Positions 1-64,000 of a stretch of DNA of 64,000 bases are shown here, one piece after another. The notes below the pieces were generated by a model. That model did no database searches, was not told the DNA's origin, and saw nothing but the letters and a program-made list of their open reading frames with translations. Every line of letters begins with the position of its first letter. Within the stretch, counting starts at the first letter, position 1. This stretch comes from Thermoproteaceae archaeon (GTDB taxonomy: Archaea; Thermoproteota; Thermoprotei; Thermoproteales; Thermoproteaceae). The stretch spans positions 1 to 64,000 of the forward strand of contig JAJHRB010000002.1 in NCBI GenBank assembly GCA_020833025.1, written 5' to 3'. Position numbers and translations under genes: made by a program.

Positions 1-401
1 CTCCACGCCGTGAACGCACACTCCCTCTACGAGACTCTTAGGCAATACGGCAGACTCGACGGGGAGCGTCTAAAGGCGGCCGCGCCTCACTGTTCCCTCG
101 ACTCCGGTATCACGACCGCAACTCGACCGCCTCGCGCCGCTCGTCGAGAAAACTTCGCGGACGCATAGTCGCCCACTATGACTTTGATCTCTCAAGTGCC
201 TCGGCGTCGACAAAGGCAGTGGCGGCGTGAAGGGTCTCCGCGCCTGCCTCCCCGAGGCATTTGATTAGGGGTCCGCAGAGGCGGAGCCCGAGCTCCGCGC
301 TGACCATTTACGCTCTCTGGCGCGGCTTATAGCGCATTGGAGCAGTCGGGGAGCGGGCCCGGGAGTAAGGCTTAAAAAGGCAGCGGCCGGGAGTAAACGG
401 C

Positions 402-493
402 CGCCCGGGCACGACCCGGCCATGGATGCGGGGCTCTGGAGCCGGCGGCGGGGAGACCCCGTGGCCCGGGTTCGAATCCCGGCCGGGCTACCA
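402..493 (+). tRNA. tRNA-Gln(CTG), probable, with ~16-nt intron at 37/38 (about 440-455)
   Basis: T-arm CCGGG-TTCGAAT-CCCGG, acceptor CCGGGCT-A-CCA pairs with GCCCGG at 403; anticodon arm CGGGG-CT-CTG-G/A-CCCCG after removing the intron; TATA-like cttaaaaagg at 371-380. D-arm is atypical and pair 1-72 mismatches. Confidence 0.6.
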
Positions 494-648
494 GTCTCCT
501 TCCCTTCATGCGGCTACACCACCGCGCCGTGCCCCCGGCCCCCAGCAGCGCCTCCTGCAAGTCTCCCTGCCTCAGGCGCGCCCGGCCTCCCCGGCGCCTG
601 CAGGGACCCCCGTGTGCCCTTCGCGGCGCGAGCGGGAGCGCGCCGCGC

Positions 649-1440
649 TCACATTGCTGTCCTGTACCGCCGCGGGCGTACCACAACGAGGCCTGCCCTC
701 ATTGCCCTAATGTAGCCCCGGGGCGTCCACGACGCGAGCAGCGCGAGCGCCACCAGAATTAAGGCGGCGGGGGCTGCCCACTGCATGTAGAGCGCGAGGG
801 CAAGCGCGCCTGCGAGCGAAGCGCCGAGACCCCACTTCGCTGCCTTGGCCCTCCTGTACTCCCTCAGCGCTTCCCTCGGGTCAGCTGGCGGCTCGCTGAG
901 GAAGCGCATTAAGAGCCTCGCTGTCTCGCGGAATCCGGCGCAGAGCGCCTCTGCGGGATCCGTCGAGCGCCTCGGCCTCACCCTGCTGCAGAGCTCCGGC
1001 AGCTCGCTTGCCAGTCGGCTCATCTCCCGCTCTGCTCTGTCGTGGACTCTGGGGTTTCTCGCGTCCAGAGACCAGTCTTGCAGGTAGTGCACGGCCCTGC
1101 CGAGCGCCCTCCCGGCGTTGTACAAATCGCCAACTGCCCTGTAGTAACATGCCAGATTGTAGTAATACTCAATGAGATCTCTCGGCAGCGTCTGGTGGTG
1201 GCGCACCCTCCTCTCGCGCGCGTAGGGCCCGCCTCTCCGCGTCACGACGACGACCTCTCTGTCCTCCACCTCGTCAGGCTCGACGACACCGCGCAGGAGC
1301 CCCTGTGCGCACTCGCGGGGCAGGCCAACGGCGGCGGCAGCCGCGCTGGCAATCGCTACGTGAGCGCGCGCCGGCGGCATGCCGGCCGGGCCCGGCGGCA
1401 CTCTCTGTCCCCCTCCTGGCGCGCGCCTCTCACGCAGCAC
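649..1440 (-). CDS. Hypothetical protein with C-terminal TM helices; central HYLQD motif reminiscent of Zn-dependent phospholipase C/S1-P1-like folds
   Basis: 263-aa ORF; LGRAVHYLQDWSLDARNPRVHDRAE; hydrophobic C-terminal region. Confidence 0.55.
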   Translation of the reverse strand: MLRERRAPGGGQRVPPGPAGMPPARAHVAIASAAAAAVGLPRECAQGLLRGVVEPDEVEDREVVVVTRRGGPYARERRVRHHQTLPRDLIEYYYNLACYYRAVGDLYNAGRALGRAVHYLQDWSLDARNPRVHDRAEREMSRLASELPELCSRVRPRRSTDPAEALCAGFRETARLLMRFLSEPPADPREALREYRRAKAAKWGLGASLAGALALALYMQWAAPAALILVALALLASWTPRGYIRAMRAGLVVVRPRRYRTAM

Positions 1441-1605
1441 CCCGCGCGCGGGCCGCGCCTCCAGCCCGCCTCCCGCCTCGCGGCAGCCGCAGCGCTAGCA
1501 CTTAACACGGCGTGCCGCGCTATTGAAAATTAAAGTTGCGCGGCCAGGCTCTGAGGCCTCCGCGGCCGCCATTTTGTATAGAGGCAGTGCCTACTCTGTA
1601 GCCCG

Positions 1606-2010
1606 GCGCTCGCCCTTCTCGCAGGGCTGAACGAGGAGCTAGAGCGGCGCCGGCCGGGCCGCGTGATAGTCGTGGGCGAGCTTGCCGTGGAGCTCTACAG
1701 CGGCGGCGCCTACCGCACGGGCGACGTTGATTTCATTAATCCGCACTCCAAGGCCCGGGGAGGCGCGCCGGCTCTTCGAGGAGCTCGCCGCGGCGGCCGG
1801 CTGGCACAGAGTGTCCAGAGCCTGCGGGGGCCCGGCGCCCTCTTTCTGGACCTGGCCGGCTACCTCTACACCGGGCGCGCGAAGGAGCTCCGCGCGTGCG
1901 TCTACTGGGACTTGCCGGCAGGGGCCGCCAAGTGGGACTGAGGAGCTGGCGGCGAGAGACGGAGTGCTGAGCAGGCTAGACGAGCTCGCAGCAATAGTAG
2001 AGAGCGTCAG
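1606..2010 (+). pseudogene. Frameshifted nucleotidyltransferase-like gene
   Basis: VIVVGELAVELYSGGAYRTGDVDFIN in one frame, RRLFEELAAAAGWHRV in another, then LFLDLAGYLYTGRAKEL in the first, then EELAARDGVLSRLDELAAIVESVRRR. Confidence 0.5.
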
Positions 2011-3365
2011 GCGCCGCGCGGCTCGAGGCCTATCTTCCTGCGGTACTCCTCGTACGCACTCGCCACCCGCGCGTGCCACGGCTCGAGGCCGGCGCTGCTC
2101 TCGGGGTACTCCATATAGAGCTCGCCTATCCTGCTGGCGTACTGCGCCGCCGCGAGCAGCTTGAGCAGCAGCGAGGGCCTCCCCAGGAGCTGCAGCGCCG
2201 CTCTGAGCTTCTCCACTAGCGACGGGCTGACGCCCCGGGACGACACGTCGAGAATATCGCCCTCACCGAGCACCCTGCGCGAGAGGCCGTAATTCAGGTC
2301 GTCGTTGCTCAGAGTCTGCAGCATTAGCCTCATCACGTCGAGCTGCGCCTGCCTGTGCCCCCACTCTCTCATGTACAGGACGTTATACTCCCAGAGCGCT
2401 CTCTCCGAGAAGTCGCCGGTCTCGAACGCCCTGATTATAACCCTGGACGACAGCTCGGCGGAGAGCAGGGCCTGCCCGATCCCGCCGCCGTGGAGCGGGT
2501 TCGCGGCAGCCGCCGCGTCTCCCACGGCAACAAAGCCGCCGCCGACGAGAGATTTCAGCGGCCTTCTAGTCGGCACGACGCCCCCGCCCGCGTGAATTCT
2601 GGCGCGCACCCTGAGCCGGGGCAGGACGCGCTGCCTGAACCGCTCCACGGGGTTCACGCCGGAGATGCCCCACACGCCGAGGCCGACGTTCACCGTGCTC
2701 GAGTCGTACGGGAACAGCCACCAGTAGCCCCCGGGCGCCACCTCTGCGTTCAGGAATATCTTTATGTACTCGGGCCTCTCCACAGGCCCGTCAACGCTCA
2801 GGATCTCTCTGTAGGCGTGGGAGACGTCCTCCGGGCTGAGGGGCTCTGACACCGGCCAGCCCGCCAGCTTCGTCCTCAGGGCTCCGCCGAGGCCCGTCGC
2901 GTCCACGACAACTCTGGCCCGCAGCTCCACGCGGGTTCCCTCCCGCTTTTTAACCGCCTCGACTCCCGCCACGCTGCTGCCGCTGACGGTGGGCGCGGCT
3001 GCAATATAGCCCTCGTAAAGCTCGGCCCCCGCCCTGACCGCCTCGCCGACGAGCCAGCTGCCCCACGCGGCTCTGTCCAGCATGTACCCCTCGCCCCGGA
3101 TTACAAGCCTGGCAGACTCGTCGGGGCTCACGAGCTCCACGCCGGCGATCTTGCTCTTGAACGCCCTGGGGTTGGGAGTCAGGTACCTTGACATTCTCTC
3201 CACGTGGTGAGCCCCGAGCGCGTCCCCGCAGACCTTAACGCCTATCTGGTCCCCGGCCCTCGCCTCCAGCAGCGCGACCCTCAGCCCAGCTCTCGCGAGG
3301 AGGTACGAGGCGTAGGCGCCCGCCGTCCCGGCGCCGGCGACCACCACGTCGAATTTCAGGGACAC
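2007..3365 (-). CDS. Geranylgeranyl reductase family FAD-dependent oxidoreductase (archaeal lipid reductase)
   Basis: N-term FDVVVAGAGTAGAYASYLLARAGLRVALLE; GGFVAVGDAAAAANPLHGGGIGQAL. Confidence 0.9.
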   Translation of the reverse strand: MSLKFDVVVAGAGTAGAYASYLLARAGLRVALLEARAGDQIGVKVCGDALGAHHVERMSRYLTPNPRAFKSKIAGVELVSPDESARLVIRGEGYMLDRAAWGSWLVGEAVRAGAELYEGYIAAAPTVSGSSVAGVEAVKKREGTRVELRARVVVDATGLGGALRTKLAGWPVSEPLSPEDVSHAYREILSVDGPVERPEYIKIFLNAEVAPGGYWWLFPYDSSTVNVGLGVWGISGVNPVERFRQRVLPRLRVRARIHAGGGVVPTRRPLKSLVGGGFVAVGDAAAAANPLHGGGIGQALLSAELSSRVIIRAFETGDFSERALWEYNVLYMREWGHRQAQLDVMRLMLQTLSNDDLNYGLSRRVLGEGDILDVSSRGVSPSLVEKLRAALQLLGRPSLLLKLLAAAQYASRIGELYMEYPESSAGLEPWHARVASAYEEYRRKIGLEPRGA

Positions 3366-3430
3366 GGGCCCCGCAGGGGCGGGCCGTGTATAAAAATTGC
3401 GCGCGCCGTTTTGCGGCGGCGCGGCCGGCG

Positions 3431-4108
3431 TCAGATCTTTAGCGCCTCGCCGGGTCTCATTACGTAAACTTTCGCGCGCGATATTGCCTCGACGCGCGCC
3501 TTGAAATCCTCGGGGTCCTGCCTTATTGCCGGGAAGGTATTGTAGTGCATCGGCACGACTCTCCTGGGCTTGAGCAGCTGCGTTGCTATTGCCGCCTCCC
3601 GCGGGCCCATTGTGAACACGCCGCCTATGGGCAGCAGGGCAATGTCAATGTCGTACAGCCCGCCTATTAGCTCCATGTCTCTGAAGAGGCCCGTGTCCCC
3701 CGCGTGATACACCGTGCCCTCCGGCGTCGAGACCACAAAGCCGGCAGGGGCGCCCCTGTTCGCAGTGTGGAGCGCGGGGGTCATGTAGATCTCAATGCCG
3801 TTGCCGAGCTTCAGCACCCCGCCTATGTTCATGGCCATCGTCTGGGCCTCGGGAACCCCCCTCTCTGCCAGCTCGAGCGTGAGCTCGTAAGTGCCGATGA
3901 TCACGGCGCCCGTGGCCTTTGCTATGTCAACGGCCTCGCCGAGGTGGTCATGGTGGTCGTGCGTTATGAGTATGTACGCGGGCTTCTCGGCAACTATGTC
4001 ATTCAGCGAGCTGGGAGACAGCGGGTTTGAAATCCACGGGTCCACGAGCATTCTCGCGGCGAAGAGTTCTATCATGAACGCCGCGTGGCCGAGCCACTTG
4101 ACCAGCAT
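3431..4108 (-). CDS. UPF0173-type metallo-beta-lactamase fold hydrolase
   Basis: MLVKWLGHAAFMIE; ITHDHHDHLGEA; YHAGDTGLF; PMHYNTFPAI. Confidence 0.9.
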   Translation of the reverse strand: MLVKWLGHAAFMIELFAARMLVDPWISNPLSPSSLNDIVAEKPAYILITHDHHDHLGEAVDIAKATGAVIIGTYELTLELAERGVPEAQTMAMNIGGVLKLGNGIEIYMTPALHTANRGAPAGFVVSTPEGTVYHAGDTGLFRDMELIGGLYDIDIALLPIGGVFTMGPREAAIATQLLKPRRVVPMHYNTFPAIRQDPEDFKARVEAISRAKVYVMRPGEALKI

Positions 4109-4161
4109 GGTCCCGCGCCGCGCGCGATAAATAAATTATGCCCTCCCCGGCCCTGACGCCG

Positions 4162-4398
4162 TCACTTCCTCCTCAAGTCGAGTCTTATGGCATTTGCGTG
4201 AGGCGCGTACACCGCGACGCGGAACTCGCGCTCTAGCTCCCTAACGATCTTGGCCAGCGCGTCCCACTCGAGGGGCTTCATGAGGTATATTTTCAGGTGG
4301 TAGGCGCCAGTCGCTGGCGAGTAGCTACACTTCGCGTACTTCACAGAGCCGGCCCCCACCCTCTTGATGGCTTCCACCACCCTCTCCAGCTCCTTCAC
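4162..4398 (-). CDS. Conserved small hypothetical protein
   Basis: 78-aa ORF with archaeal codon bias. Confidence 0.55.
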   Translation of the reverse strand: MKELERVVEAIKRVGAGSVKYAKCSYSPATGAYHLKIYLMKPLEWDALAKIVRELEREFRVAVYAPHANAIRLDLRRK

Positions 4399-4419
4399 GC
4401 GCTGCAGCGCGCCGCGATT

Positions 4420-4812
4420 TTAAACAAGTCTCTGCGACGCTATCGACTCCAAAAACGCCCTCAATTCTGGCGCGGTCTCGTAATCATCCCGCCTCACGAC
4501 CTCCGCAGGGCTTAGGACCCTCCACGGCCCCCTGCTGTACTTTACCAGCAGGTACGCCTCGCCGCCGGCGCGCCTGGCGAACTCGAGCAGTTTTTCCAGC
4601 CTCTCGCGCTCTACGTGAAGCGCCGCGTGCCTGGACCTGTACTTCACCTCGAAGACCAGCACGCGGCCGCGGCATATGGCAATAAGGTCTGGAACGAATC
4701 TCCTGCGCACGCCGCCGCCCGAGGAGCAGCCGCGCAGCACGGCGCAGCCGCGCTCCCAGAAGTAATTCGCGAGCTTTCTCTCCCTCTCCACTCCCTTTCG
4801 CCTAGTGTTCAT
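4420..4812 (-). CDS. hjc: Archaeal Holliday junction resolvase (Hjc)
   Basis: RKGVERERKLANYFWERGCAVLRGCSSGG...RFVPDLIAICRGRVLVFEVKYRS. Confidence 0.88.
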   Translation of the reverse strand: MNTRRKGVERERKLANYFWERGCAVLRGCSSGGGVRRRFVPDLIAICRGRVLVFEVKYRSRHAALHVERERLEKLLEFARRAGGEAYLLVKYSRGPWRVLSPAEVVRRDDYETAPELRAFLESIASQRLV

Positions 4813-5303
4813 AAAACGTCGACCTCCAAGTGGGCGTCGCACAGGAGCATCTCGACGAGCGAGCTGCGGCCCCCATTGCACTTGAGCTTGCCGCTCAGCA
4901 CCAGCTCGACGTGGCGCGCGTTAAAGCCCCTCGCGTCCAGCAGCAGGCCCTCGACCCGCCTTCCCCGGAGGGCCACGAGCTCGCGCCTCTCCCGGACGTA
5001 GTACACGCCAGGACCCCTGTACTCGCCCGCGGGGTATATTGGAGCGAGCCCGCGCCCCCGCAGCGGGGCGCCCCACACGTAAATCTCCACGTCGTGCCTT
5101 ATCTCTCTGGCGAGCGCCGCCCAGAGCCTGCCGCCGGTTTTCAGAACTACTGCGCGGCTGGCACTGTGGAGCGCTGAGTGGAGGCACTGCAAGTCGCCCT
5201 CTCCCACCAGCGGCACGACTCTCGGGCCTCTGGCCTCGCACGTGGGGATGACTTGCTCCAGCCCCACGTCTGGGAGCTCCCTCTCGCTGTAAATGAGAAT
5301 CAC
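4809..5303 (-). CDS. Hypothetical protein
   Basis: GTG-started ORF VILIYSERELPDVGLEQ..., overlaps hjc start. Confidence 0.6.
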   Translation of the reverse strand: MILIYSERELPDVGLEQVIPTCEARGPRVVPLVGEGDLQCLHSALHSASRAVVLKTGGRLWAALAREIRHDVEIYVWGAPLRGRGLAPIYPAGEYRGPGVYYVRERRELVALRGRRVEGLLLDARGFNARHVELVLSGKLKCNGGRSSLVEMLLCDAHLEVDVL

Positions 5304-5905
5304 AGCCCTTCCCCGGCCGCGCGCTCCTCGGCAACGTATAGGACTCCCAGCTCCCTCAGCTGGCTGTAGAGCTTGTTCACCGCCCTCCCCACGTCCGTCT
5401 CGGACTTGGCCCCCGTGCATACGATCTTTCCCGAGCCGAAGATAAGCATGACGACCTTCGGCGATGACATCCTGTATATCAGCCCGGGAAACTGCTCGGG
5501 CTCGTACATCGCATTGTCGAGCATTAGCACTGCCTGCTCCAGGTCGACCTCGACATGCAGATTGCCGCTGGCAACTATGTTCTGGACCTGGACCTCGGGC
5601 TCCGACGGCACGTCAGCGCCGTGCTCCCTAAGCAGCTGAGTCAGAGCCCTGACCGCGTTTTTGAGGTCCTCCTCGTTCTTGGCGCCGGTGCACACAATCT
5701 TTCCTGTCCTGAATATCAGCGCGGACACTCTGGGCTTGGTAAGCCGCAGGATTAGGCCAGGGAACTGGTCAGGGTTATACTCTGCCGTTAGGAGACGCTC
5801 CGCCAGTCTCTCGAGATTGAGCTCGACGCCGAGGTTGATTGTCGCAACGATGTTCTCAATGCGGTAGGAGGGCCCCCTGTCATAGCGTTGAGGCGCGCCG
5901 GCCAC
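5300..5905 (-). CDS. tbp: TATA-box-binding protein
   Basis: Two direct repeats: IENIVATINLGVELNLERLAERLL...FPGLILRL...GKIVCTGAKNEEDLKNAV and VQNIVASGNLHVEVDLEQAV...FPGLIYRM...GKIVCTGAKSETDV. Confidence 0.96.
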   Translation of the reverse strand: MAGAPQRYDRGPSYRIENIVATINLGVELNLERLAERLLTAEYNPDQFPGLILRLTKPRVSALIFRTGKIVCTGAKNEEDLKNAVRALTQLLREHGADVPSEPEVQVQNIVASGNLHVEVDLEQAVLMLDNAMYEPEQFPGLIYRMSSPKVVMLIFGSGKIVCTGAKSETDVGRAVNKLYSQLRELGVLYVAEERAAGEGL

Positions 5906-5920
5906 AAAACGCCTTGCGTC

Positions 5921-5940
5921 CTCTTTAAAAATATTTTTAA
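5921..5940 (-). promoter_or_regulatory. TATA/BRE-like promoter of tbp
   Basis: taaaaatatttttaa about 20-30 nt upstream of the GTG start at 5905. Confidence 0.6.
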
Positions 5941-6030
5941 GCCAAAAAGCCGCGTGCCGCTGCTGGCGGCCCAGCATTGGCCGGCGGGGCCGCGCCTCTA
6001 AGCTTTTTTAAGGGGGCCGTGGCTAGAGGC

Positions 6031-6399
6031 ATGGGCGGCAAGAAGAAGCCAACGCTGAGCCAAGTCGTAAAGCGCCTGGAGAGAGAGCAGCAAGCGCAAA
6101 AGGCTAGGAAGGAGATCGCAAAGAAGGAGGAGGCTAAGCAGAAGAGATCCCTACTGCTAATTGACGAGAAACTGCTCGAGGCAGTCGCCAAGGAAGTCCA
6201 GAGCGCAAGGGCCGTCACTACGTACGAGGTGGCGTCAAAATTCGGCACAAAGATGACAACGGCAGCGAAGATACTGAGAGCCCTCAGCGAGCGGGGCGAG
6301 CTCGTGCTGGTGTCCAGGGGCCATAGGACGGAAATTTACGCGCCCGCGAGGGTCGCTAGAGGAGCAGGCCCTCCGGCCTCACCGGCCTCTTCAAGTTAA
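6031..6399 (+). CDS. rps25e: 30S ribosomal protein S25e
   Basis: MGGKKKPTLSQVVKRLEREQQAQKARKEIAKKEE...AVTTYEVASKFGTKMTTAAKILRALSERGEL. Confidence 0.93.
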   Translation: MGGKKKPTLSQVVKRLEREQQAQKARKEIAKKEEAKQKRSLLLIDEKLLEAVAKEVQSARAVTTYEVASKFGTKMTTAAKILRALSERGELVLVSRGHRTEIYAPARVARGAGPPASPASSS

Positions 6400-7039
6400 C
6401 AACGCCCTCCTCTCTGATCTCAACAATATCTCTGGAACAGAGTATTTCCAGCGCTGTTCTCACGACTCTCGCGTCTGCCCTCGCGAGACGTGACACGTCC
6501 TCCACGAATCTTATAATGCCGACGCTCGGGTACGCGGCCAGGTAGTTCAGCACGGTGCTCAGGAGAGACTTGGCGCTACTCTCGTCAACTCTCGCCTCGC
6601 TGGCGAGGAGAGAGACCAGCACGCCCCGCCCGTCCCGCGCTGCCGCGCCGGCGTCCGGCCTCTGCTCCTGCCGCCCGGCAGGGCTGGCCGCCACCTCTCC
6701 CGCCCGCTCCTGGGGCGCGCGCTGGGTCTGCACCGCCGGGCCCTCCCGCGCGGTCTCCGGCCTGGCCCCTGCCGCCGGCTCCGGCCTCTGCCGCTCCTGC
6801 CCGCCGCCCGCGCCGATGAACTCGCTGAGCCTTCGCGCCTTGGCGCGCGCCCTCCTCGCAGCCGCAGGCCTCCTCTCGATATTGCCTGCAATTGTCTCCG
6901 CCAGCTGCAGCACGACGCTGCCGAAGACGGCCTCAGGTCCCGAGGCTGCGCAGCCCTGCCTAATGCACACGATGGTTCTCGCGAGAACGCCGAGAGCGTC
7001 CTGCTTTATCCTGCCCGACAAGTACAGCTTGTAGAGCAC
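6356..7039 (-). CDS. Hypothetical protein, low-complexity linker plus C-terminal winged-helix-like region
   Basis: 227-aa ORF; converges with and overlaps rps25e by 44 nt. Confidence 0.6.
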   Translation of the reverse strand: MLYKLYLSGRIKQDALGVLARTIVCIRQGCAASGPEAVFGSVVLQLAETIAGNIERRPAAARRARAKARRLSEFIGAGGGQERQRPEPAAGARPETAREGPAVQTQRAPQERAGEVAASPAGRQEQRPDAGAAARDGRGVLVSLLASEARVDESSAKSLLSTVLNYLAAYPSVGIIRFVEDVSRLARADARVVRTALEILCSRDIVEIREEGVVNLKRPVRPEGLLL

Positions 7040-7068
7040 TGGCGCTCCCGCCGCGCCGGATTAAAAGC

Positions 7069-7302
7069 CTACGCGGTCTCGGTTTTTTGCAGCTCGGCCA
7101 GCTTCCAGTATGCAATCTTCCCGCGCTTAATCTCCCTCACTATGTTCTCGTGCTCGAGAATTTTTAGCACGTAGAACACCTGCGAGTGGCTAAGCCCCGT
7201 GAGCTCGATCAGCTTCCCAGTTGTCAGCTCGCCGTACTTTCTCAAGTACTCCACTACCAGTCTCTTCCGCTCGTACACCCTCTCCGTCTGTCTCTTCGGC
7301 AC
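7069..7302 (-). CDS. Small winged-helix transcriptional regulator
   Basis: YLRKYGELTTGKLIELTGLSHSQVFYVLKILEHENIVREIKRGKIAYWKL. Confidence 0.75.
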   Translation of the reverse strand: MPKRQTERVYERKRLVVEYLRKYGELTTGKLIELTGLSHSQVFYVLKILEHENIVREIKRGKIAYWKLAELQKTETA

Positions 7303-7350
7303 GTCTGTGGCACCCGCTAGTGCTTTTTACGGAGCTCGACCACCAGGGTA

Positions 7351-8403
7351 TCACTCAAGTAACTTTATCATCTTACGCATCTTGAGGTACTGCGCGTAGT
7401 CTACATACACCTTATTGCGCAGCATGTGCTCGACCGCGGGCGCGGGCGCCCTCTGCCTTTCTGTTATCACGTCGGTGACCCTGAATACAAATGCATCAGA
7501 CCCGGCCCCGCTCCCGTAAGTGACGAGCAGTATTCTGTCGCCGGGCTTCGCCATCTCGAGCACCCTGGCAAACCCTATCAGCGCCGACGCGTTGTACGTA
7601 TTGCCTATGTGCGTGACCACAATGCCCGGCTTGACCCTGTCCATCGGTATTCCCAGTGCCGACGCAACGCGGAGCGGGAACCTGCCATTTGGCTGGTGGA
7701 ACACTGCATACGTGAAGTCTGCCGGCTTGTAGCCGTACTTGCTCACCAGCCCCCTCACGGCCTCGATTATGTGGCGGAAGTACGCCGGCTCGCCGGTAAA
7801 GCCCTCGCCGTGCATTGGATACGGCGACCCGTCTCTCCTCCAGAAGTCGGGCGTGTCCGACGCGTAGGCATACATCGCCTCTAGCTCGGCGGCGACGCCA
7901 TCCCTGCCGACCACCAGCGCGGCGCCGCCGCTGCTCGCGGAGTAGTCCAAGTGCTCCCCGGGCTCGCCCTGCGACGTGTCGACGCCGACGGCAATGCCGT
8001 ACTCCACGCGCCCGGCCTCGACGAGGCCGGCAATCGCGGCGAGGCCGTCGCCGCCGGCCTTGCAGGCAAACTCCATGTCCACCGCAAGGATGTCGTTCCT
8101 GAGGCCGAGCGCGTCAATGAGAATAGACGCTATTGGCTTGACGGCATAGGGCTTTGACTCCGTGCCGACGTAGACCGCGCCCACCCTCTCCCTGCTCACG
8201 CCGGCTCTCCTCAGCGCAATTCTGGCCGCCTCGACAGCTATTGTCACCGCGTCCTCGTCAAGCGCCTCCACGCTCTTCTCGTTTACCAAGTAGACGTCTG
8301 CAATTCTCTGGGGGTCGTCGCCCCACAGCCTGGCCACCTCCTCGGTCCTGATCCTGTACCTCGGTATGTAGACGCCCCAGCCCACAACGCCCACTCTCGT
8401 CAT
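7351..8403 (-). CDS. Hydroxymethylglutaryl-CoA synthase
   Basis: [59 protein letters not shown]. Confidence 0.93.
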
Positions 8404-8807
8404 GGCTGCACCGGCCTGAATTTGTAGCCGTACATTATCAGCCCGTGCCTCCCGTCTACAGCCACTCTCCTAAACACAAGCTCTACCCTCGTGCCCGGCG
8501 CCAGCCTGTCCGGCTGTGCGTCGACTATCTGGCCGACGGCCCTCACGCCGCCGTTGAGCTCCACGAGGCCCACAATCAGCGGCTTCTGCTTCAGGAAGTC
8601 CGTGCCGACCTGGTACAGCACGGTGTACTCGACCAGCCTGCCCTCGTGGGGCAGCTCGTCGTAGTCCTCCAGCTCTGCGGAGCCGCACCTGCACCGGAGC
8701 GCGGGGGGGAAGTAAACAGCGCCGCACTGCCTGCACCTCTTTGCGACCAGCCGGTAGTACTGGGGTATGTTGCGCCAGTACATCGGCACGGACTCGTGCC
8801 TCACGAC
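8400..8807 (-). CDS. DUF35/OB-fold Zn-ribbon acyl-CoA-associated protein
   Basis: [19 protein letters not shown]...[11 protein letters not shown]; start codon uncertain; sits between thiolase and HMG-CoA synthase. Confidence 0.85.
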
Positions 8808-8856
8808 TGCTCCCTGCCGCGAGAATATAATCTTGCGCTCTGCGGGGCTGCCGGCG

Positions 8857-9963
8857 TCAGAGGCCCACGACGATAACCGCCGACGTTCTATCAACGCCGC
8901 CCATGCTGTGCACCACGCCGTACCTGCCGTCCGCGCGCTTGAACTCCCTGCCGACGAGCTGCCACGCGACCTCAACGAGCTGGTACACGCCGGTTGCCCC
9001 GAGCGCGTTGCCCCGCGCCTTGAGCCCCCCGCTCATGTTAACCCGCAGCCCGCCGCGCTTGAGGGCCGCGAGCGCGCCGCCTCTCTCCGCCAGGCCGAGG
9101 CCCTCGACTGCGAGGACTCCAAATATCGAGAGAGAGTCGTGGACCTCCGCCGCGGCTACGTCCCTCGGCGAGATTCCCGCTGCCTTGTACGCCCGCGCCG
9201 CGGCCTCGCGCAGGCTGTAAAGCGTGTCGTACTCGCTCCTCATGTTGAACGGCACTGCGTTGGTCGCGACGGCGACTGACATAATGCGGGGCCCGTCTCT
9301 CCTGTCCCTGCAGAGGACGGCGGCGGCCGCGCCGTCCACTAGCGGCGCGACGTCATAAAGCCTCAGGGGCTCGCTCGTGTACTCGCTGCTCAGCACGTCC
9401 TCGAGCTTGACTCGCCGCCTGAAGTAAGCGTAGGGGTTCTCCGCTCCGCGCTCGTGCATTAGCACGGCCCAGGCCGCGAGGTCCTCGTACTTGTAGCCGT
9501 GGCGCTTGAGGTACATCTTTGCCATCAGCGCCGCGTGAGAGAGCGGCGTGAAGCCAAAGTATCTCTCGAAGTAAGTATCCATTACTGCTGCGTAGACGTC
9601 CACCTGCTGGTTGCTCAACACGTCGTTAGGCTTGTCAACGCCAACGACGGCAACGCAACCGTACTCCCCGGACGCGAGAGCGTAGTACGCAGCCGTCACG
9701 GCGGCGCCGCCGGACCCATCGCCGCACTCGACGCGGAATGCGGGTATCTTGTCAATGCCCAGGGACTCTAGGATGTATGCGCCGAGTATTTGCTGCCTGT
9801 TAACAAGCTCCGTGGTGGAGGAGGCAACGAACAGCGCCTCGATGTCAACTCCAGCATCCGCGAGCGCCTTGCCGAGGACCTCGGCCGCCATGTCGTCTAT
9901 GTTCTCGCCGTAGTGCCTCCCGGCGGGGCGGAGCGCCGCGCCGACAACGTACACGCCGGTCAC
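8857..9963 (-). CDS. Thiolase family protein (acetyl-CoA acetyltransferase)
   Basis: VECGDGSGGAAVTAAYYALASGEYGCVAVVGVDKP; EVHDSLSIFGVLAVEGLGL; NMSGGLKARGNALGATGVYQLVE. Confidence 0.92.
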   Translation of the reverse strand: MTGVYVVGAALRPAGRHYGENIDDMAAEVLGKALADAGVDIEALFVASSTTELVNRQQILGAYILESLGIDKIPAFRVECGDGSGGAAVTAAYYALASGEYGCVAVVGVDKPNDVLSNQQVDVYAAVMDTYFERYFGFTPLSHAALMAKMYLKRHGYKYEDLAAWAVLMHERGAENPYAYFRRRVKLEDVLSSEYTSEPLRLYDVAPLVDGAAAAVLCRDRRDGPRIMSVAVATNAVPFNMRSEYDTLYSLREAAARAYKAAGISPRDVAAAEVHDSLSIFGVLAVEGLGLAERGGALAALKRGGLRVNMSGGLKARGNALGATGVYQLVEVAWQLVGREFKRADGRYGVVHSMGGVDRTSAVIVVGL

Positions 9964-10077
9964 AGAAAACGCTTGCGGCTGGCGGTTAAATCTGTCGCGC
10001 GCAATGCATCAGTGCCGGGCGCGCCGGGCGGGGCCGCGCGGCGGTGAGCTAATTAAGGCAGCCGCGCCGCTAACGGC

Positions 10078-11286
10078 GTGACCGCCGACGCTGGCGTCAA
10101 GCTGCACGAGCTCGACAGGATATACGGCGATGCCAATAAAGCTGCCGAGATCAGGCGCCAGTACCTGGAGAGAATTACGGGCGCCAGGCTGGAGAACATC
10201 GGAAAGACCGCGCTCGACTTCAACGCGCTGGTGGGCAGGAATATAGAAAACCCAATCGGCGCGGTTCAGGTGCCGCTGGGCGTCGCAGGCCCGCTGCTTG
10301 TGAGGGGGGACTACGCCAGCGGCTATTACTACATACCGCTCGCCACCACTGAGGGGGCGCTGGTCGCCTCGGTGAACAGGGGGGCAAAGCTCGTGACGGA
10401 GTCCGGCGGGGCGCGCGTCAAGGTGCTGAGGGACGGCATGACGAGAGCCCCGCTCTTCAAACTGCCGTCTGTGGCCGACGCGGTTGAGTTCGTCGAGTGG
10501 ACGCTGAGGAATTTCGAGGAGATAAAACGCGCCGCGGAGTCGACGACGAGATTCGGAAAGCTGAGGGAGATCCAGCCGTTCATCGTCGGGTGCTACGTGT
10601 GGCTGCGCTTCGTCTTCACGACGGGCGACGCAATGGGAATGAACATGGTCACGATAGCAACCGACGCGGCGGTGAGGTACGTGCAGGAGAAGTACCCGGA
10701 GGCAAAGCTCGTCGCGCTGAGCGGCAATGTATGCGTGGACAAGAAGCCCAACGCGATAAATTTCATTCTGGGGAGGGGCAAGACCGTGGTGGCGGAGGCC
10801 GTGGTGAGGAGGGACTCCCTCGGGAGGCTCGGCGTGACTCCCGAGGGCGTCCACAGCGTCAACGTCGGCAAGAATCTGCTGGGCTCGGCGCTGGCACACT
10901 CTTACGGGTTTAACGCGCACTTCGCGAACATAATAGCTGCAATCTTCATCGCGACGGGACAGGACGTCGCACAAGTGGTGGAGTCCAGCATGGGCATTAC
11001 AGTCACGGAGCCCAGGGATGAGGGGCTGTACATCTCAGTGTTCTTGCCCAGCCTTGAGGTCGGCACCGTCGGCGGCGGCACGTCACTCCCAACTCAGAGA
11101 GAGGCTCTAGAGCTTCTCGGCGTTGCCGGCCCCGGGAGCCCGCCGGGCGTTAACGCGCTTAAACTTGCAGAGATCGTCGCCGCGGCGGTACTGGCAGGGG
11201 AGTTGAACCTACTCGTGGCGCTTGCAAGAAACGAGCTGGCGCAGGCACACATCAAATTTGCCAGGGCTAGGGGAGGCTCTGGCTAA
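10078..11286 (+). CDS. hmgA: HMG-CoA reductase
   Basis: ENPIGAVQVPLGVAGPLLVRG; TTEGALVASVNRGAK; TGDAMGMNMVTIAT; GTVGGGTSLPTQREAL. Confidence 0.96.
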   Translation: MTADAGVKLHELDRIYGDANKAAEIRRQYLERITGARLENIGKTALDFNALVGRNIENPIGAVQVPLGVAGPLLVRGDYASGYYYIPLATTEGALVASVNRGAKLVTESGGARVKVLRDGMTRAPLFKLPSVADAVEFVEWTLRNFEEIKRAAESTTRFGKLREIQPFIVGCYVWLRFVFTTGDAMGMNMVTIATDAAVRYVQEKYPEAKLVALSGNVCVDKKPNAINFILGRGKTVVAEAVVRRDSLGRLGVTPEGVHSVNVGKNLLGSALAHSYGFNAHFANIIAAIFIATGQDVAQVVESSMGITVTEPRDEGLYISVFLPSLEVGTVGGGTSLPTQREALELLGVAGPGSPPGVNALKLAEIVAAAVLAGELNLLVALARNELAQAHIKFARARGGSG

Positions 11287-11683
11287 TCTTGTGCGCAAAC
11301 TGCCTTATTTTGGGCAGCAGGCTCTCCATCTGTCCCTGCCACAGCGGGCTTATGAAGGCTATCAGCCAGCCCTTCCCGCCCGGCAGCTCGAAGATCCCCA
11401 CCTTGTAATTCACGTACTTTATGTAAATGTACTGCAAGTCGCCGAGACTCTCGTCGTGATTCTGCCTGACTACATTTATCACCTCCACGAGGTTTGCAAC
11501 ATGTCTTAGCGTTTTTGCCGTGAGAGTGTTTGGCAAGTGGTGTATTACAGGAACGCCACTGCTGTCTAGTATGGTCACTCCGTGTATGGCGCTGTCTATA
11601 ATCTCGCTTATTATCAATCGCTTGAGATCCGTTGCCTCTGACACCTTTCTCTCCGGCTTCTGCGGCGAGACGTAAATCACCAC
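11267..11683 (-). CDS. Roadblock/LC7-like small protein (tentative)
   Basis: Fold-level resemblance only: DGVTILDSSGVPVIHHLP...VGIFELPGGKGWLIAFISPLW. Confidence 0.5.
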   Translation of the reverse strand: MVIYVSPQKPERKVSEATDLKRLIISEIIDSAIHGVTILDSSGVPVIHHLPNTLTAKTLRHVANLVEVINVVRQNHDESLGDLQYIYIKYVNYKVGIFELPGGKGWLIAFISPLWQGQMESLLPKIRQFAHKISQSLP

Positions 11684-11774
11684 GGAAAGTTTATTTACTC
11701 CGGGCTAATAAAGGTTTCCTGGCTCCCCGCGGTACTACGCGACAACAATTAATATCCGCGGCCGGCGGGCGTGC

Positions 11775-14354
11775 GTGAGCCGGCGCGACTTTGAGCCCGA
11801 CGAGCTCGAGCTGGAGGAGGAAGAGTTTGAGGTGGAGGAGCAGGAAGAGGAGGCAGTAGAGCGCGGGAGAATAAAGGGAGTTGTCTCCGGCGCCGTACCC
11901 CCGTCAATTGTGCTGGCGGTAGCATACGACGGGGACGAGGGGAGGGCGCTGGTGAAGCTGTACGACCCTGTTGGCAACACGCTGTATTACTGGTACGACA
12001 ACACCGGGCACAAGCCGTACCTGATAGCGGCCGAGATGCCGGAGAAGATCATTGAGAGACATGCAGAGGTCCTGCAGCACCCCGGATTCAGTCACTTCGA
12101 GGTCGTGGAAAGGTACGACGCGCTTCACAACAGGAGAGTCCTGGTGACTAGGGTTTACGCCAAGGACCCGCTATCGATAGGCGGGGGTAAGAAATCCATC
12201 AGGGACATCCTAGGCGAGACGTGGGAGTCGCGGATAAAGTACCACCACTGTTACCTGTTTGATAGGAATATAATTCCATCAATGTGGTACAGGGTAGAGA
12301 ATGGAAAGCTGGTACCGGTTGAGGTCTCCGTGCCGCCCGAAGTTATAGCCGCGCTGAAGAGCGTCTTCAGCCCCGAGCGCGCCGGGGTGGCCGAGGAGTT
12401 CATCCCGCTATTCCAGGCGCCTGTGCCTCACATAAGGAGGGTCGCGATAGACATCGAGGTCTACACGCCGCAGGAGAACAAGGTCCCGGACCCGAAGTCC
12501 GCGGAGCACGAGATTATCTCGGCTGCCCTCGTCGGCACCGACGGCTTGAGGCGAGTGCTGCTACTGCGGAGGCCAAGCCTTGAGGCCGAGCTCAAGTACA
12601 GGCCGGACTACGAGGTATTACTCTTTGACAGCGAGCATGACCTCATCATGGAAGTCTTCAAGACGCTAGTGCAGTACCCTGTCATAGTAAGCTTTAACGG
12701 CGACAATTTCGACCTCCCCTACCTCTACAACAGGGCGAGGGCGCTCGGCGTGCCGGAGGAGGAGATACCGGTGGTCGTGAAGAGGGATTGCGCGGGCGTG
12801 ATTCCCGGCGCGCACATTGACCTCTTCAAATTCTTCGCCGTCAAGGCCATTGAGGCCTACGCATTCGGCGGAATCTACAGGGGCGAGAGGAGCCTAGACG
12901 GAATTGCGTACGCCATACTCGGCATCGGCAAGCTGGCGCGCGATAAGGGGGTCTCGAGGATGAGCTACTGGGAGCTCGCCGAGTACAACTACAGAGACGC
13001 GCTCATAACGCTGTACCTCACGCTCTACAACGGCGAGCTTGTAATGAAGCTTGTCATGCTGCTCTCCAGAGTGGCCAAGATGCCGGTGGAGGACATAACC
13101 AGGTCTCAGGTCTCGGCGTGGATACGCAACATGCTGTACTACGAGCACAGAAAGAGGGGGTGGCTGATACCGAACAAGGAGGACATAATCAAGGAGAGGG
13201 GAACGGCGCACACGAAGGCAATTATCAAGGGCAAGAAGTACGCCGGCGCGATAGTGCTCGACCCGCCCCCCGGCGTGTTCTTCAACGTCCACGTCCTGGA
13301 TTTCGCGTCGCTGTACCCCTCCATAATCAGCAGGTGGAATCTCTCATACGAGACTGTCAACTGCGGGCCTGACGCCGAGAGGCCCATACCGGAGCTCCCG
13401 CACGCCGTGTGTCGCGACAGGCCCGGCCTCACCAGTACGATAGTCGGCGTGCTGAGAGACTTGAGAGTGCACGTGTACAAGAGGCTCGCAAAGTCGGCGT
13501 CCACGCCCGCAGAGAGGCACTTCTACGACGCGGTCCAGAGCGCAATGAAGGTGCTCATAAACGCGTCTTACGGGGTCTTCGGCGCCGAGACGTTCCCGCT
13601 GTACTGCCCGCCCGTTGCCGAGCTGACAGCAGCTCTGGCCAGGTACATAATGGCGGGCACCGTGCTGAAGGCAATCGAGCTCGGGATGATACCGATATAC
13701 GGGGACACGGACTCGCTATTCTTGCTCAACGCGGACGAGGAGAAGATAAAACAGCTGATGAAGTGTGCAGAGGAGCTCAACATTGACATAGAGCTGGACA
13801 GGGTGTACAAGTTCGTCATGTTCAGCGGCCGCAAGAAGAACTATCTCGGCGTCTCGGCGGACGGGGGCGTAGTCATGAAGGGCATACTGGCAAAGAAGCG
13901 GAACGCGCCGCCGCTCGCCAAGGAGCTCACGGAGGAAATAATACGCACAATCAAGGACATTAATACAACAGATGACATACTGAAGGTGAAGGATGCAGTA
14001 ATTGCAATGGTCAAGGAGGTGGAGACCAGGCTGCGGGAGAAAAAAATCACGCTCGACAAGCTCGGCATCAGAGTCACGCTCAACAAGGACCTCGGCGAGT
14101 ACACGAAGAACAAGCCGCAGCACGTCAAGGCTGCGGAGCAGCTTCTGAAGTACGGGATCAAGGTAGGCAGGGGCGACGTAGTGGTGATCGTGAGGACGCG
14201 GGACCCGGTGGGTGTGAGGCCGATCCAGCTGGCGAGAATAGATGAAGTAGACGAGAGGAAGTACCTCGAGTATATCAGCACGTCGCTCGAGCAGATACTC
14301 GAGGCAATGGGCGTGACTCTCGAGGAGCTGAGGGGAACCGCGCGCCTGCTCTAG
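11775..14354 (+). CDS. Family B DNA polymerase (crenarchaeal Dpo1-like)
   Basis: Exo DIEVYTP; SFNGDNFDLPYLYNRA; DFASLYPSII; KVLINASYGVFG; IYGDTDSLFL. Confidence 0.97.
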   Translation: MSRRDFEPDELELEEEEFEVEEQEEEAVERGRIKGVVSGAVPPSIVLAVAYDGDEGRALVKLYDPVGNTLYYWYDNTGHKPYLIAAEMPEKIIERHAEVLQHPGFSHFEVVERYDALHNRRVLVTRVYAKDPLSIGGGKKSIRDILGETWESRIKYHHCYLFDRNIIPSMWYRVENGKLVPVEVSVPPEVIAALKSVFSPERAGVAEEFIPLFQAPVPHIRRVAIDIEVYTPQENKVPDPKSAEHEIISAALVGTDGLRRVLLLRRPSLEAELKYRPDYEVLLFDSEHDLIMEVFKTLVQYPVIVSFNGDNFDLPYLYNRARALGVPEEEIPVVVKRDCAGVIPGAHIDLFKFFAVKAIEAYAFGGIYRGERSLDGIAYAILGIGKLARDKGVSRMSYWELAEYNYRDALITLYLTLYNGELVMKLVMLLSRVAKMPVEDITRSQVSAWIRNMLYYEHRKRGWLIPNKEDIIKERGTAHTKAIIKGKKYAGAIVLDPPPGVFFNVHVLDFASLYPSIISRWNLSYETVNCGPDAERPIPELPHAVCRDRPGLTSTIVGVLRDLRVHVYKRLAKSASTPAERHFYDAVQSAMKVLINASYGVFGAETFPLYCPPVAELTAALARYIMAGTVLKAIELGMIPIYGDTDSLFLLNADEEKIKQLMKCAEELNIDIELDRVYKFVMFSGRKKNYLGVSADGGVVMKGILAKKRNAPPLAKELTEEIIRTIKDINTTDDILKVKDAVIAMVKEVETRLREKKITLDKLGIRVTLNKDLGEYTKNKPQHVKAAEQLLKYGIKVGRGDVVVIVRTRDPVGVRPIQLARIDEVDERKYLEYISTSLEQILEAMGVTLEELRGTARLL

Positions 14355-14920
14355 TCGCGGTCGAGCCTTCTGAGTCTTGCGAACGCGACCGCGCAGCGGT
14401 GGGCGGCGGCCGCGTTGACCAAGACCGCGTACGCGAGAATCGCGGCGTTGAGGGCAGGCGGCACGAGCTCCTGCACGATACTAGCCGCGACGAGCAGCGC
14501 CACTCTCTCGCCGCGCTCCATGAGGCCGACCCCCCTCATGCTGAGGCCGAGCGACTCCCCGCGGCACCTGGCGTAGCTGACAATGAAGGTCCCAATGAGG
14601 GCAACGTAGAGACTTAGGTGATCTGCACGCGGCCAGAAATATAGCAAGTACAGCGCGTCGGCGTACCTGTCAACCGCCGAGTCGAGAAATGCGCCGCGCC
14701 TGGTCGCGAGGCCCCTGCTCCTCGCCACTGCGCCGTCCAGTGCGTCAAGTGCCGACGCCGCCAGTATGAAAATCCACGCGGGCAGGTGATAGAGCCATGC
14801 CAGAGGGATCCCGCAGGCAGCGACAGCAAGAGACGCGAGAGTCAGAGTGTTAGGGCTCAGCGGAATTTTCCGTCCGACGGCGTCGAGCGACACAAGCCCT
14901 CTCAGCCGCTCGATCACCAT
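14351..14920 (-). CDS. CDP-alcohol phosphatidyltransferase family enzyme
   Basis: ALDALDGAVARSRGLATRRGAFLDSAVDRYAD (DG(2)AR(8)G(3)D(3)D motif). Confidence 0.93.
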   Translation of the reverse strand: MVIERLRGLVSLDAVGRKIPLSPNTLTLASLAVAACGIPLAWLYHLPAWIFILAASALDALDGAVARSRGLATRRGAFLDSAVDRYADALYLLYFWPRADHLSLYVALIGTFIVSYARCRGESLGLSMRGVGLMERGERVALLVAASIVQELVPPALNAAILAYAVLVNAAAAHRCAVAFARLRRLDRD

Positions 14921-14945
14921 GAAATTCCGGGCCCGGGCGCGTTTT

Positions 14946-15452
14946 CTAGTCTACCTCCCGGCTCTGCCTGCGGCCGCGCCCCTGCCTCCTGACTAGGTAG
15001 GCAACGTACGCAGCTGCGTGCCACGAGATGTAAGAAAGAGGGCCTAGGGAGACCCACACGGCGCGCTCACGCAAGATTCTCTCGTCGTCCGCAGAGAGCC
15101 CGTCCTGATCGCCGAATACGTACAGCCCCTCCGCGTCCAGCACGACTCCTGATACGTCCCTCCCCCTCTCGTGCATGTAGTACACGCGCCTGTACTTGCT
15201 GATTAGTGAAGCGAGGTCCGCCTTAAACGGCGTCATGGATAGGAGCCACGACGCGACGTCTCTCGCGCGGTCTGACGGTATTGACGAGACGCGGTACGTG
15301 GTCCCGTCGCAGAGCATTATGTAAACCTCCCTCGCGCCCCCCCTGACCGACTCTATAAGGAAGTCTATCAGCACGTCAAACCTCCCTCTCACTGGAAGGT
15401 CCGCGTCAATGGACCAGGGGCAGGCAGTGTCGCTCTTTATTAGGAAGCTCAA
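14946..15452 (-). CDS. trmY: tRNA (pseudouridine54-N1)-methyltransferase TrmY
   Basis: SFLIKSDTACPWSIDADLPVRGRFDVLIDFLIESV...YVFGDQDGLSADDERIL...VSLGPLSYISWHAAAYVAYLV; TTG start overlaps rps26e stop (TTGA). Confidence 0.82.
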   Translation of the reverse strand: MSFLIKSDTACPWSIDADLPVRGRFDVLIDFLIESVRGGAREVYIMLCDGTTYRVSSIPSDRARDVASWLLSMTPFKADLASLISKYRRVYYMHERGRDVSGVVLDAEGLYVFGDQDGLSADDERILRERAVWVSLGPLSYISWHAAAYVAYLVRRQGRGRRQSREVD

Positions 15453-15745
15453 AGAAGCTGCTGGAGCGGTACTCTCCTCTTCCTCTCCTCCCTCGCCCTC
15501 ACTTTTATGATGCCGAAGAACACGGCGCAATTTATGCAGTAGGTCTTTGTGACGAGGTAGCGGTGAATTATTGTACCCTGCTTCTCTAGCTCCTTAGCCA
15601 GATCGGGCGGGACGGGCGAGTGCGGCACCGTAATTCTTATCGCCTTGGAGCGCGGCATGAGCTTGCCGCAGTTGTCGCAGTGCACGACAGGCTCTTTCCC
15701 CTTGTCGCCCTTCTTGCGCCCTCTATTCTTCCGCTTTTTGGGCAC
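15449..15745 (-). CDS. rps26e: 30S ribosomal protein S26e
   Basis: MPKKRKNRGRKKGDKGKEPVVHCDNCGKLMPRSKAIRI...YCINCAVFFGIIKVRAREERK. Confidence 0.95.
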   Translation of the reverse strand: MPKKRKNRGRKKGDKGKEPVVHCDNCGKLMPRSKAIRITVPHSPVPPDLAKELEKQGTIIHRYLVTKTYCINCAVFFGIIKVRAREERKRRVPLQQLL

Positions 15746-15857
15746 GAGAGCCCCTTGGAATCTTCATTAATTTAAGTCTTCCTGGATACTTCCCGAGAGT
15801 GCCAAAGTGCCGTCTGGCTGGCCGTTTGCGCCGCCTTCACCGCGCCTCGCGGCCTGG

Positions 15858-17324
15858 CTAGTAGCGCTCGGCCACTCTGAGCCAGATCTCCGCGCGCCTC
15901 TCTGGGCACGCGATGTCGCGGAGGTCGTGGCCGCCGACTGACGCATCCGCGTCCAGCGGCACGCCGAGCACGTCCGCGCCGAGCATCTGCTGTATCTTAA
16001 GCCCGCACTCGCTGTCGCCGCTCCACGGCACTTCCGCGACTTTCCCCTCCCCCAGCGCCCTCGCGGCATCCGCGGCGCTCTCGGCCCTGACAATTCTGCT
16101 CCTCAGCTCCTCCCACGCTCTCCTGCGGAGGCTCTCCTCGACGGCCTCCATTAAGGCCCTGATGCTATCAACAAGCTCCTCGAGCCTCACGGCGTACTTC
16201 TCTAGCGTGTCCCTCCGCGTCACCACGACCTGCTTCCTCTCAACGTCCCTCCTCCCGATCTCGACGCGCAGGGGCACGCCCTTCAGCTCCCAGTGGTAGA
16301 ACTTCCATCCCGGGGTTCTGTCCCTCCTGTCGTCAACGCGGACTCTGATGCCGGCCTCCCTCAGCGCGCGGGCTGCCCCGTAAACCGCGGGCATCACGAG
16401 CGGGAGCTCTCCCTCGCCGTAATATATCGGCACTATGACGGCTTGCACCGGCGCCAGTGCCGGCGGCAGTGTCGTGCCCGCGTCATCGCCGTGTGCTATC
16501 AGCATTGCGGCGATGCACCTCTCCGATATCCCGTAAGACGTGCTGTGGGCCAGCTTTCTGGTCCCGTCGGCGTCAAGGTAATACACGTCGAAGACTCTCG
16601 TGAAGTTCGTGCCGAGGTAGTGCACCGTCCCTATCTGCAGTGTCCTGCCGTCTGGCAGCAGCGTGTCAAACGCAATAGTGTACTCGGCCCCTGCAAATTT
16701 GTCCCAGTCCGGCCTTCTGTTTATCATGTATGCCAGGCACATTGTGTCGAAGATTTTCTTGTACAGCTCAACTGCCTCCCGCACCTGCCTCTCGGCGTCC
16801 TCCCTGTTCGCGTGCACCGTGTGGGCCTCCTTGAACATGCTGATCTCGCGCAGCCTGATCATCGGGTGCGTCGCCTTGGTCTCCGCCCGGAACACGCTGA
16901 CTACTTGAAAGATCTTGAGCGGCAGGTCCTTGTAGTCGTGCACCCACAGTCTCACGACCGGCATTATCGCCGTCTCTGACGTCGGCCTCAGGACCAGCCT
17001 CTCGCCGCTCTCGCCGCCCTTTGACGTCCAGAAGACCTCTCTCTCGAAGCCGCGTATGTGCTGGGACTCTTTGCTGAAGAACTCGTAGGGTATGAACGTG
17101 GGGAACAGCGCCTCCTCGTGGCCTGTCTCCTCGTGGAGCCTCCTTATGAGCTCCTCGACGTTCCGCCTCAGCTTCATGCCGTAGGGGCGCCACACGTAAG
17201 CCCCCTTGACTGGGTACCTCACGTCGTATATCTCTGCCTCCCTCAGCAGCCAGTGGAACCACTCCATTAAGTTTGCCTTAAGTCTCTCGCGCCCGTGAGG
17301 CCTTGCCTTCCTGACGAGCTCCAT
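15858..17324 (-). CDS. proS: Prolyl-tRNA synthetase
   Basis: [78 protein letters not shown]. Confidence 0.96.
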
Positions 17325-17395
17325 CGCGGCGGTATCCGAGCCGTTATTAAGGAATTAAAACAGCGCGCCGTCTAGCCCGCGCTCCCGGGCGCGCC

Positions 17396-18163
17396 TCAAG
17401 GCCGCCGGGCTGCCACTATCCACCCAGTGTGAACCACATCGAAGGTCTCGGGCCTGAGCTCGCCGACTGTGGGCTTCCAGCGCCTCACAATTACCTCCTC
17501 GACGGAGAGATCGCAGAAGCCGTGCCTCCTCAGCGCCTCCAGGCTCCTCGACATGTGCTCAACAGTCGTCGAGAAGACCACGACGAGGCCCCCCGGCCTG
17601 ATGATCTCGAGCGCGTGCCCCAGCGCGTTCCACGGGTCCCCCATGTCAAGGACCGCCGCGTCCACCTCCAGGGGCCCGAATCCGTGCGCCACGACGTCTC
17701 TCAGCTGCAGCTCGACGTACTGCTCCAGCCCGGCGCTCTTGATGTTCCTCGCAGCGACCCTCGCGTGATCCTCGCGCCTCTCAAAGCTATAAACAACCCC
17801 CCACGGCCTGACGTACCACGCGAGGACTGCCGTCAGGAACCCCGAGCCGGTGCCCGCCTCCGCCACCCTCGAGCCGGGACCCACGGCCGCCGCCTTGACT
17901 ATGTGCACGGCGTCCTTCGGGTATATTGCCTGCGTCTTGAGCTTGAACTTGTGCTCTATCACGTCAAATATCGTGGCCGGCAGCGCCCTGAATCTCACGC
18001 CGAGCGACGACTCCACGACCGCCCCGTGCGGCGCGCCCACGAGGGCGTCCGTGTCTATAAAGCCCCTCACAGTCTGGACAGTCCCGCCGCCCGCTCTCGC
18101 CACGGTCTTGAAGCTGCCGCGCTCCTCCACCAGGAGCGCCCAGTCGCCGCGAGCGAACGGCAC
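17396..18163 (-). CDS. trmI: tRNA (adenine-58-N1)-methyltransferase TrmI
   Basis: QAIYPKDAVHIVKAAAVGPGSRVAEAGTGSGFLTAVLAWYVRPWGVVYSFERREDH. Confidence 0.92.
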   Translation of the reverse strand: MPFARGDWALLVEERGSFKTVARAGGGTVQTVRGFIDTDALVGAPHGAVVESSLGVRFRALPATIFDVIEHKFKLKTQAIYPKDAVHIVKAAAVGPGSRVAEAGTGSGFLTAVLAWYVRPWGVVYSFERREDHARVAARNIKSAGLEQYVELQLRDVVAHGFGPLEVDAAVLDMGDPWNALGHALEIIRPGGLVVVFSTTVEHMSRSLEALRRHGFCDLSVEEVIVRRWKPTVGELRPETFDVVHTGWIVAARRP

Positions 18164-18214
18164 CCGCCCCGCCCCGCGGAAATCTTAAAAAGCGCTCCCG
18201 GCAAGTGAGGGGCA

Positions 18215-18308
18215 GGGCCCGTAGCTCAGCCCGGACAGAGCGGCGGCCTCCTACGGCGACGCCGGGGAGAGCCGTAGGTCGTGGGTTCGAATCCCACCGG
18301 GCCCGCCA
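18215..18308 (+). tRNA. tRNA-Arg(CCT) with 16-nt intron (18254-18269) at 37/38; CCA encoded
   Basis: GGGCCCG/CGGGCCC acceptor, TAGCTCAGCCCGGACAGAGC D-arm, GCGGC-CTCCTA[intron]A-GCCGT, GTGGG-TTCGAAT-CCCAC; TATA-like cttaaaaa at 18184. Confidence 0.92.
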
Positions 18309-18553
18309 CTCATGCTTCGCCGCGTCGCTGGAAAAGAGCGTATTGCCGATAGCGATATACAGCTCTCGGCTGCACAGCACCAAGAATTATTGCCTAGATG
18401 CCCGGCGCCGCCTAGGTAACAAATCGTTCTCGCGGACTATACTCACAGCACGATGCACCACGGCTTAATGCGTTACACAGGCAGCTGGCTTGAGGACGCG
18501 CTGCGGGAGGCCTGCGCAATCGTAATATGTTGTAATACAGTAATTATCACACA

Positions 18554-18640
18554 TTAACACAGCGAGCGCCAGGCCGTCGGGCCCGAACCTCGGCGGCCCG
18601 CCTCGACCTCCGCCCCGCAGACCGGGCACCTGACTCTCAT
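18554..18640 (-). CDS. 28-aa CPxC-containing mini-ORF
   Basis: MRVRCPVCGAEVEAGRRGSGPTAWRSLC*; start overlaps upstream stop (ATGA). Confidence 0.3.
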   Translation of the reverse strand: MRVRCPVCGAEVEAGRRGSGPTAWRSLC

Positions 18641-18864
18641 AGGACCGCGGCCCTGAGGGAGCGCGTCTTCGTCGCAGCTCCCACCGGCTTGCGCGGAAGC
18701 GCCATGCCGAGGGCCCTCAGGACGGGGTTCGCGAAGGCGGCCATGTCGCGCCTGTCTATTTCGGCATGTATTGCTCTCTCGGCGATAGCTTCCATCATCT
18801 CAAGGTCGACGTCTCTGTGACGCACGACAGCCTCCTCAAATATGCCGTACCTCTCTCCCAGCAT
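18637..18864 (-). CDS. Hypothetical small protein
   Basis: 75-aa ORF; ATGA overlap with the following small ORF. Confidence 0.35.
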   Translation of the reverse strand: MLGERYGIFEEAVVRHRDVDLEMMEAIAERAIHAEIDRRDMAAFANPVLRALGMALPRKPVGAATKTRSLRAAVL

Positions 18865-19407
18865 CCGCCGCTAAGAGAAGCTCTTGCGCTCGCGGTGCAG
18901 CCGCGTTGATCGTGGAGTTCGTAAGCGAATGCAGGCGGCGGGCGTAGGGGTTCTGAGGCGGAAGTCTTGCGTGCTGCCCTCGATACTTTCAATCCTTCTT
19001 TTGAGATTCCGGGCCCTCTCGGCGGGCCTCCCCGCACTCTTTTAAGCGTTTCCGCCGCGGTCAAGAGCTCTACCGCGGCGCGCCCCGACAATTGCGGTAG
19101 TGCATCTCGGCAGGCTAGCGCTGGCGCCGCGCGGCCTTGACCCGCGCACGCGCGGAGGCGCGCGCCGGAATCCCGCCAGCGCGGGGCGCTGGGAGCGCCT
19201 TAGAGGGCGGCGCGCGGAGTCTGGGCTGCACGGCTCAGTCAATGCTAGCGCCCGCGTCACCAGCTCCGGCCGGTCCACCGTCATCACGGCTCCCAGCGAA
19301 TGCGGGCACGCTTTTTTTAACCTCGCCGCCTGCAGCCGCGCGCTAGCCCGCCACGGCCTGATTGCCGATGCCCCGAGAGTGGGGCCGCCCCGCGGGGCTT
19401 ACCAGTG

Positions 19408-20064
19408 CTAAGAGCCGCCGGAATGCGGAGTGGCAGGGCGCCTCTCAGCATAGCGCCCGGAGGCCCGTATCCTCGCGACCTCCCTCTCCACGTCGCGTGC
19501 CCTCTCGCCCATCTCCTCGCGGTAGCCCGACCAGAAGATCTCTTTCAGCTCCTCTGACCTCTCGCCGTAGAGGTCGAGATTTCTCAGCAGCACGTTGACG
19601 TCCCTTGCCATCAGCACGGCGGTCCTGCGCGACCACCCGGCTCTCATCTCGCCGAGACCGAAGTCTATGAAGCAGAGCGAGCCGCGCGATAGGATGATAT
19701 TAGTGGGCGCGAGATCGCCGTGTATCAGGCCCGCCCTGTGCATTACGCCGACGAGCGCGCCGGCGTCCCTCAAGTGCTGGCACTCCCCCCGGCTGAGCAG
19801 CTCCCGCAGGCTCTCGCCCTCGACGTACTCCATTATTATTTTCGCCTCAGCCGGGTCGAAGAAGTAAACGGCGGGAACGCAGACGCCTACCGAGTGCGCT
19901 ATGTACATATTCCGCACCTCGTTAATGGTCCTCCTCCTCCTTATCTGGTAGTCCAGCGAGGGATCCCTGTACGCCTTCGGCCTGCGCCACTTGAGCACCG
20001 CCCTCAGCCCGAACCAGTCAACTAGGTAGATCTCCGCCTCGGCCCCTCTGGCCAGCAGCACCAC
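19408..20064 (-). CDS. bud32: KEOPS-associated kinase Bud32
   Basis: LLARGAEAEIYLVDWFGLRAVLKWRRPKAYRDPSLD; GLIHGDLAPTNIIL; CFIDFGLGEM. Confidence 0.93.
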   Translation of the reverse strand: MVLLARGAEAEIYLVDWFGLRAVLKWRRPKAYRDPSLDYQIRRRRTINEVRNMYIAHSVGVCVPAVYFFDPAEAKIIMEYVEGESLRELLSRGECQHLRDAGALVGVMHRAGLIHGDLAPTNIILSRGSLCFIDFGLGEMRAGWSRRTAVLMARDVNVLLRNLDLYGERSEELKEIFWSGYREEMGERARDVEREVARIRASGRYAERRPATPHSGGS

Positions 20065-20113
20065 GCGGCCCCCGCGGCGCTCGAGCTTTAATTGTGCAGG
20101 CGCGCGCAGCGCC

Positions 20114-21241
20114 GTGGCGCTCTACTGGGAGTCCTACAGGCCGGACGCGCTGACGGTGTGGGAGAGCCAGGTCGTGAGGGAGAGGCTGGGCTGGTACCGC
20201 GCGGTGATGCGCGACGAGGCCCCCGCTAAGTTTCACATAGCCGCGAGAATAGAGGCACCTGCGGACTACGCGTCCATGGAAGACTCGGAGCTCTGGAGGC
20301 TGCACGAGAGCCTCTCGCGCGAGTTCGACGAGGAGTGGGCCGCGCAGAGGGAGAGACACGACGTGTCGCTCGTGAGGAGGAAGCTCCCGGGGGCCTCGCT
20401 TCTTGACGTCAAGATAGAGCTCGCGCGGAGACAGCTGGGGCGCTGCATGTTATGCGAGAGGAGGTGCGGCGTAAACAGGGCGCAGAGAGTCGGCGCGTGC
20501 CTGCTGAACGGCAAGGCGCGCGTCGCCAGCTTCTTCCACCACCTCGGCGAGGAGTCGCCGCTCGTGCCCTCCGGCACTATATTCTTTTCTGGGTGTAACT
20601 TCCGCTGCGTTTACTGCCAGAACTGGGACATATCGCAGCACCCCGAGGCCGGCGTTGAGGCCACTGCAGAGACCCTCGCCGCGATTCAGGTAAAGCTGAG
20701 GCGCGAGGGGGCCCGCAACATCAACTGGGTCGGCGGCGAGCCCACCCCGAACATGCCGCACATACTGGAGTCCATGAGAGTCCTCGCCGAGAGGGGAGTT
20801 AACGTGCCGCAATTGTGGAACTCGAACATGTACATGACGCCGGAGGGCACGTCGCTGGTACTTCACGTCATTGACATATGGCTGCCTGACTTCAAGTACG
20901 GCAACAACAAGTGTGCCGCGCGCTACTCTGTAGCCCCGCGGTACTGGGAGGTCGTGACCCGGAACTTCCTCTCCATCTGCAGCAGGGGGGAGGACGTGAT
21001 AGTGAGGCACCTAGTACTGCCGGGGCATCTCGAGTGCTGCACGAAGCCGGTGCTCAAGTGGCTTGCGGAGAATTGCAAGCGTGCCCTCGTGAACATAATG
21101 GACCAGTACAGGCCGGAGTACCTCGTGCTGAGACTGGAGAGGTACAGGGAGATCAGGAGGAGGGTCGCGGACGCCGAGATGAAGGCGGCTTACGAGTATG
21201 CAGACGCGTTAGGGCTGGCGTGGCGCGAGGTGACAAGATAG
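20114..21241 (+). CDS. Radical SAM protein (PFL-activating-enzyme-like)
   Basis: CMLCERRCGVNRAQRVGACLLNG; FFSGCNFRCVYCQNWDIS; NWVGGEPTPNMPHIL. Confidence 0.92.
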   Translation: MALYWESYRPDALTVWESQVVRERLGWYRAVMRDEAPAKFHIAARIEAPADYASMEDSELWRLHESLSREFDEEWAAQRERHDVSLVRRKLPGASLLDVKIELARRQLGRCMLCERRCGVNRAQRVGACLLNGKARVASFFHHLGEESPLVPSGTIFFSGCNFRCVYCQNWDISQHPEAGVEATAETLAAIQVKLRREGARNINWVGGEPTPNMPHILESMRVLAERGVNVPQLWNSNMYMTPEGTSLVLHVIDIWLPDFKYGNNKCAARYSVAPRYWEVVTRNFLSICSRGEDVIVRHLVLPGHLECCTKPVLKWLAENCKRALVNIMDQYRPEYLVLRLERYREIRRRVADAEMKAAYEYADALGLAWREVTR

Positions 21242-21308
21242 CGGGGAGCTCGTGTATTACAGAAGAATTACCGAAGCTGGCTTTTAAACCCTGTTTTCTC
21301 AGGGCGCC

Positions 21309-21482
21309 GTGGCGGCGCAGCGGAAGCTCAAGTTCTACGACATAAAGGCAAGGCAGTCCTTCGAGACAGAGCAGTACGAGATAGTCGAGAAGCAGACGGC
21401 GAGGGGGCCAATGCTCTTTGCCGTTGCCGCGTCGCCGTACACGGGAATCAAGGTCTGGAGGCTGCTGGGGAAGAAGAAGTAG
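21309..21482 (+). CDS. CC1-like crenarchaeal chromatin/ssDNA-binding small protein (tentative)
   Basis: 57 aa VAAQRKLKFYDIKARQSFETEQYEIVEKQTARGPMLFAVAASPYTGIKVWRLLGKKK; below ORF-track length cutoff. Confidence 0.55.
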   Translation: MAAQRKLKFYDIKARQSFETEQYEIVEKQTARGPMLFAVAASPYTGIKVWRLLGKKK

Positions 21483-21512
21483 GCCGTCAAAAATACCCCC
21501 TTTTTTGTTACC

Positions 21513-21833
21513 ATGATCGACACTGTTCTGGGGTCCCCCACCAGAATAAGCATAATCCTCGCCCTGTGGCGCCGCGGCGAGATGAATCTGGCTGAGCTGG
21601 CGAGGCTCGTGAACTCAGACCAGAGGTCGGTGGCGCGCCACCTCAGACAGCTCGCGTGTCACGGCATCGTCGAGACGAAGCTCGTGGGCCGCACGAAGCT
21701 CTACAGGCTGTCCGGGAATCCCGCCGTGCGGCAGCTTGCTGAGGCCCTGGCGGCCGCGGACAGGCAGCTCTCGGCGCTGGTGAGGGAGAGCGGGCTCGCT
21801 GGGGGCGGGAGACAGGAGGCCGCTCGCGCCTAG
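21513..21833 (+). CDS. ArsR-type HTH regulator
   Basis: GSPTRISIILALWRRGEMNLAELARLVNSDQRSVARHLRQLACHGIVETKLVGRTKLYRL. Confidence 0.85.
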   Translation: MIDTVLGSPTRISIILALWRRGEMNLAELARLVNSDQRSVARHLRQLACHGIVETKLVGRTKLYRLSGNPAVRQLAEALAAADRQLSALVRESGLAGGGRQEAARA

Positions 21834-21905
21834 TGCGGCGTCTTTTCTCCAGCGCGCCACTGCGCCCGCCCGGCCGGAGCGGGCTGGCGGCTGGGCGAGC
21901 GTGAG

Positions 21906-22026
21906 TGGCGGGCCCGGTGGGATTTGAACCCACGACGTCCGCCCGCGTGGCGGCCTACGGCTCCGAAGGCTCGGCGGGCTCCCGCAGGAGTCCACCGCCG
22001 CTCCGACCGGGCTGAGCTACGGGCCC
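21906..22026 (-). tRNA. tRNA-Arg(TCG) with two introns: ~25 nt in anticodon stem (30/31, 21970-21994) and 18 nt in variable loop (21936-21953)
   Basis: Spliced: GGGCCCG-TA-GCTCAGCCCGGTCGGAGC-G-GCGG/C-CTTCGGA-GCCGT-AGG/TC-GTGGG-TTCAAAT-CCCAC-CGGGCCC-G-CCA; matches the Arg(CCT) framework. Confidence 0.85.
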
Positions 22027-22091
22027 CGGCACTCCCTGCGGCGGCCTTATTAAACTTTCGCCAGCCGCCACGCTCTTAACCCGCCCGGGCA

Positions 22092-23432
22092 GTGCGCTTC
22101 GTGAGCCTCGCGGAGCTCAGGAGGCTGTTCGGCGACAGGCTTATAGAGGATCCCGTCATAGTCGCGCTCTACTCCCGCGACGCCTCTCTGGAACCGCGGC
22201 CGGCGGGGGCCATCGGCGTCGTGCTCCCCGAGAGCGAGGAGGAGGTGGTCGAGCTCGTGAGGTGGGCAGTCAGGAACAGGGCCCCGCTGTACCCTCAGGG
22301 CAGCGCCACGAGCCTCTCCGGCAGTGCCGCCGCGACGTCTCCGGGCGTTGTCGTGAGCTTCGAGAGGATGGCGAGGATGGAGCTGCGCCCCGAGGACGGG
22401 ATTGCAGTGGTCGAGCCGGGCGTCAGGCTGGAGGAGCTAAACGCCGAGCTTGCCCGCCACGGCCTCTTCTTTCCCGTGGACCCCGGCTCCGCCATGAGCG
22501 CCACGGTGGGCGGCCTCGTGGCAAGCGGCGGCGGCGGCATGTGCGGCGTGAGGTACGGGACTGTCAGGGACTGGGTGCTCGGGCTCAGGGTCGTCACGGG
22601 CCGCGGCGACGTGCTCAAGATCGGCTGCAGGACTCTCAAGTGCAGGAGCGGGTACGACCTGGTTAGGCTCTTCGTAGGCAGCGAGGGGACTCTCGGCCTC
22701 ATAACCGAGGCCGCGCTGAGGCTCGCGCCGCTGCCCGAGTCGGCAGCCGCCCTGCTAGTGTACTACGACGACGTTGAGGCCCTCGCCGGCGACGTGGCCC
22801 GCGTCAGGGCAGGCCGCGTCTGGCCTCTCTTCGCCGAGTACATGGATGCCGAGGCCTCGGCGCTGGTGGGGCTCGAGAGGAGGCACGCGCTCTTCATAGG
22901 CGTGGAGTCGCCCGCCGGGGCCGAGGGGGCAGCGCTGGAGAGGCTCGAGTCGCTGCTCAGGGGGGAGGTGGCACGGAGGGCCGCCGGCTGGGCCGCGGCG
23001 GCGGGGCTCCTCGAGCCTAGGAGGAGGCTATTCGCCGCGCAGGCGGCAAGGGCGCGGGAGGGAGGCGGGGTGCTGGTCGTTGAGGACGTGGCGGTCCCGC
23101 CGTCTAGGCTCGCCGAGGCGGTGAGGGTGCTGAGGGCGCTCGCCGAGAGGCACGGGCTGCCGCTAATTATCGGCGGCCACGTCGGCGAGGGGAACCTCCA
23201 CCCGGCCACGTGGTGCGGGGCTGACGGGGGGCAGAGGCTGCGGGAATTTCTGCGCGACGTGGCGGCGCTGGTGGCGGGTCTCGGCGGGACCGTCTCGGCG
23301 GAGCACGGCGTTGGGGCCCTCAAGAGGGAGCTAGTCGCGCTGGAGCTCGGCGAGAGGGCCCTCGCCTACATGAGAGAGCTGAAGCGCGTCTTCGACCCCC
23401 ACGGCATTCTTAACCCGGGCAAGGTAGTGTAG
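22092..23432 (+). CDS. FAD-linked oxidase (glycolate oxidase GlcD/D-lactate dehydrogenase type)
   Basis: RAPLYPQGSATSLSGSAAATSPGVVVSFERM; VDPGSAMSATVGGLVASGGGGMCGVRYGTVRDWVLGLRVV; GTVSAEHGVGALKRE. Confidence 0.93.
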   Translation: MRFVSLAELRRLFGDRLIEDPVIVALYSRDASLEPRPAGAIGVVLPESEEEVVELVRWAVRNRAPLYPQGSATSLSGSAAATSPGVVVSFERMARMELRPEDGIAVVEPGVRLEELNAELARHGLFFPVDPGSAMSATVGGLVASGGGGMCGVRYGTVRDWVLGLRVVTGRGDVLKIGCRTLKCRSGYDLVRLFVGSEGTLGLITEAALRLAPLPESAAALLVYYDDVEALAGDVARVRAGRVWPLFAEYMDAEASALVGLERRHALFIGVESPAGAEGAALERLESLLRGEVARRAAGWAAAAGLLEPRRRLFAAQAARAREGGGVLVVEDVAVPPSRLAEAVRVLRALAERHGLPLIIGGHVGEGNLHPATWCGADGGQRLREFLRDVAALVAGLGGTVSAEHGVGALKRELVALELGERALAYMRELKRVFDPHGILNPGKVV

Positions 23433-23472
23433 CGGCTGAAGGCCCCGCCCCGAGGGGCAGGAGTGGTCGTCG

Positions 23473-23850
23473 TCAGTAGCGCCCCTCGAGGATCCTGCGC
23501 ACGAGGTGCGCGATGTGGGGGGCCTTCCTCTCCAGCAGCGCGAGAGCGTCGCGGAGGGACGCGCCCGGATCGCCCCCCAGCGCCCTGAATGTCAGGGCCA
23601 GCTCCTCAAACACGTCGGCAACTCTGATGCTGTTCATCCACTCGTCGGTGTTAAGCGCGACGTAGCGCCTCCTGCCGATTTTGAACGTCCTCACGACGCC
23701 ACCCCGCTCCAGCGTGAAGACATGCCACTGTACGGCGCCGTAAGACATGCCAGTGATCTTGGCAAGCCTGTACATCGGCACCGCGCCGAATTTCTTAAGC
23801 GCCTCAATTATTGCCTCCCTCGGGCTCCTGCGCTCGCTCACGCTATGCAC
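23473..23850 (-). CDS. Winged-helix transcriptional regulator
   Basis: EALKKFGAVPMYRLAKITGMSYGAVQWHVFTLERGGVVRTFKIGRRRYVAL. Confidence 0.75.
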   Translation of the reverse strand: MHSVSERRSPREAIIEALKKFGAVPMYRLAKITGMSYGAVQWHVFTLERGGVVRTFKIGRRRYVALNTDEWMNSIRVADVFEELALTFRALGGDPGASLRDALALLERKAPHIAHLVRRILEGRY

Positions 23851-23990
23851 TTGTAGTGATATTTTTAACCTATACTTACTGTGCACACCAACCGGAATGA
23901 TGAGGCCAGGCGCTGTCGAGCGGTGAGATGAGCTCGAGAGGGCTGAGCCTCCGCGACGGAGAGTTTATCTAGAGCCGCGCGCTCCATACA

Positions 23991-24992
23991 GTGCAAGAGA
24001 TAGTCGAGGCGATAAGGCGCGGCATGACGCTGGTGTACGGGCCGCCGGGCTCGGGAAAGACCTCGCTGGCGATGACACTCGCCGACAGGGTGGCGAGCCG
24101 CGCGCTCTGGGTGTCAACAGTGGAGGGGCCGGAGCTGCTGAGGGAGGCCGCGAGAAGGCTGGCGGTGGACGCCGGGAAGTTCGACTTCTACGACTTCCCG
24201 CGCGCGTTCGGCAGGAGCATCATGCTGTTCGTCCTCGAGCGCGCGAGGGACTACGATGCCATTGTCGTGGACTCGGTCAGCGGCATTGCACCGCGGCGCG
24301 AGATCGGAACGCTGACACACTCGGTCCTCTACCAGCTGGCAAGGGAGAGGCCAGTGATTCTCGTCGCCGAGAGAGAGACGCCGAGAGTTGCCTACATTGC
24401 GGACAACGTGGTGCGGGTATGGTACAGAAGGACGAGCTTGGGGCACATCGTGAGGTTCGTGCAGCTCGAAAAGTCGCGGGTCCTGCCGCCGGGACCGCGG
24501 CGCGTATTCGAGATAGTCGAGGGCCGGGGAGTTATGTGCCTGGACGTCACAAGGACTGGAGGGCGTGCAGGGGTAATTTACGACAAGAGGCTGGGCGTGG
24601 AGGCCGCGCGCCGCGGCGTGATATGCGCGCTCTCTGAGAGCGCGAGAAGGCTCGCAGACTTCCTGGAAAAAATAAAGGATGGCGCGCTCTTCGTGCAAAT
24701 AGGGCCCTGGACAGTATTTCAAGGCCTTGACGTGAGCGAGAAGAGAGTTTACGTCATCAGGGCCTTTCACGACCTTTTCAGGCTGGCGGCCGAGTTGGAG
24801 TCAGGAGGGGCAAGGCCTCAGTACATCGTGGCGGGGGGTCTCGCGAACTTGAGAGCGGGGGAGCAAATGATATATCTTGCTGCGCTTTGCGCCTGCGCTG
24901 AATTTGCCGGTCACCTAGTCCTGGCGGATGTCTGCTCGGCTGACAGATCGAAAGAGCTTGCCTCGCTCTGCGGCGAGATTATTACCGTCTAG
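23991..24992 (+). CDS. RecA-fold ATPase (RadA/KaiC-related)
   Basis: MTLVYGPPGSGKTSLAMTLADRV; YDAIVVDSVSGIAP. Confidence 0.8.
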   Translation: MQEIVEAIRRGMTLVYGPPGSGKTSLAMTLADRVASRALWVSTVEGPELLREAARRLAVDAGKFDFYDFPRAFGRSIMLFVLERARDYDAIVVDSVSGIAPRREIGTLTHSVLYQLARERPVILVAERETPRVAYIADNVVRVWYRRTSLGHIVRFVQLEKSRVLPPGPRRVFEIVEGRGVMCLDVTRTGGRAGVIYDKRLGVEAARRGVICALSESARRLADFLEKIKDGALFVQIGPWTVFQGLDVSEKRVYVIRAFHDLFRLAAELESGGARPQYIVAGGLANLRAGEQMIYLAALCACAEFAGHLVLADVCSADRSKELASLCGEIITV

Positions 24993-25021
24993 GGCGCAGC
25001 CCCTCTAGGGGCCGCCCCAGT

Positions 25022-25159
25022 CTAGAGTATTGCGCGCACGACACCCGCGCTTGCTAACAGCAGCGCCCCCGCGAGCGCCAGAGGCGCCAGTACTGCTGCC
25101 ACGGCAGACCGCGCATACCTGACGGCAGCCCTCGCGACCTGGACCGTTCTTACAGCCAT
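25022..25159 (-). CDS. Small (45-aa) predicted membrane protein
   Basis: MAVRTVQVARAAVRYARSAVAAVLAPLALAGALLLASAGVVRAIL*. Confidence 0.35.
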   Translation of the reverse strand: MAVRTVQVARAAVRYARSAVAAVLAPLALAGALLLASAGVVRAIL

Positions 25160-25210
25160 GCGGCGGGGCGGGACGCAGGGGAGTATCTACGGCCTCCTTA
25201 CAGCCGAAAG

Positions 25211-25231
25211 CCCCGCCCCTCAGGGCGGGGG
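25211..25231. repeat. Solo IS605/TnpB-type terminal hairpin
   Basis: ccccgcccctcagggcggggg, matching hairpins at 29721 and 35586. Confidence 0.45.
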
Positions 25232-25285
25232 GTCAGAGCCCGCGTGCAGCGCCACGCTTTTTTTTACCCCCGCGCGACGCGCTCC

Positions 25286-26146
25286 GTGCCGGTGCCGATA
25301 TTTGACAACCACGCCCACGCCAACGAGCGAACGGGCCTCGGCGCCGCCGAGGTTGCCAGGAAGTTCAAGGCCGCCGGTGGCACCGGCATAGTGCTCGTCT
25401 CGCTGACCACGTGGTCGGTCGGCGGGAGGCCGGGAGACAGAGACTCCGTCGTGAGGCTGTACGAGCACACTGCAAGGGGTGCCGAGGCCGCAAGGGCTCA
25501 GGGACTCGCCGCCGGGGCCGTCATCGGCGTGCACCCGGCCGAGTGCGCGAGGCTCCTCGAGGCAGGCTGGGACGGGGGCGACGTCGAGGAGTTCATGCTG
25601 TGGGCGGTCGACCTGGCCGCGAGATACGTCGAGGAGGGGCGCGCCGTGGGCCTCGGGGAGTTCGGCAGGCCCCACTGGCCCGCGGGCCCCCGCGTCGTTG
25701 AGCTCTGCAACAGGGTGGCGCTCTACGCGCTCGAGAGGGCCAGAGACGTCGACGCCGCCGTTCACCTGCACCTGGAGAGGGGCGGGCGGGCGACTGTAGA
25801 CTCGGTAGCCGAGCTCGCCCGCAGGGCTGGCGTGAGGCCGGAGCGCGTCGTGATACACCACGCCGAGGGCGCCCTCGCGGGATACGCGCGGGAGAGGGGG
25901 CTCTCGCCGTCAGTGCCCGTGGGGCGCAGGGGAGAGCTCGACGCCGCGCTTAAGGCGGGGCCTGTGTTCGTCGTCGAGAGCGACTACCTCGACGACAGAT
26001 CGAGGCCAGGCGCCGTCATCCCCCCGTGGTCTCTCGCGGGCAAGCTCAAGCAGTACCTGGCGAGGGGCGCCATTACAGAGGACTACCTCCGCGAGATTTG
26101 CGCCGCCAACGTCAGGCGCATTTACGGCTGGCGCCTGCAGCTGTGA
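25286..26146 (+). CDS. TatD-related metal-dependent hydrolase
   Basis: PIFDNHAHANERTGLGAAE; VIGVHPAE; GLGEFGRPHW; FVVESDYLDD. Confidence 0.85.
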   Translation: MPVPIFDNHAHANERTGLGAAEVARKFKAAGGTGIVLVSLTTWSVGGRPGDRDSVVRLYEHTARGAEAARAQGLAAGAVIGVHPAECARLLEAGWDGGDVEEFMLWAVDLAARYVEEGRAVGLGEFGRPHWPAGPRVVELCNRVALYALERARDVDAAVHLHLERGGRATVDSVAELARRAGVRPERVVIHHAEGALAGYARERGLSPSVPVGRRGELDAALKAGPVFVVESDYLDDRSRPGAVIPPWSLAGKLKQYLARGAITEDYLREICAANVRRIYGWRLQL

Positions 26147-26148
26147 GG

Positions 26149-27363
26149 CTACCTCCTCAGCGCGCCGAGAACCTTCTTTATCGCCGCAGCCGTGTCCACC
26201 GCGTCCTGCTCCGTCAAGTTCGGCGTGACGAGAAGCGACATAACCCTCTCGGCGGCCCACTCGGCGTTTGGCAGCGGCGCGTACTTAACCCTGCCGCGGT
26301 AGTGCGGGCACGACCACGGGCAGCCCCGCCCGTGCCCCTCCCTCCTCTGGAACAGCGGGGTCCTGTAGAGAGGCGCCGGGTAGGCCACGAAGGCATTGAG
26401 CACGCCCTCGGCCCTGACCGCCCTGACGACATAGTCTCTGGGCTTGCTGAGCCTCTCGACGAGCAAGAGGGCCTGGACGAGGTGCCACGCGTGCCTCATG
26501 TAGGGCCTGGGTCTCGGTATGAGCAGGAGGTCCCCCTCCAGCGGCGCGAGCTCGTCGAGGAGCGCCTTCACGTAAGCCTCCCTCCTCCTGAGGGCCTCGG
26601 GGAGCTGCCGGAGCTGGTAGTAGGCCAGCACTCCCTGCAGCTCCGTCATCCTGTAGTTGTAGCCGAGCAGCTCGTACCAGTACTTCTCCGTCTCGCCGTG
26701 AGACCTCAGCAGCCTTGCCCTCTCGGCATACGCCGTCACGTCGGTGGCCACCGCGCCTCCCTCGCCGGCGGCCACGTGCTTCGTTGCATAGAAGCTGAAG
26801 GCCGACACGTGGCCTATTGACCCGACCCTCCTGCCCCTGTACTCTGCCCCGAGGGCCTGCGCCGCGTCCTCCACTACCTTGACGCCGTGCCTCTCCGCGA
26901 TCTTCACGAGCTCGTCCATCTCGGCAGGCATGCCGGCGAGGTGCACGACGACAATAGCCCTCGTCCTCTCGGTTATTCTCTCCTCGACCGACGCCGGGTC
27001 GAGGTTCAGCGTTTCCTTGTCAATGTCGGCAAACACCGGCACGGCGTTTGCGTGGAGGGCTGCCGTCGCGCTGGAGGCAAACGTCAGCGGCGACGTCACG
27101 ACCTCGTCGCCGGGCCCCACGCCGATTGCCTTGAGCGCAATGTGCAGAGCCGCCGTGCCGCTGGACGTGGCAATTGCGTGCCTGACGCCGGCGTACCTGG
27201 CCAGCTCCTCCTCGAGCGCCCTGACCCACCTGCCGTGGTGCGCCGCCAGCGCGCCGGCTCTCAGCACCTCTGCAATGGCGCTGAGAACCTCGTCGCTGTA
27301 GACGTCGGGCCGTGGCACTATTGGCGTCTCCCTGACGGGCCTGCCCCCCTCTAGCGCCAGCAT
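26149..27363 (-). CDS. DegT/DnrJ/EryC1 family PLP aminotransferase
   Basis: HAIATSSGTAALHIALKAIGVGPGDEVVTSPLTFASSA; VEDAAQALGAEYRGRRVGSIGHVSAFSFYATKHVAAGEGG. Confidence 0.95.
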   Translation of the reverse strand: MLALEGGRPVRETPIVPRPDVYSDEVLSAIAEVLRAGALAAHHGRWVRALEEELARYAGVRHAIATSSGTAALHIALKAIGVGPGDEVVTSPLTFASSATAALHANAVPVFADIDKETLNLDPASVEERITERTRAIVVVHLAGMPAEMDELVKIAERHGVKVVEDAAQALGAEYRGRRVGSIGHVSAFSFYATKHVAAGEGGAVATDVTAYAERARLLRSHGETEKYWYELLGYNYRMTELQGVLAYYQLRQLPEALRRREAYVKALLDELAPLEGDLLLIPRPRPYMRHAWHLVQALLLVERLSKPRDYVVRAVRAEGVLNAFVAYPAPLYRTPLFQRREGHGRGCPWSCPHYRGRVKYAPLPNAEWAAERVMSLLVTPNLTEQDAVDTAAAIKKVLGALRR

Positions 27364-27391
27364 AGAGGCGCGGGGCCGCCGCGGTTATAAG

Positions 27392-27871
27392 ATGCTCGCT
27401 GCAAAGGCCTTAAAGGGGAATTTCGCGCCGCGCGTGAGGTGGCTCTGCATCGCGTATGCCGCGTACTGGGCGTCAGTCGCGCTGACGGCAGCCCTCGCGC
27501 TCCTGGGGCACCCCATCGTGAGCCCGGACGCAGCTGCCGAGAGCGTTAGAAGGGCCGCCTCGATGCCCTACGAGCAGCGCCTCGCCGGCGCGCTTGCAGA
27601 CGCAATTCTGGTCTCTGCGGCCTCCTACCCAGCGCTGCTCTACCTCGCCGCGGTTTACGGGGCCTTCACGACCGCGCTCGCCGGCGCCTTCGGCGTGCTC
27701 CGCGCGCTGCTCTACGCCGCAGCCATTCAGGCCCTGCTGTTCGTGATGGCCCAGGTCTCTGCGTGGCACCCGCTCGTCCAGCACTTCACCAAGCGCGGCG
27801 CGATTAACTGGAGGAGGTACCTGGCGTGGGTGGCCGCGCTATTCTCGCTGGCTGGAATCCTCGTTATCTAG
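27392..27871 (+). CDS. Predicted membrane protein (Yip1-like topology)
   Basis: Multiple hydrophobic helices. Confidence 0.6.
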   Translation: MLAAKALKGNFAPRVRWLCIAYAAYWASVALTAALALLGHPIVSPDAAAESVRRAASMPYEQRLAGALADAILVSAASYPALLYLAAVYGAFTTALAGAFGVLRALLYAAAIQALLFVMAQVSAWHPLVQHFTKRGAINWRRYLAWVAALFSLAGILVI

Positions 27872-27907
27872 CGCGGGCGCGGGTGCAGGGCGGTGCCGCC
27901 GTTCCCT

Positions 27908-28306
27908 CTATGCTGGCGCGTCGCCGCGCCTGGCCGCGGCGTATTGCTCGGCTATGTCGTAGCCGTACATCAGCCTGAAGAGCGTCCTGCCCTCCTCGGT
28001 CATCTGAGTCGGGTCCCACGGCCTGCTCAAGTCTATCACGACCTCGACCTCCTCCGCCTCGGGCACCGCCGACCTCAGCGCGCGCTCGACCTCCTCAACA
28101 ATAATGCCCGCCAGCGGGCACCCGAGCGCCGTGAGCGTCATGACGACTCTCAGCGCCTTGCCGTCGAGCACCACCTGCCTGACGAGGCCGAGGTCGTAAA
28201 TGTTAATCGGTATCTCGGGGTCGTAGATCCTCCTCAGCGCGTTAACCACCTCCCTCACCCGCTCCGGGGGCAAGTTTGTCTCGAACGCCGGCCTCTCCCC
28301 GCTCAC
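27908..28306 (-). CDS. MIP18/DUF59 (SufT-like) Fe-S assembly protein
   Basis: VNALRRIYDPEIPINIYDLGLV; VVMTLTALGCPLAGIIVEEVERAL. Confidence 0.92.
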   Translation of the reverse strand: MSGERPAFETNLPPERVREVVNALRRIYDPEIPINIYDLGLVRQVVLDGKALRVVMTLTALGCPLAGIIVEEVERALRSAVPEAEEVEVVIDLSRPWDPTQMTEEGRTLFRLMYGYDIAEQYAAARRGDAPA

Positions 28307-28387
28307 GCGTGCCTCGCGCCGCGCCCATAAAAAGCATACCGGCCTCGGGCCGGCGGCACGCGTATTAAGCCAGGCACGCGCAGGGGC

Positions 28388-28927
28388 GTGAGCGAGAGGC
28401 CGCTAAGACTGCTCCACCCCCGCCCGGTCGTCGTGATAGCAACCAAGTGCCCGGGCGGCCGCGTGAATCTCATGCCGGCCTCGTGGAACACGCCGGTCTC
28501 TGAGGAGCCGCCGACCGTCGCAGTGGCAATAGACAGGGAGAGCTACACCCACCAGTGCCTCCAGCACCACAAGCGCGCCACTATAAACATCCTGCCGGTC
28601 GAGGCCGTGGACCTGATATACCGCCTCGGCACTGTCAGCGGGCGCGATGTCGACAAGGTGTCGCGGTTCGGCGTTAGGCTGGAGCCCTCGCAGACTGTCG
28701 ACGTGCCGCGGATTTCCGGCGCGCTCGCGGCGTACGAGGTTGAGGTGTTCAGGGAGGTCGAGGTCGGCGAGGTCACGCTCTATGTATTCCGCGTGCTGTC
28801 GGCGTGGGTGGCGCCGGGAGTTGCAGACCAGTGGGGCTTCGACTTCAGGAAGGTCAGCGTGCCGCTCCACGGTGCCGGGCGCGCGTTTTACAGAGTCGAG
28901 CCGCGCCCGATCTTTGCCAAGAAGTAG
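28388..28927 (+). CDS. Flavin reductase-like FMN-binding protein
   Basis: RPVVVIATKCPGGRVNLMPASWNTPVSEEPPTVAVAIDRESYTHQCLQHHKRATINIL. Confidence 0.9.
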   Translation: MSERPLRLLHPRPVVVIATKCPGGRVNLMPASWNTPVSEEPPTVAVAIDRESYTHQCLQHHKRATINILPVEAVDLIYRLGTVSGRDVDKVSRFGVRLEPSQTVDVPRISGALAAYEVEVFREVEVGEVTLYVFRVLSAWVAPGVADQWGFDFRKVSVPLHGAGRAFYRVEPRPIFAKK

Positions 28928-28936
28928 CTGGAGGGG

Positions 28937-28993
28937 CCGGGGGTCCCGCGGGCGCGCTCCCCCGCCGCTCTATCCAGGCTGAGCTACGGGCCC
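28937..28993 (-). tRNA. Orphan tRNA 5' half (GGGCCCG acceptor, D-arm, start of anticodon stem); candidate split tRNA or remnant
   Basis: GGGCCCGTAGCTCAGCCTGGATAGAGC-G-GCGG then GGGAGCGCGCCCGCGGGACC; no T-arm downstream; TATA-like ttattaa at 29013-29019. Confidence 0.65.
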
Positions 28994-29083
28994 CGGGCAC
29001 GCGTGGGCGGGGCTTATTAAGCTTTGCCGCGCCTGCAGGCCCGCCGGCCTGAGCATTTTTTAGCTGCCGGCGCGTGGGGGTGC

Positions 29084-29707
29084 GTGGGCGCTGCCGAGCG
29101 CGTGCTGCGGGCGTTCAGAGAGGGGGGAGAGCTGTGGGGTGCTTACGTTGCGGCCAGAACGGCAATAGAGCTGGCCGTCAGGGCCGCGATCGAGAGGGGC
29201 ATTGCAAGACCCAGGAGATGCGCCGAGCTGCCCGGCGCGCTCGTCGAGGCGGGAATTCTCGAGACAGGCGAGGGGCTCGCGCTCGCAGAGATAATCCGCG
29301 CGTCTAAGCGCCTCCACAGGCTGGAGAGGCGCGAGATAGCCAGAATTGCAGAGGGCGCGATGAAGATCGTGGACAGGCTCGCCGCGGGGAGCCCGCCGCG
29401 CGCCGCGGCGCGCGTGGGCGAGGGCGTCGTTCACGCGCTGAGGGCGGCCGGCGTGAGGGCCGCATATTTGGTAGGCCCGAACGCTCTGGCCGTCAAGCTG
29501 GGCTCGCGCGGGCTTGAGGACGTTCTCAAGCTCGCCGCAGAGCTGTCCGCCGAGCTCGGAGTGCCGCCGGAGAGGCTACTCGTGCTCGACGCGGAGAGCC
29601 CGGGTAATCTCGAGAGAGTCGCGCTTTACGGCAGGCTGGTCTACGCGGAGGACCCGAGCGCCGAGGTGAGCTGGCTCGTTGACAGCTACATAGAGCTGTT
29701 CTGCTGA
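29084..29707 (+). CDS. HEPN-like N-terminal region possibly fused to MNT-like C-terminal domain
   Basis: AYVAARTAIELAVRAAIERG...LVEAGILETGEGLALAEIIRASKRLHR (HEPN-like) and C-terminal GSRGLEDVLKLAAELSAELG..LLVLDAESPGNLERVALYGRLVYAED. Confidence 0.5.
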   Translation: MGAAERVLRAFREGGELWGAYVAARTAIELAVRAAIERGIARPRRCAELPGALVEAGILETGEGLALAEIIRASKRLHRLERREIARIAEGAMKIVDRLAAGSPPRAAARVGEGVVHALRAAGVRAAYLVGPNALAVKLGSRGLEDVLKLAAELSAELGVPPERLLVLDAESPGNLERVALYGRLVYAEDPSAEVSWLVDSYIELFC

Positions 29708-29720
29708 GCCACAAACGGCT

Positions 29721-29755
29721 GGGAGCTTTCGCCCCTCAGGGCGGGGAGGCGTTTT
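29721..29755. repeat. IS605/TnpB right-end-like hairpin
   Basis: gggagctttcgcccctcagggcggggaggcgttttat, adjacent to the degraded TnpB. Confidence 0.6.
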
Positions 29756-29828
29756 ATTGCCCGGCGTAGTGGGGCGCTGTCTCTCCTCTCTGAAGCCACA
29801 GTTTGTGCGCTTCACGATTCTAGCCCTG

Positions 29829-30380
29829 CTAGTCCTCTCCGAGTATTAGCTTGCTTCTGCAGATCGGGCATACAGTGCTGTAGAGCTTCTCCTCCTCCCA
29901 GTAGACGCCGTGCCGCGAAAGCAAGTTCTCCAAGTACCCTTGCAAAGCCGTACAGCGTCCTCTGGAGAGGCGTTCCACGCAGCGAGTCGCACTCCGGTTT
30001 ATCGACTAAGACAAAGGGGTTCCCTCCCGTGCCTCCCGGCCATTCTCCTAACCCTCTTAACAACCTTTGCTGCCGTCTGCCGCATCCGCCCCCTCGCTGA
30101 GCCTTTCGTCGTGAGTCCGGCCAACGCGCTGTACACGTTAATCTGTTTTTGCGACAGGCAACCCTGGTTATAAGGCAAGTCTCTACGAGACACCAGCTCT
30201 CTTGCGCGACTCCACTCATTCCCTCCCATTCGGAGGCCTGAACTTCACGGTCTTGATCAGCCTTCCGTCCCAGAAGCGCGCAACTATTCCGTAGAAGCCG
30301 TTTATATCCACGACAACCAGTAGCGGGTCTCTGGGCATCTCGACCCTGCCGATTTTTATGGAGGATGACCTGAACAAATA
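29829..30380 (-). pseudogene. Degraded TnpB (IS605/IS200 family)
   Basis: IKIGRVEMPRDPLLVVVDINGFYGIVARFWDGRLIKTVKF; INVYSALAGLTTKGSARGRMRQTAAKVVKRVRRM; C-term HGVYWEEEKLYSTVCPICRSKLILGED, in different frames. Confidence 0.7.
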
Positions 30381-30642
30381 GCCTGTTTATCTTTTTATCT
30401 TTCTCAACATCGGCGGCGTCACGGCGTCTCTCACCACCTCCACGGCGCCTAGCTCGGCGAAGAGGTCGACGCTCGCTTTAGGGATAATTAATATTTCTAC
30501 CCGGCAACACAACACAGACGTTGAACATCGTCACCACGCCGTAATGCTGGCCTAGGTATTGAGGCGTAGTCGCGTAATTGGGCAATCTAGCTGGAGTACC
30601 CCTGCTAAACTACTCTGCGTGTAAACTTGCATAACTTACCAA

Positions 30643-31005
30643 TTACGTCGAGCCTGGACCTAAAAGGCCGCGTTCTCTCAGCCGCCTTCTCACCTCCTCC
30701 ACCTCCCGGCAGGCCGCCTCGCTGCCGGCCCTGCACAGCATGTAGAGCCTGAGGCCCCGCCAGAAGGACTCCGAGGCGAGGAGCGCCGAGATGAACGGTA
30801 TCAGGGAGAGAGCCGGCAGCGCCCACAGCGTGACGAGCGCCAGGGGGCCCAGGAGGGCAAGCATCGCCAGGCTGCAGAGAAGGAAGCGGGCGGGGAAGCC
30901 TCCGCGGCCCCTCGCGACGAGCACGGCCAGCAGGGTGAGGAGCAGCACGCAGGCAGGGCCCACCACGGCGATGAGCTCCGGGACGGTCACCAGACTCAAC
31001 CGCAC
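30643..31005 (-). CDS. Small predicted membrane protein
   Basis: PACVLLLTLLAVLVARG...LLCSLAMLALLGPLALVTLWALPAL. Confidence 0.5.
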   Translation of the reverse strand: MRLSLVTVPELIAVVGPACVLLLTLLAVLVARGRGGFPARFLLCSLAMLALLGPLALVTLWALPALSLIPFISALLASESFWRGLRLYMLCRAGSEAACREVEEVRRRLRERGLLGPGST

Positions 31006-31178
31006 GGAAGAATAAAAACGTGACGTTCAATCCTCGCGTGACGTTAACCTCCGCCGCCGGCCCCCAGCATTTTGCCTAGCTCCGGCGACGGCGGTCTCGC
31101 TTCCACGTCGCCTAAACGCATCGGCGGAGCACACGCCAGAAGTCTCTGCCGCTAGTCGTTTTTAAAGAGACAAAAGAC

Positions 31179-31971
31179 GTGAACGCGCGTCTCGTCCTCA
31201 GGAACGTCGGGCCGGTTAGCGAGGCGGAGCTCCACCTTTCCGGCGTTGTGCTTCTCTACGGCCCTCACGGCGCTGGGAGGGCCACGGTGGCTAGGGCCGT
31301 CTCTGTGGCGTCAAGGCTTCTGGGGAGGGCTCGGTGGAGGCGAGGAGGCCACCTCGCTTATAAACCGCGGCGCAGAGGGCCGTAATAGAGCTGGGGGAAC
31401 GCGCCATGGAGTTGGCATGGGGCACGTAACTGTGAAGACGGGACAGTACGAGAAGAGGATAGATAGCAACGTCTACGCGGGGGTGGGCGCCGCGTAGATC
31501 CCGTTGATATGGATTAAAGACGGCATGAGGCTCTACGGCACGGAGACAGACGGCGTCTACGCCTTCTCCCGCTTCGTGGAGGAGGTCCTGCCCAACTACG
31601 ACGCGCTGGACGCGGCCTTCGACGCGGTAAACGGCGCGCTGGGGCCGACGGGCTTCCAGCTGGAGCTGTGGGGCGACCCCCACACGCAACAGACCGCCGC
31701 TATCTTCCGCGGGGAAGGCGGCGGGGAATACGGGGGATGCCGTCTCCGAGGCCGTCCTCAAGCTGGCGCAGGCCGCAACCGCCGCCAAGCACATAGGCGC
31801 CATCCTCTTCATAAACGGCGTGGACTTGCTACAAGAGAATACGCCGAACGTCTATTCGTCACGTTGACCAAGCTGGGAGTTCCCACATTGGTGGAAATAC
31901 ATCACGGCGATCTGCTGAAATACGGCGGGCAGTGCTACCTGCTGAAAAACAGTGAAGCCGCATCTTGTTAA
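31179..31971 (+). pseudogene. Decayed ABC/AAA-type ATPase gene
   Basis: LVLRNVGPVSEAELHLSGVVLLYGPHGAGRATVARAVSVASRLLG (P-loop-like), then VIWIKDGMRLYGTETDG... and LVEIHHGDLLKYGGQCYLLKNSE in shifted frames. Confidence 0.6.
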
Positions 31972-32149
31972 CTCGAATTTCTAACTTAACACAAGGCAAA
32001 AACTCCTCTGCTCGCCCACATAGCGGTTTAAATAGTCGCAATATTTTCCGGACGCGTATTTGCATCACCGCCATCTTCGGCATGACTTAATTCAATGTCT
32101 GAGGAGCTGCATTGTGCTTATTTGGGAAATATGTGTCTGAAAAGCGTAT

Positions 32150-32789
32150 TTACGATCTCGTCCTCACCGGCGGCATCACACGCCAGCCAGAAGAGGGGCA
32201 AGGCGTGATCCTCTTCTCGACACGTTGCTTGTATTCCTCAAAAAGCGGTTTCCCGCCCTCTCCAGGAGGGCTATGGCGTATGCTCTCCTCGTCAATTTTG
32301 TCTATAATCACAGGCCTTACTTTATTAGATAGCGCCTCGTACAAATCCGGCGTGATAGCTCTGCTGCCTGCCGCCATTAAAACACCAAGCCTGCCATATA
32401 GCTCAGTCCTAGCCGCCGACACAAGAGTCGTGGAAACTTCAACAAGAATAAAAAGTAAGTATCGACACGTCATCAAAACCTACGTTTATGGATTCATTCA
32501 GATTTATATTTTTGAAATAAAGTCGCGCTGTGCTGTCGTCTTTGTCTCTGTTGGCGCTTCGGGTATTTTGTGGGGTTGGAAAGACCGCTACATACATACA
32601 ATTAGTCGCGTTCCTAAAAGAGGCTAAGAAGTAGGGGACCTTAGCCTCGGCGTCAAATATCAGCAGGGCGCCGTTGATTGTGGCGTTGATCAACTCGCCG
32701 TGTCCCTCAATCACCAGCCTGGAGTAATTGAAGCCCGTCTCGATGCGCAGAGGAGAGCGGGCCGCGAGCGGCGAGTCCGCGAGGTTCAT
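32150..32789 (-). pseudogene. Decayed accessory gene (two overlapping fragments)
   Basis: INATINGALLIFDAEAKVPYFLASFRNATNCMYVAVF and RTELYGRLGVLMAAGSRAITPDLYEALSNKVRPVIIDKIDEE in different frames. Confidence 0.35.
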
Positions 32790-33062
32790 GGGCTTCGTGG
32801 CGTCTGTGGACGGCGCCGCCCAGCGGCCTCACCGTCCTGCTGCCTACCTTTCGACCTTGTCTAGATCCAGGAAGCTCCCCCGCGTAGTTGTAGCGGGTAC
32901 TTAAACGCGGCCAGATCTCACGACCGTCCAGCGCGGCCGATATGTCGTCGACTACACCTTTGTCCAGGTCTTCTGGCGGGCGCAGCCGAGCACGCAAAGG
33001 CCTGCGCAGTCCCGGCGCGCATCTTCGCTGCAGTCCAACGACCGCCGCCCGGGGCGGGGGCG

Positions 33063-33602
33063 TCAGTACCGGTGCGGCTCGGCCTCCCCCAGCGCCGCCA
33101 CGCGGAGCCTCTCAATCCCGCCAACGCTCTTTATTATCTCAGCGACAGATCTCGGCACTAGCTCCTCCCACCGCGGGTCTCCCCTGAGCATCAGCTCTCT
33201 CACCCGCGTCGAGCTGTACCTCTCGCGCTGCAGCATTGGCGGCTGCCTGACCTCGTAGCCCGCCTCCTTGAAGAGAAGCGCCACGAAGGGATTGCCGGTG
33301 TAAACCACGCTGAACGGCGGGGCGTAAGACCTCACCCTGCCGATCCACTCTAAGTTGTTCTCAACGTTAGGGACTGGAATCAGCAGCACGCGCGAGAGGT
33401 CAACGCCGCCCTCCCGCAGCGCCTCTCTCAGCATCCAGGTTCTCTCGCCGGCGGTGAACGGGTCCCTGACTATGTAGTTGAACTGCGCCGAGCCCACGAC
33501 CACTACAAGTTCGTCAACCTCGCGCAGGATCTCGCGAATTGCGTGGACGTGTCCCCAGTGGGGCGGCTGGAAGCGCCCCGGGAAGAGCCCGCGCAGCGTC
33601 AC
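33063..33602 (-). CDS. nadM: Nicotinamide-nucleotide adenylyltransferase
   Basis: RGLFPGRFQPPHWGHVHAIREILREVDELVVVVGSAQ; RYSSTRVRELML. Confidence 0.93.
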   Translation of the reverse strand: MTLRGLFPGRFQPPHWGHVHAIREILREVDELVVVVGSAQFNYIVRDPFTAGERTWMLREALREGGVDLSRVLLIPVPNVENNLEWIGRVRSYAPPFSVVYTGNPFVALLFKEAGYEVRQPPMLQRERYSSTRVRELMLRGDPRWEELVPRSVAEIIKSVGGIERLRVAALGEAEPHRY

Positions 33603-33609
33603 GCTGCCC

Positions 33610-35095
33610 TCACATCGTGAATCTCCCGCCGGGGGGGCCGGCGAGCCGCCTGAGCCTCGCCCACCTCCCGTAATACTCTACCAGCCTCCCCGGGTCCTTC
33701 GTGAACAGCTCCCTTATGTCGCCTATGCCTAGGAGTATCATGGCTACTCTGTCGAGGCCCCACCCCCACGCGAGCACCCTGCACTTCCCCACGCCGAGGG
33801 GCTCGGTGACCTCCGGCCTGAAAATGCCCGCGCCGCCGAACTCAACCCACCCCAGCTCCGGGTGCTTGGCGTAAACCTCGACCGAGGGAGACGTGAAGGG
33901 GAAGTAGGCGGGCCTGAACTTCACCTCGCCCATCCCGAGCGCCCTGGCTATCTGCTCGAGCTGTCCGAGTAAGTGCTTGAGCGAGAGGCCGGGTCCGACG
34001 ACTATTCCGTCAAGCTGGTGGAACTCCACGCTGTGCTTCGGGTCCAGCCTCTCCGGGCGGAACACGCGGCCTATCGTGAAGACCTTGTACTCGCCCTCTC
34101 CCCTTTCGGCGAGGGCCCTTATGGTCGTGGCTGTAGTCTGGGTCCTGAGCACTAAGTTCAGGGACTTCTTAGAGTCCCAGGCGTACTTCCACTTCTCCTC
34201 GTGAGCTCTCTTCACCGCCAGCATTATGTCTTCAGGCGGCGCGCTCACGGCGCCGTCCCACTCCACGTAAAATGTGTCGTGAATCTCGCGCGCGGGGTGA
34301 TCTTGCGCCTGGAACAGCGCGTCGAAGTTCCAGAACTCCAGCTCGAGCGCGGGGCCCCTGACCTCCTCGAATCCCAAGCCCACCATGACCTCTCTCACGT
34401 AGTTAAGGAACTCGTGGAAGAAGTGGGGCACGGGCGCCGGGCACTCCGGCGGCTCTGCGGCCAGGTCGAACGGCTTGAGCGCGTACTCGCGCCACCTGCC
34501 CGTGATTATGTCCTCGCTCGTCAGCGCGGTTTTCATCTCCGCCGGCACTACCAGATCTGCAGGCACGGCAGACTTCACGAAAAGCAGCACGCGCTCCCTC
34601 CTCCTCACGAGCTTCCTCCTGATAAACTCCTGAAGGGCCTCCCGCGGCGCCCTCTCTGGCGATTTCAGGTACGCCTGCCTCTCCTCCACCAGCGCCAGCA
34701 GCCTCCTGAGGGTTTCCTCGTCCAGCTCTACGATCCCGCCAGCAGGCCTCACGCCCAGTCTTGCCAGATTAGCCAGGGCGAGCTCCGCCTCGGGGTGCGA
34801 GAGGCCTATAACGCACCTGCCCCCGTTGCACACGGCGCTCTTGAGCAGCTTGTACTCAGGAAGCCCCTCCTCTGCCCTCCTCTTGCCCTCCTCTGTGAGC
34901 TCGTAACTCTCCACCGCCCGCCTCTCCACGCGCAGCAGGCCGCGGGCCCTCCCCTCCTCAACGTATCTCATCAAGCTCTCGCTGCTGGCGCCGACCTCTC
35001 TGGCTATCTCGTCGAGCGGCCTCCACTCCTGGGCCCTCCGCAAGATCTCGTAGAGCGGTCTCGCCACTGCAATGGTGCCGGACACGAGAGGCCGG
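33610..35095 (-). CDS. pheS: Phenylalanyl-tRNA synthetase alpha subunit
   Basis: GFEEVRGPALELEFWNFDALFQAQDHPAREIHDTFYV; RTQTTATTIRAL; GRVFRPERLDPKHSVEFHQLDGIVV; GTG start with TATA-like element at 35104-35113. Confidence 0.96.
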
Positions 35096-35177
35096 CACGC
35101 ACTGAAATTTTTAGCATGACCGGCGCGCGGGAGGGTCCCGAAAATTAGTGCGCCCGGCCCGCGCTGTGGCTGGCGCG

Positions 35178-35399
35178 CTACCTGCCGCGCACCAGCGGTA
35201 CGGGGAGCTCCTCCTCTCTCTGGGGCCTGCTCACGATGAATGCCTGCTTGTAAAGCAGGTCGCGGAGCGCGGCCCTTATTGCCTCGCTCCTGTTGGGGAA
35301 GATCCCGCGCCTCACGAGCTCGTCGAGCTCCTCCAGCATTTTCCTGGGCACGTGGACCGATATGAGTGCCATTCTCTCCTTGCTCTTGCTCCTCGGCAT
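35178..35399 (-). CDS. Ribbon-helix-helix (CopG-like) regulator
   Basis: MALISVHVPRKMLEELDELVRRGIFPNRSEAIRAALRDLL. Confidence 0.88.
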   Translation of the reverse strand: MPRSKSKERMALISVHVPRKMLEELDELVRRGIFPNRSEAIRAALRDLLYKQAFIVSRPQREEELPVPLVRGR

Positions 35400-35585
35400 G
35401 CCCCCGTGGGGACACGGCTAATAAAACATTTCCCGGAATTTGCGAGATTACACCTAAAGCCCCGCCGCTCACGGCGGGGTTAGGCCCCTGACGGGGCGGG
35501 TGACCCGCGATGCTGGCCCGGGTAGCCCCGTGACTCCCGCCGGACGGGCGGGCGAAGGCGGCCAGGGGGTGTTGGTGGAATGCTG

Positions 35586-35617
35586 GGGGAGCTTCCGCCC
35601 CTCAGGGCGGGGAGGAG
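35586..35617. repeat. IS605/TnpB right-end-like hairpin fused to a Zn-ribbon ORF
   Basis: gggggagcttccgcccctcagggcggggagga; followed by ACPKCGDKMEELSGMVVKCGSCGFSAPH* to about 35717. Confidence 0.55.
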
Positions 35618-35713
35618 GCTGTACGGCACTGCGTGCCCGAAGTGCGGGGACAAGATGGAGGAGCTCTCCGGCATGGTCGTGAAGTGCGGGAGCTGCGGCT
35701 TCAGCGCGCCCCA

Positions 35714-36880
35714 CTAGGCGCAATTATTAGTACCCAGCGCGCCAGCTTGCTGGCTCTCCTGCCGGGGCCCTCTCTGCGGCTGCCCCACCCCTACTGTATT
35801 TCCTACCCCTATCAGCAGCACGGCGGTGCCCGCCCCGCTGCTGGCGACGAACTCAAGCACCCGCTTTGTTACCTGCTGGACGGCATCGTAAATCTCGCTG
35901 GTCATTGCCGTCATGGCCTCAGACTGCCGCATCTTAACCAAGAAGGCGTAGAGGGGCACCTTATATTTTGTCGCGTGCGTCTCCACGTTGAACTTCTCAA
36001 CCCCGATGCCCCCTATTGCCGCCCCCACGCCTTCTGCTATCTCGCCGGTTTTCTCGCCCTCGAACCTGACGGCCGCGTCGACTGTTACTATGCAGTCCGG
36101 CCTCACCTTAAGCGTTTCGAAAATGTAATGAACGGCCTCGTCGAGCCTCCCGACAGTGCTCCCGGGGCCCTCCGGCTTTATTACAAACAGCCTCCTGCCC
36201 TGATACTCGCACTCCGCTACTACGGTGTCCTTGACGGCTGCGTGATACTTTATGTTAGTGCATTGCAGCAGGATGTTGTAAGCTACAAGCGGCCCGGCGC
36301 TATCGCCTATTGGAACTCCCTTGATAAATGAGCTGACGGCCTCGTTCACAGTATCAGTGAGCTCCTTCAGCAGCGGCAGCAGCATTGTTAGCTGCATGAC
36401 CAGGTAAAATGCCTTGTACTTCTTGGCCAGCCTGTAGTAGTGATCCACGACCTTGTATATCAAGTTCATGTACCTCAGTGCCTCAATTGCCGTTGCGAGG
36501 TTCTTGACGGCAACGCTGCCCTCGACGTACTTGCAGACCTCGCGCTCGTAAGTCTCGAGGTACGTCGTTATTATGTGCTTATACTTTGGGACTACTCCAC
36601 CCGGGTCAAGCGACGTTGGCTCTATGACCGCAAAGTCGATCATCCTCTTGAGCATGTTCTCCAGATCCGGCCTCTGAACTCCCTGCCTCTTCACCCTATC
36701 GAGTGCCGCGAGCACGTTAGTCGACGCGGTATTCAGGAGCTGGCCGAGGTACGTCAGGAATCCGCTGATCTGGTTGAGATACCTCCAGATTTGGAGGTCC
36801 TGGAACATGAATATCAGCGCAAACCATATCAGCGCCGTGATTATATACCACACCGGGTCGTATCCTGCCTGAGCTATCAT
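35714..36880 (-). CDS. DUF1512-like archaeal conserved protein
   Basis: DVLFAA-type N-term TM; VAECEYQGRRLFVIKPEGPGSTVGRLDEAV; DAAVRFEGEKTGEIAEGVGAAIGGIGVEKF. Confidence 0.75.
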   Translation of the reverse strand: MIAQAGYDPVWYIITALIWFALIFMFQDLQIWRYLNQISGFLTYLGQLLNTASTNVLAALDRVKRQGVQRPDLENMLKRMIDFAVIEPTSLDPGGVVPKYKHIITTYLETYEREVCKYVEGSVAVKNLATAIEALRYMNLIYKVVDHYYRLAKKYKAFYLVMQLTMLLPLLKELTDTVNEAVSSFIKGVPIGDSAGPLVAYNILLQCTNIKYHAAVKDTVVAECEYQGRRLFVIKPEGPGSTVGRLDEAVHYIFETLKVRPDCIVTVDAAVRFEGEKTGEIAEGVGAAIGGIGVEKFNVETHATKYKVPLYAFLVKMRQSEAMTAMTSEIYDAVQQVTKRVLEFVASSGAGTAVLLIGVGNTVGVGQPQRGPRQESQQAGALGTNNCA

Positions 36881-37021
36881 TTTATGCCGCGTGCCCTCTA
36901 CATTATAAAGTTTTTGAAGCTCGAAATGTTGCGAGAGCGCCCTCCATAAACTTAAAGTGCAGATATTCCGCACAGAGCGACCGCGCGCGGCGAAGGTCAA
37001 GTTTAGCTGGCGCGCCGCAAC

Positions 37022-37066
37022 GCGGCTATAGATCAGTGATCGAAGGCCCGATCACTGGCTCAGCCG
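37022..37066. other. Nested inverted repeat (hairpin)
   Basis: GCGGCT-atagat-CAGTGATCG-aagg(c)-CCGATCACTG-gctc-AGCCGC in an intergenic region. Confidence 0.6.
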
Positions 37067-37111
37067 CAATCCCGTCATCACGCGCCCTCCCGCGCTCCGC
37101 GGAATTTAAGC

Positions 37112-38626
37112 CTAGACCTCGACCACGTCCCGACCGCCAGCCCTCGCCGCCTGCCTACTCCCTCGCTGCAAGAGTGCCGCGGCGAGCGCGCCGAGAGACA
37201 GCGCTGCGAGAAATACCCTCACGAAGCTGGCGCGCGTCATCACCGGCACTCTCACCTCGCTCCCGAGCGCGACGTAAAACCTCGCGCCGTCTATTTCCAC
37301 GACGGCGCTGTTGCCCGCCCTGAGAACTCTCGCGATGCCGCCCTCCCCGCGGAATTTAAGGCTGCCGACGTGAATCCTGAATTCAGGAATCGGGGAGCCC
37401 AGAATATCCGCGACTCTGACCTCAAAGAATAGCGCCGACGTGGATATGTTAATAACAGGGCGCGCCGCGACCGTGTACTCGGCGACCGCCACGCCGTTGT
37501 AGTAGAGCCTCACGTCAACTGGGCTCCCGAGCTGCGTGATATTGGGCTTGACGAGCGCGGCAAACCCGGGCGCGTCTGCGACAACTCTGGGGATCACTAG
37601 GTCGGTGTGCGCGTAAGCAATGCCGTTGCTGAGCAGCGCTGGGTAGCTGTAAGTGCGATTCGCGACCCTCACGTTAATGTAATACGTGACGCCACTAATA
37701 ATGCATGCCCTGACGGGCGTTCCGTCGCTGGCAGTGAGATAGCACCGGTTGACCTCGCGGCCGTCCGCCGTCACTGCAAGCACGCGCCTCACGGCGCTGG
37801 ATGTAATATTGCCGGGAATGCTGTAAGAGAAGAGCGTGTACTCGTCGCCGCTCGCGAGCCTCACTAGAATGCGGAGCGGTCTCTCCAGCGGGTTCAGAAC
37901 AGTGGCGGATCCCTCGCAGTCGCCAACAACCGGCACGCTGATCTGCTCGACTGAAAGACGCGGCCTGCCGGTCACTGTGAGCTGGTCCGGCGCAAACTTG
38001 AGCTCGACGTCTGGAGTCCAGCGCCTGCCGCCCTCGAGCCTGGTGCCCCTCGCGGGAGTGTAAACGTAGTAATCCGGTCTCTCCGAGTCTGCCAGCCTGA
38101 AGTACACTACGTCGACAATCCCGTGCGCGTGCACCTCTGCCCTCTCGTACACAGCGTACTCCTCTAAGTACGCCCCGCGCACGACCTCCGAGCTTACTCT
38201 GTAGGCGTAGCTGCCCCTAACGCTCGGCGGAACTAGAGACCTCACCCTCACAATGGCGCTGCCGTTTATCACGAGCGGGACTCCCCAGTGGGCGTACATG
38301 GACTCCTCCCCCGCGATTGTCACGGGAATTAGCGGGCCCAGACTCCTCCACCTGTCCACCACCAAGTGGAGGAACTCGCCGCACGCAGTACCGCTCACGT
38401 ACTTGGGCGTTGGGTAGCGATCGAGCTCCGGCAGGGATGCCGTCCCGTTGCCATGTATGGCGTAAACCGACGCGACGCCCCACGGCAAGAGCGGGTCGAG
38501 CTGCACGGCGAATTTCGCGCAGCCTCCCAGGTGCACGCTATACGCAAAGGGAATTGAGGCTATTTGAATTGACATTGCAGTTGCATTTACTATCAAAATT
38601 AAAAGCCCCAGCACATGAATGTGCAC
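37112..38626 (-). CDS. Hypothetical secreted/membrane-anchored protein (N-terminal signal, C-terminal TM)
   Basis: LGLLILIVNATAMSIQIASI at N-term; FVRVFLAALSLGALAAALLQRGSRQ at C-term. Confidence 0.7.
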   Translation of the reverse strand: MHIHVLGLLILIVNATAMSIQIASIPFAYSVHLGGCAKFAVQLDPLLPWGVASVYAIHGNGTASLPELDRYPTPKYVSGTACGEFLHLVVDRWRSLGPLIPVTIAGEESMYAHWGVPLVINGSAIVRVRSLVPPSVRGSYAYRVSSEVVRGAYLEEYAVYERAEVHAHGIVDVVYFRLADSERPDYYVYTPARGTRLEGGRRWTPDVELKFAPDQLTVTGRPRLSVEQISVPVVGDCEGSATVLNPLERPLRILVRLASGDEYTLFSYSIPGNITSSAVRRVLAVTADGREVNRCYLTASDGTPVRACIISGVTYYINVRVANRTYSYPALLSNGIAYAHTDLVIPRVVADAPGFAALVKPNITQLGSPVDVRLYYNGVAVAEYTVAARPVINISTSALFFEVRVADILGSPIPEFRIHVGSLKFRGEGGIARVLRAGNSAVVEIDGARFYVALGSEVRVPVMTRASFVRVFLAALSLGALAAALLQRGSRQAARAGGRDVVEV

Positions 38627-38697
38627 GCTGCAGAGGTTAAATATCCATTAGAGAATTTGCTGCGTCACTCCTTAAATTCCCGGGAGCGCTGTCTCGC

Positions 38698-38988
38698 ATG
38701 AGGTGGGCGCTTGCCGCCACCCTGTACTTCATTGGCGTGCTGACGCTGGGACTCTTACTGATGGGGCTAAAGTCGGCGCTTGCGGCCTCGCTAGACTTTG
38801 TGTTCCTGCTCCTCGCCATCATGCTGTTCAGGCTCGCGCTCCGGGATGTGTCACTCGCGCTTGACATCGCCATGGAGGATAAAGAGAGAGCCGAGCTGAG
38901 AATGGTGCAGGTGCTGCTCGTGACGACATTCTGCGTTGCGGCGTGCGTGCTAGCGTACGGCGCCTTGAGCTCGCTTATGGCGCGCTGA
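38698..38988 (+). CDS. Small predicted membrane protein
   Basis: MRWALAATLYFIGVLTLGLLLMGL...VLLVTTFCVAACVLAYGALSSL. Confidence 0.6.
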   Translation: MRWALAATLYFIGVLTLGLLLMGLKSALAASLDFVFLLLAIMLFRLALRDVSLALDIAMEDKERAELRMVQVLLVTTFCVAACVLAYGALSSLMAR

Positions 38989-38999
38989 CGCTCCCGCGC

Positions 39000-48691: not shown

Positions 48692-48842
48692 GCGGCGGTA
48701 GCTCAGCCTGGTTAGAGCACCCAGGGGCGCCGCCCCGTGTAGGAGTCTGGCCGCGGAGGCCGCGCGGCCGGGCGGTGCGGCTCATAACCGGGGGGACCCG
48801 GGTTCGGGGAGTGCCCGCCCAGAAATCCCGGCCGCCGCACCA
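48692..48842 (+). tRNA. tRNA with CAT anticodon (Met or Ile2), two introns: 56 nt at 29/30 (48723-48778) and 17 nt in the T-loop (48806-48822)
   Basis: GCGGCGG...CCGCCGC-A-CCA; spliced CCC/GG-CTCATAA-CCGGG and CCGGG-TTC/AAAT-CCCGG; TATA-like ttttaaaag at 48664. Confidence 0.85.
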
Positions 48843-49054
48843 CTCTCTCAGAGCATGGGTTACGCACAGCGTGCGGCAACTCCCCCTGTCTCGGCATTCC
48901 GCCTCTTGCCCTCCCTGTTAGACAGCCTCTCCTCCTCCCTGCGCCCCTTCTCCAGCTTCTCCATCTCCCTCCTCTGCCTCTCCAAGTGTTGTAGTACGGG
49001 TATCTGCGGGCCCGCCTCATCGCCTCGCCTCCTTCTTCACCAGCTTCTCCAGCT

Positions 49055-49141
49055 CCTTCACAGCTTTCAAAAGATCCGCAGCGGGGCCTGGGCCCTGCAT
49101 GGCGCGAGGGCTGCGTCCTTCACAACTTTCAAAAGATCCGC
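49055..49141. repeat. Direct repeat of 25 bp (49055-49079 and 49117-49141)
   Basis: ccttcaca[g/a]ctttcaaaagatccgc. Confidence 0.8.
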
Positions 49142-49254
49142 TGTTCGTGTAGTCGGGGCGCAGGTAAGCGCCGCCTTGTGGCGGGATTGCGTTTTAAAAG
49201 AATTCGTTACTGCGAGACTAGGATACTGCAGAAATCAGTCTTCTGTCTGTAGAC

Positions 49255-49446
49255 AGAGAGAGTGAGCTTGTGCTTTTCCAGACGCCTTACGAGTCGGGGC
49301 GGCCTCACCCTGTGTTGATATACGGCAGGAGGAGAGTGGACAGGACATGGCTGGTTAAGAAGCTTCTGAGGGGGGGTCTTTACTTTTACGCCCAGAGGAG
49401 GTCTCTGCACGACGAGCTTTCTCGGGCCCTCCCGACCCGAGGGTAA
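49255..49446 (+). pseudogene. Fragment of archaeal AAA ATPase
   Basis: LVLFQTPYESGRPHPVLIYGRRRVDRTWLVKKLLRGGLYFYAQRRSLHDELSRALPTRG*; degenerate Walker A (GRRRVDRT). Confidence 0.6.
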
Positions 49447-50148
49447 TTGCTGTTGTTACGTATTGAGAGAGTATTCCGAGAGCCGCCCCTGGCAGCCAAC
49501 GGCGGCACGGCAGATGCACGTACAAGGGAGCACTGCGGCTAGGAAGGGCGCGGTCCTCTAATGTAGTATCGAAAGTTATTAAGTCTAGGCTTACCTAACC
49601 CTTACCAGTACCATGCAGAGGGCGGCAGAGATTTCTCTTTACTAAGTTCAACATGGTGCTCCGTGCACGGCGGTGGTGTACAAGGCGCTCTCCGTGGCGT
49701 TTAAGGCGTAGGACGGGGGCTGGCGACGGGCACAACGCCGTGAGGGGCAGGCCCGAGGTGCTTGAGCGGCAGACATGGCTGAATACGCTGGGGAGCTCTC
49801 CTACGCGCCAGGCGGCATCGCCGTAATCCCAGGCACAGTTTAAACTGCCGGATCCGGTGGAGGGGTTGTTGAGGGAGCGGCCTGAATTAGGCGTCTTCGG
49901 CGTGGAGTGGGTTAGGGCGTGGATTCACGTGGGGGAGAGGCTGGTGGAGGTCGCTCGTGTGTCGCGGAGGCTCCCGCGGGCGGTCGGGGTAATCAAAAGC
50001 AAGCCCGTGGACTGCATCCACCCCTACACGCTGGGAGTGTTACGTGGCCGGGAGCGGATACGTGGGAATCCTCTAGTCTGCGCCCTCATGCTAGTCCGGG
50101 CTGTGCTACCGGGGCTCTCTGGCGGCGTTAATGCAGATTGATTTTTCT

Positions 50149-50370
50149 TCACGTGACCCAGACGTTGGCCCTCCTCAGGTGCTCTACGAATTCCTCCAGC
50201 CCGAGCCCCGAGACTTTCTGGGAGAGACGGAGGTTTCCCGTCTCTATGAAGAGCTTGATTGCGGCTCTCACCCTCGGCGGCAGCGAGTTTATATAGTTCC
50301 AGTCTGCCTCCCTCCTTCTGAGCTCCCTGGCCTCCCTCTCGCGGTCGATCAGCTCCTGCAGTCTCTCCAC
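50149..50370 (-). CDS. Antitoxin-like small protein (paralog 2)
   Basis: DREREARELRRREADWNYINSLPPRVRAAIKLFIETGNLRLSQKVSGLGLEEFVEHLR; overlaps PIN gene by 22 nt. Confidence 0.75.
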   Translation of the reverse strand: MERLQELIDREREARELRRREADWNYINSLPPRVRAAIKLFIETGNLRLSQKVSGLGLEEFVEHLRRANVWVT

Positions 50371-50852
50371 CTCTGGATATCTCTCTGTGGGAATTTATGT
50401 TTTGTCTCCTCCTGATACGTAAAAATCGCGTCGTCGGGAACCAGACCCCTGCTCCTAAGCTCCCATAACACTTCGTATGCCCTCCAAACCCTCGCGGTGG
50501 TGTAGAGGAACTGCGCGGCATACGCCGCGCCGTTTTCAGACAGCGCAATGTATCCTCTGTCCTCAGCCACCGCAATGCAGTAGGCTTCGGGAAAGTCGAG
50601 CCCGCGAGTGGGCCCGCGGCGGCTCAGCTCCACCAGCCTCAGGGCGCGGTCGCGGTACTCGGGCAGGAGGGGAAATAGGGACATGTCCCCGGAGGCTAGG
50701 CGGTCGGCTATCCACATGAGGGTCCTCTCGCTCTGCACCTCATTTAGCACGTCCTCCGGAATCCACACGACGCGGAACACGCGGAAGAGGAGATCCCTGT
50801 GCGAGAACCTCGCCCAGTCTACCAGGAACGAGGTGTCCGCGATGGCCTCCAT
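50349..50852 (-). CDS. PIN-domain toxin (VapC-like)
   Basis: MEAIADTSFLVDWARF; EVQSERTLMWI; DFPEAYCIAVAEDRGYIALSENGAA. Confidence 0.82.
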   Translation of the reverse strand: MEAIADTSFLVDWARFSHRDLLFRVFRVVWIPEDVLNEVQSERTLMWIADRLASGDMSLFPLLPEYRDRALRLVELSRRGPTRGLDFPEAYCIAVAEDRGYIALSENGAAYAAQFLYTTARVWRAYEVLWELRSRGLVPDDAIFTYQEETKHKFPQRDIQRWRDCRS

Positions 50853-51070
50853 TAATTCACGTGGGGTATTCCCGCCCTGATGCGCAGCTCGTTAAACTCC
50901 TCCACTCTAAGCCCCGCGATTTTGGCAGCCACGTAGAGGTCCCCGGTCTCTATGTAAAATACTAGTGCCGCCCTGAGCCTTGGCGGCAGCGAGTTTATAT
51001 AGTTCCAGTCTGCCTCCCTCCTTCTGAGCTCCCTGGCCTCCCTCTCGCGGTCTTTGAGGTGCTCCTCCAC
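50852..51070 (-). CDS. Antitoxin-like small protein (paralog 1)
   Basis: DREREARELRRREADWNYINSLPPRLRAALVFYIETGDLYVAAKIAGLRVEEFNELRIRAGI; TAATG overlap with PIN gene. Confidence 0.78.
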   Translation of the reverse strand: MEEHLKDREREARELRRREADWNYINSLPPRLRAALVFYIETGDLYVAAKIAGLRVEEFNELRIRAGIPHVN

Positions 51071-51301
51071 GGGAGTGTGCGGCCGCGTAAATAAGTGGAT
51101 GCGGAGCCATGGAGGGCCTCGGGGCGGCTGCCAATATCTTGAAAGCGCAATAATCGAGTGCGGATTGATGCGCGGGCTGCCGCATTTCGCGCAGCGGTGC
51201 TAGTGTGCGCTATGAGAGGCGGCACTCACTATACAAAATTAAAAATAATTAAAAATAATGATATTATGACATTTATATTGTCGCGGGCAAGCCGCCTTGA
51301 G

Positions 51302-52123
51302 ATGCAAAAAGTTCGCATTATTACAAAATCCCTGGGGGGAGAGCCTCTCATTACAGTTTACGCGCTGGAGGCGGGCGGCGCCGCCATTGTCATCGATCCC
51401 GGGCCCGCGTCGCTCCACTCGCCGCTGGAGGCAGACGCCGTGCTGTGCACGCACCTGCACCTCGATCACTGCGGGTCTGCCGGCTACTTCGGCGCGCCGG
51501 TTTACGCCCACGAGAGGTACGCGGCGCACCTGCTCGACCCGTCGAGACTGTATGAAGCCGCCAGGGCCGTGCTGGGGCGGTATGCAGAGGCGTGGGGTGC
51601 CCCGCCGCCGTGCAAGAACGCCGTCGGCGTGAGCGACGGCGCCAGGCTCTTCGGCGCGATCGACGTGCTGCACGCGCCCGGCCACGCCCCGCACCACGTC
51701 GCGTACTACTGGAGGGACGGCGGGGTCTTGTTTGTCGGCGACGGCGCCGGCGGGTACATCCCGGAGCTGGGCGCGGTAATTCCCGTGACGCCGCCGCCGT
51801 TCCGCTTAGACCTCTACCTGCAGTCCCTCGAGAGGATGAGGGCGGTCGGCGCTGGCGCCATCTGCTACTCGCACTATTCCTGTACGCGCGACGTCGAGCT
51901 CCTCGAGGCGCACCGGCAGCAGGTGAGGGCGTGGGCCGAGGTCCTGGGAGAGAGCCCTGACATATCGCTAGACGAGGCGTTCAAGCTCCTCGCGAGGGAG
52001 GATGAGAACGCCGCCAGAGTACTTGCAGCCGGCGGCATTTACGCCGACCTCTACCTGCGGGTCAGCGTGCTGGGGTTTCTTGACTACTTGCGGAGGGCCA
52101 AGCCGCCGCACGACTGCCTTTGA
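51302..52123 (+). CDS. Metallo-beta-lactamase superfamily hydrolase
   Basis: VLCTHLHLDHCGSAGYFGAPVYAHE; HAPGHAPHHVAYYW; FVGDGAGGY. Confidence 0.92.
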   Translation: MQKVRIITKSLGGEPLITVYALEAGGAAIVIDPGPASLHSPLEADAVLCTHLHLDHCGSAGYFGAPVYAHERYAAHLLDPSRLYEAARAVLGRYAEAWGAPPPCKNAVGVSDGARLFGAIDVLHAPGHAPHHVAYYWRDGGVLFVGDGAGGYIPELGAVIPVTPPPFRLDLYLQSLERMRAVGAGAICYSHYSCTRDVELLEAHRQQVRAWAEVLGESPDISLDEAFKLLAREDENAARVLAAGGIYADLYLRVSVLGFLDYLRRAKPPHDCL

Positions 52124-52491
52124 GATCTCGCGCGCTCGCGTTTGGGAGGAAAAAGAATGGAGTCTTGCCTCGCCGCCCGCGCTTATCGGCGAGAATCACG
52201 AGCGCCGCCGCGGGCCGCCACCGCCACAGCCCACGCGATTGCGTGCAGGGCGTGGCCCGGCATTTCGTGTCTTCTGGCGCAGAGCCCCCTGATGCAGGAA
52301 TCCTGAAGGGGGCGTCAGTCCCCCGCCCCGCGCCCGCGGCGTTCCGTGTCTGCACCGAGGACGGGGCGCGGAGGCTCCTCCACTTCAGCGACGCGCTGAC
52401 GCGACTGCTGCAGGCTGACGGCCGCGCCTTGCAGCCTCCTCAGCGTTGAACTAAATGCCGGCCGGGCCTGGCGGAAGCCAGAAGTACGGAC

Positions 52492-52603
52492 TGGAGCCCC
52501 GGCCGGGATTTCTGGGCGGGCACTCCCCGAACCCGGGACCTCCGCCCGCGAGGCGGCCTACGGGTCTGCAGCCCGCCGCTCTACCGGACTGAGCTACCGG
52601 GGC
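52492..52603 (-). tRNA. tRNA-Cys(GCA) with two introns: 18 nt in variable loop (52539-52556) and 17 nt in T-loop (52512-52528)
   Basis: GCCCCGG-TA-GCTCAGTCCGGTAGAGC-G-GCGGG-CTGCAGA-CCCGT-AGG/TC-CCGGG-TTC/AAAT-CCCGG-CCGGGGC-T-CCA after removing introns. Confidence 0.9.
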
Positions 52604-52627
52604 TTGCGCGCCCTTGCGCGGCATCTT

Positions 52628-53407
52628 TTAAGCTTTGTCCCCGGCCTCCCAGTGCCCGGCGCACTGCGCCTTGCAGCGCCCGCGCGCCTCCGGCTGCCTG
52701 CCCGCGCGCTCGCTGACAGGTTCCAGAGCTGTTTTGGGCCTGGCGCGGGCGCGCCTTATCATGTAGTAGCCCCAGCCGCTCGGGTGCCAGTGCGCCTCGC
52801 CCTCGAGGACCTCCACGGACACCAGCGGGCTCTCGACGACAAAGCTTTCATACTCGCCCCCCTCGCCGACAGGCGAGAAGCCGTAACGCCTGCTGAGCGC
52901 GATTATCTCCTCGGCGACCTCCGGCGTCACGACCCTGCCGAGGTGGGAGGGGCCCAGCCCCAGCGCCATCACGGCCACTACCATGAAGCGCATGGCGCTC
53001 GCCTCCTCCCTCAGCAGCCTCTCGGGGTCGCGGCCCCACAGCGGCGCGACGTGCTTGAGACCCAGCCTCTCGGCAACTGCGTCGACGCGGCTCTTCTGGT
53101 ACCTCGAGGCAACGGCTCCTGACACGAGACCCTCGATCCCGCGCCCGCGCTTGATTCCCCTCAAGGCCTCCGCCAGCTCCTCCACCTCAGCCTCCTTGAC
53201 CCCGCTCACCTCGACGAAGTGGTGAGGCATCCCCACGGCCTCCCCGTGAAGGGCGCTCCACCTCACGTTGATCGAGTGGAACATGTAGGAGTCGGGCCTT
53301 CCCGGCACGGCCGTTATGAGGCACGCCACCTCGAGACCCGCCTCGAGCGCCCTCATCAGCGCGTAGTGGCTGTCCTTGCCGCCGGTGTACAACACGGCGA
53401 CTCTCAC
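52628..53407 (-). CDS. Diphthine-ammonia ligase-like ATP-pyrophosphatase
   Basis: VRVAVLYTGGKDSHYALMRALEAGLEVACLITAVPGRPDSYMFHSINVRW; GEGGEYESFVVESPL. Confidence 0.92.
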   Translation of the reverse strand: MRVAVLYTGGKDSHYALMRALEAGLEVACLITAVPGRPDSYMFHSINVRWSALHGEAVGMPHHFVEVSGVKEAEVEELAEALRGIKRGRGIEGLVSGAVASRYQKSRVDAVAERLGLKHVAPLWGRDPERLLREEASAMRFMVVAVMALGLGPSHLGRVVTPEVAEEIIALSRRYGFSPVGEGGEYESFVVESPLVSVEVLEGEAHWHPSGWGYYMIRRARARPKTALEPVSERAGRQPEARGRCKAQCAGHWEAGDKA

Positions 53408-53494
53408 GCGCGAGTCTCGCCCTGCCGATAAATGCTGCACGCCGGGCAAGCGCCGGCGCGACTCGGTAGCCGGAGGGAGTGCCCGGCAGGAAGG

Positions 53495-53583
53495 TGGTGC
53501 GGGGGGTGGGATTTGAACCCACGCAGGCCTACGCCACAGGGACCTGAACCCTGCCCCTCTGGGCGGGTGGTGGCGGGCGCTGT
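53495..53583 (-). tRNA. tRNA-Leu(CAG) 3' half B, with complementary leader
   Basis: Leader CAGCGCCCGCCACCACCCGCCC, then AGAGGGG-CAGGG-TTCAGGT-CCCTG-variable arm-GTGGG-TTCAAAT-CCCAC-CCCCCGC-A-CCA; TATA-like cttaaaaata at 53603-53612. Confidence 0.88.
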
Positions 53584-53989
53584 CGTGCCCTCGACGGGCT
53601 TGTATTTTTAAGCTTTCACATGACCGCCAGCGCCATCCCTCCCCCACCTTGCCGCGCTTCAGAGTGTCTGTGCCAGGTGGCAGGCGCGGGCTGGCCGGGC
53701 TGCCCTCCCGCCAGCGACGGCATTTGCGCGCACAGCGGCACAGCACAAAAACAGCAGAAAGGCGCGGGGCGCGCCTCTGCGCGGGGATTGCGGTCAGTGA
53801 GCGACCCTGCCGCCTCCGCGGTACCTAACGCAGCTTACCGCGTCGCTCTGACCCCCGCCCTGAGGGGCAGGACTCTAAGCCGCGCGCTCCCAGAGTTCCG
53901 GAGACTCTGGAGAGGTGGGCACCCAAGAGGCTCAGGAAAGAGAATGAGATATATGTGGAGGTGGTATGGAAAAAAATTTGTGAGTTGGT

Positions 53990-54580
53990 TTTAGGCCTTT
54001 ACAATAAGTTCGTACTTCTTGGTGCAGAACCACAAGTACTTGCACTCAATGCCGGGCTCCTTGAGCCTCATCTCGGCGTCCTCAACAGTGGCCGGCGGCG
54101 GCACGACGGCCGGTCGCCGGCTTCCAGTCGGCGGGCGTGGCGTAGCCGCACTTGCAGCTTAACTGATCGCGCCTACTACGCGGAGGATCTCGTCGATGTT
54201 CCTGCCGTTGTTGTAGGACACGCGCGAGCCAGGCAAGCTTTAGGTCTGGGTCGATCAAAGCTACTACCTAACCGTCGCGTGCTGCTTTGGCGGTATCGCG
54301 TTGAAGAGAGACGCGACCTTCATGCCTATGTCTGCAATTATGGAAACGGCACCTCGACTCTAAATGCCGCTCGATATGCCTCTTCCACTCGATGCGGCAG
54401 TATACCGTGTCTACGCTGAGGCCGAGAAGCTCGATGCCTCTCTTTCTGAACTCCTCATACTTCCTCGAGAACGCGACGAACTCGGTGGTACACACTGGCG
54501 TGAAGTCGCCTGGGCGGCTGAACAGCAGCCACTCCCTGTAGTCGCGGAAGCGCCTCTCGCCCCATGTCCGTCTTGAGGCA
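53990..54580 (-). pseudogene. Decayed peroxiredoxin
   Basis: [43 protein letters not shown] and C-term EPGIECKYLWFCTKKYE, frames broken between. Confidence 0.75.
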
Positions 54581-55005
54581 TAGATCTTCCAGTATTTTCA
54601 TCCCTAGGAACATTTCTACCCGAAATTACCTCAAACGTCGTTTCTTTCAGCCTACGTCACCCCGGCATGCTGTGTGAGACCTCTCATCGTACACCGTATT
54701 CTCAATCGCTATTACTGAGCCATGCGGTCCTCACCGTCATTGCGCTCGGGAGTAACGCCGATGGGCGGCACCTCTCAATATTTTGCGGCCAACAAACAGG
54801 CAGGGGAATTACTACGCGTGGATAGAGACGCCACACCATCGTGGCTGGTGCTATCTCCCTGCCAGGGTCCGCCCCCGGCGATTCTCTAAACAAAAGACGA
54901 GAAATCAAGCTCCCGAGTCAGCACCTGGTGTACGCGGTGTCGGCAACTGAAATTGCAGGCAGGAGGCACTCTCAAGCCCTGGAGGGCAAGAATAGGGGCA
55001 GCAGG

Positions 55006-55050
55006 CAGCACCCGCCACCCGCCCCTTTGACCTGGCTCGGGCACCCCCGC
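55006..55050 (-). tRNA. tRNA-Leu 5' half B (partner: 53495-53583, CAG)
   Basis: GCGGGGG-TG-CCCGAGCCAGGTCAAAGGG then trailer GCGGGTGGCGGGTGCTG; TATA-like agtttatgtg at 55073-55082. Confidence 0.87.
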
Positions 55051-55103
55051 CTTGCCTTCACTGCAGCACTTGCACATAAACTTTTCGCCCCTGTTGTGCG
55101 GTC

Positions 55104-55280
55104 TCACGCAGGGGGGGTGAGCATGCTCAGCGCCATTAAGGCAGCCGCGATTGCGACCGAGATTATGACGGCGGCTCTCGGCGTTAGCCTAATCCTCTCG
55201 AGCTCTCCCTCCTCGCTGAACTTTATGAGCCCTGCCGCCACGAAGGGGTTGAGGCCCTCGTACCTTCTCCTCCGCGCCAC
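55104..55280 (-). CDS. Sec61-beta (SecG) homolog
   Basis: VARRRRYEGLNPFVAAGLIKFSEEGELERIRLTPRAAVIISVAIAAALMALSMLTPPA*; 58 aa, below ORF-track cutoff. Confidence 0.8.
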   Translation of the reverse strand: MARRRRYEGLNPFVAAGLIKFSEEGELERIRLTPRAAVIISVAIAAALMALSMLTPPA

Positions 55281-55542
55281 GGGTATGCCCCGGGGCAGCT
55301 AAAAAAATACTTCAGCCCATGCGAGTGTCTTCAACGCTCCGGCCATCGGGGTTTCTCATCACCGCGGCGGGCCCCGCCGCGCGGATAAATGAGTTACGGG
55401 GCGGCCCTCCCCTGCCCGCGCCCCCTTTCATCTCCCCGCCGCACTCCGGGGGCCGGAGGCCCCGCTCACTAATCGCGGGGAGGGGCCGCGGCGGGGCGGG
55501 AGGCGCTGCCCCCCTCGGCCTGCCTGAACGCGCCAGCGCAGC

Positions 55543-56826
55543 TTAGGAGGCGGCTAGGCGGCTGGTCGGCGGCGCTGGGCGGGACCCCTCGCCCGGCGGG
55601 GGGCGCCCCTCCATGAGAGGGCAAAGCAATGGGGCAATATAAGCATCCGGGGAGGAAAAAGAGGGAGGATTTGCGAGTCTCATCAGCTCGTCAAACCTCC
55701 TCTGCGCCCACATTGCCGGCACCCCGTCCCTGTGCACCTCTAGGCCGCACTGCGCGCATTTAACGCGCCTCTCTGGCAGCTCCTGCATTTTCGCCCCGCA
55801 CCTCGGGCACACTGTGCTGAACAGCCTCGCCTCAACATAGGGAACGCCGTGCCACTCCGCCAGCCCCTCGATCAGCCTCCTCAGCCTACCGAAATTTAGC
55901 AGCGCCTTTCTCTCTGCTGGGTACTTGTTGTCTTGCTTGAGCTCTCTCATAGAGCTGTCGTCGGGGACGTCAACGACAATCGCCGCCTTGCGCTTTCTCG
56001 CGAGCCAGACGAGCTCCCTGGCGGCGCCCACCTCCCACTCCCTCAGCAGCCGCCAGAGCCTGCTCTTCGCGCTTCTTGCCATCTTGCAGTATGGATCCCC
56101 CCTCTTTGCACAGAGCGAGTCGAGCTCCGCGGCCCTCCTCTGCATGTGCACGATCTTCGAGACGTCGGGCCTCAGCGCGCCGCGCCTCAGCACCCTGTTA
56201 CGCTCTACAACAGCGTAGGTAATGCCGTTGTGCAGCGCGTTGAGGTCTATCGCGAGCACGCGCTTGGGCTCGACGGGCTCCACTTCGCGCCTGAAGACTA
56301 GAGCGATATAGAGCTTTGCAGCGCGGCTCCCGCGGCTCCGGCCGACCCACACCGCCGCCAGAACAAGCTTCGCGCCCTCTCTCACACGCTCTAAAATCTG
56401 CTTTGTGGCGTCCTCGCCCAGTGGCAGCGCTATCGTGCCGGTGCCGAGCTTCCTCACGCGGACCTTGCGTTTAGGCACGTCGGCGAGAACGCCTCTGCTG
56501 ACGTCTCTCTCATCGCTAAGTCTTAACTGGGCATCGAGAATTAGCGGCACCTTCATCCCGCGCTTAACAGCGTGTGCTCTTAGCCACTCGAGCATGTTCC
56601 ACGCGTGCACGAACTTTTGCGCGAGATATCTCAGCGGGTTTTCCTCCGGCATCGGTACTTTGCCGCCGCTTTTAGCCCACTCCGCCGCCCACCTCCTGAA
56701 CTCCTCCTGCGCCCTCAGAAGCGCGGGGATCTTCTGCTGCACCTCCGGCGGCAGCCCGAGGATGTCGTACTTGAGCAGCAGCGCCCTGTACGCCCTCCCT
56801 CTCATGCCGGGCGGCCGCCCGCGCAT
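55543..56826 (-). mobile_element. tnpB: TnpB (IS605/IS200-type RNA-guided nuclease family)
   Basis: RVLAIDLNALHNGITYAVVERN; AAIVVDVPDDSSMRELK; FSTVCPRCGAKMQELPERRVKCAQCGLEVHRDGVPA. Confidence 0.88.
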
Positions 56827-56859
56827 ATCGGGGAACCGGCCACGTAAAAAAGGGGGCTT

Positions 56860-57029
56860 ACCTCCCGCTCAGCTCCCTCCAGAGCGCCCGGATGCCGCTG
56901 AGAAGCAGCCCGGCCGCGGCGCCGGCAAGCGCCGCGATGACTGCCAGCGCCGTCAGCGTTCAGCCACATTACAATCAGCGCCGCCCCGGGCGCCACCGCC
57001 GCGCACAGCAGCGCCGCGGGCAACTCCAT
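56860..57029 (-). pseudogene. Frameshifted small membrane protein
   Basis: MELPAALLCAAVAPGAALIVMWLNA then, shifted by one nt, TALAVIAALAGAAAGLLLSGIRALWRELSGR*. Confidence 0.5.
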
Positions 57030-57121
57030 GTCGGCCGTGCTGTGCGCGCGCATTTATGACCTCGGGGCCGCCCGCGCCCCTTCAGGGGCCTGCCGTAGGG
57101 CCCTGACAGGGGGCCGTCCCG

Positions 57122-57976
57122 TTGGCCTTAACCCCGGCGCCCGCCCGGGGCCGTGCTCCTGGAGGCGTACGCGGGGAGGGCCCTCAGGCTCTACGGGAGG
57201 GGAGGGCGCTCGCGCGCGCCGCGGCCGGCTTCAGGAGGGGCAGGCTCGCCGCGGTCTACCTGCCGCCCGCATATCCCCTTGATGGGTTTGAATACGCGAT
57301 AGCCCCCCTGATCGGCGGCGGCCCCGAGGAGGCCTACGCCAGGCTCGCCGCGCTGCTGGGAGAGCTCGCAAGCTGGGCGCGCTACGCGCGCTGGCGCTGG
57401 CGCGAGGCGGCAGAGAGGTGCGCGGGGAGTGACGGGGCCGCCCCGGCCCTGCTGTCGGTGGGCAGGGAGTCGCTGCTGGGCCTCGCCGAGATGGTGGCAC
57501 ACCCGGCGCGCATGGGAGTTAGCAGCCCCGCCGCCGCCCTCTACGAGCTCGCCGCCCTCCGCGCCCCGCGGCTGCTTGAGTGCCGGGACGCCCGCAGGGC
57601 TCTCCGCGAGGCGGCCGCCGTGCTCGGCGGCCTCCTGGTCGCGCTCGGAGCCGCGCTCCACTGGGACCCGTCGAGGCCGCTGAGGCTCCGCGCCGGGATT
57701 CCCGCGCCCCGCGCGCTGAGGCCGACCGCGCTCACGGGGATGCTCGCCCGCGCGCTGCAGGGCGCCGCCAGGCCGGGGGACTACATTGGCGCGTGGAGGG
57801 GGCTCGTCGAGTGCGTCGCGCGGCTCGCAGACAGGCCAGCGGAGGTCGCCGCCGCCCGCTGCGCGGGGGTGCTGGAGGGGTGGAGGGAAATGGGCGCGGC
57901 GGCGGAGGACCTCTTCGTCCGCGCCACCGTCTACACCCTGTACGACCTGATAGCAGCGCTGGAGCGCCGGCCGTGA
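57122..57976 (+). CDS. Hypothetical Ala/Arg-rich protein
   Basis: 284-aa ORF; start uncertain. Confidence 0.5.
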   Translation: MALTPAPARGRAPGGVRGEGPQALREGRALARAAAGFRRGRLAAVYLPPAYPLDGFEYAIAPLIGGGPEEAYARLAALLGELASWARYARWRWREAAERCAGSDGAAPALLSVGRESLLGLAEMVAHPARMGVSSPAAALYELAALRAPRLLECRDARRALREAAAVLGGLLVALGAALHWDPSRPLRLRAGIPAPRALRPTALTGMLARALQGAARPGDYIGAWRGLVECVARLADRPAEVAAARCAGVLEGWREMGAAAEDLFVRATVYTLYDLIAALERRP

Positions 57977-58103
57977 GCGCGGCGCGGTAGCGCGCCGGCC
58001 ATTTAACAAAGGGCGGGAGCTTAACACGCGGCAAGAATTTATCAGCCGGCGAGGATTTATTACGCAGCAGACCCCTAACGTGCAGGCTATATGCCAGGAG
58101 CGC

Positions 58104-58754
58104 TTATTCTATACAACGCCGCAGATTCTCAAGGGCATTCCTAACCCACCCGAGCCAGTCGCGGAACGTCCTGTCCCTGCCGGGAGTGAAGGGCTCGTAG
58201 ACTACGTAGGACGTGTCGTTGCGGAACACGGCAGCGTAAATCGGCGGGATTCTGACCGCCGGACCGCCGCCGAGCGGGCGGTAAAGGCCGTAAGTCTCGG
58301 CCACCCTCCTCGCGAGCGACAGCGCCTGCTCGACTCTCGGCGACGGCGCCGCGGTCCTGTTCGCGGCACTCCCGGCGAGGTAATCGCCCGGCGAGATCCC
58401 GCCATTGTAGAGGAGCGAGAGATAGCCCTTCGTCTCGTTGTCCTCGGCCCAGGGGGCCAGGTACACGGTGTATCCCCTGGCCGTCTCCAGGAGCCCGCGG
58501 AGCGCCGCGAGGAGCTCCGCGCGGTTCGGCGCGTTGAGCTGGTCGCGGTAGCCGACCAGCACGACGCCCTCGGTCCCGCGCGCTGCCAGCACGCCGACTC
58601 TGGAGGCCGCGGCGAGGATCTCCTCCCTGGCCCGCTCGTCCTCCCAGTAAGGCTTATACACAGGCCCCCGCTCGTAGGCGCCGGTGGCTAGCGTCGCGAA
58701 AAGCGCGCACGCGGTGATCGCGAGCGCCGCCGCGAAGACAGCCCAGTTATTCAC
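58104..58754 (-). CDS. Hypothetical protein with N-terminal signal/TM
   Basis: MNNWAVFAAALAITACALFATLATGAYERG. Confidence 0.6.
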   Translation of the reverse strand: MNNWAVFAAALAITACALFATLATGAYERGPVYKPYWEDERAREEILAAASRVGVLAARGTEGVVLVGYRDQLNAPNRAELLAALRGLLETARGYTVYLAPWAEDNETKGYLSLLYNGGISPGDYLAGSAANRTAAPSPRVEQALSLARRVAETYGLYRPLGGGPAVRIPPIYAAVFRNDTSYVVYEPFTPGRDRTFRDWLGWVRNALENLRRCIE

Positions 58755-58823
58755 GGCGCGCGCCGCGCGGGCGCGTTATAAGCATTAGCCGGGTCTATCA
58801 CCCTGCCTTACCTCCCGGCGTAC

Positions 58824-59620
58824 ATGAGAGTGCTGGGCGTGCCTGACGTCGAGATAGGCGCCGTGAGGTCTCTCGGCGTGCTCGTTACACCGCTCGCAGT
58901 AGTTCCGGGCGGCGCGCTGACTGCCGCCGCGCAGTTTGCATACGCGCCGGCGCAGGACTGCAGGCAGTTCGCGGCGATTTGTGTGATAGAGCCGGCTTCG
59001 CTTCTACGAGCCGGCCCTAGTCGCCCAGGCTTGGCGTCCGCCCTCGCGAAGGCCCTCCTCTCCTACTGCCAGCTGTGGCCGGGCGCGGAGTGCCAGCGGC
59101 CCGTCGCTCACGCCCTCGTTGCCGGCTTCGTGGTCTCGCCCGGCTCCACAGCCATGCAGACACTCAGGGTGCTCTACGGAGCTGGGGTCGTGAGCGTCAG
59201 CAGCACCACGTGGGGTGCCCTCCAGCGCGCCGCCACGGCGGCGAGCCTGGCCTTGAGCCCCGCGCTTTACCCCCCGCCGACAGGGCGCGCTGCGCGCAGC
59301 TGCCGCTCGCAGGCCTCCTGACTGCCGCGGCCAGGAGCCTCGCCGCGGCTGTTGCCGAGTCCCGCTGCCCTCGCGCTCGCCGCGATTGCCGTGGACGCCG
59401 TCACGACCCTCGCGGCCTCGATTCGCAGGGCGCTAGCGGGCGCCGTGAGTCCCGAGAGCGGGAGAGCGTGCTCGGCGCCATGCTGGCGCACGAGTACCTC
59501 GGCGGCACTGCCGGCAGTATTGTCGCAGGGTGGCTCTACTCGCCGTCCTACAGTGCTCCTCGCCTGCGCGGCGGCGCTGGCCGCAGTCCCCTCAGAGCTG
59601 CGAGAGCTCGACCAGCTTTA
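58824..59620 (+). pseudogene. Frameshifted hypothetical gene
   Basis: MRVLGVPDVEIGAVRSLGVLVTPLAVVPGG..., continues in another frame as SPAALALAAIAVDAVTTLAASIRRAL. Confidence 0.45.
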
Positions 59621-60026
59621 GGAGCGCGGATCTCTCGGCTATCAAGTCCCTTATTGAGATAACGCCGTAGAGGGACCCGGCCCGCGTGACCACCACGTGG
59701 CGCACCCCGCGCTCGCGCATTAACTGCGCCACGCGCCACACCGGCTCCTCGGCGTCCACGGTCACAGCGGGAGAGCTCATGATTTTGCTGGCGGGAGAGC
59801 TCAAATCAAGCCCCGAGGCGACGGCTCTGACCACGTCGCGCTCCGACACTACCCCGACCACGCGCTGCATCTCGTCGGCTATAACCACGAGGCCGACGGC
59901 GTTCTGCGCCATCAGTCTTGCGACGTCTCTCACGCTGGCATTGAGTCCGGCGACGACGGGAGGCCTCCTCGCCAGATCTCCGGCCCTCACGGTCCGGGGC
60001 CCGGGCGCGCTTAAAAGTCTCGCCAA
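59592..60026 (-). CDS. CBS-domain pair protein
   Basis: NASVRDVARLMAQNAVGLVVIADEMQRVVGVVSERDVVRAVASG; EPVWRVAQLMRERGVRHVVVTRAGSLYGVISIRDLI. Confidence 0.92.
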   Translation of the reverse strand: MARLLSAPGPRTVRAGDLARRPPVVAGLNASVRDVARLMAQNAVGLVVIADEMQRVVGVVSERDVVRAVASGLDLSSPASKIMSSPAVTVDAEEPVWRVAQLMRERGVRHVVVTRAGSLYGVISIRDLIAERSALLKLVELSQL

Positions 60027-60042
60027 CAGAGCAGTGTGAACA

Positions 60043-61014
60043 CTAGCACACTAGCAGCTCGCCCACGTACACCGTTGCCCTCACTGGGTCTCTCGTCATG
60101 CAGACTGCCTTGAGGGCCCTCGACTTTATCTTCTCGCACAGCTCCCTGTCCGCGCGGCAGTAGTGCAGCACGGCGTAGTAGGACTCGCCGATCCCCCGCA
60201 GTATTACTATGACGTCCGGCGGGGGAGAGTAGCAGTAGAGCTCGACGCCGGCGCGCGACAGGGTTAGCGAGGGGCCTGCGCGCTCCAGCCCGTAGCAGTA
60301 TCCGCGCCGAGCCAGTCTCCATGCCGTGGGCCACACAAATTCTCCCCCGCGCGAGACGGCAGCCGGGGCGGACACGCCCCCGTCGCACTGCTCGGGCGGG
60401 CGCAGGCCGGGAGCCCCGGCAACGCGGAGCCCTCTCGCCGCGAGGTAGCCGCTCAGCTCCCCGTACAGCCACTCGCACCTCTCCGCCAGCGCCTCGACGA
60501 GCTGCGCCAGCACGTCGGGCCACTGCCCGCCTGTGTCCGTCACTACTGCGCCGAGCGCGCCCGCGTAGCGCTCAATACTGCTGCAAACGCACCCCAGAAG
60601 GGCCTCGCACTCGCCTGCCGGCACGGGCAGCGTCGCGAGACAGTACAACGCAACGTCAAGCGCGTGGTGCAGCGCCGCAGCCGCGAGCACGTCCTCGGGC
60701 ACGAGCAGCACTGCGCTCCCGGCGCGCCCCGCGCCGAGAGGCCAAGGCGCCTCCCCACCCGCCGGCGGTGCCGTGACTCTCAGCGTTCCCGCGTCTATCA
60801 GCGCGCCGAACTCAAGCCAGAGGGCCCTCAAGAGCCTCGCGAAGCTCTCAACGCCCGGCCTCACGCCGAGGTCGTGCTCGGCGTAGAGCGAGGGGTCTCT
60901 CAGCGCCCTCTCCACCGCGCTCTCCAGACCGGGCGTCCACACGCGCAGGGCGCCCTCGCTGCGGAGCCTCCGGAATACCCTCACGTGGAGCTCCACCGGC
61001 GGCACTGCCGGCAT
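60043..61014 (-). CDS. Hypothetical protein
   Basis: 323-aa ORF with PPVELHVRVFRRLRSEGALRVW... Confidence 0.5.
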   Translation of the reverse strand: MPAVPPVELHVRVFRRLRSEGALRVWTPGLESAVERALRDPSLYAEHDLGVRPGVESFARLLRALWLEFGALIDAGTLRVTAPPAGGEAPWPLGAGRAGSAVLLVPEDVLAAAALHHALDVALYCLATLPVPAGECEALLGCVCSSIERYAGALGAVVTDTGGQWPDVLAQLVEALAERCEWLYGELSGYLAARGLRVAGAPGLRPPEQCDGGVSAPAAVSRGGEFVWPTAWRLARRGYCYGLERAGPSLTLSRAGVELYCYSPPPDVIVILRGIGESYYAVLHYCRADRELCEKIKSRALKAVCMTRDPVRATVYVGELLVC

Positions 61015-61079
61015 ACTGCGCGCGGCTTTTTAACGGGGCCGCCGCGGCAATGAACTTTAACCTCTAAGCCTCGCGGCTC

Positions 61080-61745
61080 ATGGCAGGGGCTCTCGACGCC
61101 GCCGAGGAGGAAGTGCTGCGCTACGCGCGCTTGCTCTACGAGAGAGGCCACGTCACGCTACTGTCCGGCAACGTCTCGGTGCGCGTCGGCGACGTCGTGA
61201 TTCTAACGCCGTCGTCGCGCCCAAAGCCCCTCCTGTCCCGCGAGAGTCTCGTGTGGATGAGCCTCGACGGCAGCGTGGTGCGGGGGTATCTCAAGCCAAC
61301 GAGCGAGTGGCGGATGCACATCGCGATATACAGGCGCAGGCCCGACGTCGGGGCGGTGGTCCACACGCACAACGTGCTCCCCACGCTGCTGGCCCACCGC
61401 ATCAATCTGGCGCTCCTCTCAGAGTCAGAGGCATATCTTGGCTCGAGAGTTGCGGTGGTCCCCTACTTTAAGCCGGGAAGCGGGGAGCTCGCCGACGCCG
61501 TGGCCTCGGCGCTTGAAGGGTGCGACGTGGCGGTGCTGAGGCGCCACGGGGTCGTTGCGGTCGGGCGGGACCTCGCGGACGCCGTGAACAAAGTCGAGGC
61601 CCTCGCGGACGCGGCCCTCGCGACGCTGTATGACTGGCTGCTGCGGCTCGCGTGCGGCCGGCGCGCGCGAAGGGCGCGCGCGGCGTGTCAGTCTGTGGCG
61701 TACGTCCTCACCCGTCGGCAAAGGGGCATCACATCATCAGTATGA
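61080..61745 (+). CDS. Class II aldolase/adducin family protein
   Basis: VTLLSGNVSVRVGDVVILTPSSRPK; PTSEWRMHIAIYRRRPDVGAVVHTHNVLPT; CDVAVLRRHGVVAVGRDLADA. Confidence 0.93.
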   Translation: MAGALDAAEEEVLRYARLLYERGHVTLLSGNVSVRVGDVVILTPSSRPKPLLSRESLVWMSLDGSVVRGYLKPTSEWRMHIAIYRRRPDVGAVVHTHNVLPTLLAHRINLALLSESEAYLGSRVAVVPYFKPGSGELADAVASALEGCDVAVLRRHGVVAVGRDLADAVNKVEALADAALATLYDWLLRLACGRRARRARAACQSVAYVLTRRQRGITSSV

Positions 61746-61816
61746 CTGGCTCGCTCTTCGCGCGCTCTGCGGGGAAGCCTCACTCCCGCGGCGGCGGGAC
61801 TTAATAAGCACAGCGC

Positions 61817-63178
61817 CTACGCGACCTCGCGCACCCTAAGCAGCACAGGCTTTCTCAGCGGGTTCATAAGCCCCGCGACGAAGAACTCCCTCGGCTGCAG
61901 CTGGGCCAGCACGCCCTCGTTTATCTCGGCCAGGTCCATGTATGCAGAGATCTCGCGCAGGTCGGCCGGCGCGGTCAGCCTCGAGAAGAATACCGTGCCG
62001 AGGTTTGCCCTGATGGAGGGATCGACGTCGCCGGCAATTCTCTGGCTGGCGAGTATCACTGAGAGGCCCCACTTGCGCCCCTCCCTCACTGTAGTCTCAA
62101 TCGCGTCCTTGGATATTGTCCACTCGCTCGGAGCGTAGTTCTGCGCCTCGTCGATGACGAAGACAGTACTCGCCGGCTTCCTCTCCCGCTTGACGCGGGC
62201 CCACGCCGTCTCTATCACTGATGCAACTATCGCCTGCTTCACGGAGAGGTCAGTGTCGTAGCTCATGTCTATCACGATGGGCGACGCGTCGATTGAGAGC
62301 ACGCTCTCGGGGGGCATTACCCTGCTGTTAAGCTCCTCGAAGAACTGCTCGCTCGCGAAGTTCCTAATGAACAGCTCGGCCTTCTCCGCGGTTGCCTCCC
62401 TTGCGTTCAGCCTCTTCATGGTTCTCTTGAGGTGGGCCGCGAACCCGTCTCTGGACCACTTGCCCTCGTGCGTCATCGCGGCTATCTCGAGGTATTCCCC
62501 GTAGGTCTGCCAGTGAAGCTGGGCAACTCTCGCGAGCACGGATGCCAGAATGCTAGGCGGTATTCTAATATCTGTAGACTTTATGACTGTCCTGTAGTAC
62601 GGCGCGTAGTCAACTCCCGTGTGATCGAACACCACCACCCTGCAGCTCCGGGCCGTCAGCTCGTCAATAAGGACCCTCACGAGTCTCGACTTGCCCATTC
62701 CAGTCGCGCCGAAGACTCCAACGTGGTGCGTGATGTAGCGGGCGTCCAGCGGCAGGGGCCACCCAGAGTGCTTGTGAGTCCCGACGTGTATGTAGTGACT
62801 CCCTCTAAACGCGCCGCCCAACAGAGATGCGTCGAGCACGTAAACTCTAGACCCCGGCGTCACGACGTGCGTGATCTCGCGCACCTCGCCGTCCTTTATT
62901 GTCATGTACGGCTTGACGATGGCCGAGGTGTACGGCAGAATTATGCCGTAATTCGCCATCTCCGGTCTGTCGACATACGGCGTTCTCACTCTCTCCTTCA
63001 TCACGGGCTCTAGTTTTGTAATTCTCCTGAGGAACCCGACTACTATCTCGCCGGGATTCTCCCTGTCAATCACGCCGACGAGCTGCTCCTCGACCGCGTA
63101 CCTCTCGGCGGAGCGGTATATCTGGACCGGAATTGCGCTTACTGTCGCCCCGCTAACCACTATGCCCAGCTCCCTCAC
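61817..63178 (-). CDS. herA: HerA-like helicase/ATPase (DUF87)
   Basis: HHVGVFGATGMGKSRLVRVLIDEL; VFDHTGVDYAPYY; TVFVIDEAQNYAPSEW; VILASQRIAGDVDPSIRANLGTVFFSRL. Confidence 0.88.
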   Translation of the reverse strand: MRELGIVVSGATVSAIPVQIYRSAERYAVEEQLVGVIDRENPGEIVVGFLRRITKLEPVMKERVRTPYVDRPEMANYGIILPYTSAIVKPYMTIKDGEVREITHVVTPGSRVYVLDASLLGGAFRGSHYIHVGTHKHSGWPLPLDARYITHHVGVFGATGMGKSRLVRVLIDELTARSCRVVVFDHTGVDYAPYYRTVIKSTDIRIPPSILASVLARVAQLHWQTYGEYLEIAAMTHEGKWSRDGFAAHLKRTMKRLNAREATAEKAELFIRNFASEQFFEELNSRVMPPESVLSIDASPIVIDMSYDTDLSVKQAIVASVIETAWARVKRERKPASTVFVIDEAQNYAPSEWTISKDAIETTVREGRKWGLSVILASQRIAGDVDPSIRANLGTVFFSRLTAPADLREISAYMDLAEINEGVLAQLQPREFFVAGLMNPLRKPVLLRVREVA

Positions 63179-63574
63179 GGCCAGCGGGGGCGCTGCCAGA
63201 TTTTGGACCTACAGTTAAAACCAGAGCCGTGCTCCCATCCCCCCGCCTCCCCCGCCCTCGGGCCCTGCCGCCCTCATCCATTCTGCAGGCACCACGGCGC
63301 GCCGGGAGCGCGGAGCGGGGAGCCGGGAGGGTGCTAACAGCCAGTAGAGTCACGTGCCAGCGGCCGTGAGGGCCGCGCTTGCCATCGCGCTGCGGCGGCA
63401 GGCCCGCCGAGAGCCCGCGAGCCGGGCGCCGGGAGTCGGGGCAAGGCGTCAGCGTAGCTCAGCTCGCTCACCTGTCGCCAAGGCCCGCTCATCAACTGCG
63501 GTAGCAGCGGCGCCGGCTGGAGGGGGCTCAGCCGTTCCGGCGCCGGCCACTCTAGAGCCGTAAATGCCCTGTCA

Positions 63575-63874
63575 TCACTGCTCTGCGAGCTCCCAGAAGT
63601 TTATAACCTCGACAGTGCCGCACCCCTCGAGCTCGCGCACTTGAAGCAGGTCGGCGCCGCGGTAGTGACGCATTGACATGTCTACGTTATCCCTCGCGAC
63701 GAGCCTCACGATGTTTATGGCATCTATCACGTTGCTGCAGCTGTCGACTATTATCAGTTTCCTCGCCCTCGTCCTCGCGCGCGCCAGCACTCTGCTGAAT
63801 GTCTCTTGCTGGCGCTCCCGCCACCCCTCGCAGCTGCTCAGCACCGCAATGAGGCAGTCACGCCTCCCCTCCAC
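63575..63874 (-). CDS. Hypothetical protein
   Basis: 99-aa ORF downstream of rps11. Confidence 0.5.
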   Translation of the reverse strand: MEGRRDCLIAVLSSCEGWRERQQETFSRVLARARTRARKLIIVDSCSNVIDAINIVRLVARDNVDMSMRHYRGADLLQVRELEGCGTVEVINFWELAEQ

Positions 63875-63881
63875 CGCCCGG

Positions 63882-64000
63882 CTAGACTCTCCTGCCCTTG
63901 CGCCCGCCCGGCGGCCTTATAGTGTCGTGAGGTATCGGCGTCACGTCCTCTATCCTGCCTATCACGAGACCCGACCTCGCGAGCGCCCTGATGGCGGCCG
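63882..64000 (-). CDS. rps11: 30S ribosomal protein S11, C-terminus (partial)
   Basis: [38 protein letters not shown]. Confidence 0.85.

What the first reader, a model, noticed from the sequence alone, without database searches (positions are those of the whole stretch)
48806..52528. Identical 17-nt T-loop intron in two different tRNAs (CAT and Cys)
GGGGAGTGCCCGCCCAG interrupts the T-loop (TTC/AAAT) of the CAT tRNA at 48806-48822 (+) and of tRNA-Cys at 52512-52528 (-). The tRNA bodies differ but this insert is the same. T-loop introns are non-canonical positions known mainly in Thermoproteales. Identity across isoacceptor families suggests recent intron spread (reverse splicing or gene conversion between T-arms, which are also similar).
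Basis: partly seen in the sequence, partly recalled or inferred. Interest (0 to 1): 0.8.

Follow-up and report, generated by a model that had tools for sequence, protein, structure and literature searches.

The report
Spreading tRNA introns beside split tRNAs
The identical 17-base insert in two tRNA genes of this heat-loving archaeon belongs to a known kind of spreading tRNA intron, but it sits among many tRNA genes that appear to be broken into two separately encoded halves, more than reported for any microbe in the papers I could read.

Summary
GGGGAGTGCCCGCCCAG sits at T-loop position 56/57 of elongator tRNA-Met(CAU) (48806-48822 +) and tRNA-Cys(GCA) (52512-52528 -). It is not a two-gene curiosity: at least 13 tRNA genes of this Pyrobaculum-like MAG carry the same intron family (hairpin + GCCYA), and relatives carry lineage-specific versions. 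The hairpin is kept by compensatory change. The Met intron is absent from tRNA-Met of six relatives, so it is a recent gain; the Tyr intron is identical in three species, so the family is old. Copying of tRNA 3' parts accounts for some of the spread. This is the published tRNA intron transposition of Thermoproteales: a new member of a known kind.

The surroundings are more novel. Thirteen isoacceptors (Leu x4, Gln x2, Lys x2, Asn, Arg, Trp, Thr, Ile2), six of whose halves lie in the window, were found only as separate 5' and 3' halves with own promoter-like boxes and complementary leaders and trailers. A 2011 survey reported none in Pyrobaculum and at most six per genome. In Pyrobaculum sp. 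WP30 five tRNAs are interrupted at the 30/31 intron site by copies of one element. Expression and trans-splicing are inferred, not shown.

The parts
48692..48842 (+). tRNA-Met(CAU), elongator type, three introns, CCA encoded
   Evidence: sequence; spliced form read as tRNA-Met by ARAGORN; orthologs
48806..48822 (+). 17-nt T-loop intron, position 56/57, of tRNA-Met
   Evidence: splicing gives TTCAAAT as in six relatives
48723..48742 (+). predicted 29/30 intron of tRNA-Met (AG...GTAG type)
   Evidence: sequence; relatives have a similar intron there
48744..48779 (+). predicted 30/31 intron of tRNA-Met
   Evidence: sequence; boundary inferred from the anticodon stem
52491..52603 (-). tRNA-Cys(GCA), two introns, CCA encoded
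   Evidence: spliced form read as tRNA-Cys
52512..52528 (-). 17-nt T-loop intron, position 56/57, of tRNA-Cys
   Evidence: ortholog with intron in WP30 (L040)
52542..52559 (-). 18-nt variable-loop intron of tRNA-Cys, AGGCCGCCTCGCGGGCGG, second shared intron family
   Evidence: near-identical insert in Trp, Lys(TTT), Arg(TCT), Arg(TCG), Arg(GCG), Asn
44350..44379 (+). lone 5' half of tRNA-Leu (half A), with TATA-like GCTTTTAAG about 25 nt upstream
44380..44401 (+). trailer of Leu half A, complementary to leaders of Leu 3' halves
48449..48459 (+). promoter-like CTTAAAAAC in front of the Leu(UAG) 3' half
   Evidence: sequence only
48477..48510 (+). leader of the tRNA-Leu(UAG) 3' half
48511..48568 (+). 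3' half of tRNA-Leu(UAG)
   Evidence: joined halves read as tRNA-Leu(tag)
55021..55050 (-). lone 5' half of tRNA-Leu (half B); trailer 55004-55020
53495..53552 (-). 3' half of tRNA-Leu(CAG); leader 53553-53582
28962..28993 (-). lone 5' half of tRNA-Arg(UCU); trailer 28944-28961; 3' half on contig C13
415..493 (+). 3' half of tRNA-Gln(CUG), canonical intron inside; leader about 397-414; 5' half on contig C14
44444..44515 (-). remnant of the element that interrupts split tRNAs in WP30, next to Leu half A
   Evidence: tblastx 75% over 24 aa, E 3e-6
49847..50039 (+). second remnant of the same element's left gene
   Evidence: tblastx E 3e-12

Best explanation
The two 17-nt inserts are archaeal tRNA introns at position 56/57, predicted to be cut out by the (alpha-beta)2-type splicing endonuclease from a relaxed bulge-helix-bulge formed by the T-stem, a short UUC/GAA helix and the intron's own GGG/CCC hairpin, then ligated to give TTCAAAT. 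They belong to an old T-loop intron family of the Thermoproteaceae that has recently multiplied in this lineage, entering tRNA-Met after its split from the other species sampled. The spread is most likely at DNA level, by duplication or gene conversion of tRNA 3' parts that share near-identical T-arms (inferred; shown only for Cys/Thr and Val/Val). The same processing capacity lets this genome keep many tRNA genes as separate halves, several of which carry these introns. Shown: sequences, family, covariation, taxonomic distribution, endonuclease genes, complementary halves. Inferred: transcription, splicing, ligation, copying mechanism.
For: Exact inserts and tRNA context. Spliced forms read as tRNA-Met and tRNA-Cys. 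13 genes with the family in this genome, others in relatives. Core GCCYA; innermost hairpin pair G-C in 28 and C-G in 35 of 67 introns, 2 C-C mismatches. Same-genome introns closer than expected, 0 of 2000 label shuffles. No T-loop intron in tRNA-Met of six relatives. Cys and Thr 3' half 92% alike over 105 nt, running past the tRNA ends; Val(CAC) and Val(GAC) 99.6% over 226 nt. Two endonuclease genes: catalytic (TIGR00324 1.4e-29) and a beta-like subunit. 56/57 introns already known in P. islandicum tRNA-Pro (PMC4090602).
Against: No RNA data. The fold is not a strict 3-4-3 BHB. Met and Cys themselves share only the T-arm region, so copying between these two cannot be told from insertion of the intron alone. 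The R1 scan scored only the top 133 candidates per genome, so absence in relatives is secure only for the loci read directly. Shuffling genome labels ignores relatedness of the tRNAs.
Confidence: 0.82

Rival explanations
1. Intron RNA was reverse-spliced into another tRNA, copied to DNA and recombined into the chromosome.
For: Met and Cys share an identical intron but different bodies and flanks; identity ends close to the T-arm.
Against: No reverse transcriptase route shown; Cys/Thr and Val/Val show DNA-level copying past the tRNA ends; T-arms are near-identical anyway, so short conversion tracts look the same.
Confidence: 0.22
2. All 56/57 introns are ancestral and look alike only through concerted evolution or selection on the endonuclease motif.
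For: Tyr intron identical in three species of two genera; Cys intron shared with WP30; constant GCCYA.
Against: tRNA-Met of six relatives has no T-loop intron; loop bases free of pairing are also shared between Met and Cys; introns cluster by genome.
Confidence: 0.12
3. The inserts are kept, and these genes are pseudogenes or assembly artefacts.
For: The assembly is a MAG in 126 contigs.
Against: Both genes lie inside a 67-kb contig; they are the only Met elongator and Cys genes seen; inserts fold and covary; CCA and promoter-like boxes intact.
Confidence: 0.03
4. For the halves: they are not split tRNAs but one transcript with very long introns, or att-site remnants of integrated elements.
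For: In WP30 the halves are collinear, 0.5 to 3.8 kb apart; contig C12 shows what looks like an att-type tRNA-Ser 3' remnant.
Against: Lys(TTT) halves are on opposite strands; most other halves lie on different contigs; each half has its own promoter-like box; no intact copies of these essential tRNAs found; specific complementarity of 8-18 bp.
Confidence: 0.12

Closest known systems
tRNA intron transposition in Thermoproteales (Fujishima et al. 2010, read through reviews PMC4033280, PMC4090602, PMC10714607)
   Different: New genome and new 56/57 sequences; here with covariation, presence/absence in Met orthologs and two cases of copying at DNA level. I could not read the original paper, so overlap with its intron groups is untested.
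56/57 intron of Pyrobaculum islandicum tRNA-Pro(UGG) (Sugahara et al. 2007, cited in PMC4090602)
   Same: Same position, same kind of multi-intron tRNA.
   Different: Other isoacceptors; sequence here GC-richer; the genome taken to be P. islandicum (by its length) carries the GCGG...CCGGCC version in Pro.
Split tRNAs of Nanoarchaeum equitans, Caldivirga maquilingensis and Desulfurococcales (PMC3218864, PMC4390854)
   Same: 5' and 3' halves with own promoters, complementary leader/trailer, splits at intron positions, a 5' half that may serve several isoacceptors.
   Different: 13 isoacceptors instead of at most six; Pyrobaculum, where the 2011 survey found none; two 3' halves carry a further T-loop intron, and one 5' half a cis intron.
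Mobile-element model of tRNA disruption, Caldiarchaeum tRNA-Thr (PMC3293823)
   Same: A repeated element lies between a tRNA fragment and the tRNA.
   Different: In WP30 copies of one element lie at the same 30/31 intron site of five tRNAs, and its ends carry the terminator-like trailer and promoter-bearing leader.

Membership tests
Archaeal (BHB) tRNA intron, position 56/57 | Removal restores a standard tRNA | tested here: met
   ARAGORN on spliced forms; T-loop TTCAAAT as in orthologs
Archaeal (BHB) tRNA intron, position 56/57 | Bulge-helix-bulge at the splice sites | tested here: inconclusive
   T-stem + UUC/GAA + hairpin with small bulges, not a strict 3-4-3 motif; hairpin covaries
Archaeal (BHB) tRNA intron, position 56/57 | Endonuclease able to cut relaxed motifs, (alpha-beta)2 type | tested here: met
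   Catalytic and beta-like subunit genes found
Archaeal (BHB) tRNA intron, position 56/57 | Excision in vivo | not testable with these tools
   No RNA data
Transposed tRNA introns of Thermoproteales | Similar introns in tRNAs of different isoacceptors in one genome | tested here: met
Transposed tRNA introns of Thermoproteales | Orthologous tRNA in relatives without the intron | tested here: met
   Met in six relatives; not met for Tyr
Split (trans-spliced) tRNA | Two separate half genes that join to one tRNA | tested here: met
   13 isoacceptors, joined halves read as tRNAs; Thr(GGU) has one stem mismatch
Split (trans-spliced) tRNA | Complementary trailer and leader | tested here: met
   Energy matrix and runs of 8-18 bp; Asn, Trp, Lys(UUU), Arg, Ile2 and Gln(CUG) best in row and column; weak for Thr and Leu(UAG)
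Split (trans-spliced) tRNA | No intact copy in the genome | tested here: met
   D-arm, T-arm, Rfam and R1 searches; the MAG is 94% complete
Split (trans-spliced) tRNA | Two transcripts, trans-splicing | not testable with these tools
   No RNA data

The most novel reading that the evidence does not exclude
This Pyrobaculum lineage makes about a quarter of its tRNAs, including its only Trp, Asn, Lys and Gln tRNAs, by trans-splicing of separately encoded halves, and these split genes arose when copies of a mobile element entered existing tRNA introns and supplied a terminator, a promoter and complementary ends, turning cis-spliced tRNAs into split ones.
Probability: 0.6. Interest if true: 0.87.

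Novelty: new variant of a known kind. Interest (0 to 1): 0.7.

Why it matters
Whether split tRNAs are relics of early life or late products of introns and mobile elements has been argued since 2005. Here one genus offers, at matching tRNA positions, cis introns (WP30 Leu, Gln), introns interrupted by an element (WP30 Asn, Lys, Arg, Trp, Thr) and dispersed halves (this genome). That series makes the late-origin route directly testable. It would also raise the maximum of split tRNAs per genome, six in the 2011 survey, to thirteen, and explain why standard tRNA finders miss many tRNAs in this genome. The intron itself is a clean case of recent intron gain in tRNA-Met.

Tried and rejected
Idea that the 17-mer is a general repeat: rejected, all close copies are in tRNA T-loops except one in a coding-like stretch. 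Naming the large WP30 element protein: Pfam, NCBIfam and PHROGs gave nothing significant; a PaREP2 identity is only a guess from the literature. The element was not found in viral contigs or plasmids, nor was its right end found next to tRNA halves outside WP30 by a near-exact pattern, although Thermoproteus CP80 has a sequence relative of its protein upstream of a tRNA-Tyr 3' part (read by eye). No own-genome half other than Leu half A showed element DNA next to it. Splice position 57/58 (TTCG|...|AAT) was set aside for Met because relatives read TTCAAAT.
Full report
What was claimed and what is there. The 17-mer GGGGAGTGCCCGCCCAG is at 48806-48822 (+) and 52512-52528 (-), exactly as stated, and nowhere else exactly in the window or in the held genome. 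Both copies split a T-loop as TTC|insert|AAAT. The host genes are tRNA-Met(CAU) at 48692-48842 and tRNA-Cys(GCA) at 52491-52603. Without their predicted introns ARAGORN reads both correctly; with introns it misses them. The Met gene has an anticodon stem without the three G-C pairs of an initiator, so it is taken as elongator (own knowledge); a CAU gene that looks like the initiator is separate (C35/C54).

The organism. The window lies on contig C89 of a 1.56-Mb MAG. Its held relatives include Pyrobaculum sp. WP30 (G008) and a Pyrobaculum MAG (G007) in the same genus and Thermoproteus sp. CP80 (G018) in the same family. The genome encodes a catalytic tRNA-splicing endonuclease and a beta-like subunit, the arrangement linked to non-canonical introns in the literature (PMC4033280).

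An intron family, not a pair. A 37-position model of the interrupted T-arm, with the sequences read around its hits, shows 13 interrupted tRNA genes here: Met, Cys, Pro(GGG), three Val, Tyr, Ile(GAU), Ile2(CAU), Thr(GGU), Phe, Asp, Ser. WP30, G010, Thermoproteus genomes and others carry their own versions. All share purine + hairpin + GCC(Y)A. Of 67 introns, the innermost hairpin pair is G-C in 28 and C-G in 35: compensatory exchange, so the hairpin is under constraint. Introns of one genome resemble each other beyond chance (0 of 2000 label shuffles), and for 42 of 67 a nearest neighbour lies in the same genome, for 12 in the same tRNA of another genome. The caveat is that label shuffles ignore the relatedness of tRNAs.

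Recent or old. Elongator tRNA-Met of six relatives has an uninterrupted TTCAAAT loop, so the Met intron was most simply gained in this lineage, and the splice point 56/57 follows from the restored sequence. The Cys intron is also in WP30, with several differences, while Cys and Met here are identical; the likely donor is therefore inside this genome. The Tyr intron is identical in this genome, WP30 and CP80, so the family is old. How it spreads: the Cys gene and the Thr 3' half are 92% alike over 105 nt, running past the tRNA end, and the Val(CAC) and Val(GAC) genes are 99.6% alike over 226 nt. That is DNA-level copying. Met and Cys share only the T-arm and neighbouring bases, so for this pair conversion and direct intron insertion cannot be separated.

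Comparison with the literature. Similar introns in different tRNAs of Thermoproteales were reported as large-scale transposition (Fujishima 2010, via PMC4033280 and PMC4090602), and 56/57 introns are known in P. islandicum.

A second intron family. An 18-nt variable-loop insert AGGCCG-NNNN-CGCGGGCGG (with small changes) is shared by Cys (52542-52559), Trp, Lys(UUU), Arg(UCU), Arg(UCG), Arg(GCG) and Asn; the corresponding WP30 genes that were read lack it.

Split tRNAs. Listing D-arms and T-arms of the genome showed eleven 5' parts without a 3' part and thirteen 3' parts without a 5' part, nearly all with a TATA-like box upstream. Joined at known intron positions they give tRNA-Asn, Lys(CUU), Lys(UUU), Arg(UCU), Trp, Thr(GGU), Ile2(CAU), Leu(UAG, GAG, CAG, CAA), Gln(CUG) and Gln(UUG); ARAGORN reads each with that anticodon (it labels Ile2 as Met by its CAT anticodon, and the Ile2 assignment rests on its Ile-like acceptor and D-arm). 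Thr needs one mismatched anticodon-stem pair. Trailers and leaders are complementary over runs of 8-18 bases; Asn, Trp, Lys(UUU), Arg, Ile2 and Gln(CUG) are best in both row and column of the all-against-all matrix, Lys(CUU) in its column only, Thr and Leu(UAG) are weak, and for several GC-rich pairs random shuffles reach similar energies. The Lys(UUU) halves lie on opposite strands of one contig, which no cis intron can explain. Two Leu 5' halves encode the same exon and can pair with several Leu 3' halves. No intact copy of these tRNAs was found, and several are the only tRNA for their amino acid, so trans-splicing would be essential. In the window lie Leu half A (44350-44379), the Leu(UAG) 3' half (48511-48568, about 120 bases before the Met gene), the Leu(CAG) 3' half (53495-53552), Leu half B (55021-55050), the Arg(UCU) 5' half (28962-28993) and the Gln(CUG) 3' half (415-493). 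The 2011 survey found no split tRNA in five Pyrobaculum genomes and at most six in any genome (PMC3218864); no later report in Pyrobaculum turned up in the papers searched, but subscription journals are mostly not held.

Where splits may come from. Split points (29/30, 30/31, D-loop of Gln, D-stem of Leu) coincide with cis introns of WP30 (Leu, Gln) or of other tRNAs here. In the complete WP30 genome five tRNAs (Asn, Lys(CUU), Arg(CCG), Trp, Thr(GGU)) are broken at 30/31 by copies of one element, 0.5 to 3.8 kb, about 70-85% alike in aligned parts. Its left end adds a hairpin and TTTTT right after the trailer, its right end a CTTAAAAA box and a leader complementary to the trailer. The longest copy encodes a 1043-aa protein of no recognised family. 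In the window a fragment of the same element lies just behind Leu half A and another at 49847-50039, and the stretch between the Leu(UAG) halves is AT-richer than its surroundings. This fits, but does not prove, element insertion into introns as a route to split tRNAs, an idea proposed earlier for Caldiarchaeum (PMC3293823). In WP30 a single long transcript is not excluded.

Limits. There are no RNA data, one MAG, short introns, and scans that lose weak hits. Function of the introns and halves is inferred from sequence. Species names for relatives other than WP30, CP80 and the G007 MAG are my guesses from genome length.

Noticed in passing
G000:C12:497-576 and 11322-11396 (L019, L032): Intact tRNA-Ser(GCU) and a 3' remnant of the same tRNA with similar 3' flank 10.8 kb apart: looks like an integrated element bounded by attL/attR in tRNA-Ser.
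   Followed up: no
window 45664-47139 (+): 491-aa ORF between the Leu(UAG) halves with TAWHC and GDSGSPV motifs of chymotrypsin-like proteases but no Pfam, NCBIfam or PHROGs match.
   Followed up: partly
window 55546-56826 (-): TnpB-like protein (Cas12f1-like TNB domain, E 7e-10).
   Followed up: no
G000:C29:15231 and C125:3474 (L045, L051): Val(CAC) and Val(GAC) genes differ by one base, in the anticodon, over 226 nt including flanks and introns: recent anticodon switch after duplication.
   Followed up: partly
L181 (Thermoproteus sp. CP80), about 2650-2850: tRNA-Tyr 3' part without a 5' part nearby, preceded by a relative of the WP30 element protein and a similar promoter and leader; suggests the same interruption in a second genus.
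   Followed up: partly
G000:C81:350-800 (L251): Lys(UUU) halves are transcribed divergently from a palindromic CTCCTGGCTGGCGCGCGCCAGCCAGGAG region with a TATA-like box on each side.
   Followed up: partly
G000:C100:10470 (L164) with C13:7140 (L091): The Ile2 5' half carries its own complete 29/30 intron-like insert before the split at 30/31, while the 3' half carries a T-loop intron: one tRNA needing two cis and one trans splicing events.
   Followed up: partly
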